This document shows positions 1 through 64,000 of a DNA stretch of 64,000 nt, piece after piece. Positions within the stretch are counted from its first letter, which is position 1; each line of letters begins with the position of its first letter. The stretch comes from Thiohalophilus thiocyanatoxydans. Its GTDB lineage: Bacteria > Pseudomonadota > Gammaproteobacteria > UBA6429 > Thiohalophilaceae. The notes below the pieces were generated by a model that was given only the letters and a program-made list of their open reading frames with translations, was not told the origin of the DNA and did no database searches. Both the position numbers and the translations under genes were made by a program. Location: positions 62,001 through 126,000 of the forward strand of contig NZ_SOQX01000001.1 of assembly GCF_004366735.1 (NCBI RefSeq), given 5' to 3'.

Positions 1-1677
1 CAGATGCGGCTGGATGCCGAAACCCGCTATCGCAATCTGGTCGAAACTGCCCACGACCTGGTCTGGACCATGGACCTGGAAGGACGCTGGACCTATCTTA
101 ATGATGCGGTCAGCCGTATTTACGGTTACCAGGCCAGCGAGATGTTATTTCGGCACTACCATGAATTCCAGGCACCCGAATCAGAACAACGGGACAAGAT
201 GGCCCTGGCACGTATTATGGAAGGTCAGGAGTTGCTCCACCATGAAACCGTGCATCTGGACAAGGACGGCCAGCGCCGTTACATCAGTTTCAACGCCAAA
301 CCCCAATGGAGTGAAGAGGGCGAAGTGGTCAGTATTATGGGGACGGCCCGGGACATCTCGGCGCAAAAAGCCTTTGAGCAGGAACTCGCCTATCAGGCCC
401 AGCACGACATGCTGACCGGCCTCTATAACCGTAATTACTTTCAGCGCGAACTGGAACGCACACTTGGCCGGATCTATCGCAGTAGTGCCAGTTGCGCCCT
501 GCTCTATCTGGATCTGGACCAGTTCAAATATATCAACGACACCCTGGGACATGCCGCCGGCGATCGACTGTTACTCGAATGCAGCGAGATGCTGCAGGAA
601 CATACCCGTGAAGCGGATCTGCTCGCCCGCTTTGGCGGTGACGAGTTCACCCTGCTACTGGATGACGTGGATCCCCCAACGGCTGCAGGCGTGGCGGAAA
701 ACATCCGGTTGTTATTCGAAAACTACCGCTTCATGGATGCCGGTAAAACCTTCAATATCACCGGCAGTATCGGGATTGCCATGTTAACGCATCACTCACT
801 CTCGGGTGACGAGGTGCTCTCGCATGCCGATCTGGCCTGCAACATCGCCAAATCCCACGGACGCAATTGTCTGCATCTCTATGACCCCGGCGACAAACAG
901 CGTGACGGCATGGCCGAAGACATGGGCTGGGCCAGCCGGGTACGTGACGCGTTTGAAAATAATCACTTCAAACTGGCTTTCCAGCCTATTGTGGATATTC
1001 AAAGCGGTTTGAGTGAGGACTATGAGGTGTTATTGCGCATGTCACTGGAGGATGGTGAAGTCATTCTGCCGGGCGGTTTCTTGCCGGCCGCCGAACGCTT
1101 CGGGCTGATCAATCAGGTGGATCGCTGGACCGTGCGCTGCGCCATGGAATATCTGGCCAAACTGCACCAGAAAAACAACGGTATTCATTTTGCCATCAAC
1201 CTTTCGGGGCGCGCCTTTGAAGACCGTGAGCTGTTGCCGTTGATCAACAGCCTGCTGCGGGAAACCGGACTGCGTCCCGGGGCGCTCACCTTCGAAATTA
1301 CCGAGTCAGCGGCCATCTCCAACCTGGGCGAGGCGACCCGCTTCATCTATCAGCTCAAGGATATCGGCTGTCAATTCGCCCTGGATGATTTTGGCACCGG
1401 TTTTTCCTCGTTTGCTTATCTGAAACATCTGCCGGTGGACAAACTCAAGATCGACGGCTCCTTCGTCAAGGGGTTGGCCGGTTCAGAGATCGATCAGGCG
1501 ATGGTCCGATCCATGAACCAGATCGCCCATGCCCTGGGCAAACAGACTATTGCCGAATTTGTCGAGGACAAGACGACCCTGGCCTTACTGAGTGAGTTCG
1601 GCGTCGATTATGCCCAGGGCCATTATCTGGGCAAGCCGCGTACCAGCATTCCGCGGCAGGCAATCCTTAGCGCCTGA
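1..1677 (+). CDS. PAS-GGDEF-EAL cyclic-di-GMP protein, 5' end outside the window
   Basis: The reading frame is open at the window edge, so this is probably the C-terminal part of a longer sensor. Numbering from the first visible Met, a PAS domain spans about residues 8-125, a GGDEF domain about 125-300 and an EAL domain about 310-555. The GGDEF signature is intact at 211-215 and is preceded at the usual five-residue distance by an RxxD product-inhibition site (READ). The EAL signature reads EVL at 341-343, a variation also found in active phosphodiesterases, and the DDFGTG loop is present. It could therefore make, bind or degrade c-di-GMP; direction cannot be told from sequence. The visible part shows no membrane segment. 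It converges with uvrD, with 12 bp between the stops. Confidence 0.9.
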   Translation, partial: QMRLDAETRYRNLVETAHDLVWTMDLEGRWTYLNDAVSRIYGYQASEMLFRHYHEFQAPESEQRDKMALARIMEGQELLHHETVHLDKDGQRRYISFNAKPQWSEEGEVVSIMGTARDISAQKAFEQELAYQAQHDMLTGLYNRNYFQRELERTLGRIYRSSASCALLYLDLDQFKYINDTLGHAAGDRLLLECSEMLQEHTREADLLARFGGDEFTLLLDDVDPPTAAGVAENIRLLFENYRFMDAGKTFNITGSIGIAMLTHHSLSGDEVLSHADLACNIAKSHGRNCLHLYDPGDKQRDGMAEDMGWASRVRDAFENNHFKLAFQPIVDIQSGLSEDYEVLLRMSLEDGEVILPGGFLPAAERFGLINQVDRWTVRCAMEYLAKLHQKNNGIHFAINLSGRAFEDRELLPLINSLLRETGLRPGALTFEITESAAISNLGEATRFIYQLKDIGCQFALDDFGTGFSSFAYLKHLPVDKLKIDGSFVKGLAGSEIDQAMVRSMNQIAHALGKQTIAEFVEDKTTLALLSEFGVDYAQGHYLGKPRTSIPRQAILSA

Positions 1678-1689
1678 AAGACAACCCGT

Positions 1690-3861
1690 TCAACAGGTCA
1701 TCAGGTTGGCGTACTCCACCATCAGCCACTTGCTGCCTTCGGACTCGAAGTTAATCTGTACCCGGGCGTGACGGCCCTCGCCTTCATAGTTGAGCACCAC
1801 CCCTTCACCGAAGGTGTCGTGACAGACCCGTTGCCCGAGTGCAAAGCCCGATTCGTTGAGCGAAAGTCCGCCCCCGCCCGATGCCAGGCCGGCAGTCGGG
1901 GTGACCACGCCGGTGAGACGTTGCTCCTCGATCAGCTCGGGCGGGATCTCCTTGAGAAAGCGCGACGGCCTGGCGTAATGCTCCTCGCCGTAGAGTCGGC
2001 GCTTTTCGGCGTAGCTCAGGGTCAGCTGCTCCATGGCCCGGGTCATCCCCACATAACAGAGGCGCCGCTCCTCTTCGAGCCGGACCGGGTCTTCCGCCGA
2101 GAGCCGATGAGGAAACAGCCCCTCTTCCATCCCGCACATGAAGACCTGCTTGAACTCCAGCCCCTTGGCCGAGTGCAGGGTCATCAACTGTACGCAGTCA
2201 TCCCACTCGTCGGCCTGGCGTTCGCCCGCCTCGAGCGCGGCATGGGACAAAAAGGCCGACAGGGGATCCGGTTCGGGTTCGTCGTCCTCGATCTGCTCCG
2301 GCTCGAAGGCGCGTCCGGCACTGACCAGCTCCTCGAGGTTTTCGATGCGCGCCTGGCCGCGCTCGCCCTTCTCTTTTTCGTAATGGGCGATCAGACCGCT
2401 GGCCTGTATCACCTGTTCGATCTGCTCGTGCAGCTCCAGCTCGCGGATATCCGTGCCCAGTTTCTCGATCAACCGGGCAAAGTTCTGCAACGCCCCCAGG
2501 GCGCGGGCAGCCAGCTGCTTGTGTTCGATCACATGCTGCATGGCCTGCCACATGGAACTGCCGCTGTGACGGGCCTCGTCGCGCACGGCGGCCACGGTAC
2601 GATTGCCGATACCGCGGGTCGGCACGTTGATAATGCGCTCCAGCGAGGCGTCATCCCCGTGGTTGACCGCCAGACGCAGATAGGCCAGCGCATCCTTGAT
2701 CTCCTGGCGTTCGAAAAAGCGCAGCCCGCCGTAAACCCGGTAGGGAATGCGCGCCTGGAACAACGCCTCTTCCAGCACCCGCGACTGGGCATTGGAGCGA
2801 TACAGTAACGCGCACTCGCTGCGCGCGCCGCCCTGCTCGATCCACTCCTGGATCTGCTCGATCACATAACGCGCCTCCTCCTGTTCGTTGAACGCGCCGT
2901 ACAGCCGGATCAGTTCGCCTTCCTGGCCGGCGGTCCACAGATGCTTGCCCAGGCGATCCGTGTTATTGGCGATCAGGGCGTTGGCACCGTTGAGAATGGT
3001 CGAGGTGGAACGGTAATTCTGTTCCAGGCGAAACGTGCTGGTCTGAGCAAAGTCCTGGGCGAACTGATGAATATTTTCCACCCGGGCACCGCGCCAGCCA
3101 TAGATTGACTGATCATCGTCGCCGACGGCGAAGACCTGGCCGCTCTGTCCGGCCAGCAATCGCACGAAGGCATACTGGATGGTATTGGTGTCCTGAAACT
3201 CGTCCACCAGAATGTGGCGAAAACGCTGCTGATAATGGCCCAGAATGTCGGGATGTTTGAGCCACAGCTCGTGGGCCCGCAGCAACAGCTCGGCAAAATC
3301 GACCAGCCCGGCGCGCCGGCAGGCGGCTTCGTAATTTTCATAAATGGCGATCATGTGGCGCTGGCGGGGATCGCCGTGATGTTCGAGATGTTGCGGACGC
3401 AGGCCTTCGTCCTTGCGCGCGTTGATAAACCATTGCGCCTCGCGCGGCGACCAGTGCTCCTCGTCCAGGCCCATCTCCCGCACCACCCGCTTCACGGCGC
3501 GGAACTGATCCTCGCTGTCCATGATCTGGAAGGTTTGCGGCAGATCGACATCCTTCCAGTGCGCGCGCAACAGGCGATGGGCAATGCCGTGAAAGGTGCC
3601 GACCCATAACCCGGCCGCCGGGATCCCGAGTAGTTGCTCGATCCGGCTGCGCATCTCGCCGGCCGCCTTGTTGGTAAAGGTGACCGCGAGGATGCCGTAA
3701 GGCGAGACATTTTCGGCCTGCAGCAACCAGGCGATGCGATGCACCAGTACCCGGGTCTTGCCGCTGCCGGCGCCGGCCAGCACCCGGACATTACCGGCCG
3801 GGGCACACACCGCCTGGCGCTGGGCATCATTAAGGGGATCGAGAATCTGGGAGATATCCAT
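1690..3861 (-). CDS. uvrD: DNA helicase II (UvrD)
   Basis: Superfamily 1A 3'-5' helicase for nucleotide excision and mismatch repair. Its 723 residues match the usual UvrD length of about 720. Visible motifs in order: Walker A AGAGSGKT near residue 30, Walker B with VDEFQDTN near 220, motif III GDDDQSIYGWRGA, motif IV LEQNYRS, motif V TLHSAKGLEF and motif VI VGMTRA. The C-terminal tail has the basic, tudor-like ending expected of UvrD (FGEGVVLNYEGEGRHARVQINF). PcrA/Rep paralogues are less likely given length and tail. The gene is monocistronic between convergent and divergent neighbours. A perfect inverted repeat lies just before its start and may affect translation. Confidence 0.95.
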   Translation of the reverse strand: MDISQILDPLNDAQRQAVCAPAGNVRVLAGAGSGKTRVLVHRIAWLLQAENVSPYGILAVTFTNKAAGEMRSRIEQLLGIPAAGLWVGTFHGIAHRLLRAHWKDVDLPQTFQIMDSEDQFRAVKRVVREMGLDEEHWSPREAQWFINARKDEGLRPQHLEHHGDPRQRHMIAIYENYEAACRRAGLVDFAELLLRAHELWLKHPDILGHYQQRFRHILVDEFQDTNTIQYAFVRLLAGQSGQVFAVGDDDQSIYGWRGARVENIHQFAQDFAQTSTFRLEQNYRSTSTILNGANALIANNTDRLGKHLWTAGQEGELIRLYGAFNEQEEARYVIEQIQEWIEQGGARSECALLYRSNAQSRVLEEALFQARIPYRVYGGLRFFERQEIKDALAYLRLAVNHGDDASLERIINVPTRGIGNRTVAAVRDEARHSGSSMWQAMQHVIEHKQLAARALGALQNFARLIEKLGTDIRELELHEQIEQVIQASGLIAHYEKEKGERGQARIENLEELVSAGRAFEPEQIEDDEPEPDPLSAFLSHAALEAGERQADEWDDCVQLMTLHSAKGLEFKQVFMCGMEEGLFPHRLSAEDPVRLEEERRLCYVGMTRAMEQLTLSYAEKRRLYGEEHYARPSRFLKEIPPELIEEQRLTGVVTPTAGLASGGGGLSLNESGFALGQRVCHDTFGEGVVLNYEGEGRHARVQINFESEGSKWLMVEYANLMTC

Positions 3862-3865
3862 GGAC

Positions 3866-3882
3866 CCAGTTTACCAAACTGG
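3866..3882. repeat. Inverted repeat abutting the uvrD start
   Basis: CCAGTTT-acc-AAACTGG, a perfect 7-bp inverted repeat, sits four bases upstream of the uvrD ATG, where a Shine-Dalgarno sequence would be. No good ribosome-binding site is seen between it and the start. It may be an operator or an mRNA hairpin; the function is unknown. Confidence 0.5.
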
Positions 3883-4008
3883 CTCCCGCTACGGGGTATC
3901 CGTCCCGGCAAAGTTTCCCTCTTCCCGCTTTTTCAACCATACTTGGTGGAGTGTTACTGGCCAATAACCCCGTTCATCCCGGCCCATGACCCGACAATCC
4001 GGCTAACA

Positions 4009-4362
4009 ATGCATAACAAACCGAACAACATTCAGGGCCGTCTCGCGCAGCTGCAACGGAAATACGCCCGCCAGCTACCGGCGAAGATCGCGGCGATCCA
4101 GCGTGACTGGCAGGCGCTGGGGGAGAACATGACGCCCGACGGCCTGGAGCAGCTAATGCGTCAATGCCACACGCTGGCCGGCACCGGGACCAGCTACGGC
4201 TTTGCCCGGGTGACCGAACATTGCCGGGCGATCGAACAGCTGCTGCGGGCCGTGATCGAGCAGGAGCAGTCGCTGGATGCCACGCTGTCGCAACAGATCG
4301 ACCACCACCTGCGGCAACTGACAGAACAGGCCGAGCAGGCCGCCGACGAAATCAGGGACTAG
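4009..4362 (+). CDS. Stand-alone Hpt (histidine phosphotransfer) domain protein
   Basis: A 117-residue, all-helical single-domain protein. The phosphorylatable histidine is H54 in the motif CHTLAGTGTSYGF, the classic HxLxGxxxxxG region of Hpt domains. The ATG at 4009 was chosen because the in-frame region upstream overlaps uvrD and has no Hpt similarity. Such proteins shuttle phosphate between hybrid kinases and receivers; no partner is adjacent, so the pathway is unknown. The last codons (encoding IRD and the stop) lie in a 7-bp tandem repeat (gggacta), and its stop codon overlaps the stop of the convergent flavoprotein gene in the shared tetranucleotide CTAG. Confidence 0.85.
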   Translation: MHNKPNNIQGRLAQLQRKYARQLPAKIAAIQRDWQALGENMTPDGLEQLMRQCHTLAGTGTSYGFARVTEHCRAIEQLLRAVIEQEQSLDATLSQQIDHHLRQLTEQAEQAADEIRD

Positions 4363-4370
4363 GGACTAGG
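4355..4370. repeat. Heptamer repeat (gggacta) carrying two stop codons
   Basis: Two copies of gggacta plus gg. The plus-strand TAG ends the Hpt gene and the minus-strand TAG ends the flavoprotein gene, both within the same repeat. Confidence 0.7.
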
Positions 4371-5534
4371 TGCGCTATCCAGTACGTTGGGCAGTTGTTT
4401 GGTAAGGCTTTGCTTCTCCTTGACCTTCTCTTCGGTCAAGACAAATCCCAGCAACCGCTCATCGGTACCGACAAACAGGGCTCGCAGGCCACTGTCATCA
4501 CTCTCGATTTGCCATTGACCGTCGCCCGCCGCTTTGGGCGGTGGCGAGATGACCAGCGGAAAGTCCGGGGTTTTAACCACCACCGGCATGGGCGGATACA
4601 CCAGATCGGTCGGCTCGCTGGCCAGGGTTTTGGCCAGCGCCCGCGCGGCGTTCATGATCGGCATCACATACGGCAACCACAAACCGTCCACCTCGGCACA
4701 ATCGCCCAGAGCATAGATATCCGGGGCGCTGGTGGCCAGCCGGCGATCCACTTCTATCCCACGATTGACCTTTAATCCCGCGGCCTGGGCCAGTTCAATA
4801 TTGGGCACCAGCCCGGCGGCGGACAGAACAAAATCGCTCTGCAGTTCGGTGGCGTCGGAGAGGGTCAGTTTCAGTCCCCCATCCTGCCGATCGATTCGAT
4901 CCACCGTGCGCGCCAGATACCACTCAAAACCTTTCTCCGCCAGTACCTTTTGCATACGCTGGCCGATCGCTTCGGGCAACAACAGACTCAACGGATAGGA
5001 ATCCGGCCCGACCACCTGTACCTGGTGGCCGCTGCGCAACAGATCATTGGCGAATTCACACCCCACCAGCCCCGGACCGATCACCGTGATCTGCTGCTTG
5101 CCCTCCAGCTGCTGACGGAACGTGCGATAGGCAGTGAGATCGTTGACACTGATCACCTGATCGGCGGCCTCCCCCTGCAAAGGCAACTGTCGCGGCGCGG
5201 CACCAAGCCCCAGTACCAGCTGGCCGTACTTCACCTCACCCTGGCTGCTTACAAGCTGATGTGCCTGCGAGTCGATTGACGTAATATCAGTCTCCAGCCA
5301 GATATCGGCCGCCAGCTCCTCGCGCATTTTCTCGACCGGTTTCATCACCAGCTGATCGGGTGTCTTGTTACCCGCCAGCGCATTGGAGAGCATCGGTTTG
5401 GAATAAAACACCCCGTCATCCCGGCTGATGATCAACAGCCGCGCCGTCGTATCCAGCTTGCGGAATTCCCGGGCCAGGGTGTAGCCGGCCAGGCCGCTGC
5501 CAATGATTACCAGGTCGTATTCAGATTGTGGCAT
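4359..5534 (-). CDS. FAD-dependent NAD(P)H oxidoreductase, rubredoxin reductase-like
   Basis: A 391-residue pyridine-nucleotide disulfide-family flavoprotein. The N-terminal FAD-binding Rossmann motif is VIIGSGLAGYTLAREF (about residues 9-24), the NAD(P)-binding motif is VIGPGLVGCEFANDL (about 152-166), and the FAD C-terminal motif IYALGDCAEVDG lies near 277-288. There is no redox-active CxxC, which fits rubredoxin or flavorubredoxin reductases (RubB, AlkT, NorW) rather than thioredoxin reductases. The family passes electrons from NADH to rubredoxin for alkane oxidation or detoxification of O2/NO. No rubredoxin gene is in the window, so the electron acceptor is inferred. The C-terminal residues and stop lie in a heptamer repeat. 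Confidence 0.85.
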   Translation of the reverse strand: MPQSEYDLVIIGSGLAGYTLAREFRKLDTTARLLIISRDDGVFYSKPMLSNALAGNKTPDQLVMKPVEKMREELAADIWLETDITSIDSQAHQLVSSQGEVKYGQLVLGLGAAPRQLPLQGEAADQVISVNDLTAYRTFRQQLEGKQQITVIGPGLVGCEFANDLLRSGHQVQVVGPDSYPLSLLLPEAIGQRMQKVLAEKGFEWYLARTVDRIDRQDGGLKLTLSDATELQSDFVLSAAGLVPNIELAQAAGLKVNRGIEVDRRLATSAPDIYALGDCAEVDGLWLPYVMPIMNAARALAKTLASEPTDLVYPPMPVVVKTPDFPLVISPPPKAAGDGQWQIESDDSGLRALFVGTDERLLGFVLTEEKVKEKQSLTKQLPNVLDSAPSP

Positions 5535-5671
5535 CGATTCGATTTCCGGATTATGTTGAAAGAGTGTCGAACTCGCGTCCTGTCACTTGATAATAACCAT
5601 GATGTCAATTCCAAGACGACTCTACAATATGTTCTTCTGTCTTGCCGTTTCGGTACTGTCGTCCATAAGTC

Positions 5672-5750
5672 GTAGGTCAGGTTGCGCGATAGCGCTACCT
5701 GACACCCCATTCGAGCGGTGTCACGCAGGCTATCGCCAGCGTGACCTACG
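5672..5750. repeat. Inverted pair of REP-like hairpins with GTAGG tails
   Basis: First hairpin (plus): GTAGG, stem GTCAGGT/ACCTGAC, inner stem GCGC-gata-GCGC. Second hairpin (read on minus): GTAGG, stem GTCACGC/GCGTGAC, inner GGC-gata-GCC. The two point at each other, like a BIME of two REP elements. The outer stems differ in sequence but each is perfectly paired. A third small repeat (tacctgcccgaagggc and ctctgcg) follows at 5764-5792. Confidence 0.7.
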
Positions 5751-5805
5751 CACTAGCACCTAGTACCTGCCCGAAGGGCCGGCGCCTCTGCGTTAATGCT
5801 CTTGT

Positions 5806-6738
<933 letters not shown>

Positions 6739-6873
6739 TTATTTTGAATCATTCTGCTTAATGCACTGATCCGCATAACACACAAATTACCGCGAATATA
6801 AAAATAAAAATTTGCGTTTATTAGCGTTCATTTGCGGACTAAAATTTCATACGGCCCCATTATTCCGAGCCAC

Positions 6874-6906
6874 AAGGTCAGGTCGTGGGCAGCGCTGCCT
6901 GACCTT
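6874..6906. repeat. REP-like hairpin
   Basis: Perfect 9-bp stem AAGGTCAGG/CCTGACCTT around a 15-base loop containing agcgct. It shares the TCAGG stem core with the hairpins at 5672 and 33959 but lacks the GTAGG tail. Confidence 0.55.
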
Positions 6907-6927
6907 CCATATATCGGACTACTTTTT

Positions 6928-6990
6928 ACCACGAAGACACGAAGTCTCGAAGTAGATTAATTTTCCTTCGTATCTTCGCGTCTTCGTGGT
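6928..6990. repeat. Long inverted repeat (cacgaag type)
   Basis: ACCACGAAGACACGAAG at 6928-6944 pairs with CTTCGCGTCTTCGTGGT at 6974-6990, 16 of 17 positions complementary. A related single arm (ctt-ggtgtcttcgtggtgaa) occurs at 54598-54622. Confidence 0.6.
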
Positions 6991-7012
6991 GAGGTTTTAT
7001 AAACATCAGCTA

Positions 7013-7042
7013 TCACGCAGGCTATCGCCAGCGTGACCTACG
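7013..7042. repeat. REP-like hairpin (minus orientation)
   Basis: Near-identical to the second hairpin of the 5672 pair: stem TCACGC/GCGTGA, inner ggctatcgcc, followed by CCTAC (GTAGG on the minus strand). Confidence 0.65.
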
Positions 7043-7102
7043 TTACTAGCTCCTGGCACCTCGTACCTGCCCGAAGGGCTTGCGTCTCTGCGGTGAGTTT
7101 TT

Positions 7103-7660
7103 TTATCCCCGGATCAGCTCACCACTGAGTGCATCGCGGATTTCGGTCGGGCTGCTGTGCGGGCCGACTTCACCCTCTAGCACGAAATCTACCTGCTCAC
7201 CGAACTGTTCACGCACTTCCGCAGCCGTACGCGCCGGTGGCCGGCCGCTGAGGTTGGCGCTGGTCGAAACCAGCGGCTTGCCGAAGGCCTGGCACAGTTC
7301 CCGCGCCAGCGGATGGGCGGTGACGCGGACCGCCAGCGTGGCAAAGTCGCCTCGCAACCACTCACTCGTGTCCGCTTTGGCCGGCCACAACCAGGTAAAT
7401 GGTCCCGGCCAGCTGGCCAGAACCCGGTGCCGCGCTTCCTGCGGCAATTCTTCCAGATAAGGTTGCACCTGATCGACACTGCTGGCGATCAGGATCAGTC
7501 CCTTGCTCCGTTCCCGTTGCTTGAGCGCAAGAATCTTTTCGATGGCCGCCTGATCGTCCGGGTCACAACCGAGACCATAGACCGCCTCGGTGGGATAGGC
7601 AATCACCCCGCCATCATGTAATACCTGGACTGCTCGCTGGATTGATGAAGACACGCGCAC
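7103..7660 (-). CDS. tsaC: Threonylcarbamoyl-AMP synthase (Sua5/YrdC/YciO family)
   Basis: Makes threonylcarbamoyl-AMP from threonine, bicarbonate and ATP for the tRNA t6A37 modification. About 185 residues, the usual size for the single-domain TsaC. Family blocks seen: GGVIAYPTEAVYGLGCDP at the N-terminus, KQRERSKGLILIA (the KxR...SKG/NKG ligand loop), WPGPFTWLWPA and the STSANLSG motif. The frame extends to a TTG at 7678; the GTG at 7660 was preferred for its AAGAG-type ribosome-binding site, and a GTG at 7654 is also possible. It lies upstream of the hemF spacer with no operon partner. Confidence 0.9.
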   Translation of the reverse strand: MRVSSSIQRAVQVLHDGGVIAYPTEAVYGLGCDPDDQAAIEKILALKQRERSKGLILIASSVDQVQPYLEELPQEARHRVLASWPGPFTWLWPAKADTSEWLRGDFATLAVRVTAHPLARELCQAFGKPLVSTSANLSGRPPARTAAEVREQFGEQVDFVLEGEVGPHSSPTEIRDALSGELIRG

Positions 7661-7984
7661 CCCACTCTTGTATCGCAATATTGTTAATCCGCAAATGCAC
7701 GCTAATTAACGCTAATGAAAAGCCTTTATACTTCACAAGCAAATTCATCAGAAAAATCTAACAGCCAGGTTCACGCACTAAACGATATTGTCCCGGTGAG
7801 TACGAATTGCCTTAATAAATAATTTTATTGGCGTTTATTCGCGTGCATTCGCGGATTATTCCAGATCGTACTGCGGCGCAGCCGCACCTGCACCGGGCCA
7901 AGGCTCAGCAAGTCAATTCGTCCACGATTAACGATTCACGACTTCCGACTGCAAACTGCCAACTGCCGTCTGCTAACTGCGCCC
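7661..7984. other. Intergenic spacer tsaC-topA with 7-bp-period repeat
   Basis: No gene is seen. Short AT-rich segments (7683-7720 and 7830-7860) carry variants of gcgtttattcgcg and ctaattaacgctaat. From 7924 to 7980 the sequence has a clear 7-bp period (acgatta, acgattc, acgactt, then variants of caactgc), stopping just before the topA stop codon. Confidence 0.6.
7924..7980. repeat. Degenerate heptamer tandem repeat
   Basis: Eight successive 7-bp units drift from acgatta through ccgactg to ctaactg. The period is constant while the unit changes gradually. Confidence 0.65.
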
Positions 7985-10288
7985 TTATTCCTGCTCCGCC
8001 TCTTCTTCGGTTTCCACCTGTTCGCTGTAATTACACTCTTTTTGCGGGCAGACCTTTTCGGTGCCGCGGCGCTTGGTGGTCTTGAGGGTCAGCATCGGCC
8101 AGCCGCACTGGGGACAGGCTTCGTTGAGCGGCTGATTCCAGACGGCGTATTTGCAGTCGGGATAGCGTTCGCAGGAGAAGAAGATCTTGCCGCTACGCGC
8201 CTTACGCTTGAGCATGCTGCCCTGTTTGCACTCGGGACACTGGACACCGGTGTTCTCCGGTTTCTCCAGCGGTTCGATATAGCGACAATCGGGATAACCG
8301 CTGCAGCCGATGAACTTGCCGTAACGCCCGTGACGGATAATCAGGTCCGATTCGCAGTCGGGACACTTGCGCCCTTCAATCACTTCCGGTTCGGCGTTGG
8401 CGTCCTCGTTGACGTTGCGGGTGTAATCGCACTCGGGATAGTTGTTACAGCCGATAAAGCGACCGCGCCGGCCCAGTCGGATGGCCAGACTGCCGCCGCA
8501 CTTGGGACACTTCTCATCGATCTGCTCGTGGGTCACGTCCTTGCGATCCACACTCTTGTCCTTCTCTTCGACCAGTTCGTGGAAAGGTTTCCAGAAATCC
8601 TTCATCATCGGCACCCAGTCTTTCTCACCGCGGGCGATGGCATCCAGATCGTCTTCCATGTGCGCGGTGAACTCGTAGTCCACGTACTGGGGGAAATGTT
8701 CGGTGAGGAACTTGTTGACGATACGTCCCACGTCGGTGGGAATGAAGCGCTTCTTGTCCATCTCCACGTATTCACGCTGTTGCAAGGTGGAGATGATCGA
8801 GGCATAAGTCGAAGGTCGGCCGATGCCGTACTCTTCCAGCGCCTTGACCAGGCTGGCTTCCGAATAGCGCGGCGGCGGTTCGGTGAAGTGCTGCTCGGGG
8901 AGGATCTTGAGCAGCTCGACCACATCGCCTTCCTTCATCGGCGGCAGAATGCGGTCTTTGTCATCCTTGTCCTTCTTGCTGTCATCCTCGCTTTCCAGGT
9001 ACAGCGCCATGAAACCGGGCTTGACCACGGTCGAGCCGTTGGCGCGAAACAGGTTGTCCGGACTGCCGGCGGCCAGATCCACGGCCACGGTATCCATGGT
9101 GGCATGGATCATCTGACAGGCGACGGTACGTTTCCAGATCAGCTCATACAGACGAAACTGATCCTTGCTCAGGTGCTTTTTAATCTGCGCCGGCTCGTGC
9201 AATACCGAGGTCGGGCGAATCGCCTCGTGCGCTTCCTGGGCGTTCTTGGATTTGGTCTTGAACTGGCGCGGCTCCTTGGGCAGGTTATCGGCGCCGTACT
9301 TGTCCTGAATAAACTGGCGGATCTCGGTCAGGGCTTCGTCGGCCAGATTGACCGAGTCGGTACGCATGTAGGTGATCAGACCCACGGTTTCACCGCCAAG
9401 ATCGATCCCTTCATACAACTGCTGGGCGACGCTCATGGTCTTGCGTGCGGTAAAGCCGAGTTTGCGCGAGGCTTCCTGTTGCACGGTCGAGGTGGTAAAC
9501 GGCGCGGCCGGGTTACGCTTGCGCTGTTTCTTTTCGACCTTGTGGACCGTGAGCTTGCCGTTGGCGGCACCGCTTAATGTCTGTTCGGCCTCTTTGGCCT
9601 TTTTCTCGTTATTAATCGTAAACTGGCTGACTTTCTTGCCCTGAAGATAGGTCAGCTTGGCGGTAAATGCCTGCTTGTCCTGTTCCACTTCGGCATCCAT
9701 GCTCCAGTATTCTTTGGGCTTGAAATTTTCAATCTCGATCTCGCGCTCGACGATCAAACGCAGCGCCGGACTCTGTACCCGGCCGGCGGACAGACCGCGA
9801 CGGATTTTTTTCCATAACAACGGCGAGAGATTGAAGCCCACCAGATAGTCCAGCGCGCGGCGCGCCAGCTGGGCGTGGATCAGGTCGTCGGATAGTTCAC
9901 GCGGGTGCGAAACCGCATCATTGACCGCGCTCTTGGTAATTTCGTTGAACGCCACGCGACCGACATGTTTGTCGTTGAGCACGTCCCGGTCCTTGAGGAT
10001 CTCATACAGATGCCAGGCAATCGCTTCACCCTCGCGATCCGGGTCAGTGGCAAGATACAGGTTGTCGGCTTTTTTCAGGGATTTGATAATCGCATCGATA
10101 TGCTTTTCGTTTTTTTCGATCAGCTGGTACTTCATGGCAAAGTCATGTTCGGGATCGACCGCCCCCTCCTTGGGCAACAGATCACGCACATGACCATAGG
10201 AAGCCAGGACCTCATAGTCCTTGCCGAGATATTTTTTGATCGTTTTGGCCTTTGCGGGCGACTCAACGATGACCAGACTTTTTGCCAT
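7985..10288 (-). CDS. topA: DNA topoisomerase I (type IA)
   Basis: Relaxes negative supercoils by single-strand passage. 767 residues: Toprim domain at the N-terminus (KSLVIVESPAKAKTIKKYLG, then the acidic DPDREGEAIAWHL), the catalytic tyrosine in GLITYMRTDS near residue 310, and the second conserved block ARPTSVL-type EAHEAIRPTS. Four C-terminal zinc-ribbon modules follow, each with paired CPxC and NYPEC/GYPDC/RYPDC-like cysteines; the last, CPQCG...CPQKEC, is divergent. E. coli TopA is longer (865), so the tail here is simpler. Start ATG at 10288. Confidence 0.97.
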   Translation of the reverse strand: MAKSLVIVESPAKAKTIKKYLGKDYEVLASYGHVRDLLPKEGAVDPEHDFAMKYQLIEKNEKHIDAIIKSLKKADNLYLATDPDREGEAIAWHLYEILKDRDVLNDKHVGRVAFNEITKSAVNDAVSHPRELSDDLIHAQLARRALDYLVGFNLSPLLWKKIRRGLSAGRVQSPALRLIVEREIEIENFKPKEYWSMDAEVEQDKQAFTAKLTYLQGKKVSQFTINNEKKAKEAEQTLSGAANGKLTVHKVEKKQRKRNPAAPFTTSTVQQEASRKLGFTARKTMSVAQQLYEGIDLGGETVGLITYMRTDSVNLADEALTEIRQFIQDKYGADNLPKEPRQFKTKSKNAQEAHEAIRPTSVLHEPAQIKKHLSKDQFRLYELIWKRTVACQMIHATMDTVAVDLAAGSPDNLFRANGSTVVKPGFMALYLESEDDSKKDKDDKDRILPPMKEGDVVELLKILPEQHFTEPPPRYSEASLVKALEEYGIGRPSTYASIISTLQQREYVEMDKKRFIPTDVGRIVNKFLTEHFPQYVDYEFTAHMEDDLDAIARGEKDWVPMMKDFWKPFHELVEEKDKSVDRKDVTHEQIDEKCPKCGGSLAIRLGRRGRFIGCNNYPECDYTRNVNEDANAEPEVIEGRKCPDCESDLIIRHGRYGKFIGCSGYPDCRYIEPLEKPENTGVQCPECKQGSMLKRKARSGKIFFSCERYPDCKYAVWNQPLNEACPQCGWPMLTLKTTKRRGTEKVCPQKECNYSEQVETEEEAEQE

Positions 10289-10317
10289 AAGTTTAAATTA
10301 CTCTTATAAAAGCAAAT

Positions 10318-10334
10318 GCCCGCGTTTAGCGGGC
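10318..10334 (-). terminator. Rho-independent terminator-like hairpin after smg
   Basis: On the minus strand GCCCGC-taaac-GCGGGC followed by atttgctttta. It lies between the smg stop and the topA start, so it would end the dprA-smg transcript before topA. Confidence 0.6.
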
Positions 10335-10364
10335 ACTATGTTTAAATCTGCTTGTTTTGCCAAC

Positions 10365-10844
10365 TCAATGCAGAATACCGGGCATTTCGTCGAACACCAG
10401 ATCTTCCATCCAGGCGAATGCCGCTTCCCTGCCCGGTTGATTAAACAGTACCATCAGGACGACCCATTTGAGCTGTTCCAGGTCGATTTCATCTTCACCC
10501 AGGGCCATGACCCGGTCGACAACCATTTCACGAGTGTAGTGATCCAGTACGCCGGTCTGCTCCAGAAACAGCAAAAAGCCGCGGGCTTCAATATCCAGCT
10601 TTTCACACTCTTCGGCGGTATAGATGCGAATCGATCCGGTGGTTTTGCCACTGTAGATCGAGGGGTCATCCTGCATCGCCACCAAGCCTTCCAGCCATTC
10701 AAAGGCGCGGGTGATTTCCACCTGGCGGAAACCCGCTTCTTGCAGTTCCACGCGCAGTGTTTCCTCGTCCGTATCGAATTCTATTTCATCATTCATATAG
10801 TTTTCAAACAGATACATCAATACGTCGAGTACACTCTCTTTCAT
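10365..10844 (-). CDS. smg: Smg family protein (DUF494)
   Basis: A 159-residue acidic protein beginning MKESVLDVLMYLFENYMNDEIEFDTDEE, the standard opening of the Smg/DUF494 family, which is encoded next to dprA and topA or def in many gammaproteobacteria. The function is not established. No catalytic motif or membrane segment is seen; the predicted character is mostly helical. The gene follows dprA by 12 bp and ends in a hairpin terminator, so the two are probably cotranscribed. Confidence 0.9.
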   Translation of the reverse strand: MKESVLDVLMYLFENYMNDEIEFDTDEETLRVELQEAGFRQVEITRAFEWLEGLVAMQDDPSIYSGKTTGSIRIYTAEECEKLDIEARGFLLFLEQTGVLDHYTREMVVDRVMALGEDEIDLEQLKWVVLMVLFNQPGREAAFAWMEDLVFDEMPGILH

Positions 10845-10856
10845 CTTTTTACCCCT

Positions 10857-11975
10857 CTAACAGGTCTGGCAATAATGGCCGCCATTGGTGGCGGCAACAA
10901 AGCCTTGCAATTCCAGCACCAAGAGCATGGAACAAACGGCATCGGCCGTCAATCCACTGCGTTCTACTACCGTATCTACGGATGTCGGCTCGTGACCGAT
11001 ACACTCCAGCACTTTTTGATACTCGGCGTCGAGTTCAGCCTTCGGATCCGCCGTACTCGGTTCACCAGAGGAGGCATCCGCTGTGACTTGATACCCCACC
11101 AGTTCGCCCAGCTCTTCGAGCACATCCTGCGCCGTTTCGACCAGCTTGGCTCCCTGGCGCAGCAGCTGGTGGCAGCCCCGGGCCTGGGGATTATGGATCG
11201 AGCCGGGCACGGCGAAGACTTCGCGCCCCTGCTCCAGCGCCAGCCGGGCGGTAATCAATGACCCGCTTTGCCGCGCGGCTTCCACCACCAGCACCCCTAC
11301 CGCCAGGCCGCTGATAATGCGGTTGCGCCGCGGGAAATTCCCCGCCAGCGGCGGCGTGCCGGGGGAGAATTCCGAGACCAGCGCACCGTGCCGGGCGATC
11401 TCGTGGGCCAGCTCACGATGGCGGGCCGGGTAGACCCGATCCAGGCCGGTGCCGACCACCGCCACACTGTAGCCGCCGCCCGCCAGGGCGCCCTGGTGGC
11501 TGGCGGCATCGATACCCAGCGCCAGGCCGCTGGTGATGGTCAAGCCCCGGCCGCCCAGGTGGCGGGCAAACTCCTGCGCCGTTTCGCGACCGGCCGGGGT
11601 CGGATTGCGGCTGCCGACCATGGCCAGTTGCGGCAGCTCCAGGCAATCGGGATCGCCATAGACGTACAGCAGCGGCGGGGGATCGGCCAGTGTCCGCAAC
11701 CGGGCCGGATAACGGGTGTCCGCCAGCGTCAGAATATGGGCCCCGGGCTGCGTCGCCCAGGCCAGATCGGCCTCGATCGCGGCCTCATCCGGAGCGTTTA
11801 ATGCCGCCACCGTCTCCTCCCGCAGGCCCGCCGCGCGCAACGCCGCCGATCCGGCGCCGAGAACCTTCCCGGGGCTGCCAAAACGCTCTATCAGGGAGTA
11901 AAAGGTCGCGGGGCCGATATGCGGGGCCCGATGAAGCACCAGCCAGGGGCGTAATGATTCCTGTTCGTCAGCCAT
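10857..11975 (-). CDS. dprA: DNA-processing protein DprA
   Basis: Binds incoming single-stranded DNA and loads RecA during natural transformation; widely kept also in strains not known to transform. The Rossmann-like core carries the signatures AMVGSRNPTPAGRETAQEF, TSGLALGIDAASHQGAL, FPRRNRIISGLA and QSGSLITARLALEQGREVFAVPGS. A C-terminal winged-helix (DML1-like) domain follows (YQKVLECIGHEPTSVDTVVERSGL...). The frame runs to 12023, but MADEQESLRPWLVLHRAP at 11975 matches family N-termini and has an ATG start. About 372 residues. Sits in the usual LysM-dprA-smg-topA neighbourhood. Confidence 0.95.
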   Translation of the reverse strand: MADEQESLRPWLVLHRAPHIGPATFYSLIERFGSPGKVLGAGSAALRAAGLREETVAALNAPDEAAIEADLAWATQPGAHILTLADTRYPARLRTLADPPPLLYVYGDPDCLELPQLAMVGSRNPTPAGRETAQEFARHLGGRGLTITSGLALGIDAASHQGALAGGGYSVAVVGTGLDRVYPARHRELAHEIARHGALVSEFSPGTPPLAGNFPRRNRIISGLAVGVLVVEAARQSGSLITARLALEQGREVFAVPGSIHNPQARGCHQLLRQGAKLVETAQDVLEELGELVGYQVTADASSGEPSTADPKAELDAEYQKVLECIGHEPTSVDTVVERSGLTADAVCSMLLVLELQGFVAATNGGHYCQTC

Positions 11976-12104
11976 ATAAGAAGTGTCCCGACCAAGTTCC
12001 GTTTGGTCCCCGCAAGCGGCCATTCAGCACCGCTTCGGTTGCCTCGGCCGGATTGTATCACCCGGCGGGGATTTGCACAGCCCCGCCGTCGCCGTTCACA
12101 TGCC

Positions 12105-13268
12105 TCAGGGGCTGGTGACCCGGTCTTTGACGTGCAGGGCGCGATTGGCCTCCATGACCAGGGCATAGCTGACCTTCTCGTAGGTCCGGAACACCATCAG
12201 GAGCCCGGCCCGCTCGTCGGGAAGCTCCACCGATCCCCGGTTGACGGGATCGCGGGCGGTGCCGCCGTCCTGATAGATTGCCAGCACATGGCCGGACTCC
12301 AGACCATCGCGGGCGCCCCGGCTCAGAATGACCACATTATGCTGGCCAATCTGCGAGAGGCCATTATGCACAGCGATAATATGGCCATTCACTTCCTCCT
12401 CGGGCGGCCGCGGGAAGAAATTAAATTCGAGCGTCTCTTCCTCTGCCGGCAGCAAATGATCGCCGTTGAGCACCTCCTGCCTGGCCCGTTCGATATTCAG
12501 GGTCGTCACGTCGTCCACGCCGGTCTTGCCGCGGGTCACCCGGGCTTCCGCCAGACGGAGGACTTCGTAGCCGAGGGTTTCGCCCGTCTCCGGATCCTTG
12601 TAGACCCGGCCGGGCCGAACCACCTCATAGCGGCCGATCGCCTCATCCTCGATATCCCGGACATAGATCGTGTTGTCGTTACTGCTGATCAGATGGCCTT
12701 CATAGCTGGAGACAATATAGGGGGCGTCATCCAGCTCATCTTTGCCGATCACCCGCGGGCGCTGCAAAAAGGGCGCAATCACCGATCGGGGAATGGTCGG
12801 AATGGCTTTATCGATCGGCTCGTAGCGTTCCCGCGGGGACAACCGGGTGGCCTCCCTGTCACGCGGTTCGGTAACGCCACCGCTGCCTTCCAGGGTCAGA
12901 TAGGGCTCGCCGTCAGCTCCATGATAGAGCACAATCACATCCCCAGGGTAAATCAGGTGCGGATTGCGAATCTCGGGGTTGATATGCCAGACCTTTGGCC
13001 ATAACCAGGGATCCTTGAGAAAGCGTCCGGCGATATCCCACAGGGTATCCCCCCGTTTGACCACATAACGCTCCGGGTAATCCGGCTTGAACACCGGTTT
13101 TTGCGGTTCGGCGTCGGGCGCTTCGTCGATTGTGTACGAGGTCGATTCAGGCGCCGAGGCCGGTTCGCGCTCCGGCGGGGCCGACCCACAGGCCGCCAGG
13201 CCCATGCCGAGCAAAACAATGGACAGGAAACGTGTCAAAATCGGGCCAGTCGGTTTATTATCTACCAT
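12105..13268 (-). CDS. LysM-domain lipoprotein
   Basis: A secreted lipoprotein of about 387 residues. The signal peptide ends in the lipobox LAAC, after which comes an acidic, Pro-rich linker and one LysM domain (YVVKRGDTLWDIAGRFL...NPHLIYPGDVIVL, about residues 55-105), which binds peptidoglycan. The remaining 280 residues are a conserved gammaproteobacterial domain of unknown function found next to dprA. ATG 13268 was preferred over the upstream GTG at 13292 because of a GGGGA ribosome-binding site. Divergent from def across about 160 bp. Probably an envelope-anchored factor; no enzymatic motif is seen. Confidence 0.9.
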   Translation of the reverse strand: MVDNKPTGPILTRFLSIVLLGMGLAACGSAPPEREPASAPESTSYTIDEAPDAEPQKPVFKPDYPERYVVKRGDTLWDIAGRFLKDPWLWPKVWHINPEIRNPHLIYPGDVIVLYHGADGEPYLTLEGSGGVTEPRDREATRLSPRERYEPIDKAIPTIPRSVIAPFLQRPRVIGKDELDDAPYIVSSYEGHLISSNDNTIYVRDIEDEAIGRYEVVRPGRVYKDPETGETLGYEVLRLAEARVTRGKTGVDDVTTLNIERARQEVLNGDHLLPAEEETLEFNFFPRPPEEEVNGHIIAVHNGLSQIGQHNVVILSRGARDGLESGHVLAIYQDGGTARDPVNRGSVELPDERAGLLMVFRTYEKVSYALVMEANRALHVKDRVTSP

Positions 13269-13431
13269 GAAGGATCCCCTGTCAGAGGCCACTTGTTATT
13301 CGAGTTTAATTGACCTGGCACCGGGAACAAGAAACCCCTGTCAGACAGGCCCATAGCGAGTAGTATCACAGTACTATCATAATGTTAGCAGCTTTTTCTA
13401 CACCCGTACTAGAGAAACGTCACGAAATCAT

Positions 13432-13935
13432 ATGGCAATGTTGAATATTTTGAATTATCCCGATGATCGGCTGCGCATCAAGGCGAAGCCGGTGACCGAG
13501 TTTGACGCCCGCCTGCACCGGCAGATCGACGACATGTTCGAGACCATGTACGCCGCGCCCGGCATCGGCCTGGCCGCCACCCAGGTGGATTTCCATCAGC
13601 GGCTGATCGTCATCGACGTCTCCGAGGACAGGAGTCAGCCGCTGGTACTGATCAATCCCGAGATCACCGAGAAGGACGGCATCCAGCAGATCGACGAAGG
13701 CTGCCTCTCCGTACCGGGCGTCTATGAACCGGTGGAGCGGGCCGAACATATTCGCCTCAAGACGCAGGATCGCGACGGCAATCCGCTGGAGATGGAAGCC
13801 GAAGGGCTGCTGGCGGTCTGTATCCAGCACGAGATGGATCATCTGGAGGGCAAGCTGTTCGTCGACTACCTCTCCGAACTCAAGCGCCAGCGCATCCGCA
13901 AAAAGCTGGAAAAACAGCAACGGCAGGCCGGATAA
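13432..13935 (+). CDS. def: Peptide deformylase
   Basis: Removes the formyl group from nascent N-terminal methionine; Fe(II)/Zn enzyme acting at the ribosome exit. All three signature motifs are present: GIGLAATQV (residues about 43-51), EGCLSVPG with the metal-binding Cys, and HEMDHLEG with the two metal-binding His and catalytic Glu. 167 residues is normal. It heads def-fmt-rsmB, with a 95-bp gap filled by a heptamer repeat before fmt. Confidence 0.97.
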
Positions 13936-13947
13936 ATCCGACAGTTG

Positions 13948-13990
13948 CTAGGTGCTAGTTTCTAGGTCCTAGAACCTAGCCCCTAGCACC
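13948..13990. repeat. Heptamer repeat, six ctagnnn units
   Basis: Six consecutive 7-bp units all beginning ctag (ctaggtg, ctagttt, ctaggtc and so on) fill the gap between def and fmt. Confidence 0.75.
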
Positions 13991-14030
13991 TTGGCGGCGT
14001 CTAACAAGTCGCAACGCACCCAGGAAGTCG

Positions 14031-15002
14031 ATGCCCTCTCAACAACGTCTAGTCTTCGCCGGCACCCCCGAGTTCGCCGCCACCGCCCTGCGGGCCCTGA
14101 TCGAAGCGGGGCACGCGATCGTGGCCGTCTACACCCAGCCGGATCGCCCGGCGGGGCGGGGGCGCAGGCTGCAGCCGGGGCCGGTCAAGCAGCTGGCGCT
14201 GGAACACGGGATCCCGGTCTGCCAGCCGGAACATTTCAAGTCCGACGCCGCCCTGGCCGAACTGGCCGCCTGGCAGGCGGATCGGATGATCGTCGCCGCC
14301 TACGGGCTGCTGCTGCCGCAACAGGTCCTCGACATTCCGGCACACGGCTGCCTGAACATCCACGCCTCGCTGCTGCCGCGCTGGCGCGGCGCGGCACCGA
14401 TCCAGCGGGCCATCCTGGCCGGTGACCGCGAGACCGGCGTCACCATCATGCAGATGGACGCCGGGCTGGATACCGGTGACATGCTGCTCAAATTGCCCTG
14501 TCCGATTGCCCCGGATGAGACCGGCGGCAGCCTGCACGACAAGCTGGCCGTTCTGGGCGGCAAAGCCATTGTGCAGGCGCTGGCTAACCTCGAACAGCTC
14601 CGGCCCGAGCCCCAGGACGATGCTCAGGCGACCTACGCCCGCAAGCTGGACAAGGCCGAGGCCCGGATCGACTGGCACAAACCGGCCGCCCGGCTGGCCC
14701 GCGAAGTGCACGCCTTCAACCCCTGGCCGGTGAGTCACACCCGGCTCGAGGGTGAGCCGCTGCGAATCTGGCAGGCCGAGGCACAGGAAATGTCCGGGGA
14801 TGATTCAGATCAGGTACCTGGCACCGTAGTAAGCACTGACTCTGACGGGATCGACGTGGCCTGTGGGCAGGGCCTGTTACGACTGCAACAGATCCAGCCG
14901 GCCGGCAGCAAAGCCATGAGCGCCGCCGCCTTTCTCAACGGCCGCCCCGGCCGGCTGCAGGTGGGCATGCGGCTGGGTGACGATGGCGGCGAAGCGTCCT
15001 GA
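14031..15002 (+). CDS. fmt: Methionyl-tRNA formyltransferase
   Basis: Transfers formyl from 10-formyl-THF to initiator Met-tRNA. 323 residues; N-terminal catalytic domain with the FAGTPEFAATALRALI start, the loop QPDRPAGRGRRLQPGPVK and the catalytic block NIHASLLPRWRGAAPIQRAI (Asn, His, and the downstream Asp in GVTIMQMDAGLDTGD). A C-terminal OB-like domain follows (about residues 205-315). The stop TGA shares its A with the ATG of rsmB, indicating translational coupling. Confidence 0.97.
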   Translation: MPSQQRLVFAGTPEFAATALRALIEAGHAIVAVYTQPDRPAGRGRRLQPGPVKQLALEHGIPVCQPEHFKSDAALAELAAWQADRMIVAAYGLLLPQQVLDIPAHGCLNIHASLLPRWRGAAPIQRAILAGDRETGVTIMQMDAGLDTGDMLLKLPCPIAPDETGGSLHDKLAVLGGKAIVQALANLEQLRPEPQDDAQATYARKLDKAEARIDWHKPAARLAREVHAFNPWPVSHTRLEGEPLRIWQAEAQEMSGDDSDQVPGTVVSTDSDGIDVACGQGLLRLQQIQPAGSKAMSAAAFLNGRPGRLQVGMRLGDDGGEAS

Positions 15003-16303
15003 TGAACGTCCGTCTCGCCTGCCTGCGGGTGCTGCAGCAGATTGTCCAGCAGGGCCAGAATCTGGATAACGCCCTGGACGGGATCCTGCCGCAGCTCGAT
15101 CAGGTCCGCGATCAGGCGCTGTTGCAGCATCTGTGCTACGGAGTGATACGCTGGTATCCGCAACTCGACTTTCTGCTCGGGCAACTGCTGCACAAGCCGC
15201 TGAAGAAAAAAGACGCCGATCTGCGTCTGTTACTGCTGCTGGGGCTGTATCAGTTACGCTTCAGCCGGATCCCGGCCCACGCGGCGGTGGGCGAAACCGT
15301 CGCCGTGACCCAGAGCCTCAACAAGGCGTGGGCGCGCGGCATGGTCAATGCGGTATTGCGCAACTATCAGCGTCAACAGGCCGAACTCGATATCAAACTG
15401 GAACAGGACGCCCCGGCCCGCACGGCCCATCCCGCCTGGCTGCTGACCCACCTGCAGCAGGCCTGGCCCGACCAGTGGGAAGCGATCGTCGAGGCCAACA
15501 ACACCCAGGCGCCGATGAGCCTGCGGGTCAACCGGCGCCTGGGCACGCGCGACGACTATATAAAGCGTCTGGCCGCGGCCGGACTCGAGGCCCGCGCCGC
15601 CGCCCACGGCGACAGCGGCGTGATTCTCGCCGAGCCCTGCCCGGTGGACCGGCTGCCCGGCTTTGCCGAGGGGCAGATCGCGGTCCAGGACGTCGCCGCC
15701 CAGCTGGCGGCACCGCTGCTGGATCCTCAACCCGGCGACCGGATCCTCGATGCCTGTGCCGCCCCCGGCGGCAAGACCGCCCATCTGCTCGAACAGCAGC
15801 CGGCAGTGCAGGAACTGGTCGCCCTGGATATCGATTCCCGGCGCCTGGAGCGCATCGCGCAAAATCTGAGTCGGCTGAATCTGCAGGCAACCCGGCTGGT
15901 GGGTGACGCCGCCCGGCCGGACGACTGGTGGGACGGCCAACTGTTCGATCGCATCCTGCTCGACGCGCCATGCAGCGCCACCGGCGTCATTCGCCGCCAT
16001 CCCGATATCAAGCTGCATCGCCGCCAGCGCGATATCCCGGCGCTGTGCGCCACACAACATGCTATGCTGTTGGCGCTGTGGAACCTGCTTAAACCGGGCG
16101 GTACCCTGCTGTACGCCACCTGTTCGATCCTGCCGGAGGAGAACCGGCAACAGGTGGAACATTTTCTGGCCGCCGTGGACAATGCCCGGCACGTTGCCCT
16201 GCCGACAGGCTGGGGGCACGCCCAGTCGGCAGGGCAACAGATCCTGCCCGGCGAGGATGATATGGATGGCTTTTATTACGCACGTCTGGTCAAGACAAGC
16301 TGA
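15002..16303 (+). CDS. rsmB: 16S rRNA m5C967 methyltransferase
   Basis: SAM-dependent methylation of C967 in 16S rRNA. 433 residues: N-terminal NusB-like RNA-binding domain (about 1-140), then the Rossmann methyltransferase. Visible motifs: SAM site LDACAAPGGKTAHLLE, motif IV DAPCSATGVIRRHPD and motif VI YATCSILPEENRQQV, whose Cys pair supplies the nucleophile and the base-release cysteine. It overlaps fmt by one base and the DUF4390 gene by about 38 bases. Confidence 0.96.
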   Translation: MNVRLACLRVLQQIVQQGQNLDNALDGILPQLDQVRDQALLQHLCYGVIRWYPQLDFLLGQLLHKPLKKKDADLRLLLLLGLYQLRFSRIPAHAAVGETVAVTQSLNKAWARGMVNAVLRNYQRQQAELDIKLEQDAPARTAHPAWLLTHLQQAWPDQWEAIVEANNTQAPMSLRVNRRLGTRDDYIKRLAAAGLEARAAAHGDSGVILAEPCPVDRLPGFAEGQIAVQDVAAQLAAPLLDPQPGDRILDACAAPGGKTAHLLEQQPAVQELVALDIDSRRLERIAQNLSRLNLQATRLVGDAARPDDWWDGQLFDRILLDAPCSATGVIRRHPDIKLHRRQRDIPALCATQHAMLLALWNLLKPGGTLLYATCSILPEENRQQVEHFLAAVDNARHVALPTGWGHAQSAGQQILPGEDDMDGFYYARLVKTS

Positions 16304-16877
16304 GAGCGCAACCCCGGGGCCCGTCCGCTGGTTGCGCTATCTGCTGCTCGCGAGCGCCCTCGGCACGTCGAATACCGTCTTCGCCGATAACGGCTTTGTC
16401 ATCCGCTCGGCCCAGCTGAGCCTGCACGGGACGGTCTATCACCTGGATGCGCGCATCAACTACCGCCTGTCGCAGGAAGCCGTCGATGCGGTCAAAAACG
16501 GGGTGCCCCTGATTATCGCCATCGATATCCGGGTGGATCGCAAGCGCCGCTGGTGGCTGGACAAGGAGCTGGCCACCCTGACCCAGAACTACCTGCTGCT
16601 CTATCACGCGCTGACCGAAAAATACGTGATTCACAATCTCAACAGCGGTATTCAGGAAAATTACGCCAACCTGGATACCGCTCTCTGGTCGCTCGGCCGA
16701 ATCGATGGCCTGCCCCTGATAGACGCCAACCTGCTGAAGCCGGGCGCCGAATACGGCATTGAGCTGCGTGCCCGACTGGATATCGAATCCCTGCCGGCAC
16801 CCATGCGACCCCTGGCCTATATTTCAAGTGACTGGCAACTGCAAAGCGACTGGTACTCATGGTCATTGGCTCGCTGA
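16266..16877 (+). CDS. DUF4390 exported protein upstream of ntrY
   Basis: About 203 residues. The N-terminus has a signal-peptide-like segment (RWLRYLLLASALGTSNTVFA) and the rest is a DUF4390 domain rich in beta strands (IRSAQLSLHGTVYHLDARINY...). The function is unknown; the family is commonly encoded immediately before ntrY, so a role in NtrY sensing is an attractive inference. The ATG at 16266 is preceded by GGCGAGG nine bases upstream; 16257 is an alternative. It overlaps rsmB at its start and ntrY at its end, so the three are coupled. Confidence 0.8.
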   Translation: MAFITHVWSRQAESATPGPVRWLRYLLLASALGTSNTVFADNGFVIRSAQLSLHGTVYHLDARINYRLSQEAVDAVKNGVPLIIAIDIRVDRKRRWWLDKELATLTQNYLLLYHALTEKYVIHNLNSGIQENYANLDTALWSLGRIDGLPLIDANLLKPGAEYGIELRARLDIESLPAPMRPLAYISSDWQLQSDWYSWSLAR

Positions 16878-19108
16878 TTCGCAAACTCTTCTCCGGCAGC
16901 GCGCCGATCATTATTCTGTTCGTCCTGCTGCTGACCTCGCTCTACCTGATGAGTGGCGCCACGCACAACTCGGCGCTGTTCGGCGAGCTCTACTCGCTGA
17001 TGCTCGGGGTCAATATTCTGGCAATCTTCCTGTTGCTGGTTCTGATCGGCAAAAGCCTGTGGCAACTGATACAGCAATACCGCCGGAAGGACACGGGGAC
17101 CCGGCTTACCGCCCGCCTGGTGGTGATGTTTGTCATTCTCTCGGTCACGCCGGTGTCGGTGGTCTATTACTTTTCACTCGATTTTATCAAGCGCGGGATC
17201 GACAGCTGGTTCGATGTGCGCGTCGAAAACGCCCTGAACGATGCACTGGAACTGAGTCAGGCATCACTGGGCGTGCGCATGCGTGAGTTGCTGCGCGAAA
17301 CCCAGAGCCTGAGTCGCGAGCTGGCCAATACCCCCGATAATCTCAGCGCCCTGAAACTGAACGAACTCCATCAGGAGACCGACGCCTCCGAACTGACCCT
17401 GTTCTCGCGCAACGGCCGTATCATCGCCTCCAGTAACCTGGAGTCGACCCAGTTGCTGCCGGCCCGGCTGGATGACACCAGCCTGCATATGCTGCGTCAG
17501 GGCAATGACGATATCGGTCTGGTCCCGATCAGGGACAGCGGCCTGCACTTTCGCGCCGCGGTAATCCTGCCCGGCCCGGATGCTGTGACCGAACCGCGTA
17601 TCCTGCAGGCCCTGTTTCCCGTGAACGAACGCATCAACACCCTGGCCGACAGTGTGCAGTCGGCGTTCAGCCAGTACCGGGAAGTGGCTTATCTGCGTAC
17701 GCCGCTGAAATACAGCTTTATTCTCACCCTCTCGCTGGTGTTGTTGCTGAGTATTCTGGTGGCGATCTGGGCCGCGTTTTACGCGGCGCGACGCATGGTG
17801 CAGCCCATCTACGATCTGGTGGAGGGGACCCGCGAGGTGGCCGCCGGCAACTACGACAAACGGCTACCCCTGCCGGGCAAGGATGAGCTTGGCTTTCTGG
17901 TTCGCTCGTTCAACGAGATGACCCACAAGATCGCCATTGCCCAGCAACAGGCCCAGCAGAGTCAGCAACAACTGGAGACCCAGCACGCCTATCTGGAGGC
18001 GGTGCTCGCCAATCTCTCCTCGGGCGTGCTGACCCTGGATAACCGGCACACGCTGAATACCCACAACCTGGCCGCCAGCCAGATCCTCAATCTCGATCTG
18101 AGCCGCTATCAGGGTGCGCGACTGGATACGCTGGCCGACGCCGAACCCGCCACCCGACAACTGGTCAACGCGATCACCCAGTATCTCGATGCCGGCGAAC
18201 AGGAGTGGCAGGAGCAGGTGACCCTGTTCGGTCCCAACGGCCGCAAGGTGTTGATGTGTCGCGGGACCCCGCTGCCCCACAGCAGTGATCGCGAAAGCGG
18301 CAGTATTATCGTCTTCGACGACATTACCGCGCTGATCCAGGCCCAGCGCAACGCCGCCTGGGGCGAAGTGGCCCGCCGTCTGGCCCACGAAATCAAAAAC
18401 CCGCTGACCCCCATTCAGCTGGCCGCCGAGCGCCTGCGTCACAAATACCTGAAAACCATGCCGCAAGACGATGCCAACGTGCTGGACCGCTCCACCCACA
18501 CCATCGTCCAGCAGGTCGAGACGCTCAAGGAGATGGTCAAGGCGTTCTCCGACTACGCCCGTATGCCGGAGTTGCAACTGGAAACGCTGGATCTGAACAC
18601 GATCATCGACGAGGTCCTCGATCTCTATCGCACCAGTAACAACCAGATCCGCTTTACCCTGAAGCTGGATCCCAGCATGCCGCAAATCGAGGCCGATGCC
18701 GGCCGCCTGCGTCAGGTGCTGCACAACCTGTTCAAGAACGCGCTGGAAGCGATGGACTATGCCCGGGGCTCAAAGCTTCGGGTCACCACCCGGTGCGCCC
18801 GGCAGCAGAATTGCCGCTATGTGGAGCTGAAAATCGAGGACAGCGGCCCGGGCATTCCCGAGCAGCTGTTTGACCAGTTGTTCGACCCCTACGTTACCAC
18901 CAAGCCCCGCGGCAGCGGCCTGGGTCTGGCCATTGTGAAAAAGATCGTCGAGGAACACGGCGGCATGCTCTGGGCGGAGAACAGCGCCGCCGGTGGCGCC
19001 ACGGTGATTATCCGCCTGCCGGTGGTTTCCTCCGGCGGTGAAATAAGCGATACAATGGAGCCGGACTCCGAACAAACGATTAACCGCGATGATGATGCAG
19101 CCGCCTGA
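16859..19108 (+). CDS. ntrY: NtrY-type sensor histidine kinase
   Basis: A 749-residue membrane kinase of the NtrY family, partner of NtrX in nitrogen/redox/envelope regulation. Three N-terminal membrane segments (about residues 15-33, 45-65 and 83-103), a periplasmic region to about 280, a fourth segment near 283-305, then HAMP, a PAS domain (YLEAVLANLSSGVLTLDNRHT), HisKA with H510 in RRLAHEIKNPLTPIQ, and an HATPase domain with N-box NLFKNALEA, DSGPGIP and GSGLGLAIVKKIVEEHGG. The gene overlaps the DUF4390 gene and ntrX, giving a tightly coupled operon. Confidence 0.94.
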   Translation: MVIGSLIRKLFSGSAPIIILFVLLLTSLYLMSGATHNSALFGELYSLMLGVNILAIFLLLVLIGKSLWQLIQQYRRKDTGTRLTARLVVMFVILSVTPVSVVYYFSLDFIKRGIDSWFDVRVENALNDALELSQASLGVRMRELLRETQSLSRELANTPDNLSALKLNELHQETDASELTLFSRNGRIIASSNLESTQLLPARLDDTSLHMLRQGNDDIGLVPIRDSGLHFRAAVILPGPDAVTEPRILQALFPVNERINTLADSVQSAFSQYREVAYLRTPLKYSFILTLSLVLLLSILVAIWAAFYAARRMVQPIYDLVEGTREVAAGNYDKRLPLPGKDELGFLVRSFNEMTHKIAIAQQQAQQSQQQLETQHAYLEAVLANLSSGVLTLDNRHTLNTHNLAASQILNLDLSRYQGARLDTLADAEPATRQLVNAITQYLDAGEQEWQEQVTLFGPNGRKVLMCRGTPLPHSSDRESGSIIVFDDITALIQAQRNAAWGEVARRLAHEIKNPLTPIQLAAERLRHKYLKTMPQDDANVLDRSTHTIVQQVETLKEMVKAFSDYARMPELQLETLDLNTIIDEVLDLYRTSNNQIRFTLKLDPSMPQIEADAGRLRQVLHNLFKNALEAMDYARGSKLRVTTRCARQQNCRYVELKIEDSGPGIPEQLFDQLFDPYVTTKPRGSGLGLAIVKKIVEEHGGMLWAENSAAGGATVIIRLPVVSSGGEISDTMEPDSEQTINRDDDAAA

Positions 19109-20522
19109 ATCCGCCGCTCCCGCGCCTCCGCAACAGTCCGATACCTCGGCCGCCACGCCCTATATTCTGGTGGTCGATGACGAGCCGGATATTCGCCAGC
19201 TGCTGCAGGAGATCCTCGAGGACGAGGGTTACGAAATCGCCGTGGCAGAAGATGGCGAGACGGCACGCCAGCTGCACCGCCAGCGCCGGCCCGATCTGAT
19301 TCTGCTGGATATCTGGATGCCGGACATCGACGGTATCACCCTGCTCAAGGAGTGGAAGGACGATGAACAACTCGGCACGCCGGTGATCATGATGTCGGGC
19401 CACGGTACCGTCGAAACCGCGGTCGAGGCCACCCGCCTGGGGGCTTATGACTTTATCGAAAAGCCGATCTCCCTGGCCAAGCTGCTGCTGACCATCGAAC
19501 ACGCCCTGGAAACCGACAAACTGCAGCGCGAAAACCAGGGGCTGCGCCGCCACAGCCTGGAGGTGCACGAGCCGATCGGCAAAAGCGCTGTCATGCAGAA
19601 CCTGCGGGATCAACTACGGCGCATCGCGGAACATGACAGCTGGGTATTAATGCATGGCGAGCCGGGCTGCGGTATTCACATCGCCGCCCACTACCTGCAT
19701 GATGCCAGCACCCGGCGCGACCGCCCCTTTATCGATGTCAATGTCTCCGGCCTGAACTCCGACAATGCCGCGCATGAACTGTTCGGTTCCGAAAAAACCG
19801 GCCCGATTTATTACGGCTTGCTGGAACAGGCCAGTGGCGGGACCCTGTTGTTGTATGACATTGCCGATATGGATACGGCGACCCAGGCCAGGCTCTATTC
19901 CGCCCTCGATGCGCAGAGTTTTTACCGGACCGGCGGTACCCAGCCCGTCGAATTGCGGGCACGCATTATCGCCGCCAGCCATCACGATCTGGAGCAGCGG
20001 GTGGCCGACGGCCTGTTCCGCAAGGACCTGTTCTATCTGTTGAATGTGGTACCGGTACGGGTCCCGGCCCTGCGCGAACATCGCGAGGATGTCCCGGAGC
20101 TGCTCAATTTTTTCACCAATCAACTGGTCGACCTGGAGAAGCTGCCCTATAGAAAGTTCACCATGGCGGCACAGAACCGATTGCGTAACTATGACTGGCC
20201 CGGTAACCTTCGCGAGCTGACCAACCTCATACAGCGACTTCTCATCGTCGGCTCGGGGCACGAGATCGATATAGACGAAATTGACGCTGCGCTGGGCGAA
20301 AGCGACACGACGAGCAGCAAGCGCGAGGTCCAGGTCAATTACGATCTCCCCTTGCGCGAGGCGCGCGAACAGTTCGAACGTGACTATCTTGAATACCAGC
20401 TGCGCAAGGCACGGGGCAGCGTCGGCAAAGTGGCCCAGGCGGTCGGCCTGGAGCGGACCCATCTGTATCGCAAGCTGCGCGCCCTGGGGATTGATCCGAA
20501 GAACATCAGCCACGACGGGTAA
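19089..20522 (+). CDS. ntrX: NtrX-type response regulator with degenerate AAA+ domain
   Basis: 477 residues: receiver domain (acidic DDE near 30-32, phosphoacceptor D74, K125 in EKP), a sigma-54-activator-like AAA+ domain (about 155-395) and a C-terminal Fis-type helix-turn-helix (about 430-470, GSVGKVAQAVGLERTHLYRKL). The AAA+ module is damaged: the Walker A position reads GEPGCGIH (190-197) without the essential Lys, the GAFTGA loop is replaced by TGPIYYG, and Walker B reads LLLYDIAD instead of the LFLDEI form. It therefore should not hydrolyse ATP or contact sigma-54, and more likely works as a phosphorylation-controlled DNA-binding protein. DNA-binding and receiver parts look intact. Confidence 0.92.
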   Translation: MMMQPPESAAPAPPQQSDTSAATPYILVVDDEPDIRQLLQEILEDEGYEIAVAEDGETARQLHRQRRPDLILLDIWMPDIDGITLLKEWKDDEQLGTPVIMMSGHGTVETAVEATRLGAYDFIEKPISLAKLLLTIEHALETDKLQRENQGLRRHSLEVHEPIGKSAVMQNLRDQLRRIAEHDSWVLMHGEPGCGIHIAAHYLHDASTRRDRPFIDVNVSGLNSDNAAHELFGSEKTGPIYYGLLEQASGGTLLLYDIADMDTATQARLYSALDAQSFYRTGGTQPVELRARIIAASHHDLEQRVADGLFRKDLFYLLNVVPVRVPALREHREDVPELLNFFTNQLVDLEKLPYRKFTMAAQNRLRNYDWPGNLRELTNLIQRLLIVGSGHEIDIDEIDAALGESDTTSSKREVQVNYDLPLREAREQFERDYLEYQLRKARGSVGKVAQAVGLERTHLYRKLRALGIDPKNISHDG

Positions 20523-20577
20523 TCCGAAGACAAACGTTTTATAATTTACTTTATAAAAAGTACAACACTGGATTTTT

Positions 20578-21951
20578 ATGAAAATCATCATTCTCGGGGC
20601 CGGTCAGGTCGGCAGCTCACTGGCGGAGAATCTCGCCAGTGAAGCCAACGACATCACCCTGATTGACCAGCGCGAAGAGGTGCTGCAGGGCCTGCAGGAT
20701 CGCCTGGACCTGCGCACCGTGATCGGCCATGCCTCCTATCCCGAAGTCCTGCAGCGTGCCGGCGCGGACGACGCCGACATGCTGATTGCCGTGACCGACA
20801 GTGACGAGACCAACATGGTCGCCTGCCAGGTCGCCTATACGGTCTTTCATACCCCGACCAAAATCGCCCGGGTCCGCTCGCTCGAATACCTCAAACATAA
20901 CAATCTGTTCAGTCCGACGGCCCTGCCCATCGATGTACTGATCAGCCCCGAACAGTTGATCACCAATTATGTACAAAGCCTGATCAATCATCCCGGCGCC
21001 CTGCAGGTACTCGACTTTGCCGACGGACTGGTGCAACTGGTCGGTGTACGCGCCTATTACGGCGGGCCGCTGGTCGGCCACGAGCTGCGTACCCTGCGCA
21101 AGCACATGCCCGGCATCGAGGCGCGGGTGGCGGCCATCTACCGACGCGGCCGGCCCATCATCCCCGAAGGCCACACCGTGATAGAAGCCGACGACGAAGT
21201 CTTCTTCATCGCCGCCAGCAAGAATATCCGCAAGGTCATGAGCGAACTGCGGCGCCTGGACAAACCCTACAAGCGCATCATGATTGTCGGCGGCGGCAAT
21301 ATCGGCAAGCGGGTTGCCCAGTCACTGGAACGCAAGTACCAGGTCAAGCTCATTGACCATAACCTCGAGCGGACCCGCGCTATATCCAATGAACTCTCCA
21401 GGACCATGGTGCTGTGTGGCGACGCCGCTGACGAAGAGCTGCTGCTGGAAGAGAATATCGACAAGATCGATGTCTTCTGCGCCCTGACCAATGACGATGA
21501 AGCCAACATCCTCTCCTCGATGCTGGCCAAGCGACTCGGCGCCCGCAAGGCGATTACCCTGATCAACCGCGCCGCCTATGTGGATCTGATCCAGAGCGGG
21601 GAGATCGACATCGCCCTCTCCCCGCAACAATCCACCATCGGCAGTCTGCTCGCCCATGTGCGCCGCGGCGACGTGGTCAAGGTCCATTCCCTGCGCCGCG
21701 GCGCGGCCGAAGCCATCGAGGCCATCGCCCACGGCGATATCAACACCTCCCGGGTCGTTGGCCGCAAAGTCGAGGATCTCAAACTGCCGCCGGGCACCAC
21801 CATCGGCGCGATCGTCCGCGATAACGAGGTCATCATCGCTCACCATGACACCCTGATCGAATCAGACGACCACGTCATTATGTTCCTGGTCGACAAGGCG
21901 CGCATCCCCGATGTCGAGCGGCTATTCCAGGTCAGCATCACTTTCATATAA
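20578..21951 (+). CDS. trkA: Trk potassium system NAD-binding subunit TrkA
   Basis: Peripheral gating subunit of the Trk K+ uptake channel. 457 residues made of two tandem RCK (KTN-TrkC) modules, each with a dinucleotide motif: [13 protein letters not shown] at residues 6-18 and [13 protein letters not shown] near 238-250. The C-terminal TrkA-C lobes contain [20 protein letters not shown]. It follows ntrX by 55 bp; the gap contains TATAAT at 20540-20545 but no convincing -35. The trkH gene is next, after a repeat-containing spacer. A second, clearly homologous trkA lies at 28264. Confidence 0.96.
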
Positions 21952-21963
21952 ATAACAAGGTAT

Positions 21964-21990
21964 GAGTAACGAGGGACGAGTGACGAGGAG
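21964..21990. repeat. Heptamer repeat (gagggac type)
   Basis: Units gagtaac, gagggac, gagtgac and a partial gaggag between trkA and trkH. The inverse-complement form (ctcgtcc, ctcgtca) occurs at 22092-22119 at the other end of the same spacer. Confidence 0.7.
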
Positions 21991-22049
21991 TATGGCTTCT
22001 GTGCATTTCATCAGTCTAAACCAGAGCACCAAATACCTGAGCCCCTCGT

Positions 22050-22080
22050 GTAGGGTGGATCAAGCGCAGCGGATCCACCT
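22050..22080. repeat. REP-like hairpin with GTAGG tail
   Basis: GTAG followed by an 8-bp perfect stem GGTGGATC/GATCCACC around aagcgcagcg. Same architecture as the other GTAGG hairpins but with an unrelated stem. Confidence 0.65.
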
Positions 22081-22091
22081 GCAATCTTGTC

Positions 22092-22119
22092 CTCGTCCCT
22101 CGTCACTCGTCACTCGGCC
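22092..22119. repeat. Heptamer repeat (ctcgtcm) before trkH
   Basis: Units ctcgtcc, ctcgtca, ctcgtca, ctcggcc. The trkH frame stays open through this repeat, which can mislead start prediction. Confidence 0.7.
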
Positions 22120-22131
22120 CTGTTCTTAATC

Positions 22132-23586
22132 ATGCATTTGCTGGTTATTCAACGCATCCTGGGCATTCTGCTGATGATCTTCAGCCTGGCGATGCTGCCG
22201 CCGCTGTTTGTCTCCTTCCTTTATCTTAATATTACATTTGACGCATTCTTTTACAGTTTCGCGATCATTCTGATCAGCGGCATTATCCTGTGGTTGCCGG
22301 TCAAGAAGCAGAAGCAGGAACTTCGGATCCGGGACGGATTTCTGGTCGTCGCGCTGTTCTGGACCATTTTGAGTCTGTTCGGCGCCATCCCTTTCATTCT
22401 CTCGCCCGATCCGGCGGTTTCTATCACCGATGCGATTTTCGAGTCCTTCTCCGGGCTGACCACGACCGGTTCCACGGTCCTCACCGGCATCGATGACCTC
22501 CCCGAATCGATCCAGTTCTATCGCCAGCAACTGCAGTGGCTGGGCGGCATGGGGATTATCGTACTGGCGGTGGCCATCATACCCATGCTCGGCATCGGCG
22601 GCATGCAGCTGTATCGCGCCGAAACCCCAGGCCCGGTCAAGGACACCAAGATCACCCCTCGCATCACCGAGACGGCCAAGGCATTATGGTATATCTACCT
22701 GAGCCTGACCGTACTCTGTGCTCTGGGTTACTGGCTGGGCGGCATGAGCCTGTTTGACGCCATCGGGCACAGCTTTTCGACCGTGGCGATCGGCGGTTTT
22801 TCGACCCATGATGCCAGCATGGGGTACTTTATTGACAAGCCCATGATCGAGGTCGTGGCGATTATTTTCATGTTTCTCTCGGGCATTAACTTTGCGCTGC
22901 ACTTCACCGCCTGGCGGCATCGTTCGCTGGCGTATTACCTGCTCGATTCCGAATTCCGGGCTTATGTGATTATTCTTATACTCGTTGCCCTGATAACCGT
23001 ATTTTACCTGCATAACGAGAATGTCTTCCCCGGATTCGATCGGGCGCTACTGCACGGTGTATTTCAAACGGTGTCGATCGGCACCACAACCGGCTTCACC
23101 ACTCACCAGTACCACCTGTGGCCCGGCTTTTTACCGGTCCTGCTGCTGTTTGTCAGTTTCATCGGCGCCTGCGCCTGGTCTACCGGCGGCGGGATGAAAG
23201 TCATTCGATTTTTATTGTTGCTCAAGCAGGGAATACGCGAGATCACCCGCATTGTTCATCCCCATGCGGTAATTCCGATCAAACTCGGCGGGAAACCGGT
23301 CTCGCCGCGAATTATCGATGCTATCTGGGGCTTTTTCTCCGCCTATGTCGCGGTCTTTGCCATCATGCTGCTGATCCTGATGATGACCGGACTGGATCAG
23401 ATCACCGCCTTCTCCGCGGTGGCCGCCACCATCAACAACCTGGGCCCGGGGCTCGGTGAGGTCGGTGACAACTACGCCTCCCTGACCAATACCGCCAAAT
23501 GGATCCTCTGCTTCTCCATGCTGCTCGGCCGCCTCGAGATCTTCACCCTGCTGGTGCTGTTGACCCCGGCCTTCTGGCGCCGCTAG
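22132..23586 (+). CDS. trkH: Trk potassium channel membrane subunit TrkH/TrkG
   Basis: Inner-membrane K+ channel of the SKT superfamily, about 484 residues with some ten hydrophobic segments. The four selectivity-filter loops are recognisable: SGLTTTGSTVL, TVAIGGFSTHDAS, SIGTTTGFTTH and INNLGPGLGEVGD, each with the filter glycine. The frame opens at 22087, but the first 15 codons are heptamer repeat, so ATG 22132 (MHLLVIQRILGILL) is preferred. Works with TrkA encoded upstream. A second copy is at 26787. Confidence 0.94.
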   Translation: MHLLVIQRILGILLMIFSLAMLPPLFVSFLYLNITFDAFFYSFAIILISGIILWLPVKKQKQELRIRDGFLVVALFWTILSLFGAIPFILSPDPAVSITDAIFESFSGLTTTGSTVLTGIDDLPESIQFYRQQLQWLGGMGIIVLAVAIIPMLGIGGMQLYRAETPGPVKDTKITPRITETAKALWYIYLSLTVLCALGYWLGGMSLFDAIGHSFSTVAIGGFSTHDASMGYFIDKPMIEVVAIIFMFLSGINFALHFTAWRHRSLAYYLLDSEFRAYVIILILVALITVFYLHNENVFPGFDRALLHGVFQTVSIGTTTGFTTHQYHLWPGFLPVLLLFVSFIGACAWSTGGGMKVIRFLLLLKQGIREITRIVHPHAVIPIKLGGKPVSPRIIDAIWGFFSAYVAVFAIMLLILMMTGLDQITAFSAVAATINNLGPGLGEVGDNYASLTNTAKWILCFSMLLGRLEIFTLLVLLTPAFWRR

Positions 23587-23608
23587 CTTTTCTATCAAAA
23601 TCTACTTA

Positions 23609-23665
23609 CCGCAGAGACGCCCGCCCTTCGGGCAGTGACGAGGGACGAGGTACTGGGTACGAGGC
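23609..23665. repeat. gcccttcgggc hairpin element plus heptamer repeat
   Basis: accgcagagacgc and gcccttcgggcag (a GCCC-ttc-GGGC hairpin) followed by 7-bp units (gtgacga, gggacga, ggtactg, ggtacga). The hairpin element is the inverse complement of those at 5764-5792 and 7064-7094. Confidence 0.6.
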
Positions 23666-23787
23666 AATTAAGCCACTTCAGCTTACACAGAAGTGGCTCG
23701 TTGAAGACTCATAAACAATATTTCTTTGCGACCTCTGTGCTAATGGCTTTTATTGTTTTTCAGCCTCGCAGCCCTTATCCTTGTGGC

Positions 23788-24111
23788 ATGTCCATGATCA
23801 ACAACCTCGAAAAAATGCTCGCCGACGGCCAGGACAGCCTGCTGCTGCGCTTCGGCCTGGGACAGGCCTATTACAAGGAAGGGCATTACGACAACGCCAT
23901 CGCCCATCTGCAACGCGCCCTGCAATTCGACGGCGAATACTCCGCCGCCTGGAAGCTGCTCGGTCAGGCTCATGCCGACAGCGGCGATCAGCAGCAGGCC
24001 ATCGCCACCTATGAAAAGGGTATCGAGGTCGCGGAAAAGAAAGGCGATATGCAGGCGGCCAAGGAGATGCGGGTGTTTCTCAAGCGCCTGCTAAAACAGG
24101 CTGAGCAATAA
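23788..24111 (+). CDS. Small tetratricopeptide-repeat protein
   Basis: 107 residues. Two and a half TPR helices pairs: LLLRFGLGQAYYKEGHYDNAIAHLQRALQFD, YSAAWKLLGQAHADSGDQQQAIATYEKGIEVA and a C-terminal basic helix. No signal peptide, so probably cytoplasmic. Likely a protein-protein adaptor; partner unknown. The frame opens at 23635, but the upstream part is repeat; ATG 23788 (or 23794) starts the TPR-like sequence. No clear ribosome-binding site. Confidence 0.75.
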   Translation: MSMINNLEKMLADGQDSLLLRFGLGQAYYKEGHYDNAIAHLQRALQFDGEYSAAWKLLGQAHADSGDQQQAIATYEKGIEVAEKKGDMQAAKEMRVFLKRLLKQAEQ

Positions 24112-24303
24112 AATCTGTTTAAATTTAATCCAGCTTCCAGGCTGAACAGACTACTGATGCTGATGCCGATAAAAACACAAGTTACTGTCGTACATGTCAG
24201 GAACATACCTCACAATTATTTCACATAATAATTACAAGTATATATTCAAAAGAGCTCTCTGGTTAAAGGATCTGAGGTCTGAGTGCATCAACCTTAATTA
24301 AAG

Positions 24304-25005
24304 CTACAGTATTGAAAACCGGTACCCCACACCCTGAACCGTCATGATAAATCGTGGTTGCGCCGGATTGTCTCCCAGTTTTTGTCGTAATTGCCCAACC
24401 AATACGCGTAAATAGTGAACATCGTCCTGGTGAGTACTATCCCATATTTCCCGGATAATTTGCTGATGCGTTAATACCTGCCCATGTGAGGAAACCAGTA
24501 AACGAAGCAGTGTATATTCCTTTTTTGAAAGATGAACGGCCGTGCCGTCAACAGTGACTTCGCGCGTAGTGAAGTCAACATGGAGTCCCTGGGACTCAAA
24601 AACTGTCGCTGAATTCGATGAGTCATCAGAGCTACGTAAAATAGCTCGAACTCTGGCCATCAATTCACCAATACCAAACGGCTTTGTTACATAATCGTTC
24701 GCACCTGCATCCAACGCCTGAACTTTATCAGTTTCGGAGGCACGCACTGACAATACCAGAACAGGTATTTGCGACCATTCTCGAAGTTGCTCTATAAAGT
24801 TCTGGCCATCCAGATCCGGCAGCCCCAAATCAAGTATAACAAGATCCGGATTGAGTGAAGTTACAAGCATTAGTCCTTCCTCGCCAAGACGAGCTTCATA
24901 CACTATGTAATTATGTGCCTCCAGACTAATTCTAAGAAATTTTCTGATTTGCGACTCATCTTCAACGACGAGTATTTTTATTGCTGATTCAGACGACATA
25001 TTCAA
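24304..25005 (-). CDS. kdpE: KdpE-type response regulator
   Basis: OmpR/PhoB-family regulator of 233 residues: receiver with phosphoacceptor D59 (LVILDLGLPDLDG) and the conserved Lys in YVTKPFG, and a C-terminal winged helix (EVTVDGTAVHLSKKEYTLLRLLVSSHGQVLTHQQIIREIWD) of the KdpE subtype. The start codon overlaps the stop of the kinase gene by four bases, so the pair is translated together. There is no kdpFABC in the window; the divergent trkH-trkA pair is the obvious candidate target. Codons are AT-richer than in the flanking core genes. Confidence 0.9.
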   Translation of the reverse strand: MNMSSESAIKILVVEDESQIRKFLRISLEAHNYIVYEARLGEEGLMLVTSLNPDLVILDLGLPDLDGQNFIEQLREWSQIPVLVLSVRASETDKVQALDAGANDYVTKPFGIGELMARVRAILRSSDDSSNSATVFESQGLHVDFTTREVTVDGTAVHLSKKEYTLLRLLVSSHGQVLTHQQIIREIWDSTHQDDVHYLRVLVGQLRQKLGDNPAQPRFIMTVQGVGYRFSIL

Positions 25006-26498
25006 TTTTCTGGTATTTCAATCGGAATAATTATTTGCATACAGGTTCCTGTCCCTTGCAACCCATCCTTTGCAGTAACGGTACCTCCATGTGCCGCTAT
25101 CATTCCTCGGCAAATTGCCAGCCCGAGACCCGTACCCTGTAATTGGCCACGATCGCCTTGACGTATGGTGTAAAACATATCAAACACCTTCTCTCTTTCT
25201 TTTTCTGGTATACCGGGCCCTTCATCACAGACATTGATTTTTAAATTCCCTCCAGAGTCAATGGCCGTGATCGTAACAACACCATCTTCAGGCGTGAAGC
25301 GAATAGCATTATCCATAAGATTGACGACCGCTTGTTCTATCAACACCCCATGAACCCAGATCACTGGCACGTCGTTTGTCACAGAAGTATTAATCGTAAC
25401 TTTATCCTTAAATACGCTCGCGCGATTAATTGCACTGGATATTATATCGTGCAGGTCTACCCATTCTCGCTGAAGCTTCAGCTTTCCTTGCCCAAGACGG
25501 GTCATATCCAGCAAATTCTGGATATGACGATCAAGCCGCTGAGCTTCCGTGGTTACGGTAGATAATAAGTCTTTTCTGTCAGTTGTACTGAATGAATCTC
25601 CGTATTCCATAAGGCTTGTTGTGGAACCGATAATAGAGGCAAGCGGCGTCCTCAGATCGTGTGAAATTGAGGAAAGTAATGCAGAACGCAATTGCTCTGT
25701 TTCTGTAACCAGTTTGGCTTGCTCAAGATCCTCGACCAACTGTGTCCGATCCAGCGCAATAGTCGCCTGATCACACAAACTCTTGGTCAGCTCAAGTTGC
25801 TCATCATCCAGAATACCATCTATCACAACCATACCTACTACGCCAGTGCGCGTTGCCAGCCTGATCGCATGCAACTCTGGCGCTGCTTCGCTATTCACTA
25901 ACCCCTGATTCCAGACAAGTTTTAACCTATCCGATGCAATTGGTATCGGGTTGTTTGCTGTAGCCCGCTGTTCGGGTTCTTCATCTTCGCCAGTGGCCAT
26001 TGTAAATACCTGGACAGGTCTTTCCAATGATTTGGCCAGATGGTCCGCCAGGGATTCCAAAACTGTAGATTCGCTTGCCGCTGAGGACATGCGTCGACTA
26101 AATTCATACAGATTCGATATGCGCTGAAGAGATGTCCGGCGTTTCGCAATCTCCAGATGCATACGGGCGGCCAGATTCCCTGTGATTGCGGCAATAATGA
26201 GGAAAAAAAGCAAGGTGGCCACATCACCGTCATCAGCAACCTCAAAGGTATAGTAGGGGGGAGTAAAGAAAAAATTATACGCCAAAAAGCTCACGATGCT
26301 TGAGAGCAATGACGGCCCCAGTCCTGTTCGGGCAGAGACAACCAGCACACCTGTGAGGAATAAAAGCGACAATGATGCGTGAGGCATCAGCCGATTAACA
26401 AGAAATGCTAGGCTTATAGTGGCAACAACCACCATTCCTGCAAAAAGATACTTCTTCTTGTCGGTATTGGTTGAGAAAAGAGGCTTCATTTTTCCCAT
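25002..26498 (-). CDS. Short KdpD-type sensor kinase (DUF4118-GAF-HisKA-HATPase)
   Basis: 498 residues, against about 890 for full KdpD. It starts at the membrane domain: four transmembrane segments of DUF4118 type between about residues 17 and 112, then a GAF-like region (about 125-260), HisKA with H280 in SSISHDLRTPLASIIG, and an HATPase with N-box NLMDNAIRF, DEGPGIP and GTGLGLAICRG. The N-terminal KdpD signal domain with its Walker site and the USP domain are absent, so it cannot sense in the way E. coli KdpD does through those parts. Coupled to kdpE; divergent from trkH2. Confidence 0.88.
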   Translation of the reverse strand: MGKMKPLFSTNTDKKKYLFAGMVVVATISLAFLVNRLMPHASLSLLFLTGVLVVSARTGLGPSLLSSIVSFLAYNFFFTPPYYTFEVADDGDVATLLFFLIIAAITGNLAARMHLEIAKRRTSLQRISNLYEFSRRMSSAASESTVLESLADHLAKSLERPVQVFTMATGEDEEPEQRATANNPIPIASDRLKLVWNQGLVNSEAAPELHAIRLATRTGVVGMVVIDGILDDEQLELTKSLCDQATIALDRTQLVEDLEQAKLVTETEQLRSALLSSISHDLRTPLASIIGSTTSLMEYGDSFSTTDRKDLLSTVTTEAQRLDRHIQNLLDMTRLGQGKLKLQREWVDLHDIISSAINRASVFKDKVTINTSVTNDVPVIWVHGVLIEQAVVNLMDNAIRFTPEDGVVTITAIDSGGNLKINVCDEGPGIPEKEREKVFDMFYTIRQGDRGQLQGTGLGLAICRGMIAAHGGTVTAKDGLQGTGTCMQIIIPIEIPEN

Positions 26499-26786
26499 CG
26501 AACCTGAGTTCCAATCACGATATCAGAAATTTAATGTCCCAGACAGAATGCCTGAAAAATATAAAAAAACCGTAAAATTTTTATATTATTTTTATATGAC
26601 TTTATCCACTGAGAATTCGATACTCTGCCGCAAATAAGCTCTATTTCAGATAAGTAATTCGCAAGTCGCCTTTCTCTCGCAAATACTTGACTGTTTTGCA
26701 CAACTTTATCACTGCATTATTAATCTTGTGGGACAAAGTAGCTCAGAACTGCGATTTCCTGGCTCGTTTGTAGGTGATTCGAGTAT
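26499..26786. other. Divergent regulatory region kdpD / trkH2
   Basis: 288 bp, AT-rich, without a gene. It holds the direct T-rich repeat at 26578-26596 described separately and must carry both promoters. No clear consensus -35/-10 pair was found. Confidence 0.5.
26578..26596. promoter_or_regulatory. Candidate KdpE-like site: direct repeat TTTTTATA
   Basis: TTTTTATA at 26578-26585 is repeated exactly at 26589-26596, an 11-bp spacing that puts both on the same DNA face. The E. coli KdpE target before kdpFABC is also a T-rich TTTATA-type sequence. Assignment is inferred from position between the kdpDE-like genes and trkH2. Confidence 0.35.
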
Positions 26787-28232
26787 ATGCATTGGCGTGC
26801 AATAACCCGGTTATTCGGCATTTTGATGATGCTGTATAGCCTGAGTTTCCTGCCTTCAGTTGGCATTGCCATTCTGTATGACGATGGCCAGGCTATTATT
26901 TTCGGCTTGTCGCTCTTGATTACCTTCGTCGGCGGTTTGTTTCTCTGGTTTCCAAACATCCGTCAGCGCGCTGAACTATCCGTACGTGACGGCTTTCTGG
27001 TTGTAACACTATTCTGGGCAATACTCGGTATGGTGGGGGCGCTGCCCTTTATCCTGGGTCTCCATCTCAGTATAACGGATGCGGTATTCGAGTCTATATC
27101 CGGGTTTACCACCACCGGGGCCACTGTCATTGCAGGACTGGATCAGCTACCGCCCTCTATTTTATACCATCGTCAACAGATTCAATGGCTTGGTGGCATG
27201 GGTGTCATTGTTCTGGCCGTCGCGATACTGCCTCTGCTCGGTGTTGGCGGAATGCAGTTGTACCGCGCCGAAGCTTCAGGCGTCGCAAAACAGGAAAAAA
27301 TCACTCCAAGAATCGCCGAGACTGCCCGTGCGCTCTGGATTATTTACCTGGTACTGACACTGGCCTGTGCCATTGCATACTGGATAGCCGGCATGAATCT
27401 GTTTGATGCGGTCGGCCACGCCTTCACTACCGTCGCGACCGGTGGCTTTTCCACCCATGATGCCAGCATTGCACACTTCAACAGCATCGCCATTGAAATC
27501 ATAGCCATTGTCTTCATGCTGGCCGGTGGTGTTAATTTCGCCATTCATTTTGTCGCCTGGCGCCGTATGACATTGCGGCCTTATGTAAATGATCCGGAAG
27601 TCCGAAGTTACGGATACATATTTATGCTCGGGCTATTGATTATTACCCTGAGTTTGTACCTGGCAGGGGAATACACCGGCGCCTCGAGTTCCCTGCGTTA
27701 TGCCGCCTTTCAGGTGACCTCGATCCTTACCAGCACCGGCTTTACTACTGCGGATTTTTCACTCTGGCCTTTGCATATTCCATTGGTACTGGTGATCTTG
27801 TCCTTCACGGGTAGCTGTGCCGGATCAACCGCAGGCGGAATAAAAATCATCCGTATCATCCTGTTAGCCAAACTGGGATTACGACAATTATTTCAGCTTG
27901 CTCACCCACAAGCCATCTCCGTCGTCAAGCTGGGAGGAAAGGCAATATCTGAAGAAGTTCTTTATTCGGTATGGGGCTTTTATGTGCTGTATATTGTCAC
28001 AGCACTGCTGTTAACCGTTGCCATGATGGCCGCCGGCCTGGACCTTGAATCCGCATTTGGGGCTGTTGTTGCAACAATCAATCTATTAGGTCCCGGCCTG
28101 GGTGATGTTGCGAGTAATTTTTCCGGAGTCAATGCCGTAATCAAATGGCTGGGCGTTTTCGGTATGCTGGTAGGCCGGCTGGAAGTCTTCACCCTGTTGA
28201 TTCTGTTCCTTCCAGCCTACTGGCGGCATTAA
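26787..28232 (+). CDS. trkH: Second TrkH potassium channel subunit
   Basis: 481 residues with the SKT channel architecture; filter loops SGFTTTGATVI, TVATGGFSTHDAS, LTSTGFTTADF and INLLGPGLGDVA. It is plainly a paralogue of the trkH at 22132 (MHWRAITRLFGILMMLYSLSFLP versus MHLLVIQRILGILLMIFSLAMLP) but with AT-richer codons. It heads a trkH-trkA-small-protein operon, the reverse of the order in the first Trk pair. An AGGTGA-type ribosome-binding site precedes the ATG. Likely a differently regulated K+ uptake system under the adjacent KdpDE-like pair (inference). Confidence 0.93.
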   Translation: MHWRAITRLFGILMMLYSLSFLPSVGIAILYDDGQAIIFGLSLLITFVGGLFLWFPNIRQRAELSVRDGFLVVTLFWAILGMVGALPFILGLHLSITDAVFESISGFTTTGATVIAGLDQLPPSILYHRQQIQWLGGMGVIVLAVAILPLLGVGGMQLYRAEASGVAKQEKITPRIAETARALWIIYLVLTLACAIAYWIAGMNLFDAVGHAFTTVATGGFSTHDASIAHFNSIAIEIIAIVFMLAGGVNFAIHFVAWRRMTLRPYVNDPEVRSYGYIFMLGLLIITLSLYLAGEYTGASSSLRYAAFQVTSILTSTGFTTADFSLWPLHIPLVLVILSFTGSCAGSTAGGIKIIRIILLAKLGLRQLFQLAHPQAISVVKLGGKAISEEVLYSVWGFYVLYIVTALLLTVAMMAAGLDLESAFGAVVATINLLGPGLGDVASNFSGVNAVIKWLGVFGMLVGRLEVFTLLILFLPAYWRH

Positions 28233-28263
28233 AAACTCAAATGGTTAACGTACGGGGATAAAG

Positions 28264-29637
28264 ATGAGAATTATTATCCTGGGAGCAGGCCAGGTTGGCC
28301 GCACGATGGCGGAGAGGCTATCGACCGAAGATAATGATGTCACTGTCGTTGACACACAGCCGGAACTGCTAAAGCATATTCAGGACCGATATGATATACG
28401 TACTGTAACAGGACATGCCTCGCACCCGGATGTTCTTGAAAAAGCCCGAATTGAAGATGCGGATCTGGTCCTTGCTGTCACCAACAGTGATGAAACAAAC
28501 ATGGTTGCCTGCCAAATTGCCCATTCGCTTTTTCATACACCGACGCGACTGGCCCGTGTTCGTTCAGCTGGATACCTGACCCATCCCGAGCTTTTCACTC
28601 CTGAAGCGATACCGATAGATTTCATTATTAGTCCGGAACAATTAGTGACCCGGTTTATCGAAAATCTGATCGAATTTCCGGGCGCACTTCAGATCCTGGA
28701 CTTTGCCGAGGGTCGAGCACAACTGGTGGCGGTTCGTGCCCACTATGGCGGTGGCCTGGTTGGCAAAGAGTTACGTCATATCAATGAGTTACTTCCAAAA
28801 ATCGATGCCAGGATTGTGGCCATTTATCGTCGAAAACGGGCGATTATTCCGACCGCGCGAACCGTCATCGAGTCCGATGATGAAGTCTTTTTCCTTGCCG
28901 GCAAACAACATATACGCAAGGTAATTACAGCATTTCGCCATACGGATAAATCCAATAGAAAGATCATAATCGCGGGTGGCGGAAATATTGGCATGGCCTT
29001 AGCCAAGCAGCTGGAGTCAATCTATCATGTCAAGATTATTGAGAATAACCGAGCAAGAGGTCGTTACCTTGTCGAATCACTCGGCAAGACTGTTGTATTA
29101 AACGGTGACGCGGCTGATGAACACCTGTTACGAGAGGAGGATATCGAGAATATTGATATGTATTGCGCCGTAACCAATGATGATGAAGTCAATATCCTCT
29201 CAGCCATGCTGGCTAAACGCCTCGGTGCACGCAAGGTTCTATCGATAATCAACCGACCAGGCTATGTGGATCTGGCACAGGGCGGACCTGTAGATATCGC
29301 CGTCTCCCCCGCACAAATCACCATTGGCGCATTATTAGCCTATATCCGTCGCGGCGACATCGTCAGGGTCCATTCTTTGCGCAGAGGTGCTGCAGAGGCT
29401 ATAGAAGTGATAGCCCATGGTGACCGTGAAACATCACATGTCGTGGGTAGAGAAATTGGCGAATTATCCCTCCCTGAAGGGACAACAATCGGCGTTATAG
29501 CGCGTGGTGACAAATTGCTGTTTCCAGATAAGCATGTAGTAATCGAGCCGGAAGACCATGTAGTACTGTTTTTAGTGGACAAATCGCACGTACAGGATGT
29601 GGAAAGGTTATTCCAGGTCGCAATCACTTTCTTTTAA
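28264..29637 (+). CDS. trkA: Second TrkA potassium gating subunit
   Basis: 457 residues, the same length as the first TrkA and collinear with it: [72 protein letters not shown] and a second RCK motif GGGNIGMALAKQL. Two RCK/TrkA-C modules. A strong site (ggggataaag) precedes the ATG, 31 bp after trkH2. Probably partners TrkH2. Confidence 0.94.
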   Translation: MRIIILGAGQVGRTMAERLSTEDNDVTVVDTQPELLKHIQDRYDIRTVTGHASHPDVLEKARIEDADLVLAVTNSDETNMVACQIAHSLFHTPTRLARVRSAGYLTHPELFTPEAIPIDFIISPEQLVTRFIENLIEFPGALQILDFAEGRAQLVAVRAHYGGGLVGKELRHINELLPKIDARIVAIYRRKRAIIPTARTVIESDDEVFFLAGKQHIRKVITAFRHTDKSNRKIIIAGGGNIGMALAKQLESIYHVKIIENNRARGRYLVESLGKTVVLNGDAADEHLLREEDIENIDMYCAVTNDDEVNILSAMLAKRLGARKVLSIINRPGYVDLAQGGPVDIAVSPAQITIGALLAYIRRGDIVRVHSLRRGAAEAIEVIAHGDRETSHVVGREIGELSLPEGTTIGVIARGDKLLFPDKHVVIEPEDHVVLFLVDKSHVQDVERLFQVAITFF

Positions 29638-29649
29638 TAGCAGGTTACT

Positions 29650-29871
29650 ATGCCAGATCTCGATCAATATGAAATGGATTGTTTAAGGAGAATTTCGGCT
29701 CAAGCCTCTGATTCTGTTGTCCCCTGTTCCGGATCCATAATACAACGTTTATTATCATTAGGATTGATCGAAAAGCGCACGACTACAAGATTGCCACTGG
29801 AGATGTCTCGCCAGACTTATCGTATCACCCCATCGGGTTTGAAATTAATAGCAAAATCAGGTTCCAGATAA
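29650..29871 (+). CDS. Small winged-helix-like protein in the trkHA operon
   Basis: 73 residues, 12 bp after trkA2 and on the same strand. The sequence pattern (QYEMDCLRRISAQ, then SGSIIQRLLSLGLIEKR, then a beta hairpin QTYRITPSGLKLI) is that of a compact winged helix, with the GLIE and YRITPSGL turns typical of MarR/PadR-like DNA-binding folds. I do not recognise a named family. It could be an operon-specific regulator; it could also be a domain remnant. Confidence 0.65.
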   Translation: MPDLDQYEMDCLRRISAQASDSVVPCSGSIIQRLLSLGLIEKRTTTRLPLEMSRQTYRITPSGLKLIAKSGSR

Positions 29872-30016
29872 TAATCACAATCATCGTTCCCCATAGGAAA
29901 CTCCCGTGTACGAAGCTTCTGACAATGCCGTCCGGCTGACTCATCACAATACTAAATACAATCTTTAGCAAGAGTTCTACAGCTACCTGCTACTTACTCT
30001 GAACTGTTAGTTCTGA

Positions 30017-31849
30017 TTATTCCACTGTCACCGATTTGGCAAGATTACGCGGCTGATCCACATCGGTCCCCTTGAGCAAAGCGACGTGATAGGCCAGCAG
30101 TTGCAGCGGCACGCTGTAGATGATGGGGGAGATGGCGATATCGACCGGGGCGATTTCCAGGATTGTCACCCCTTCGCCGGCGCTCATTCCGGCGTGCTGA
30201 TCGGCAAACACATACAGCTTGCCGCCGCGCGCGCGCACTTCCTGCAGGTTGGACTTGAGCTTGTCCAGCAATTTGTCATTGGGGGCCACGGCGACGATCG
30301 GCACGTCGGCATCGACCAGGGCCAGCGGGCCGTGCTTGAGCTCACCGGCGGGATAGCCTTCGGCATGGATGTAGGAGATCTCTTTTAACTTGAGTGCGCC
30401 TTCCAGCGCCACCGGGTACATCATGCCGCGTCCCAGGAACAGGGCGTGATGTTTGTCGGCAAAATTTTCGGCCAGTTTTTCAATCTTGCTGTCCAGCTTG
30501 AGCACGTCCTCGATCATGCCGGGCAACTGACGTAATTGCTCGACGACCTTGGCTTCCATGTCCCTGGGCAGACCGTTACGCCGCGCCAGAACAATCAGCA
30601 ACAGCAATATCGCCACCAGCTGGGTGGTGAAGGCCTTGGTCGAGGCGACGCCGATCTCCGGGCCGGCACGGGTCATCAGTGACAGTTCCGACTCGCGGAC
30701 CAGTGAGCTTTCCGGCACGTTACAGATCGCCAGGGTATGCGCATAGCCGACTTCCTTGGCCAGGCGCAGGGCGGCGAGGGTATCGGCGGTCTCACCGGAC
30801 TGGGAAATGGTGACAAACAGCGTATTCGGCTGCACGACTTGCCGCCGATAACGAAACTCGCTGGCCACCTCGACATTGCAGGGCAGACGGGTGACTGACT
30901 CGAAACCGTATTTGGCGATCATCCCGGCGTGGTAACTGGTGCCGCAGGCGACGATCTGAATATTGCGGACCTGTTTGAATATGCTCGCCGCTTTGGGTCC
31001 GAAACTGGCTTCCAGCACGGTGTCTTCGGTCAGACGCCCTTCCAGGGTTTCGGCGATCGCCTGCGGCTGCTCGTAAATTTCCTTGAGCATGTAGTGTGCG
31101 TATTCACCGCGCTCGACCGCATCACTGCTGAGTTTGCTCTCGTGGACGGGGCGTGTCACCGGTTGCCGGTTCAGATCGTAAATTTTGACCCCGTCACGCG
31201 CCAGTACCGCCACATCCCCTTCTTCGAGGATGTAAAACCGGTTAGTCACCGGTAACAGCGCGGCCATGTCGGAGGCGATGAAGTTTTCCTCCTCGCCAAT
31301 GCCAATCACCAGTGGCGAACCGCGTCGCGCCGCCACCAGCTTGTCCGGCTCGGCGTTATAGACGACCCCCAGCGCATAGGCGCCTTCCAGATCATCGACC
31401 GTATCCTGCACGGCCAGCAGCAGCTCCTTGCCCTGATTGAGATGCTTGTGCAGCTGATGGACGATGACCTCGGAGTCGGTATCGGAGGTAAACAGGTATT
31501 CTTCGGCCTGCTGGGTATGCTTGAGGCCCTCGAAATTCTCGATAATCCCGTTATGCACCAGTGCGACGGATTGCTTGCACACATGGGGATGGGCGTTACG
31601 GGTGGCCGGCTCGCCGTGGGTGGCCCAGCGGGTATGGCCGATACCGATCTTGCCGTTGATCGGTAACTTTGTCAGCTCCTGTTGCAGATTGGCGATCTTG
31701 CCGACCGTGCGCACCCGGGTCAGACAGGCCTGCTCATCCAGCACCGCCACGCCGGCCGAATCATAACCGCGATACTCCAGCCGCTTCAGTCCGTCGACCA
31801 GTACCGGGGTGATGTCCCGGTTTGCAATGCCACCAACGATTCCACACAT
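30017..31849 (-). CDS. glmS: Glutamine-fructose-6-phosphate aminotransferase
   Basis: First enzyme of hexosamine synthesis; makes glucosamine-6-phosphate from fructose-6-phosphate and glutamine. 610 residues: N-terminal class II glutaminase with Cys2 nucleophile (MCGIVGGIANRD), GIGHTRWATHGEP and NGIIEN; two SIS domains with SQSGETADTLAAL and the C-terminal active-site tail ending LPRNLAKSVTVE-like (DQPRNLAKSVTVE). Last gene of the atp-glmU-glmS group on the minus strand. A 136-bp gap with a heptamer repeat separates it from glmU. No glmS ribozyme signature was sought as none is expected in this group. Confidence 0.97.
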   Translation of the reverse strand: MCGIVGGIANRDITPVLVDGLKRLEYRGYDSAGVAVLDEQACLTRVRTVGKIANLQQELTKLPINGKIGIGHTRWATHGEPATRNAHPHVCKQSVALVHNGIIENFEGLKHTQQAEEYLFTSDTDSEVIVHQLHKHLNQGKELLLAVQDTVDDLEGAYALGVVYNAEPDKLVAARRGSPLVIGIGEEENFIASDMAALLPVTNRFYILEEGDVAVLARDGVKIYDLNRQPVTRPVHESKLSSDAVERGEYAHYMLKEIYEQPQAIAETLEGRLTEDTVLEASFGPKAASIFKQVRNIQIVACGTSYHAGMIAKYGFESVTRLPCNVEVASEFRYRRQVVQPNTLFVTISQSGETADTLAALRLAKEVGYAHTLAICNVPESSLVRESELSLMTRAGPEIGVASTKAFTTQLVAILLLLIVLARRNGLPRDMEAKVVEQLRQLPGMIEDVLKLDSKIEKLAENFADKHHALFLGRGMMYPVALEGALKLKEISYIHAEGYPAGELKHGPLALVDADVPIVAVAPNDKLLDKLKSNLQEVRARGGKLYVFADQHAGMSAGEGVTILEIAPVDIAISPIIYSVPLQLLAYHVALLKGTDVDQPRNLAKSVTVE

Positions 31850-31857
31850 AATTACAG

Positions 31858-31887
31858 GGCCGAGGGACGAGGGCCGAGGGACGAGGA
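31858..31887. repeat. Heptamer repeat (gggacga/gggccga)
   Basis: Four 7-bp units alternating gggccga and gggacga just upstream of glmS. The inverse-complement form is at 31981-32010. Confidence 0.75.
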
Positions 31888-31980
31888 CTTTCTATTTAAT
31901 ACTGTACTATTGGCGACCATAACTCCTCCATCACAAACATTACCTTGCCGCGAAATATTCAAAAACATACTTTCTCTTTT

Positions 31981-32010
31981 CCTCGTCACTCGTCCCTCGT
32001 CCCTCGTCCC
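31981..32010. repeat. Heptamer repeat (cctcgtc) encoding the glmU 3' end
   Basis: Four 7-bp units. On the minus strand they encode the last residues of GlmU (GRGTRDE) and its TGA stop. Confidence 0.75.
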
Positions 32011-33377
32011 TTTTCTTTCGTCGGTCGCTTCCAGCCCGTGACGGTTTTCTGTTTGGTTCGGCTCAGGGTCAGGGCGTTTTCAGGGGCGTCACTGGTCAGC
32101 GTGGTGCCGGCGCCGATGGTGGCGCCATCGCCGATCTTCACCGGGGCCACCAGCTGGCAGTCGGAACCGATGAAGGTGTCATCACCGATTTCGGTGCGAT
32201 GCTTGTTGGCGCCGTCGTAATTGCAGGTGATCACGCCGGCGCCGATGTTGCTGCGCTCGCCAATCGTGGTATCGCCGACATAACTCAGGTGATTGATCTT
32301 GCTGCCGGCGCCGACCTGGCTGTTTTTCAGCTCGACAAAATTGCCGATGTGGGTCTGCGCTGCCAGTTCGGTGCCGGGGCGAATCCGGGCAAAGGGGCCG
32401 ATGCGGCTGCCCGCGCCGATGCGGGTATTTTCGATCACGCTCATAGGCAGCACCTGCACGCCCTCGGCCAGTTCGCAATCCTTCAGCACACAGTTGGCAC
32501 CCACTGACACGTTATCAGCCAGTGTGACGTGTCCCTCGATGATGACGTTGATATCCAGGGTGACATCCTGGCCGCTGGTGAGCTTGCCGCGAATATCGAG
32601 GCGCTGCGGATCGGCCAGCGTGACGCCCTGCTGCATCAGGCGTTCGGCCTGCTGCTGCTGATAGATGCGCTCCAGCTGCGCCAGTTGCTGGCGGCTGTTG
32701 ACGCCCAGCACTTCAAAGGGATCGGCGGGATGGCTCACCCGTACGCCAACCCCGTCATTCACCGCCATGGCGATAATGTCGGTCAGGTAGTATTCGCCCT
32801 GGGCGTTGTTATTCTCCAGGCGTCCGAGCCAGGTCTTCAATTTGCCGCCATTGACGGCCAGGATGCCGGTATTCACCTCGCTGATGCGCCGCTGATTCTC
32901 ATCGGCATCCTTGTGTTCGACAATGGCCGTCACCTGCCCGTGTTCATCACGCACGATGCGCCCGTAACCGCTCGGATCGTCCAGATGGACAGTCAGCAAA
33001 CAGAGTTCGCGATCGGCGTATTCGCTCAGCAGGGCCAGGGTCTCGGCCGACAGTAACGGGACATCGCCGTAGAGCACCAGGACGATGTCCTCATCCGCCA
33101 CCCCGGGCACCGCCTGCATTACGGCGTGCCCCGTGCCCAGTTGTTCCGCCTGCAGAACCCAGTTGATGGCGGGATCGGCAATCTGTTGCGGCACCTGCTC
33201 GCCGCCGTGCCCGTAGACCACGCTCAGCCTGGTCGGCAGCAGTTCGCGGGCAGTGTCGATGGTGTGTTGCAACATGGGCTTGCCGGCCAGCGGGTGCAGT
33301 ACCTTGGGCAGGGTGGAACGCATGCGGGTGCCCTGGCCGGCGGCGAGGATGACGATATTCAGTTGCGGTTTGCCCAT
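31986..33377 (-). CDS. glmU: Bifunctional UDP-GlcNAc pyrophosphorylase / GlcN-1-P acetyltransferase
   Basis: Acetylates glucosamine-1-phosphate and couples it to UTP, giving UDP-GlcNAc for peptidoglycan and LPS. 463 residues. N-terminal uridyltransferase with [26 protein letters not shown]-terminal left-handed beta-helix of hexapeptide repeats ([42 protein letters not shown]). E. coli GlmU ends near GWRRPVKKK; here the matching GWKRPTKEK is followed by seven extra residues encoded by a heptamer repeat. Confidence 0.96.
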
Positions 33378-33403
33378 GCGGCGATTGTAGCGCGTCAGAC
33401 GAA

Positions 33404-33901
33404 TTAATTCAGCGTGCGCTTTTGTGCGGGATCGCCGACCGGTTGACCCGTGCCGCTCCCCTGCCCGGAGGCATCGCGAATGCCGATGATGTTGATGATA
33501 AAGACCACCGTCTTGCCGACAAACGGCGGGTTCCCGTCAAACTCGATGCGCCCGTCCTCGATTCGGCTCACGCGCATGGTCACACTCTCGCCGGCGGCGT
33601 CCTGGAACGTGGCTTCGGCGCCGAGCCGCTGGTACTCGCGGGGGACGTTCTTCAGCGCATCGGAAAAAGTCAGACCCGGATCATACTGACCAAACCCCTC
33701 TTCCGGGGTCAGGGTCACTTTCACCACATCCCCCACCTGGTGGCCCTCCAGCGCCCGGATCACCTTGGGAAACATTCGCTCATCCTGATCGTGCACGTAA
33801 TCGTGGGGGATATCCGACTGCTCGAGGACTTCGCCGCTTTCGTCGGTAATCGTGTAGACAAAGGTGACGATCCTGTTCTTTTCCACCCGTTCTTCAGCCA
33901 T
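33404..33901 (-). CDS. FKBP-type peptidyl-prolyl isomerase, SlyD-like
   Basis: 165 residues with the split FKBP plus insert-in-flap arrangement of SlyD: FKBP strands [25 protein letters not shown], then [33 protein letters not shown], an insert-flap domain and the return [21 protein letters not shown] (SlyD has DGNHPLAGK). The metal-binding His-rich tail of E. coli SlyD is missing; the tail is Gly/Gln-rich. Several FKBP pocket residues are altered, so activity is uncertain. It sits between atpC and glmU, which are normally adjacent. Confidence 0.85.
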
Positions 33902-33958
33902 GACATCTTCTCTTGATCATAATTGCATGGGCGACTGCGGCGACGCCAGCAGCGCAAT

Positions 33959-33985
33959 GTCAGGTAGCGCTGCGTGCAACCTGAC
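33959..33985. repeat. REP-like hairpin (TCAGGT stem)
   Basis: GTCAGGT/ACCTGAC perfect 7-bp stem around 13 bases, the same stem as the first hairpin at 5672, here without the GTAGG tail. Located upstream of the SlyD-like gene and after the atp operon. Confidence 0.55.
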
Positions 33986-34078
33986 CGGCGTCTCGCCCCG
34001 TCAAAACCGGGGTCCACCAATCAATGACCGGATTCCGGCATCCGCGGAATGACTTGATTGGCGGTTCCCCCAAACGAC

Positions 34079-34106
34079 AAAGGGGCAGTATAACAACTGC
34101 CCCTTT
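34079..34106 (-). terminator. Terminator of the atp operon
   Basis: Perfect 11-bp inverted repeat AAAGGGGCAGT/ACTGCCCCTTT with a six-base loop, 34 bp past the atpC stop; on the minus strand it is followed by gtcgttt. Suggests the SlyD-like gene and glmU have their own promoter or depend on read-through. Confidence 0.75.
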
Positions 34107-34139
34107 GCTCTGACACATCCATTAATTGCCGGGAGACGA

Positions 34140-34559
34140 TCAGCGTTTCTTGCGCATCTTCTGGATCGTCTGCAGCTGGGCCACCGCCTCGGCCAGTTGG
34201 GCCTGGGCTTCGGCCAGCTCCATTTCGCCGGTCCGGTCCTTGAGTTCCTGCTCGGCGGCCTGTTTGGCCTCCAGCGCGGCGGCCTCGTCGAGATCGTGGG
34301 CACGTACCGCGGTATCCGACAGGACGGTCACGTGGTGCGGCTGCACTTCGAGAATCCCGCCGGAGACATAGAAGCTCTCTTCCTCGCCACCCGGCAGGGT
34401 GACGCGGACTTCCCCGGGCTTGAGCGGCGACAGCAGCTGGGTGTGGCGGGGATAGATCCCCACCTCGCCCGTGCTGGCCGGCGCCACCACGACTTCCGCC
34501 GTGCCGGAGAAGATCTCCGCTTCGGCGCTTACGATATCAAGATGCATGGTCATGGCCAT
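34140..34559 (-). CDS. atpC: ATP synthase epsilon subunit
   Basis: Central-stalk subunit of F1 and internal inhibitor. 139 residues: N-terminal beta sandwich ([41 protein letters not shown]) and a C-terminal pair of helices that are strongly charged ([43 protein letters not shown]). The last gene of atpIBEFHAGDC, 18 bp after atpD. Confidence 0.96.
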
Positions 34560-34577
34560 GTTTCACTCCTCGCCCGC

Positions 34578-35987
<1,410 letters not shown>

Positions 35988-36851
35988 TTATACCGCCGCG
36001 GCGCCCGATACGATCTCGGACAGCTCCTGGGTGATGGCGGCCTGGCGGGCCTTGTTGTAGGCCAGCTGCAGGTCATCAATCAGGTTGCCGGCATTGTCGG
36101 AAGCGGCCTTCATTGCCACCATCCGGGCTGCCATTTCACAGGCGACGTTCTCTACCACGCCCTGGTAAACCTGGGACTCGATATAGCGCACCAGCAGGCC
36201 GTCGAGTACTTCCTTGGCATCCGGTTCGTAAATGTAGTCCCAGTGGTATTCGAGCTGTTCATCTTTCTCGGCGGAGGCCACCGGCAGCAACTGTTCGATC
36301 GTCGGCTGCTGGGTCATGGTGTTGACGAAGCGGTTATAGACCACGAACAGGCGATCGATCTCGCCGTTGTCGTAGGCATCCAGCATGACCTTGACGGTAC
36401 CGATGACATCAGTCAGCGACGGCGCGTCACCCAGATGGGTCGTCTGCGCCTTGATGTTGCCGGTCAGCCGCTTGAAAAAACCCAGCGCCTTCTGGCCGAC
36501 GGTGCAGAAGTCCATCTCGACATTCTGATCCTGCCATTGCTTCATGTCGTTGAGCACGACCTTGAACATGTTGTTGTTCAGGCCGCCGCACAGACCGCGG
36601 TCGGACGAGATGATGATGTAGCCGACCCGCTTGACCTCGCGCTCCTGCAGATACGCATGGTGATACTCGGGATGGGCAAAGGCCAGATGATCAATCACGC
36701 CCCGCATCTTGTCCGCGTAGGGACGTGAGCTGGACATCCGATCCTGCGCCTTGCGCATCTTGCTCGCCGCCACCATCTCCATGGCGCTGGTGATCTTCTG
36801 CGTATTTTTAACGCTGTTGATCTGAGTGCGTATTTCTTTGCCGCTCGCCAT
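35988..36851 (-). CDS. atpG: ATP synthase gamma subunit
   Basis: Rotating central shaft of F1; long N- and C-terminal helices form the coiled coil. 287 residues. Family blocks: [36 protein letters not shown] at the start, [11 protein letters not shown] in the middle and the C-terminal signature [42 protein letters not shown]. Fifteen bases after atpA. Confidence 0.97.
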
Positions 36852-36866
36852 CGCGATAAACCCCGC

Positions 36867-38408
<1,542 letters not shown>

Positions 38409-38430
38409 GATTGATATCCTTGTTAAAACC

Positions 38431-38967
38431 TTAATGCATCAGTGTATTAGTCAGCCGCTCTAACTGACCTGTGACAGAAGCATCAATGACCAGGTCTCCG
38501 GCTCGGATGATCGCACCACCTATCAGTGATTCATCGGTCGTGTTGACCAGTGTCACTTCACGTCCCAGACGATTTTTCAACGCGGCGATCATGGCCTGCT
38601 GTTGCTCATCGGAGAGGGGATACGGCGTCGTCACTTCTGCTTCGACTGTCTTTTCTGCTTCTGCGCGCTGTTCTTCGAACTGCTGGGCAATTTCGGGCAG
38701 TACCGTCAGGCGTCTGTTCTCAGCCAGAACCGTGAGCATGCTCTTGCCCTGCTCGTTGAGCTTGTCGGCGCAAACATCAGTGAACAGTTTGATCTTGGCC
38801 TCCTGACTGATCTCCGGATTACCGACCAGATCCATCGCGGCATCATCCGCCGCGACAGCAGCCAGCCACTGCAGCATTTCGGACCACTCTTTTAATTTGC
38901 CCTGCTGCTGCGCCAGATCAAAGGCGGCCTGCGCATAGGGACGTGCAATGGTGCTTTTCTCTGCCAT
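38431..38967 (-). CDS. atpH: ATP synthase delta subunit
   Basis: Peripheral-stalk subunit joining F1 to the b dimer. 178 residues; N-terminal helical bundle ([28 protein letters not shown]) and the C-terminal family signature in [25 protein letters not shown]. Eleven bases after atpF. Confidence 0.97.
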
Positions 38968-38978
38968 AGTTCAGACCC

Positions 38979-39449
38979 CTAAATTTGCGCCACCAGATCC
39001 TTGAGCAGATCTTCGTTGGCCTTGGCATCGATCTCGCGCTTGAGAATCTTGCCGGCGCCGGCAACCGCCAGGGAGGCGACCTGACCGCGCAGTTCTTCCC
39101 GCGCCCGGTTCACTTCCTGTTCGATTTCGGCATTGGCCGTTGCAATAATACGTTCGCCTTCAGAGCGCGCGGTTTCCTTGGACTCTTCAACAATCTCCGA
39201 AGCACGCTTCTGAGCCTGGTTGATAATGTCCTGAGCCTGCTGCTTGGCTTCATGCAGAACTTCCGCTGCTTTCTTTTCAGCCAGCTCTTTCTCATGCGCG
39301 CCGCGCTCGGCTGCGGCAAGACCATCAGCTATCTTCTTCTTGCGCTCGTTCAGCGCGTTCATAATCGGCGGCCACACGAATTTCATGCAGAACCACACGA
39401 ATACGATGAACGTAAGCGTTTGGCCTATGAGGGTTAAGTTGATATTCAT
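38979..39449 (-). CDS. atpF: ATP synthase b subunit
   Basis: Membrane-anchored stator. 156 residues: one N-terminal membrane segment ([20 protein letters not shown]) followed by a long charged, Ala-rich helix (about 35-140) that dimerises. Single b-type gene; no b-prime. Confidence 0.97.
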
Positions 39450-39509
39450 CGCCAGAACCTTGGTTGATTAGTTCGAATGTCTGTTTCGCTTACTCGACTA
39501 TTCCTGAAC

Positions 39510-39767
<258 letters not shown>

Positions 39768-39797
39768 TTAAATAACAAAAAATAAAAACTGTTTACG

Positions 39798-40706
<909 letters not shown>

Positions 40707-40738
40707 TTATTACGAGAAACCGTTCTCCGCCGCCGCGC

Positions 40739-41149
40739 CTAACGGGCGCGTAACGGGCGGGCAAAAAAGTAGCCGAGCTGGGCAGCGATAAAGCCGATCA
40801 ATATCCCCGCGGCCTCAATCTTCAGAATCATCATGCCCAGCGCCAGCAAGGCGATGATGGTAATCAGGCGGAACAGCGTGGCCTTGTAGAACTCGGCCAT
40901 GCGCAATACATTATTATCCGTCGCGGCGTCAGCGCTCTCTGTCGCCAGACTGATTCGCCAGGCACCCGCCAGGGCGCCGGCGATACCCACGGCGCCGCCA
41001 TACAGCGTCGCCAGGCCAAAATCCGTCCCCTTATTCAGAAAAATCACTATTGCGGCGGCTGTGGTCAGCCCGACCTGAATCAGGATCAACCTCAAGAGTG
41101 TGCGTCGGAAGGCAATGTTCGCCGCATTGGGCATGCCGAAATCGTTCAC
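40739..41149 (-). CDS. atpI: ATP synthase accessory protein I
   Basis: A 136-residue membrane protein with four hydrophobic segments, helper for c-ring assembly or ion supply; weakly conserved family identified mainly by position at the head of the atp operon. The GTG start at 41149 is preferred over ATG 41134 because GGAGGG lies nine bases upstream of it. First gene after the promoter at 41193-41221. Confidence 0.88.
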   Translation of the reverse strand: MNDFGMPNAANIAFRRTLLRLILIQVGLTTAAAIVIFLNKGTDFGLATLYGGAVGIAGALAGAWRISLATESADAATDNNVLRMAEFYKATLFRLITIIALLALGMMILKIEAAGILIGFIAAQLGYFFARPLRAR

Positions 41150-41192
41150 TACTGCCTGCCCTCCGAGGGGACCTCAGCGTTCAAGGGCGCGT

Positions 41193-41221
41193 AGTATATG
41201 GGGTCGACCCGACATGGTCAA
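41193..41221 (-). promoter_or_regulatory. Sigma-70 promoter of the atp operon with palindromic spacer
   Basis: Read on the minus strand: -35 TTGACC (41216-41221), 17-bp spacer, -10 TATACT (41193-41198). Expected transcript start about 41186, some 37 bases before the atpI GTG. The spacer contains a perfect 10-bp palindrome GGGTCGACCC (41201-41210). Confidence 0.65.
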
Positions 41222-41319
41222 TGATGGGCGTATCACTGAAATTTATCTGCATTTCAGCGAAAGCCTGCAACCATCAGGGTTTGCGAAGGTGTATAGCTAA
41301 AACAGTATGGCTATTATCA

Positions 41320-42231
41320 CTATTTAATATGGGCAAGAATGCCGTCCAGCTCGTCCAGGCTGTTGTACTGGATCACCAGCTTGCCCCTGCCCCGGTTATC
41401 GGTCTGGATCTGCACTTTCGCGCCCAGCTTTTCCGACAGATCCGCCTCGAAGCGACGCACATCGGGATCCTTGTTCTGCGCGCTGGATTTCGGTTTGGCC
41501 GGCTGGGCCAGTTTGCGCACCAGGTTCTCGGTTTCGCGAACCGACAGACCGCGCCGGGCCACCTGCCGGGCCGCCTCGATCTGCGCGCCGCCCTGCAGCG
41601 CCAGCAGCGCCCGGGCGTGGCCCATCTCCATCTGTTCCGCTTCCAGCAGCTCCTTGACCGCCGGCTCCAGGCTCAGCAGACGCAACAGATTGGAGACCGC
41701 GGCGCGCGAGCGGCCCACCGCATCGGCGGCCTCCTGGTGGGTCAGGCCGAACTCCTCGATCAGCCGCTGCAGGGCCATCGCCTCTTCAACCGGGTTGAGC
41801 TCCTCGCGCTGGATGTTCTCGATCAGCCCCATGGCCATGGCGGCCTGATCCGGCACATCGCGCACCACCGCCGGGATCTCGTGCAGCCCGGCCAGTTGCG
41901 CCGCGCGCCAGCGACGCTCGCCGGCGATCAGCTCGAAGTGACCGGCCTGCGTATGCGGGCGCACCACGATGGGCTGGACCACGCCCTGGGCTTTGATCGA
42001 GTCGGCCAGCTCCTGCAGACTCTCCTCGGGAAAATCGTGGCGCGGCTGATAACGGCTTTTATGGATCACATCCACCGGCAGCATGCGCAGATGATCGCCC
42101 TGGGGATGTTGTTCGGGCTCGGGCAGCGCCACTTCGCCCGTCTCCGAGGTGGTAGTCTGTACCGGCGGCGAGGCGGCCGCCCCCAGCAAGGCATCCAGCC
42201 CCCGACCCAGTCCGCGTTTTTTACCTGCCAT
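41320..42231 (-). CDS. parB: Chromosome-partitioning protein ParB
   Basis: CTPase/DNA-binding protein that loads on parS and recruits SMC near the origin. About 303 residues: a basic start (MAGKKRGLGRGLDALLG), the ParB/Srx CTP-binding domain with GERRWRAAQLAGL, a helix-turn-helix (LTHQEAADAVGRSRAAVSNLLRLL) and the C-terminal dimerisation region. ATG 42231 has an AGGTGAG site; the longer GTG start at 42240 lies inside that site. Follows parA by 14 bp. Confidence 0.96.
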   Translation of the reverse strand: MAGKKRGLGRGLDALLGAAASPPVQTTTSETGEVALPEPEQHPQGDHLRMLPVDVIHKSRYQPRHDFPEESLQELADSIKAQGVVQPIVVRPHTQAGHFELIAGERRWRAAQLAGLHEIPAVVRDVPDQAAMAMGLIENIQREELNPVEEAMALQRLIEEFGLTHQEAADAVGRSRAAVSNLLRLLSLEPAVKELLEAEQMEMGHARALLALQGGAQIEAARQVARRGLSVRETENLVRKLAQPAKPKSSAQNKDPDVRRFEADLSEKLGAKVQIQTDNRGRGKLVIQYNSLDELDGILAHIK

Positions 42232-42245
42232 TGTACTCACCTGTC

Positions 42246-43055
42246 TCAGACGCCAGCGCCCAGTATATTAGCCTCTTTCGCCCCCTGGGCGCCGTGATCC
42301 TTGCGCAGGATCTCCCCGGCCAGCGCCAGATAGGCCAGTGCCCCGCGCGAGGTCTTGTCGTAAGTGATCACCGGCAGACCGTGGCTTGGCGCCTCGGCCA
42401 GGCGCACGTTACGCGGGATCACCGTGCGATAAACCTGCTGCGGGAAGTGCACGATCAATTGCCCGGAGACATCATTGGCCAGGTTGTTGCGCGGATCGAA
42501 CATGGTGCGCAGCAGGCCTTCGACCTTGAGCTCCGGATTAACGCTGCCGCGGATCCGCTCGATCGTATTGAGCAGGGCCGAGAGCCCCTCCAGGGCATAA
42601 TATTCACACTGCATGGGAATCATCACCGACTGCGCCGCCACCAGGGCATTGAGCGTCAACATGTTCAGTGAAGGGGGGCAGTCGATCAGAATGTAATCGT
42701 ACTGATCGCGCACGTCTTGCAGACAATCGCGCAACTTATGCTCACGTTCGCTGCTGTTCATCAAGGCGATCTCGGCGGCCGTCAGATCGCTATTGGCCGG
42801 CAGCACCTCGTAGTTAATGCCCTCGGGACGCTGCAAAATCTGTCCGACATCCGCCTCACCCAGCAACAGATCACAGGTGGTCAGCGGCAGATCGTTTTTG
42901 TCGACACCGCTGCCCATGGTGGCATTGCCCTGGGGATCCAGGTCCACCAGCAAAACCCGGCGTTTGGTGGCCGCCAGGGACGCCGCCAGGTTGATGCAGG
43001 TGGTGGTCTTGCCGACCCCGCCCTTCTGATTGGCAATGGCGATCGTTCTGCCCAT
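42246..43055 (-). CDS. parA: Chromosome-partitioning ATPase ParA/Soj
   Basis: 269-residue deviant-Walker ATPase: [18 protein letters not shown] (signature Lys plus P-loop), switch I-type [12 protein letters not shown] and Walker [17 protein letters not shown]. Short form lacking the N-terminal HTH of plasmid ParAs, as usual for chromosomal Soj. With parB it lies between rsmG and atpI, the typical origin-proximal arrangement. Confidence 0.96.
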
Positions 43056-43079
43056 GATCTGATTCCCCTGTATCCGGCG

Positions 43080-43721
43080 TTATTGCCGGTCGGCGATGTG
43101 CCGGACCACTAACAGATGGCGCTCCGCTTCCAGCCCGGGCACCGCCAGTCGATGGCTCGCTTCCAGTTCGAAAGTATCGGGCAGATCGTCGAACTCCGCT
43201 ACCGGATAAGTGCCCTTCATAACAAGAAACCGCCCGTCCGGCCGACACACATGGCGCGCCCCCCGGATCAGTTCCCCCAGGGTCGCATACGCGCGGGCAA
43301 TGATAGTATCGAAGCCCGGTGAGGATTGGAACTGCTCCACCCGCGAATGTACCACAGAAACATTTTCCAGCCCCAGCTCCGCCGCGGCCTGGCGCATAAA
43401 ACGAACCTTTTTGCCGTTACTGTCGAGCAGGGTAAATTGCCGCCCGGGGCAGGCCAGCGCCAGGGGAATACCGGGCAGACCGGCACCGCTGCCCACATCG
43501 AGGATACGCTGGCCGTGCAGATAGGGCGCGACCACCAGTGAATCCATCAGGTGGCGGGAGATCATCTGCGCCGGCTGACGCACCGCCGTCAGGTTGTAGG
43601 CGTGGTTCCACTTCTCCAGCAAGGCGATGAAATCCAGCAGCGTTTGTTCAGCCTGCGGCGGCAGGGCAAAGGGGAGTTCCCCCGTCCGCCGCCGCAGCTG
43701 ATCCGCCAGCGCGCTACTCAC
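43080..43721 (-). CDS. rsmG: 16S rRNA m7G527 methyltransferase
   Basis: SAM-dependent N7 methylation of G527 in 16S rRNA. 213 residues; motif I ILDVGSGAGLPGIPLALA, preceding WNHAYNLTAVRQPAQMISRHLMDSL and downstream GRFLVMKGTYP. Starts with GTG at 43721. Upstream of parA by 24 bp, the classical gidB-parAB order. Confidence 0.95.
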   Translation of the reverse strand: MSSALADQLRRRTGELPFALPPQAEQTLLDFIALLEKWNHAYNLTAVRQPAQMISRHLMDSLVVAPYLHGQRILDVGSGAGLPGIPLALACPGRQFTLLDSNGKKVRFMRQAAAELGLENVSVVHSRVEQFQSSPGFDTIIARAYATLGELIRGARHVCRPDGRFLVMKGTYPVAEFDDLPDTFELEASHRLAVPGLEAERHLLVVRHIADRQ

Positions 43722-43736
43722 TGTACGTCATGCCGC

Positions 43737-44195
43737 TCACTTTTGGCCTACGGCCACATCGCTCAGCTTGTCGAGCGCGCCCTGCATCTTCTTGATCACG
43801 TCGCCGCGATCATCGATGCCGTGCCGATCGGCAATATATTGCGGATCGTTATAGCCGAGCCAGACCTGGCCGTCGGCGTCCTCCCAGGCCAGTGCCTTCA
43901 TCGGCAGGTCGATGCCCGAGGTCTGTTCACTGGTAAACATATGGCTGCCCAGCGCGGGATTGCCAAACAGCAACAGCTCGGTATCGCGCAACGGAATATC
44001 GACCCCGGCGGCCTTTTCGGCATGATTCCAGCGGGTGACGATGCTGATGCCTTTTTTCTTCAGGACATTCTCCAGGCGATCCAGGGTTTCACTGGTGCTG
44101 TGCGGGCTCTGCTTGACCACCAGTCCGGGCACATCACTGGCCCAGGCGGCCGGCAGCAAACAAAGACTCAGAATAAAGATCGACAAACGTTTCAT
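43737..44195 (-). CDS. Exported DUF302 protein
   Basis: 152 residues with a signal peptide (MKRLSIFILSLCLLPAAWA) and a DUF302 domain: an alternating fold with the family block LLLFGNPALGSHMFTSEQTSGIDLPMKALAWEDADGQVWLGYNDP. Function unknown; DUF302 proteins are often periplasmic and linked to redox or sulfur metabolism. ATG 44195 has a strong GAGGAGGAAG site; the frame extends further but without support. 15 bp before rsmG, possibly cotranscribed. It is one of three DUF302-type proteins in this window. Confidence 0.85.
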   Translation of the reverse strand: MKRLSIFILSLCLLPAAWASDVPGLVVKQSPHSTSETLDRLENVLKKKGISIVTRWNHAEKAAGVDIPLRDTELLLFGNPALGSHMFTSEQTSGIDLPMKALAWEDADGQVWLGYNDPQYIADRHGIDDRGDVIKKMQGALDKLSDVAVGQK

Positions 44196-44564
44196 TGGGC
44201 TTCCTCCTCCAGATGGATTGTTGTTATGGCGAAGCGAATGTGACGGGAATGCCACTGCAAGGTTCCCGGCTTCGCCGCAGACTCTCTCCTAGTCTGTCCA
44301 CTCATTGTAATGATCCTGGCCGGCAATTCCCATCGCGGGTCGCCGCGACACCCGGCGACGCGTCTGCGCTGTTTTGACGCTTGTCGTGTTAATTCCCCCT
44401 TAAAGTTTACGTGAACCGGCCGATACCCCTGTAACCCGGTGACGCACCGCCCCGACAACAGACAACCCATTTCACCCTGGCCGATTCAGGCACGATGTGT
44501 GTAACAGCAGTCAGGGGCGCGAGGCGGGTAAAACGTCACTGCCAAACGCCAAGCGAGGTACATT
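44196..44564. other. Intergenic region between the DUF302 gene and the PilH-like gene
   Basis: 369 bp without a recognisable gene. It carries the divergent upstream regions, including the FliA-like promoter at 44401-44426 on the plus strand. Nothing else distinctive was seen. Confidence 0.5.
44401..44426 (+). promoter_or_regulatory. FliA (sigma-28)-like promoter before the PilH-like gene
   Basis: TAAAGTTT (44401-44408) matches the sigma-28 -35 consensus exactly, and GCCGATAC (44419-44426) matches seven of eight bases of the -10 consensus GCCGATAA. The spacing is 10 bp rather than the usual 11. It would give a leader of about 130 bases before the start at 44565. Confidence 0.45.
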
Positions 44565-44936
44565 ATGGCCAATCAACATATTCTTATTGTGGATGACTCG
44601 CCCACCGATGTGCAGGCACTAACCGCATTGCTCGATCAGATTGGTGAGTTTGACATCAGCGTTGCCACCGATGGCGCCGAAGGGGTCCAGAAGGCGGCAG
44701 AGTTAGTGCCGGATCTGATCCTGATGGATGTGGTGATGCCCGGAATGAACGGATTTCGCGCCACCCGGGAAATCGTCCAGGCGGATAAAACCGCGCATAT
44801 TCCGATCTTGATCGTCACCACCAAAGAGCAGGTGTCCGACAACATCTGGGCAATACGCCAGGGCGCGTCGGGATTTCTGAACAAACCGGTCGACCCGGAC
44901 GAGCTGAAGACGCTGGTGCTGGAAGCGCTGGACTGA
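44565..44936 (+). CDS. Single-domain response regulator, PilH/CheY-like
   Basis: 123 residues, receiver domain only: acidic pair D10-D11, phosphoacceptor D55 in LILMDVVMPGMNGF, Thr/Ser in IVTTKEQ and Lys in FLNKPVDPDEL. The sequence IWAIRQGASGFLNKPVDPDEL resembles PilH of twitching-motility chemosensory systems. No kinase is nearby. A good GCGAGG ribosome-binding site is seen. Confidence 0.85.
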   Translation: MANQHILIVDDSPTDVQALTALLDQIGEFDISVATDGAEGVQKAAELVPDLILMDVVMPGMNGFRATREIVQADKTAHIPILIVTTKEQVSDNIWAIRQGASGFLNKPVDPDELKTLVLEALD

Positions 44937-44945
44937 GGCCCTCGT

Positions 44946-46847
44946 TTAACCCGCGCTCTGCTTGATGTCAGCGCTGGTGTTTCGCTTTTTCAGGTACACC
45001 AGCAGCAGCGAGACCCCCGCCGGCGTCATCCCGGCGATGCGCGCGGCCTGGCCCAGGGTCGCGGGACGAATACGGTTGAGCTTTTCGCACACCTCGGCCG
45101 ACAGCCCCTTGACCGCATGATAATCGATATCCTCGGGCAGAGCGGTTTCTTCATGACGACGCTGCCGGGCGATCTCGTCCTTCTGGCGTTCAATATAGCC
45201 GGCGTACTTGGCCTGGATCTCGACCTGCTCGGCCACCACCGGATCCGCAACGCACTCATCAACGTCCATCAATAACCCCAGATCGGCATACCCCACCTCG
45301 GGCCGGCGCAGCAGATCGTGCAGGGTCGCCTCGCGCGACAGTTTCTTGCCCAGTAACTGTTCCTGTTTAGCCGTCGGGATCTTCTCCGGATGGACCCAGG
45401 TCGAACGCAGTCGCTGCAGCTCCTGTTCGACCGCCTCGCGTTTTTGTTCGAACGCGGCCCAGCGCGCGTCATCGATCAGCCCCAGCTCGCGGCCTGTTTC
45501 GGTCAGGCGCAGATCGGCGTTGTCCTCGCGCAGCATCAGGCGGTATTCGGCGCGGCTGGTGAACATGCGATAGGGCTCCTGGGTGCCGGCGGTGATCAGA
45601 TCGTCCACCAGCACCCCGAGATAGGCCTCGTCGCGCGCCGGACACCAGGGCGCTTTGTCCTGCACCTGCAGGGCGGCGTTGACCCCCGCCAGCAAGCCCT
45701 GGGCGGCGGCCTCTTCGTAACCGGTGGTGCCGTTGATCTGGCCGGCGAAGAACAGTCCCGGCATATATTTGGTTTCCAACGAGGCCTTGAGATCGCGCGG
45801 ATCGAAATAGTCGTATTCGATGGCGTAACCGGGACGGGTAATGTGGGCGTGTTCAAAACCTTTAATCGAACGCACCAGCGCCAGCTGCACATCGAAGGGC
45901 AGGCTTGTGGAGATACCGTTGGGATACACCTCGTGGGTACTCAGCCCTTCGGGCTCGACAAAGATCTGGTGGGCGTTTTTGTCGGCGAAGCGTACCACCT
46001 TGTCCTCGATCGACGGACAGTAGCGCGGCCCGACCCCTTCGATCTCGCCGCTGTACATGGGCGAGCGATCCAGCCCGCCGCGAATGATCGCGTGAGTCCG
46101 TTCACTGGTGTAGGTGATATGGCAGGGCACCTGCGCCGGATGCTCTGCGGCATTCCCCATATACGAGAAGACCGGCAGCGGATCGTCGCCATGCTGGGCT
46201 TCCAGTTGGGAAAAATCGATGCTCTTGCCGTCGAGCCGCGGCGGGGTGCCGGTCTTGAGCCGATCGACGGTGAACGGCCGCTCACGCAGGCGCCGGGACA
46301 GGGCGTTGGCCGGTGGATCACCGGCGCGGCCGCCTTCGTAATTGGACTCGCCGATATGAATGCGCCCGCCCAGGAAGGTGCCCACGGTCAGTACCACCGC
46401 CCGGGCGGCGAATTTCAAGCCCATCTGGGTCTCGACCCCGACCACCCGATCGCCCTCGACGATCAGATCCTCCACCGCCTGCTGGAACAACGTCAGGTTG
46501 GGGGTGTTCTCCAGTTCCAGGCGGACCGCCTGCTTGTACAGCGCACGGTCGGCCTGGGCGCGGGTGGCGCGCACCGCCGGCCCCTTGCTGGCGTTGAGAA
46601 TACGAAACTGGATCCCGGCCCGATCCGTGGCGCGGGCCATCAACCCGCCCAGCGCGTCCACTTCCTTGACCAGATGGCCCTTGCCGATGCCGCCGATGGC
46701 CGGGTTACAGCTCATCTGGCCCAGGGTCTCGATGTTGTGGGTCAGCAGCAGGGTGCGCACGCCGGGCCGGGCCGCCGCCAGGGCCGCCTCGGTGCCGGCG
46801 TGCCCGCCACCGACCACAATCACTTCGAATTTATCCTGATAAAACAT
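44946..46847 (-). CDS. mnmG: tRNA uridine 5-carboxymethylaminomethyl synthesis enzyme MnmG
   Basis: With MnmE makes cmnm5U34 in tRNA. 633 residues; N-terminal FAD motif [31 protein letters not shown]-type [15 protein letters not shown], and the [20 protein letters not shown] block. C-terminal helical tRNA/MnmE-binding domain. Sits apart from rsmG here because the DUF302 and PilH-like genes intervene. Confidence 0.97.
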
Positions 46848-46951
46848 GTGCTTGGGGCCTTATTAACAAGGGGCGCCATTGTACGCCGCTGGCGGGAAAT
46901 GCGCCAACATTCGCTGCAGCGCACCTGGCCAACCCCAGACAAAAAATAGTA

Positions 46952-46979
46952 TTGACAATGATTCTCATTTAGATATAGT
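46952..46979 (+). promoter_or_regulatory. Fur-controlled promoter of bfd
   Basis: -35 TTGACA (46952-46957), 16-bp spacer, -10 TATAGT (46974-46979). The Fur-box-like GACAATGATTCTCATTTAG at 46954-46972 matches 13 of 19 positions of the consensus and covers the spacer, so Fe-Fur would block the promoter. Confidence 0.75.
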
Positions 46980-47016
46980 AATACACAAGACTCACCACCC
47001 ACACAGGAATCGCACG

Positions 47017-47217
47017 ATGTACGTTTGTCTCTGCAAAGGCGTTACCGACACCCAGATCCGCGACGCGGTCATCGACGGCGCCGACTCCCTTGCCGACGTG
47101 CGCCGGGATCTCGGCGTGGCCAGCAACTGCGGCTGTTGCGCCAAGTGCGCCCGCCAGGTCATCAAGCAAACAAAGCAAGAGATAGCCTGCCTCGACGACG
47201 CCTGCCAGGTGGCCTGA
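47017..47217 (+). CDS. bfd: Bacterioferritin-associated ferredoxin
   Basis: 66-residue [2Fe-2S] protein that reduces bacterioferritin heme to release stored iron. The four-cysteine pattern CLC ... CGCC/CAKC of the BFD family is visible (C4, C6, then CGCCAKC near 36-42). It is preceded by a Fur box, so is expected to be induced by iron shortage. bfr lies 109 bp downstream. Confidence 0.93.
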
Positions 47218-47326
47218 TTGCCCCACACTTTGCCGGGTTGCAAGCCGCGACCCCCGCCACTATCTTTTTTTTACTTTCACGCCCCAGGCGGCGCCATACA
47301 ATAACCCGACAAGAGGCCGGACTCTT

Positions 47327-47791
47327 ATGCAAGGCGACAACAAAGTCATCGAGTATCTCAACAAAGCCCTGAAAAACGAGCTGACCGCCATTAACCAGTA
47401 TTTTCTGCACGCCCGCATGTACAAAAACTGGGGCCTGGAAAAGCTCAACGAGAAGGAATATGAAGAATCCATCGATGAGATGAAGCATGCCGATCAGCTC
47501 ATCGAGCGGATCCTGTTTTTAGAGGGGCTGCCCAACCTGCAGGACATCGGCAAGCTGCACATCGGCGAGAACGTCACCGAAATGCTCAAGGGCGACCTCA
47601 CCATCGAGCAGGAGGCCGTGCCGCTGCTGCGCGAGGCCATTGCCTATTGTGAATCCAAGCAGGATTACGTCAGCCGTGAACTGTTCGAATCGATCCTCGA
47701 AAGCGAGGAAGAGCATATCGACTGGCTGGAGACCCAGCTGGAATTGATCGACAAGGTCAGCCTGCAGAACTACCTGCAATCGCAGATGTAA
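47327..47791 (+). CDS. bfr: Bacterioferritin
   Basis: 24-mer iron-storage protein, 154 residues. All ferroxidase ligands of the E. coli protein align by number: E18, E51, H54, E94, E127 and H130; the heme-ligating M52 is present too, so this is a heme-binding subunit rather than a ferritin-like heme-free one. Together with bfd it forms a storage-and-release unit. A GC-rich inverted repeat follows the stop. Confidence 0.97.
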
Positions 47792-47797
47792 ATTCGG

Positions 47798-47834
47798 CCC
47801 GGGCCGCCTCCTTGTCGGGGGGAGCGGCCCGCGA
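47798..47834. terminator. Inverted repeat after bfr
   Basis: CGGGCCGCCTCC and GGGGGAGCGGCCCG form an imperfect GC-rich stem about ten bases past the bfr stop. No T-tract follows, so it may be a transcript-stabilising stem or Rho-assisted end. Confidence 0.45.
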
Positions 47835-48474
47835 TCCGGACCCTTGCGCACCGCGAAAAACCCGTCCTCTCCCACCGGATAAAACCGCGCCGAACGCGAC
47901 GCCGATTGCGCCGCCTGATCATCCAGTCGATACATAATCATCACCGCATCGCCACGGCCAGGGCATAAACCAGCACGAAACCGCCATGAATCGTTTTGTT
48001 TCGCCCCTGCCCCCGCGCCAGCACATACCAGATCCATACCGCCAAAGGCCACAACGCCATGAAGGCGAACAGAGAACATCACGTTCGTCCCCAGAGTGAC
48101 ATCGTTGGTGCTGCTGTCCCCGGCCGAGGTCAGATGGCCGATCAACAAAATCGCATACAGCCAGACCACCAGGGTCACCTGGGTCAGGTCGCACAGAAAC
48201 ATCAGGATAATGCGCCACGGTCCCAGACTGGCCAGCGCGGAGTCGTTACCCGCCGTGCAGAAACAGGCCGAACAGGCGATGAACTTGTAGGCGGTGAAGA
48301 TGATCACCAGCAGGGTCAGTGCCAGGTGTTTTCAGAACTCCGGGTTAGACACCGTCCCCGGATAATCGGTTAGAAACTGAACATACTCGACGGAGGCCAC
48401 CAGCAGGCCCTGAGCGATCACCGCCAGAATCAATCGCTGATTTTCTCGGAGAGCTTGCTGTAAACCGGATTCAT
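47820..48474 (-). pseudogene. Decayed gene for a multi-pass membrane protein
   Basis: Reading the minus strand from ATG 48474 gives MNPVYSKLSEKISD and then TGA, but a +1 shift continues as RLILAVIAQGLLVASVEYVQF; this stops at TGA 48332-48334 (probable former Trp) and resumes as HLALTLLVIIFTAYKFIACSA and then WRIILMFLCDLTQVTLVVWL. A shift near 48067 moves to FMALWPLAVWIWYVL and GGFVLVYALAVAM, and another near 47945 to MIMYRLDDQAAQSASRSARF. So at least three frameshifts and one nonsense change break a protein of about 200 residues with four membrane helices. I do not recognise its family. Confidence 0.75.
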
Positions 48475-48579
48475 CGCGGTTCTCTTTGTGGTGGCACCTC
48501 GGCGGCCCGGGTCGGGCGGGCATCATTTTAGCCATTTTTCATCAACTTAACTGGCCGGAAAATTTTTTCTCCGGCGGGC

Positions 48580-48627
48580 TTGATCGTTCTCCGAAAGTTC
48601 TCTACAGTTAGAGAACGTTAGGAGAAC
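48580..48627 (+). promoter_or_regulatory. lexA promoter with symmetric four-half-site operator
   Basis: -35 TTGATC (48580-48585), 17-bp spacer, -10 TACAGT (48603-48608). GTTCTC occurs at 48586-48591 and 48597-48602, and its inverse GAGAAC at 48611-48616 and 48622-48627, with gaps of 5, 8 and 5. The inner dyad is a perfect GTTCTCTA/TAGAGAAC. The arrangement covers spacer, -10 and start site, as expected of autorepression by LexA. Confidence 0.8.
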
Positions 48628-48629
48628 AT

Positions 48630-49229
48630 ATGCTCACGCAACTCGAACAGCGCATACTCGATTTCATTCGGGACTATATCGGTGACCATGAGCACGCACC
48701 GACCCTGAGCGAGATCGGCCAATCCCTGGAGATCAGCTCCAAGGGCACGGTGCATCGGTATGTGCAGTCGCTGATCGAGAAGGGCGAGCTGGAACATGTT
48801 CAACGTGGATGGCGCGGCATTCGACTTGCCAGTCCCACTCCCACTCGATCCACAACCCTCCCGCTGGTGGGTCGGATTGCCGCAGGCCACCCTATCGAGG
48901 CCATTCCCGGCCAGGAAGAACTGAATCTCAGCGACATGTTTGTGGGGCGCGATCGCTACGCCCTGCAGATCAAGGGCGACTCCATGATCGGGGTCGGCAT
49001 TCTCGATGGCGATCTGGTGATCATCGAACCCCGGGATCGCGCCGAGTACGGCGATATCGTGGTCGCGCTGATCGACGAACAGGAAGCCACGCTCAAACGC
49101 TACAAACGCTATGCCGACGGCCGCGTGGAACTGAGTCCGGAGAACCCGGATCTGCAGCCCATGGTCTTCGATCCGCGCCGGGTCCGCATCCAGGGGATCC
49201 TGGTCGGCCAGCTGCGTACTTACCAATAA
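48630..49229 (+). CDS. lexA: LexA repressor with divergent DNA-recognition helix
   Basis: SOS repressor/autoprotease, 199 residues. The self-cleavage machinery is complete: cleavage site A85-G86 (RIAAGHPIE), nucleophile S118 (GDSMIG) and K156 (EATLKRYKRY). The N-terminal winged helix has the usual layout, but its recognition helix reads SSKGTVHRYVQSL where E. coli LexA has SPNAAEEHLKAL, so a different operator is expected, in line with the GTTCTC/GAGAAC sites upstream. AGGAG precedes the ATG by five bases. dinB follows after 15 bp in the same transcript. Confidence 0.95.
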   Translation: MLTQLEQRILDFIRDYIGDHEHAPTLSEIGQSLEISSKGTVHRYVQSLIEKGELEHVQRGWRGIRLASPTPTRSTTLPLVGRIAAGHPIEAIPGQEELNLSDMFVGRDRYALQIKGDSMIGVGILDGDLVIIEPRDRAEYGDIVVALIDEQEATLKRYKRYADGRVELSPENPDLQPMVFDPRRVRIQGILVGQLRTYQ

Positions 49230-49244
49230 GCGCCCCGGTGGATC

Positions 49245-50519
49245 ATGCCGGATCGATCCCCCTCTCCGTCTGCCGCCGCGCCTGTCTCCAAACTCTGGTC
49301 GCGGGCCATCCTGCTGGTGGACATGAACGCCTTCTTCGCCTCGGTGGAGCAGCTTGAGCGGCCCGAGCTGCGCGATCGGCCGGTGGCCATTACCAACGGC
49401 GAACAGGGCACCTGCATCATCACCTGCTCCTACGAGGCGCGCCATCATGGTGTGCACACCGGCATGCGCCTCAAAGAGGCCGGGCAGTTATGTCCCGATC
49501 TGATTCGGATCCCGGCCCGGCCGCAACGTTACGCCGCCGTCTCCACGACGATCATGGCCGCGCTGCAGGAGACGATCAGTCCCGATATGGAGATATTCTC
49601 CGTCGACGAGGCGTTTCTCGACATCACCCGTTGTCAGAAGCTGCTCGGCCATCCCGCTGATATCGCGCAACGCGCCAAACAGATCGTCTTCGAGGTTTCG
49701 GGGTTGCGCTGTTCGGTGGGGCTCAGCGGCGACAAGACCACCGCCAAGTATGCCGCCAAGCTCAACAAACCCGACGGCCTGACGGTGATCCCGCCGGAGG
49801 AGGCCAGACAGACGCTGGCCGATGTGCCGGTCACCGAACTGTGCGGCATCAACCGCGGCATCGGCGAATTTCTGGCCGCCCGCGGCGTACATCGCTGCGC
49901 CGACATGGCCGGCCTGCCCATCGGCGCGCTGGCGCAACGCTTCGGCAATCCCGGGCGGCGCATCTGGTACATGGCCCGGGGGGCCGATCCCGATCCGGTC
50001 CACGTCAATGTGGCCCCGCCCAAAACCATCGGCCACGGCAAGGTGGTTCCGCCGGATACCCGTGATCGGGGCACGCTGCTGACCTTCCTGTTGCACATGA
50101 GCGAAAAAGTGGGGGAGCGGCTGCGTCGGCATCATCTGCAGGCGCAGCATTTTTTCATCGGTCTGCGTTGCGCCCGGGGCTGGCTCGGCACCCGCGCCCC
50201 GACCCGCCTGCCAACCGACGACGGCGGGGCGATCTACCAGTTGTCCCGCCAGGTGTTGCGTGATCACTGGCAGGGTGAAGGCATCCATCAGGTCCAGATT
50301 ACCGCGCTGGATCCCCGCAATGGCGAACGGCAACTGCAGCTGTTCGAGGCCGAACCCGTCCAGCAACGGGCCAGTAATCAGGTAATGGACGCCGTCAACC
50401 AGCGCTACGGGGAATTCACCCTGGCCCCGGCACGATTACTGAACCGCGCCGACATGCCGAACGTCATCTCCCCGGCCTGGAAACCGTTCGGTCATCGACA
50501 AACCATTTCCGACAATTAA
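49245..50519 (+). CDS. Y-family DNA polymerase (DinB/Pol IV-like)
   Basis: Translesion polymerase of 424 residues, longer than DinB (about 350). Catalytic acidic residues are intact: D26 in LLVDMNAFFASVEQ and D121-E122 in FSVDEAFLDITR, plus SCSYEARHHGVHTGM and the HhH region TELCGINRGIGEFLAARGV. The C-terminal little-finger domain continues to LQLFEA, a possible beta-clamp-binding peptide (QLQLFEA). Downstream of lexA in one operon, hence SOS-induced. It could be a DinB variant or a UmuC/ImuB relative; active-site residues argue against ImuB. Confidence 0.9.
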   Translation: MPDRSPSPSAAAPVSKLWSRAILLVDMNAFFASVEQLERPELRDRPVAITNGEQGTCIITCSYEARHHGVHTGMRLKEAGQLCPDLIRIPARPQRYAAVSTTIMAALQETISPDMEIFSVDEAFLDITRCQKLLGHPADIAQRAKQIVFEVSGLRCSVGLSGDKTTAKYAAKLNKPDGLTVIPPEEARQTLADVPVTELCGINRGIGEFLAARGVHRCADMAGLPIGALAQRFGNPGRRIWYMARGADPDPVHVNVAPPKTIGHGKVVPPDTRDRGTLLTFLLHMSEKVGERLRRHHLQAQHFFIGLRCARGWLGTRAPTRLPTDDGGAIYQLSRQVLRDHWQGEGIHQVQITALDPRNGERQLQLFEAEPVQQRASNQVMDAVNQRYGEFTLAPARLLNRADMPNVISPAWKPFGHRQTISDN

Positions 50520-51115
50520 GCCCCGGGGTTTTTCTGCCACACCAGCGTGCGGTTGTTGACCGGCATTTCGATATCTTCCACCAGAGAGAGACCCGCCGCC
50601 CCGGCGAGCCGTTGCAGGTCGGTCACGTCGCGCACCCCACTGACGGGATCCCGTTGGCGCAACCCCGTATCAAAGCGCGCATTGTTTTCACTGGTGTGGA
50701 CCCCGTCATACTTGAACGGCCCGTAAAGACAGAAGCGACCGCCGGGCGCCAGCACGCGCGCCACCCCCTCGAACAGGATCTCCACGGCGGGCCAGCCCAT
50801 GATATGCACCGTGTTGGCGCTGAAGATGCCGTCGTAGGTGTCCCGGGGCCAGGCGGGTTTACGCAGATCCAGCACAAAAGGTGCCGCCAGGTCGTCGCGT
50901 TGCGATTCCCCCTGCCAGAGGCGGATGCCCGGCAGGTTTTCCGCCACGTCGCTGGGCTGCCAGTGCAGGTGCGGCAGCTGCTCGGCAAAAAACACCGCAT
51001 GCTGGCCGGTGCCGCTGCCGATTTCCAGAATCGTTCGGCAGTCGGCAAACTGTTGTTGCAATACCGCCAGGATCGGCCACTTGTTCTCCTCACAGGCTTC
51101 GGCAAAAGGTTTCAT
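50516..51115 (-). CDS. DUF938 class I SAM-dependent methyltransferase-like protein
   Basis: About 199 residues. Motif I is TILEIGSGTGQHAVFFAEQLP, with DAPFVLDL-type acidic follow-up and IFSANTVHIMGW; this is the DUF938 family (start MKPFAEACEENKWPIL). Substrate unknown. The frame extends to GTG 51142; ATG 51115 matches family N-termini. Its stop overlaps that of the dinB-like gene by four bases (convergent). Divergent from the cytochrome gene across a region with FNR-type boxes. Confidence 0.88.
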   Translation of the reverse strand: MKPFAEACEENKWPILAVLQQQFADCRTILEIGSGTGQHAVFFAEQLPHLHWQPSDVAENLPGIRLWQGESQRDDLAAPFVLDLRKPAWPRDTYDGIFSANTVHIMGWPAVEILFEGVARVLAPGGRFCLYGPFKYDGVHTSENNARFDTGLRQRDPVSGVRDVTDLQRLAGAAGLSLVEDIEMPVNNRTLVWQKNPGA

Positions 51116-51153
51116 CAGACAGGACTCATTTTGGTTGGGCACTTGCGGTGCGT

Positions 51154-51184
51154 TGGATATGCATCAATATTTGATATGTATCAA
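51154..51184. promoter_or_regulatory. Tandem FNR/ANR-type boxes
   Basis: TTGAT-atgt-ATCAA at 51171-51184 is a perfect FNR consensus (TTGATnnnnATCAA). Its centre lies 41 bp before the start expected from the -10-like TATATT at 51207-51212, the class II position. A second box TGGAT-atgc-ATCAA (nine of ten) lies 17 bp upstream at 51154-51167. Confidence 0.75.
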
Positions 51185-51246
51185 TACTGGCTATTTATAT
51201 TAGTATTATATTAATTACCGGATCATCAAGCGATATGGGAGTTGGC

Positions 51247-52317
51247 ATGCGCATCGTGTTGTTATTTGGCCTGCTGGCAGCCGTTCTGGCCGGTTGCCAG
51301 GAAGGTCCTGCGTCGGCTGACAAGGCGGCGGCGCGACCCGACGGCGCCAGGCTGTACACGCAGCACTGTGCCGCCTGTCATGGTGACGAGGGTGACGGCG
51401 GGGTAGGCGTCCCCCTGAATCTGCCCGATTTTCAATATGGGGTCAGTGATCGGTTTTTAAAAGAGACGATTCGTCATGGCCGCCCGGGGCGGGTCATGCC
51501 GGCGTTCCCCACACTCAGTGACGCCGAAGTCGACGCCCTGGTCAGACATCTGCGCACCTGGGCGCCGGGCCAACCGCTTACCCCGACCGATGAAACCATC
51601 GAGGGCGATCCCCGCCGGGGCAAAGCGCTCTATGATAAACATTGTGTCAGTTGCCACGGCGCGCAGGGCGAGGGCGGCGAAGGCACCGGCGTGACATTCT
51701 CCCGGCCCCGCGATCTGCCTATTATCGCCCCGGCGCTCAACAACAGCGGCTTTCTGGCTGCCGCCTCGGACAAATTGATCAAGGCCGCGCTGATGAACGG
51801 CCGCGAAGGCACCCCGATGCCGTCGTTCCGCAAACAGGGACTCAGTGAACAACAGATCGACGATATCGTCAGTTATGTCCGCAGCTTCGAACAACAGCCG
51901 GACCCCACTGCCGTGGGCAGCGCCGACGATGAGCCGCTGACCATCAGCCGCGAATCGCCCCACTCCGTCGAGGAGACCGTTGCAGCCGTCAAGCGGGCCG
52001 CCGTGGGCAGAAACTTTCGTATTATCCGGACCCAGACACTCGAGGACGGCTTTTTCCCGGAGGCAGAGCAAAACCCCGATCAGGTGATCGTCCATTTCTG
52101 TAATTTCGATTTCCTCAACCGGGCTCTGGCCATCGATCCGCGGGTTGGACTGTTTTTACCCTGCCGGGTCACGGTCGCGAAGCACGAAGGCAAGGTCGAA
52201 GTCACGGCCATCAATCCCAAACGCCTGGCCTATCTGTTTAACAATGCCGAGTTGAACCGTCTTTGCGAGGAAATGGCTCAAACCTACAATGCAATTATCG
52301 ACGAAGCGACATTCTGA
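51247..52317 (+). CDS. Diheme cytochrome c lipoprotein fused to DUF302
   Basis: About 356 residues. Signal peptide with lipobox LAGC (Cys17), so attached to a membrane facing the periplasm. Two cytochrome c domains follow, each with CxxCH: CAACH at 41-45 with distal Met in RVMPAFP, and CVSCH at 133-137 with TPMPSF. From about residue 235 to the end is a DUF302 domain. The combination suggests electron transfer to or from whatever DUF302 binds; the reaction is unknown. ATG 51247 has GGGAG five bases upstream, better than ATG 51235. Stop overlaps the next gene by one base. Confidence 0.88.
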   Translation: MRIVLLFGLLAAVLAGCQEGPASADKAAARPDGARLYTQHCAACHGDEGDGGVGVPLNLPDFQYGVSDRFLKETIRHGRPGRVMPAFPTLSDAEVDALVRHLRTWAPGQPLTPTDETIEGDPRRGKALYDKHCVSCHGAQGEGGEGTGVTFSRPRDLPIIAPALNNSGFLAAASDKLIKAALMNGREGTPMPSFRKQGLSEQQIDDIVSYVRSFEQQPDPTAVGSADDEPLTISRESPHSVEETVAAVKRAAVGRNFRIIRTQTLEDGFFPEAEQNPDQVIVHFCNFDFLNRALAIDPRVGLFLPCRVTVAKHEGKVEVTAINPKRLAYLFNNAELNRLCEEMAQTYNAIIDEATF

Positions 52318-52769
52318 TGATGAAACGACTCACTCTACTATTCAGCCTGTTAATGCTGCTGACACCGGCCTACAGCGTCGACCGCCTGTTGATGGCGCGT
52401 ACCGAACAGGCCTTTCCCGAGGCCATGTTAAAGCTGCAGGAGACCATCAAAAAACACGGCTATACCGTCAGCCGGGTTCAACGGGTCGATATCGGTCTGA
52501 CCCAGTTCGGTTATGAAACTGACAAGTACCGGGTGGTTTTCTTTGGCAAGGCGGAAGAGATCCGGCGCATGAGCAGCGAGTATCCACAGCTGATACCGTA
52601 TCTGCCGTTGAAGATTGCGATCTTCGCCGAAGAGGAAGACACGCTGATGGTCTCTTTCAGCCCCCTGCAACTGATGGAGACGGATGAGCCCGAACTCAAC
52701 AGTGTGCTGGAGAACTGGACCGCCGATCTGCAGGCCATGCTTGCCGACATGCGCAACGACAACGAATAG
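52317..52769 (+). CDS. Exported DUF302-like protein partnered with the cytochrome
   Basis: 150 residues with a signal peptide (MMKRLTLLFSLLMLLTPAYS) and a body that looks DUF302-like: AFPEAMLKLQETIKKHGYTVSRVQRVDIGLTQFGYETDKYRVVFFG and PLKIAIFAEEEDTLMVSFSP. Identification is moderate. Start codon overlaps the cytochrome stop (TGATG), so translation is coupled and the two proteins probably act together in the periplasm. Confidence 0.78.
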   Translation: MMKRLTLLFSLLMLLTPAYSVDRLLMARTEQAFPEAMLKLQETIKKHGYTVSRVQRVDIGLTQFGYETDKYRVVFFGKAEEIRRMSSEYPQLIPYLPLKIAIFAEEEDTLMVSFSPLQLMETDEPELNSVLENWTADLQAMLADMRNDNE

Positions 52770-53043
52770 CCGCACGTCCGTTGCGCCGGCCGCTCCGGCG
52801 TGTACCAGCCCCCGGTCCCGGACAATGCCGTCAGCCGAAGTGCCCGGCTGTTGACGCTGGTTCGTGGCTAATCCCGGCAACAGTATCCAGGCTCATGATC
52901 CATCGAAATATCAGCCGCCCGGCACCGTGTTAACAAATGTGGCCTGGACCGCACATTATTGACCGGCCGCGACTTGCACATCGACCGCGGTGGCGGTAGC
53001 GTATGTTTCCGGTTAACACGGCACGGCTAAGGGATTACCGATC

Positions 53044-53898
53044 ATGCTGGACAAACTCGACATTCCCCACTTGCAGGACATTATCCGTGCCTGTCCCGTC
53101 GGTGTCCTGTTACAAGATAACAGCGGACGAATCAGCTGGATCAACGATACCCTGGCCGACATGCTGGGCCCGACACGCCAGAACCAACTGCTCAACCAAC
53201 AGGTCGACGAACTCCCCGAACCCCTGGGCGCCCTGTTCAACCTGACCACGCCCCTGCATCTGCCGAATCAAGAGACCGGGGACGATCGCTGGTTGATGAG
53301 AGAGCAACAAATCATGCCCGACAACCAGGGCACGGTTCACTATTTTATCGACATCACGCCGTTACAACGGCTGATGCAGGAGCGCGACCAACTCAAGGAT
53401 GATCTCAACGATATTATTATGGTCGACAGCGAAACCGGTATGCGCAACCGCAAGGGGCTCTATTACAGTCTCGAGCCGCAACTATCGCGCAGCCGCCGTT
53501 ACGACCGTCCTCTCTCCATTATCATCCTGCGGCTCAACTGCCTGGAACGCTTCACACAAGACTATCAACGGGACGATGCGTTGCCGATAGTGCTCGCTGT
53601 CAGTCGACTGCTCAGCGATCAATTGCGCTGGGCGGATCTGGCCGGTCGCCTCTCGGAAAACGATTTTTTGCTGGTACTGCCGGAAACCCGCCTCGACGAT
53701 GCCAACAAGGTGGCGGACAACCTGCGCCGGCAGATCACCGAGCTGACCCTCCCCGATCCGGTGTCCGCCGATTTTATGATCACCGCGCAGTTCGGAGTTG
53801 CCGAATGGCGCAAGGGGGATGACATGGGGTTGTTGCTGATGCGTGCCCGCAAGATGCTCAATGACGACGCCGAACCCCAACCCGAGAATAGGGGCTAG
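53044..53898 (+). CDS. PAS-GGDEF protein with degenerate active site
   Basis: 284 residues, cytoplasmic. N-terminal PAS-like region (IIRACPVGVLLQDNSGRISWINDTLADMLG, about 14-110), a short coiled linker and a GGDEF-fold domain (about 130-275: DSETGMRNRKGLYYSLEPQLSRSRRYDRPLSIIILRLN). The signature reads SENDF where GGDEF is expected, so cyclase activity is unlikely; it may bind c-di-GMP or GTP or act as a scaffold. An AAGGGA site precedes the ATG. Upstream 270 bp contain a spaced inverted repeat (CCGTGTTAAC 52925-52934, GTTAACACGG 53012-53021). The palindromic repeat array follows the stop. Confidence 0.85.
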   Translation: MLDKLDIPHLQDIIRACPVGVLLQDNSGRISWINDTLADMLGPTRQNQLLNQQVDELPEPLGALFNLTTPLHLPNQETGDDRWLMREQQIMPDNQGTVHYFIDITPLQRLMQERDQLKDDLNDIIMVDSETGMRNRKGLYYSLEPQLSRSRRYDRPLSIIILRLNCLERFTQDYQRDDALPIVLAVSRLLSDQLRWADLAGRLSENDFLLVLPETRLDDANKVADNLRRQITELTLPDPVSADFMITAQFGVAEWRKGDDMGLLLMRARKMLNDDAEPQPENRG

Positions 53899-53911
53899 AA
53901 CCTGATCAGGG

Positions 53912-54565
53912 AATCAGGTAGGCCCGATATAGCAACGCGGTATCGGGCATTTCCCCGGGTTGCCGGACACCGCTTTGCTATGTCCGGCCTACCCCTGTTC
54001 AGTAAATCAGGTAGGCCCGATATAGCAACGCGATATCGGGCATTTTTCCGGGTTGCCGGACACCGCTTTGCTATGTCCGGCCTACCCCCTGTTCAGGAAA
54101 TCAGGTAGGCCCGATATAGCAACGCGGTATCGGGCATTTCCCCGGGTTTGCCGGACACCGCTTTGCTATGTCCGGCCTACCCCCCCTGTTCAGGAAATCA
54201 GGTAGGCCCGATATAGCAACGCGGTATCGGGCATTTCCCCGGGTTTGCCGGACACCGCTTTGCTATGTCCGGCCTACCCCTTGATCAGGTAATCAGGTAG
54301 GCCCGATATAGTAACGCGGTATCGGGCATTTCCCCGGGTTGCCGGACACCGCTTTGCTATGTCCGGCCTACCCCTTGATCAGGGAATCAGGTAGGCCCGA
54401 TATAGCAACGCGATATCGGGCATTTCCCCGGGTTGCCGGACACCGCTTTGCTATGTCCGGCCTACCCCCTGTTCAGGAAATCAGGTAGGCCCGATATAGC
54501 AACGCGGTATCGGGCATTTCCCCGGGTTTGCCGGACACCGCTTTGCTATGTCCGGCCTACCTCCT
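53912..54565. repeat. BIME-like array: seven tandem units of paired REP hairpins
   Basis: Seven units of 93-97 bp; units begin (at caggtaggcc) at 53915, 54008, 54102, 54199, 54294, 54388 and 54482. Each unit has outer arms GGTAGGCC/GGCCTACC, enclosing two hairpins: CCCGATA/TATCGGG and GCCGGACA/TGTCCGGC with 11-base loops. The first loop's complement (ccgcgttgcta) differs from the second loop (ccgctttgcta) at one base, so each unit is a head-to-head pair of one element with two stem versions, each with a 5' GTAGG. The array separates two convergent genes. Confidence 0.9.
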
Positions 54566-54629
54566 CACCAGAACCCACGGAATATAAGATTTATTCTTCG
54601 TGTCTTGGTGTCTTCGTGGTGAATATTTT

Positions 54630-54660
54630 CCTCGTCACTCGTCCCTCGTAACTCGTCCCT
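54630..54660. repeat. Heptamer repeat (cctcgtc) before argH stop
   Basis: Four 7-bp units (cctcgtc, actcgtc, cctcgta, actcgtc), the same motif as at 22092 and 31981. A cacgaag-type arm lies just upstream. Confidence 0.7.
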
Positions 54661-54665
54661 GTTTT

Positions 54666-56069
54666 TTAGAGGGTCAGCTGTTCCAGTCGTGTGCGCACCC
54701 GGATGATGGCGGCGCGGACCTGTTCCGGGGCGGTGCCGCCGATATGGTTGCGCGCGGCGACCGAGCCTTCCAGGGTCAATACCTCGAATACATCCGGCTC
54801 GATCACATTGGAAAACTGCTGCAGCTCGTCGAGACTCATCTCGGAGAGATCCTTGTCATTGTCCACCCCGTAACGCACCGCCTTGCCGACGATCTCGTGC
54901 GCGTCGCGAAACGCCACGCCCTTGCGGACCAGATAATCGGCCAGATCGGTGGCGGTGGAAAAGCCGCGCCGGGCGGCCTCATACATGTTATCCCGCTTGA
55001 CCTGGATCTGCGGCATCATATCGGCATACAGCTTCAGACACCCTTTGACATTATCGATGGTGTCAAACAGCGGTTCCTTGTCTTCCTGATTGTCCTTGTT
55101 ATAGGCCAGCGGCTGGGCCTTCATCAGGGTCAGTAACGACATCAGATGGCCGTAGATACGCCCGGTCTTGCCGCGCACCAGTTCGGGCACGTCGGGGTTT
55201 TTCTTCTGCGGCATAATACTCGAACCGGTACAGAAGCTGTCGCCGAGATCGACAAAATCAAACTGCGCCGAGGACCAGAGAATCAACTCCTCGGAAAAGC
55301 GCGACAAATGCATCATCAATACCGAGGCGTCCGAGACCAGCTCGATGGCAAAGTCCCGATCGCTGACCGCATCCAGGGAGTTTTCCGCCACGCCAGCAAA
55401 ACCCAGCTCCCGGGCGGTAAAGAGCCGGTCGATCGGATAGGTGGTCCCGGCCAGCGCCGCGGCACCCAGCGGCAGCACATTGACCCGTTGATAGGCGTCC
55501 CTGAGCCGCGCCAGATCCCGCAGCAACATCTCCACCCAGGCCAGCATATGGTGACCGAAGGTAACCGGCTGCGCGGTCTGCAAGTGGGTAAAGCCGGGCA
55601 TGATGGTCCCGGCCTCTTCTTCGGCCAGGCCCAGCAACCCCTCGATCAGACGCGTCACTTCGGCCTGCATCACCTGCATCTCGTCACGGAGATACAAACG
55701 GATATCGGTCGCCACCTGATCGTTGCGCGAACGGCCGGTGTGCAGTTTCTTGCCGATGTCGCCGATCCGATCGGTGAGGCGCGCCTCGATGTTCATATGC
55801 ACATCTTCCAGGCTCGTCGACCAGGCAAACTCACCCCGCTCGATATCCTGCTCGATCGCCCGCAAGCCATCGACAATCGTATCCCGCTCCGCTTCACTCA
55901 ACACACCCACATGCGCCAGCATCCGGGCATGCGCGATGGAGCCGGCGATATCGTGTTTGTACAGGCGCTTGTCAAAACCGACCGATGCGGTAAACACCTC
56001 GACAAAGGCGTCGGTCGGCGCGGTAAAACGCCCCGCCCAGGGTTTATCGGTCTGACTGGCATCACTCAT
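54666..56069 (-). CDS. argH: Argininosuccinate lyase
   Basis: Last step of arginine synthesis: argininosuccinate to arginine and fumarate. 467 residues of the fumarase/aspartase superfamily with signature [39 protein letters not shown] and the [13 protein letters not shown] block. Divergent from algZ with about 120 bp between, the conserved Pseudomonas-type arrangement. Confidence 0.97.
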
Positions 56070-56192
56070 GACGGCTCATCCATTCATTCAACTGCTTCGA
56101 TTATAACGGTTTCACCCTGGTTGCGCATGAGATCGCACAATTCGGGCTTTAATTCAGCTAAGATGGGAAAACACGCCAACTCCGGAGCAACG

Positions 56193-57281
56193 ATGCCGGT
56201 CACTGCGGACAAATCCCCTTCAACCAGCCCGGAATCGGATAACCTCTTTTTGCCGGACTTTTGCGGCATCCGCATGGTGTTCCTGGTGGTGATCATCGCC
56301 GAGCTTGCCGCGATCGTTATCGCACTGGCACCGCTGGAGGTTTCACTGACCGAGCGCTGGACACGCCTGGGTCTGATCTCCCTGTTTATACAGTGGTGCG
56401 CACTGACCAGTTGCGCGGTATTGTGCCTGTTGCGCCGTCGTCTGAGCCGGCTGCCTGTCTGGAAGGCCAGTCTTTACAGTTATCTGCTGATTCTGCTGAT
56501 CATTGTGCTGGTCAGTGAGGGTGCCTACTGGCTGGTTCATTATCCCGGCGGTCTGGGTGGCCTCTGGCACAGCCAGTTTCTGGCACGCAATCTGCTCATC
56601 GGCCTGATCATCACCGGCCCGCTGCTGCGCTACTTCTATGTTCAGCAGCAATGGCGACGCCAGGTCCGCGCCGAATCGGAATCCCGCCTGCAGGCGCTGC
56701 AATCCCGCATTCGGCCGCACTTTCTGTTCAACAGCATGAACACTATCGTCAGTCTGATCCGCCAAAAACCGGAACAGGCCGAACAGGCGGTGGAGAATCT
56801 CGCCGATCTGTTTCGCGCCTCGATCAGCGACGCCCGCCAACGCGTGACCCTGACCGAAGAACTGGAGCTGTGCGAACGTTATTTACAGATTGAACAACTG
56901 CGTCTGGGCGAACGACTGAAAGTACACTGGCAGGTCGGTGACCTGCCGGATGATGCGCAAGTCCCGGCCCTGCTGCTGCAACCGCTGATCGAAAACGCCA
57001 TCTATCACGGCATCGAACCGCGCACCGAGGGCGGCACGATCGAGGTAGAGGGCGTTGCCGACGGGCAACAACTGCGGATGACGATTCGCAATCCGTTACC
57101 CGAAACGCCCTCATCCCGGCCATTTCGCCCGGGGAATCAGCTGGCTCTGCAGAACACCCGCGATCGGCTGGCCGCCGGTTTTGACGGCCCGACACAACTG
57201 ACGCTTGACGAGGATGATCGACATTATAAAGTCTGCTTGAATTTTCCCTATGAGCCCTGGCATGAAAATTCTGATCGTTGA
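56193..57281 (+). CDS. algZ: LytS/AlgZ-type sensor histidine kinase
   Basis: 362 residues. Four membrane helices (about 26-150) followed by a His_kinase domain with the H-box RIRPHFLFNSMNTIVSLIRQ (unusual, LytS/FimS type), then an ATPase region (PALLLQPLIENAIYHGIEP). In Pseudomonas this gene (fimS/algZ) acts with AlgR in alginate and type IV pilus control; a motility or surface role here is inferred. ATG 56193 has GGAG at good spacing; the frame extends far upstream through argH antisense sequence. Confidence 0.9.
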   Translation: MPVTADKSPSTSPESDNLFLPDFCGIRMVFLVVIIAELAAIVIALAPLEVSLTERWTRLGLISLFIQWCALTSCAVLCLLRRRLSRLPVWKASLYSYLLILLIIVLVSEGAYWLVHYPGGLGGLWHSQFLARNLLIGLIITGPLLRYFYVQQQWRRQVRAESESRLQALQSRIRPHFLFNSMNTIVSLIRQKPEQAEQAVENLADLFRASISDARQRVTLTEELELCERYLQIEQLRLGERLKVHWQVGDLPDDAQVPALLLQPLIENAIYHGIEPRTEGGTIEVEGVADGQQLRMTIRNPLPETPSSRPFRPGNQLALQNTRDRLAAGFDGPTQLTLDEDDRHYKVCLNFPYEPWHENSDR

Positions 57282-58014
57282 CGACGAGCCGCTGGCCCGC
57301 AGCCGTCTGCAAAGTCTGCTGGAGGCACTGCCCGATATCCGCATCGTCGGCGGAGCCCGTAACGGCCGGCAGGCGCTGGAGCTGGTAGAACAACATCAGC
57401 CGGATATTGTGTTGCTGGACATTCGCATGCCCGGTATGGACGGCATGGAAGCCGCCACGCATCTGAATAAACTGGCCAATCCGCCGGCGATCATATTTAC
57501 CACCGCTTACGATCAATACGCCCTGGCGGCCTTGAAAAATCATGCGGTCGATTACCTGCTCAAACCGATCAAGCAACAACAACTGCAACGCGCCCTGCAG
57601 GCCGCGACCCAGCTGACCCGCGCCCAGCTGCAATCCCTGGCACAGCTGCAGGAAGAACATGCCGACGCGCCCCAAAATATCAGCGCCCGCGTTCAGGGCG
57701 GCGTGCGCCTGATTCCGGTCAACGAGGTACTCTGTTTTCTGGCCGAAGACAAGTATGTCACGGTCAGCTACCGGGGCGGGGAGGTGTTGATCGAGGAGTC
57801 GCTCAAGTCCCTGGAACACAAGTTTGCCGATCAGTTCATTCGCGTGCATCGCAACGCCCTGGTGGCACGGCGCTATATCAAGGAACTGCGCAAGGATCCC
57901 CAGGGGCGGATGCGGCTCTATTTGCAGCATGGGGAAAAAAATCTGGAAGTCAGTCGCCGGCACCTGCCGGCGATCCGGCAATTGATCCGGACGATGGCGA
58001 TCGCCGGGGGCTGA
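57262..58014 (+). CDS. algR: LytTR response regulator AlgR
   Basis: 250 residues: receiver with acidic D7-D8, phosphoacceptor D53 (IVLLDIRMPGMDG) and Lys in YLLKPIKQQQL, and a C-terminal LytTR DNA-binding domain (EVLCFLAEDKYVTVSYRGGEVLIEESLKSLEHKFADQFIRVHRNALVARRYI). ATG 57262 matches the AlgR start; ATG 57250 is upstream in frame. Overlaps algZ by about 20 bases. Confidence 0.92.
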   Translation: MKILIVDDEPLARSRLQSLLEALPDIRIVGGARNGRQALELVEQHQPDIVLLDIRMPGMDGMEAATHLNKLANPPAIIFTTAYDQYALAALKNHAVDYLLKPIKQQQLQRALQAATQLTRAQLQSLAQLQEEHADAPQNISARVQGGVRLIPVNEVLCFLAEDKYVTVSYRGGEVLIEESLKSLEHKFADQFIRVHRNALVARRYIKELRKDPQGRMRLYLQHGEKNLEVSRRHLPAIRQLIRTMAIAGG

Positions 58015-58022
58015 AAACGGCG

Positions 58023-58538
58023 TTACTGCAGGGAAACGTTCAGCGGCCGCAGATGCTGCAACGCGACATCAATGGCATCATCCAGTTCGCCGCCATAAAA
58101 CGCCGGGGTGGTGATCCCCAGCACCCGCTCGGCCAGTTGGTGACCGCGATAATCGACAAACACTACCGTCGGCGTGACACTGGCCTGGTAACGCGCGGCG
58201 ATCTCATCGGGTTCACGCATCCGGCCGTCGAAATCCCGAATATCCGCAAACCGATCGACCTTGATAATGCGCATTATCACCTTGTCGGTGTACTCACCGC
58301 TTTTGCGCATGGGTTCCAGAAACTTCTCCCGAACCTGATCACAATAACCGCAGCCATCCTGCGAAAACATGATCAGCAGCGGCAGGTTCCTCTCCCGGGC
58401 CAGGCGCCCGTCGGCACGCAGATCCGTGGTACGGGGCACCTCGTACGCCGGCGCGGCATGACTGGTTGTACTCAAGGGCAACGCCAGGGACAGGCAGAGC
58501 AGCGATATGGCGGGAAATCGGCGTAACATCAGAGGCAT
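58023..58538 (-). CDS. Exported thioredoxin-fold protein
   Basis: About 171 residues: signal peptide (LRRFPAISLLCLSLALPLSTTSHA) and a thioredoxin-like domain with redox motif CGYC in FSQDGCGYCDQVREKFLEP and the cis-Pro-containing TPTVVFVD. Similar to periplasmic SoxW-type thioredoxins or DUF255-like proteins; role perhaps in periplasmic disulfide reduction. Start uncertain: ATGs at 58571, 58538 and 58529. It converges with algR and is divergent from hemC. Confidence 0.8.
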   Translation of the reverse strand: MPLMLRRFPAISLLCLSLALPLSTTSHAAPAYEVPRTTDLRADGRLARERNLPLLIMFSQDGCGYCDQVREKFLEPMRKSGEYTDKVIMRIIKVDRFADIRDFDGRMREPDEIAARYQASVTPTVVFVDYRGHQLAERVLGITTPAFYGGELDDAIDVALQHLRPLNVSLQ

Positions 58539-58597
58539 CGGTACGGCATGGATTTGGTGTATTATAGACATTTGTACGAATTTCTTCGCAAAAGTTT

Positions 58598-58603
58598 TAT
58601 AAT
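58598..58603 (+). promoter_or_regulatory. -10-like element upstream of hemC
   Basis: A perfect TATAAT, 42 bp before the hemC ATG at 58645. No -35 at 16-18 bp is convincing, so this is only a candidate start of the hemCDXY transcript. Confidence 0.35.
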
Positions 58604-58644
58604 CTCTTTTTATACCCCCATAAATCCTTAATCAAGAGCAAGGC

Positions 58645-59571
58645 ATGAGCGAAACCCTCCGTATAGCAACACGCAAAAGTCAGCTGGCGCTGTGGCAGGC
58701 CGACTATGTCAAAACCGCGCTGGAAGCGCTCCATCCCGATCTGCGGGTCGAGCTGGTCAAAATGACCACCCAGGGGGACAAGATCCTCGACACCCCGCTG
58801 GCCAAGGTGGGCGGCAAGGGGCTGTTCGTCAAGGAGCTGGAAAGCGGCCTGCTTAGCGGGGACGCCGATATCGCCGTCCACTCGATGAAGGATGTGCCGG
58901 TGGAGCTGCCCGAGGGCCTGCATCTGCCGGTCATCTGCCCGCGCGAGGATCCGCGCGATGCCTTCGTCTCCAATACCTATACCGCCCTGGAACAGCTGCC
59001 CGAGGGCGCCCGGCTGGGCACCTCGAGCCTGCGCCGCCAGTGCCAGATCGCCGAGCTGCGCCCGGATCTGCAGATTCTCGATCTGCGCGGCAACGTCAAT
59101 ACCCGTCTGCAAAAACTCGATGACGGCCAGTATGACGCTATTATCCTCGCCGCCGCCGGGCTCAAGCGGCTCGGCTTCGAGGATCGCATCACCCAGTTCC
59201 TCGGCCCGGAGATCAGCCTGCCGGCCATCGGCCAGGGGGCCGTCGGGATCGAGTGTCGTCGCGACGATGAACGGATCAACCGCCTGATCGCGCCTCTCAA
59301 CCATGCCACCACCGCTACCCGGGTGCGTGGCGAACGGGCCATGAACCACCGGCTCAACGGCGGCTGCCAGGTGCCGATCGCCGGCTACGCCGAAGTCTCC
59401 CACGGCGTGATCCTGATCCGCGGCCTGGTGGGGCGCATCGACGGCACGGAAATGGTCCGCGGCGAGATCGCCGGCCCCCCGGAGGATGCCGCCGAGCTTG
59501 GCGTGGTGCTGGCCGAGGATCTGCTGGCGCGCGGCGCCGACGTGATCCTGGAGGAGCTGTATGGGGTGTGA
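58645..59571 (+). CDS. hemC: Porphobilinogen deaminase
   Basis: Polymerises four porphobilinogen units to hydroxymethylbilane. 308 residues; [18 protein letters not shown], the Asp-containing [14 protein letters not shown], and the dipyrromethane cofactor cysteine in [14 protein letters not shown]. hemD overlaps its last codons. Confidence 0.97.
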
Positions 59572-60337
59572 TCTGGCCGGTCTGCGGGTGGTCGTCACCC
59601 GCCCGGCAGAGCAGGCCACCGCCCTGCAAGAACGCATCACACAGGCCGGCGGCCGGGCGCTGCTGTTTCCCCTGCTGGCCATCGCCGGCCCAGCCGATCC
59701 GGCGCGCCTCCGCCCCCTCCTGGCCGGCCTCTCCGACACGGATCTGCTGATCTTTGTCAGTCCCAACGCCGTGCGTTACGGCCTCGAGCAGCTGGCCGCT
59801 TACGGCGGCCTCCCGGCGGGCAGCCGTCTCGCCTGCGTCGGCCTGGGGACCGCCCGGGCCCTGGAACAACGGGCCGGGCGGCCCCCCGATCTGCTCCCCG
59901 CCGGCGGCTACGACAGCGAGGCGCTGCTGGCCCTGCCGGCCCTGCAACAGGTCGACGGTCAACGGGTGGTGATCTTTCGCGGCCAGGGGGGACGCGAACA
60001 GCTGGCCGAGACCCTGCGTGCCAGAGGCGCGCAGGTGGAGTATGCTGAGGTCTATCGACGGATCAGGCCGGACAATGATCCCGAACAGTTACCGGACCTG
60101 TTGCGCCAGGACGCGATCGATATTATCAGTGTTACCAGCAGTGAAGCGCTGGACAACCTGATCGAATTCGGCGCGCCCGAGCTGGAGAGATTGCAACGTA
60201 CCCCGCTGGTGGTGTTTCATCAACGAATTGCCGACGCCGCCCGACGGCGCGGATTTCACGGCCCGCTGCGGGTCTGTGACCAACCCGGCGACGACGGACT
60301 GATCGAGACGCTGCGCCGCTGGCGCCATGGTGAGTAA
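59561..60337 (+). CDS. hemD: Uroporphyrinogen III synthase
   Basis: Closes and rearranges hydroxymethylbilane to uroporphyrinogen III. 258 residues, two-domain alpha/beta fold with weakly conserved sequence; recognisable by [39 protein letters not shown] and ITSxEAL-type [12 protein letters not shown]. Overlaps hemC by 11 bases and has GGAG before its ATG. Confidence 0.93.
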
Positions 60338-61496
60338 CAACGCGATGAACGACAAAGAGACCGAAAACGATAACGCCCCGCCCGATACCCCGGACGAGGC
60401 GACAGAGCAGGACGCCGGCTCCGCGGAAGCGGAGACTCCCCCGACAGCGCCGAAAAAGCGCTCCCGCGTCGGCGGGATCGCCCTGTTTTTCGCCCTGCTC
60501 GGTCTGCTCGGCGTGATCGCCCTGGCCGGCGGCGGCTATTACCTGTGGCAAAACCAGCAACAGCTGAGCGCCGAGCAGGCGCAACAGCTCAGCACGCTGC
60601 GGGATAACCTGGCCAATCTCCAGCAAGAACAGCGCACCAAAAGCGAACAGCAGGGAGAACAACTCGACAGCTTGCGTGAACGCCAGCGCAATCTGGACAA
60701 CGCCCTGGAAAAACTACTCGCCAGCCGCAGCCATCTGCGCAACGACTGGCTGCTGACCGAAGCCGAGTACCTGCTCAAGCTGGCCAACCACCGCCTGTTA
60801 CTGGAGCGGGATGTGGAAACCGCCATGGTGGCCCTGCAATCGGCCGACGCCCGGCTGCGTGACGTGGCCGATCCCGGCCTGCTGCCAATCCGCGAGCGCA
60901 TCGCCGCCGACATCAATGATCTGCGCAGCGTCGACCAGCCGGACCTCGCGGGGCTCTCCTTCAATCTGAGCAGCCTGGCCGAGGATGTCACCCGTTTACC
61001 CCTGGCCACGCCCGATCCGCAAAGTCAGAACCGCCAGGGCGAACAACCCGTGGCCGACGAGGTCGATAACTGGCAAGAACTGCCGGCGGCGATCTGGCGC
61101 GATATCAAGTCACTGGTGGTGATTCGCCAGCATGATGATCCGATCCAACCGCTGCTGGCACCCGAACAGCGCTTCTTTTTAACCCAGAATCTGCAACTGC
61201 AACTGGAACAGGCGCGTCTGGCGCTGCTCAACGGCCAGACCCGGGTCTATCAGGAGCGGCTGCAACAGGCCCGTCAGTGGCTGGAAACCTATTTCGATAC
61301 CGGGCATAACCCCACCCGCCAGGCGATCGAACAACTGACCGAACTGGCCGAGCAGGAGATCCATCCCGAACTCCCTGACATCAGCGACACACACCGGGCC
61401 TTGCAAACATTTCGGCAACAACACAGCCCGGCCGACGATGCGCCCGCCCCGGCGTCAGACGACGACAGCGATCAACAGGACAGCCCGTCATCATGA
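60327..61496 (+). CDS. hemX: HemX-family membrane protein
   Basis: 389 residues: acidic cytoplasmic N-terminus, one membrane segment (about 50-73), a long coiled-coil (about 75-145) and a helical periplasmic domain. Annotated in other genomes as uroporphyrinogen methyltransferase-like, but no SAM motif exists here, so methyltransferase activity is not supported. Overlaps hemD and hemY, indicating coupled expression. Confidence 0.9.
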   Translation: MVSNNAMNDKETENDNAPPDTPDEATEQDAGSAEAETPPTAPKKRSRVGGIALFFALLGLLGVIALAGGGYYLWQNQQQLSAEQAQQLSTLRDNLANLQQEQRTKSEQQGEQLDSLRERQRNLDNALEKLLASRSHLRNDWLLTEAEYLLKLANHRLLLERDVETAMVALQSADARLRDVADPGLLPIRERIAADINDLRSVDQPDLAGLSFNLSSLAEDVTRLPLATPDPQSQNRQGEQPVADEVDNWQELPAAIWRDIKSLVVIRQHDDPIQPLLAPEQRFFLTQNLQLQLEQARLALLNGQTRVYQERLQQARQWLETYFDTGHNPTRQAIEQLTELAEQEIHPELPDISDTHRALQTFRQQHSPADDAPAPASDDDSDQQDSPSS

Positions 61497-62668
61497 AAGG
61501 GTTGTTCTACGCTTTTTTGATTCTGCTCGGCGCCGTCCTGCTCGGGCTGCTCGCCTATCAGGATCCCGGCTATGTCCTGATCAGCCGCGGGCAAAGCACC
61601 GTGGAGATGACCCTGTCACTGTTTGTCAGCGCCATCGTCCTCGGTTTTATTCTGCTCTATTTTTTGATCCGGCTGGTCGTACGCAGCTGGCATGTCCCGG
61701 CGAACCTGCGCCGCTGGCGCAAACTGCGCCGTCGGCGCAAGGCGCGCCACGCGTCCAACCGCGGCCTGATCGAGCTGGCGGAAGGCAACTGGCGCCGCGC
61801 CGAACGGGCGCTGATCAAACACGTCAAAGAGAGTGACACCCCGCTGCTCAACTATCTCTCCGCGGCGCGGGCCGCGCAAAAACAGCACGCGCACGAACGC
61901 CGCGATCACTATTTGTCACTCGCCCACCACAGCGCCCCCGGCGCCGACGTGGCTGTGGGGCTGACCCAGGCGGAACTGCAGCTGGCCCACGGTCAGCTGG
62001 AACAGTCGCTGGCCAGCCTGATGCATCTGCAATCGCTGGCGCCGCACCATCCGCATGTGTTGTATCTGCTCATGCAGCTGTACGAACAACTGCACAGCTG
62101 GAGTGATCTGCAGGCGCTGTTACCCCAGCTGGACAAGTACAAGGTGCTCGAGGAGACCGAGCATAATCAGCTCAGCAAAAAGGTTTATCTGAACCTGCTG
62201 CAGATGAACCGGCACAGGGCCGAAACGCTCAACAAGATCTGGCAACAGTTGCCGCGCGATCTGCGCCAGGATCAGGCGTTGATCGAGGAGTACGCCCGAG
62301 ACCTGATCGATCTGGCGCAACACGATGCGGCCGAAACCGTGCTGCGCGAGGCGATCAAACGTGACTATAACAACGAGCTGGTGCGCCTCTACGGACTGGC
62401 AAGCTCCACCACGCCGGAGCGTCAACTGCAACAGGCGGAACACTGGCTCAAGGGCCGGGAGAACAACGCCAATCTGTTGCTGGCGCTGGGACGCCTCGCA
62501 CGACGTTGTGACCTCTGGGGCAAGGCACGCAGTTATCTGGAAGCCAGCCTGGGCAACCACGAACTGGCGGAAACCTATCGCGAGCTGGGACAGTTACTGG
62601 ATAAACTCAATGAACGGGAACAGGCCGCCGACTGTTACCGCAAGGGATTATTACTTCTGAGTGTCTGA
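61493..62668 (+). CDS. hemY: HemY-family TPR membrane protein
   Basis: 391 residues: two N-terminal membrane helices (about 3-25 and 40-62), a basic patch (RRWRKLRRRRKARHASNR) and about seven TPR-like repeats to the C-terminus, ending in REQAADCYRKGLLLLSV. Not related to protoporphyrinogen oxidase despite the shared symbol. Family function is unresolved, possibly organising late heme enzymes. Confidence 0.9.
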   Translation: MKGLFYAFLILLGAVLLGLLAYQDPGYVLISRGQSTVEMTLSLFVSAIVLGFILLYFLIRLVVRSWHVPANLRRWRKLRRRRKARHASNRGLIELAEGNWRRAERALIKHVKESDTPLLNYLSAARAAQKQHAHERRDHYLSLAHHSAPGADVAVGLTQAELQLAHGQLEQSLASLMHLQSLAPHHPHVLYLLMQLYEQLHSWSDLQALLPQLDKYKVLEETEHNQLSKKVYLNLLQMNRHRAETLNKIWQQLPRDLRQDQALIEEYARDLIDLAQHDAAETVLREAIKRDYNNELVRLYGLASSTTPERQLQQAEHWLKGRENNANLLLALGRLARRCDLWGKARSYLEASLGNHELAETYRELGQLLDKLNEREQAADCYRKGLLLLSV

Positions 62669-62917
62669 GGGATTACCGCTGTCCTGCTCGCCGGAGTCCA
62701 TCTCCTCAACTTCATTGGCCACGTCATCAAACAGGCTGTTACATACCACCCGCAGATCATGTAACTGGGCGCCGATTTCGCTGATCCTGTCGTAACTCTT
62801 GCCGTGCAGCTCCATTTGCATGCGATGCGCCGTGGAATGGGCCATACGCAACATATCGCATAGATGGGCCGCCTCATCCAGCAAGCGGCTGCCTTTTTCT
62901 CCAACTGAATCCGTCAC
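62651..62917 (-). CDS. Small helical protein of unknown function
   Basis: 88 residues starting with GTG. Heptad-like spacing of hydrophobic residues (LLDEAAHLCDMLRMAHSTAHRMQMELHGKSYDRISEIGAQLHDLRVVCNSLFDDVANEV) suggests a helical bundle; the tail is acidic. Its stop overlaps the end of hemY by 18 bases. I do not recognise a family; it could be a real small gene. Confidence 0.55.
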   Translation of the reverse strand: MTDSVGEKGSRLLDEAAHLCDMLRMAHSTAHRMQMELHGKSYDRISEIGAQLHDLRVVCNSLFDDVANEVEEMDSGEQDSGNPSDTQK

Positions 62918-62997
62918 TACGTTTTATCCCGTCATGCAGCCAGCGGCTGTACTGAGAATAAACTTAGCAGATCGGCGGGAGTTTGCGAAGCACCGCA

Positions 62998-64000
62998 TCA
63001 GTCCCTGTTGTATTCAAACGCATCGGAGTAATAGTGGTCCAGATCCAGCCCGTGAGCGGGAAACATTGCCTGCCCGGCATAGACCATCGGTGGCGGCCCG
63101 GAGGCATAGATATCATAGCCACCCAGTTCGGGATAATCCTGGACAATCGCCTCATGCACATACCCGGTGCGACCCTGCCAGTTATCTTCGTCCATGGGCT
63201 CAGACAATACGGGGGTATACCGGAAGTTGGCGTGCGCCTTGAGCCACTGTTCGGGGAGCGACGCCATGTAGAGATCCCGGGCCGCCCGCGCGCCCCAGTA
63301 GAGATGCATCGGCCGCTCGCTGCCCAGGGCAAAGGCGTGCTCGATCATCCCCTTGATGGGAGCAAACCCGGTGCCCCCGGCCATGAAGATGATCGGCCGA
63401 TCCGACTCCTCGCGCAGATAAAAACCGCCGAACGGCCCTTCGATACGCAGGATATCCTTGACCTGCATCTTGTCGAACACTTCGCCGGTAAAACGGCCGC
63501 CTTCCACATGGCGGATATGCAAGACCAGAAACGCGTCGTCGTGCGGCGCGTTGGCCAGGGAAAAGCTGCGTCGACGCCCGTCCTTGAGCACAAAGTCCAC
63601 ATACTGGCCGGCCAGAAACTGCAGCCGCTCACTGGCAGGCAGCTTGAGTTTCAGCAGCATGACATCATGATTGAGTCGCGACATCTCGGCGATGCGGGTG
63701 GGCAGTTTTTTAATCGGGATATCCTGGCCTTCGGCCACTTCGCGGGTTTCAATGATCAGGTCCCCGCGGGCCCGGGCCTGACAAAACAGTGCCATACCGG
63801 CGATCGCCTGTTCTTCCGTCAACGCCGGCGGCAATTCACCGTCGGGGTAGGCGATCTTGCCCTCGACCACCTTGCCCATGCAGGATCCGCAAGCCCCGTT
63901 ACGGCAACCGTAAGGCAGCGTCAAACCGTGGCGCAGGGCGGCATCCAGCACCGGCTCATCGGCTTCGACAGGAAAAGTGTGGCCACTGGGCTCGACTTTA
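62998..64000 (-). CDS. 2Fe-2S ferredoxin-NAD(P)H flavin reductase, CDP-glucoseen reductase type; 5' end outside window
   Basis: At least 333 residues. N-terminal plant-type [2Fe-2S] domain with ligand pattern YGCRNGACGSCMG and distal ALFCQA; FAD-binding domain with RRSFSLANAP; NAD-binding domain with FMAGGTGFAPIKGMIEHA and C-terminal YASGPPPMV. This is the CDP-6-deoxy-delta-3,4-glucoseen reductase (AscD/RfbI)-like family, also related to Fre. The frame is open to the end of the window. Its electron acceptor is unknown. Confidence 0.88.
   Translation of the reverse strand, partial: KVEPSGHTFPVEADEPVLDAALRHGLTLPYGCRNGACGSCMGKVVEGKIAYPDGELPPALTEEQAIAGMALFCQARARGDLIIETREVAEGQDIPIKKLPTRIAEMSRLNHDVMLLKLKLPASERLQFLAGQYVDFVLKDGRRRSFSLANAPHDDAFLVLHIRHVEGGRFTGEVFDKMQVKDILRIEGPFGGFYLREESDRPIIFMAGGTGFAPIKGMIEHAFALGSERPMHLYWGARAARDLYMASLPEQWLKAHANFRYTPVLSEPMDEDNWQGRTGYVHEAIVQDYPELGGYDIYASGPPPMVYAGQAMFPAHGLDLDHYYSDAFEYNRD

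Follow-up and report, generated by a model that had tools for sequence, protein, structure and literature searches.

Gene organization of the operon

The stretch of DNA analyzed here (the window) comprises 64,000 nt of the genome of Thiohalophilus thiocyanatoxydans (GCF_004366735.1, contig NZ_SOQX01000001.1, positions 62,001–126,000 of the forward strand), and all positions below refer to the window numbering. It contains an operon of two genes, the first of which codes for a cytochrome c–DUF302 fusion and the second for another DUF302 protein, preceded by a promoter with several recognizable elements:

51154–51167, strand not given: second FNR-type box, TGGATATGCATCAA, one mismatch
51171–51184, strand not given: perfect FNR-type box, TTGATATGTATCAA, at the class II position (-41.5)
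51196–51217, strand not given: palindrome match, TATATTAGTATTATATTAATTA, candidate ArsR-type (BigR/SqrR-like) operator over the -10
51207–51212, + strand: -10 hexamer TATATT, predicted transcription start about 51219
51235–51249, + strand: alternative start codons of the fusion gene, ATG 51235 and ATG 51247, with a Shine-Dalgarno-like GGGAG (51237–51241) before the second
51235–52317, + strand: fusion gene; lipoprotein signal, two cytochrome c domains, C-terminal DUF302
52317–52769, + strand: DUF302 partner gene; product exported, cysteines absent; start ATG 52317 or 52320

The true start of the fusion gene is probably ATG 51247 rather than ATG 51235, because the GGGAG stands 5 nt upstream of the former. 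An earlier reading of this DNA made from its letters and open reading frames (below, the sequence-only reading) described the two genes as coupled by TGATG, which is indeed present at 52315–52319. This arrangement gives an overlap of 1 nt, compared with 4 nt in 103 of 106 orthologs. Profile searches with the partner located it immediately downstream of the fusion in 107 out of 107 cases; the operon is a real and widely conserved two-gene unit. All of its parts come from known families, and their combination, i.e. a cytochrome–DUF302 fusion together with the partner, is new to the literature searched, in which we found no description of it.

The cytochrome c–DUF302 fusion protein

The sequence-only reading predicted a lipoprotein with two CxxCH domains fused to DUF302 and proposed a domain search of the C-terminal half. 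This search identified DUF302 (PF03625) at residues 281–328 with a score of 43.4 bits (Pfam gathering cut-off 23), and the cytochrome c domains were likewise recognized well above the cut-off (PF13442, 102.8 bits; PF00034, 88.4 bits). With two CxxCH motifs, downstream Met residues and the Pfam matches, they are two class I c-type cytochrome domains. Both CxxCH motifs, the candidate Met ligands M88 and M195, and the cysteines C289, C310 and C344 are invariant among 24 aligned orthologs. In one ortholog (L020, from genome G061) a short deletion has removed the second CxxCH and left the rest of the domain in place. As to the predicted lipoprotein, the window protein does possess an LAGC lipobox, but this lipobox occurs in 0 of 23 aligned orthologs, so that this feature is peculiar to the present genome.

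The AlphaFold model of the fusion (pLDDT 83.7), which had also been proposed as a check, matches the solved DUF302 structures 1q9u, 7tj1 (from Brucella) and 1j3m (TT1751), with a TM-score of 0.85 (by target length) between its DUF302 domain and 1q9u. C289 and C310 are ordinary DUF302 residues, found with the same spacing in 1j3m, in 1q9u and in two further DUF302 proteins of this genome (L223 and L224), whereas C344 is an added cysteine of the fusion DUF302 domain. The fold is thus common to the solved proteins, the fusion domain and the partner; the fusion differs from the solved proteins in being exported, in carrying two c-heme domains and the extra invariant C344, and in its constant Cys-free paralogous partner.

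Two c-type heme domains are also found in TsdA and in the c4/QcrC/CcoP-type diheme cytochromes. The fusion reached none of the curated CcoP or QcrC cut-offs. TsdA, a weak Foldseek match of the fusion model (E 0.018), has a Cys-ligated catalytic heme, whereas both putative distal ligands of the fusion are the invariant Met residues M88 and M195. With Met in both domains and no TsdA family match, we reject the assignment of the fusion as a thiosulfate dehydrogenase of the TsdA type.

The Cys-free partner and other DUF302 proteins

The partner, described in the sequence-only reading as an exported DUF302-like protein, scores 23.6 bits against DUF302, which is marginal with respect to the cut-off of 23. 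Its AlphaFold model (pLDDT 91.7) matches the same three structures, 1q9u with E 4e-9 and a TM-score (by target length) of 0.83, and the score above the cut-off together with the DUF302 fold makes it a member of the family. Profile comparison (98%, E 6.5e-14) showed that it is homologous over its full length to the fusion's DUF302 domain, whose cysteines it lacks. The window encodes a third DUF302 protein, as had been noticed before (43737–44255, - strand; 59.3 bits); it is exported and Cys-free, adjoins the rsmG/parA genes, and represents a different DUF302 type. The whole genome contains five DUF302 matches.

In loci L214–L218, L220 and L221 a cytochrome-free DUF302 protein with three cysteines is followed by the same type of Cys-free partner; four of these proteins were checked with Pfam. 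The existence of such pairs makes the DUF302 heteropair look like the core unit, and we infer that the DUF302 domain of the fusion and the partner form a heterodimer. Several of the cytochrome-free pairs occur in genomes that also carry the fusion. A works-like comparison, and only that, can be made with the sulfur carrier SoxYZ, likewise a pair of small exported proteins of which only one bears Cys. SoxYZ belongs to an unrelated family, and the present operon has heme domains; the Pfam matches above the cut-off are to DUF302 and cytochrome domains only, with none to SoxY or SoxZ.

Predicted FNR-type control of the promoter

Both boxes named in the sequence-only reading, a perfect one at the class II position and a nine-of-ten match 17 bp upstream, were recovered in our analysis. 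TTGATATGTATCAA is the sole perfect match to TTGATnnnnATCAA in the 64-kb window, and TGGATATGCATCAA the sole match with one mismatch. The distance of 22 nt from the end of the perfect box to TATATT puts the center of the box at -41.5 from the predicted start around 51219. The whole genome contains 15 perfect TTGATnnnnATCAA sites, compared with 0 sites for the reversed control pattern. We noticed no tandem second box like that at 51154–51167 in the printed promoters of the orthologs.

Of 106 orthologs, 42 are preceded by a box with no more than one mismatch, where Markov shuffles predict 1.4. In a comparison confined to the same loci, 26 of 77 fusion promoters carry such a box, and so do 14 of 731 other ORFs. 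The spacing was examined in 37 non-redundant promoters that bear the box: in 20 of them a hexamer agreeing with TATAAT at four or more positions lies exactly 22 nt past the box, while most other offsets yield only a handful. On the tree of the fusion the box requires 16 changes, of which at least nine are forced by well supported branches, and hence, despite its clustering, it extends across deep lineages. A good FNR box is missing from the nearest relatives of the window operon. In sequence, in the -41.5 position and in the spacing to the -10, the promoter corresponds to the FNR/ANR/DNR class II promoters. Since the box and the class II spacing are conserved across divergent orthologs, the predicted FNR-type class II control of the operon is well supported.

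The divergent gene (50516–51142, - strand) encodes a DUF938 methyltransferase, which according to the comparison of orthologs probably starts at ATG 51115 and not at GTG 51142. We reject the reading that the box serves this gene: 17 of the 26 box-bearing loci have no DUF938 gene, and the window sequence contains no -10 at class II spacing toward the DUF938 strand.

The genome encodes a canonical Fnr, which scores above the NCBIfam cut-off and possesses the [4Fe-4S] cysteines (CQKC...C plus a fourth Cys), as well as several Crp/Fnr paralogs. Other perfect boxes are located upstream of NnrS and of a NosR-like gene (the latter below the NosR cut-off). The gene that follows the NosR-like gene (L193) was considered as a candidate for nosZ and rejected; the nosZ match sits on another contig. 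The anaerobic or NO-responsive control postulated in the sequence-only reading therefore finds support in the conserved box and its class II spacing, in the canonical Fnr, and in the boxes at NnrS and the NosR-like gene. The DNR consensus, CTTGATnnnnATCAAG, is nearly the same as the FNR box (PMC1274295), and for this reason control by oxygen (Fnr) and control by NO are inseparable by sequence.

This ambiguity bears on a reading in which the operon, controlled by NO in the manner of DNR, would serve in nitrosative stress or reactive-sulfur detoxification, the cysteines and hemes of its products removing NO, nitrosothiols or surplus persulfide. We regard it as quite improbable. In its favor, the box is equally compatible with DNR and FNR, another perfect box precedes NnrS, and one of the Crp/Fnr paralogs lacks the Fnr cysteines; however, the bases flanking the window box are T and T, where the DNR consensus has C and G, the proteins exhibit no similarity to known NO-handling proteins, and nosZ is absent from 33 of the 61 fusion-positive genomes.

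A second palindrome and a candidate persulfide repressor

The operon promoters add to the class II architecture a second palindrome, which overlaps the FNR-type box in several orthologs. It emerged from an untargeted count of dyads in the fusion promoters as nested forms of TATATTAG-N6-CTAATATA: ATATT-N10-AATAT is present in 26 of 89 promoters against 2.7 expected, and in the shuffles the count of every motif stayed at 10 or below. If up to two mismatches are allowed, 15 of 77 fusion promoters contain the palindrome, and of the 731 other ORFs in these loci 1 does. The site at 51196–51217 scores 15.3 bits against the promoter background (PWM), and with the palindromic model it is the top site of the 64-kb window (22.9 bits; the next one scores 18.4), its right half being imperfect. 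Most Thiobacillus orthologs show the palindrome only, and no FNR box. In L037, L038, L049, L050 and L090 the palindrome takes the form TATATTAG-N6-TTGATATA, so that its right half doubles as the left half of the FNR box; the overlap suggests a possible competition between two regulators.

The palindrome has 8 sites in Thiobacillus denitrificans RG and 8 in T. thioparus DSM 505, where the reversed control has 0. Some of these sites precede SoxB (which is clustered with SoxY and SoxZ), a rhodanese gene adjoining that of DsrE2, and a DUF302 gene; another lies close to a PhsA-like molybdopterin oxidoreductase, and others are at genes without an evident role in sulfur metabolism. Both Thiobacillus genomes and that of T. 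thiocyanatoxydans encode a small ArsR protein with two cysteines. The best solved relatives of the T. thiocyanatoxydans protein are BigR, YgaV, entries of SqrR, and HlyU, and its two cysteines line up in BigR and YgaV. Palindrome-like sites are found near the genes of the two-Cys ArsR proteins. ArsR repressors of sulfur oxidation that respond to sulfane sulfur are known (PMC10451225, PMC12423496), and a BigR/SqrR-type persulfide repressor of this kind may have its operator in the second palindrome; the literature searched offered no printed BigR operator for comparison. A further palindrome-like site of the genome (G000:C1:487992, L198:11293) lies 46 nt upstream of a gene for subunit I of a heme-copper oxidase, cbb3-like by eye.

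Phylogenetic distribution and association with sulfur oxidation

When 369 genomes sampled from the class were searched with the DUF302 part, 61 gave strong matches of the fusion, and a scan of GTDB genomes revealed 297 encoding stretches, the best 80 of which were fetched. Named loci include those of Thiobacillus, Sulfuriferula, Thiohalomonas, Thiogranum, Thioalkalivibrio and Chromatiales. Relatives in viral contigs were not found, and plasmids yielded cytochrome or DUF302 parts only, with no full fusion. Housekeeping genes surround the operon in the 80 loci, which show no conserved neighbor of known sulfur function. Partly recurring neighbors are carboxylesterase-like, DUF938 methyltransferase, adenylate-cyclase-like, GGDEF, argH and LytTR-type regulator genes; they recur only in some loci and carry no functional hint, and we dropped the neighborhood as a clue to function. 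Within the window, positions 46879–47791 contain a gene for a BFD-like [2Fe-2S] protein beside a bacterioferritin-like gene.

The gene soxB is present in 56 of 61 fusion-positive and 94 of 309 fusion-negative genomes, and dsrA in 48 of 61 and 71 of 309, respectively, in statistics that ignore shared ancestry. Four fusion-positive genomes possess neither gene. DUF302 genes have been placed in sox clusters (PMC5037610, PMC5248467, PMC11034169), namely those of Thermithiobacillus, Acidithiobacillus and Sulfitobacter, and a DUF302 gene is stated to belong to the sqr gene group of Synechocystis as well (PMC5061849). This group is repressed by an ArsR-type regulator (PMC4307280), a kind of control that we likewise propose for the present operon. 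The stand-alone DUF302 genes share the sulfur-oxidation setting, but they lie inside sulfur clusters, whereas the present operon is apart from the sox genes, and they have no heme domains and no described second DUF302 partner. That the operon belongs to sulfur oxidizers is well supported. The periplasmic redox step put forward in the sequence-only reading is supported, but its sulfur side had been missed: it is the second palindrome and the co-occurrence with soxB and dsrA that point to sulfur oxidation as its setting.

A metal- or heme-related periplasmic function, in which the Cys-bearing DUF302 would bind copper or iron and the cytochrome would serve this site, would agree with one DUF302 gene of the genome that adjoins an RND-type efflux gene and a cytochrome c (by eye), and with a DUF302 gene noted at a metal-resistance cluster (PMC7760498). 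Yet among the 80 loci the surroundings of the operon show no recurrent metal-resistance gene, the co-occurrence is with soxB and dsrA, and we consider such a function very improbable.

A denitrification gene, nosZ, is enriched too (28 of 61 fusion-positive vs 34 of 308 fusion-negative genomes), modestly so within the sox/dsr-positive genomes (25 of 57 vs 25 of 107), again with shared ancestry ignored. Together with the FNR-type class II promoter and the resemblance of the cytochrome part to QcrC, CcoP and c4-type carriers, this enrichment is compatible with a general electron carrier for anaerobic respiration, serving denitrification enzymes or a cbb3 oxidase, in which DUF302 would be a docking or stability module and the link to sulfur would reflect nothing but the lifestyle of the hosts. 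We find this explanation somewhat unlikely, as soxB remains strongly enriched among the nosZ-negative genomes (31 of 33 vs 76 of 274), there are DUF302 pairs without cytochrome whose partner is of the same type, and the second palindrome marks sulfur genes in Thiobacillus.

Proposed function

We propose, with a probability of roughly 0.45, that the operon encodes a periplasmic module for the redox chemistry of sulfur compounds, induced at low oxygen, in which the DUF302 pair acts on sulfur and the diheme cytochrome takes up electrons. At low oxygen (or in the presence of NO), an Fnr-family activator would bind the box at -41.5 and turn on transcription, while a second, sulfur-linked regulator, most likely a repressor of the BigR/SqrR-type ArsR group, would act on the AT-rich promoter palindrome and let go when persulfide is present. 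Both products would be exported, and the Cys-bearing DUF302 domain of the fusion would pair with the Cys-free partner. The resulting heterodimer could bind a reduced sulfur species (persulfide, polysulfide or similar sulfane sulfur) at its conserved cysteines, and the released electrons would pass through the two c hemes to the periplasmic pool of cytochrome c and on to a cbb3 oxidase or to denitrification enzymes. A more specific version, according to which the heteropair is a new periplasmic sulfur carrier or dehydrogenase, with sulfane sulfur bound and oxidized at the DUF302 cysteines and electrons leaving via the diheme cytochrome, appears doubtful and rather unlikely to us.

DUF302 proteins have solved structures and no known function, and the literature searched only remarks on their presence in sox and sqr gene groups. 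If the more specific version is true, it would provide the first function for this family; when oxygen is limiting, electrons from sulfur intermediates would then reach cytochrome c by a new path that answers to oxygen as well as to persulfide. The operon could also fill a gap in the account of how sulfur oxidizers deliver electrons to cytochrome c at times of scarce oxygen. An operon that joins DUF302, two c hemes, the partner, a low-oxygen box and a palindrome of a sulfur regulon presents a testable system for the function of DUF302.

Two other regions of the genome are of note. At G000:C5:116077 (L189) a perfect FNR box precedes a methyltransferase gene, which is followed by a gene for a sulfide:quinone-reductase-like (SQR-like) protein. 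The DUF302 gene of L224 sits between a flavocytochrome c sulfide dehydrogenase (FccAB-like and divergent from it) and a protein with the metallo-beta-lactamase fold, which may be a persulfide dioxygenase. The same sulfur island (G000:C9, about 10533–15576, L224:2534–7577) encodes a TlpA-like protein and a cytochrome c whose gene has its own perfect FNR box.
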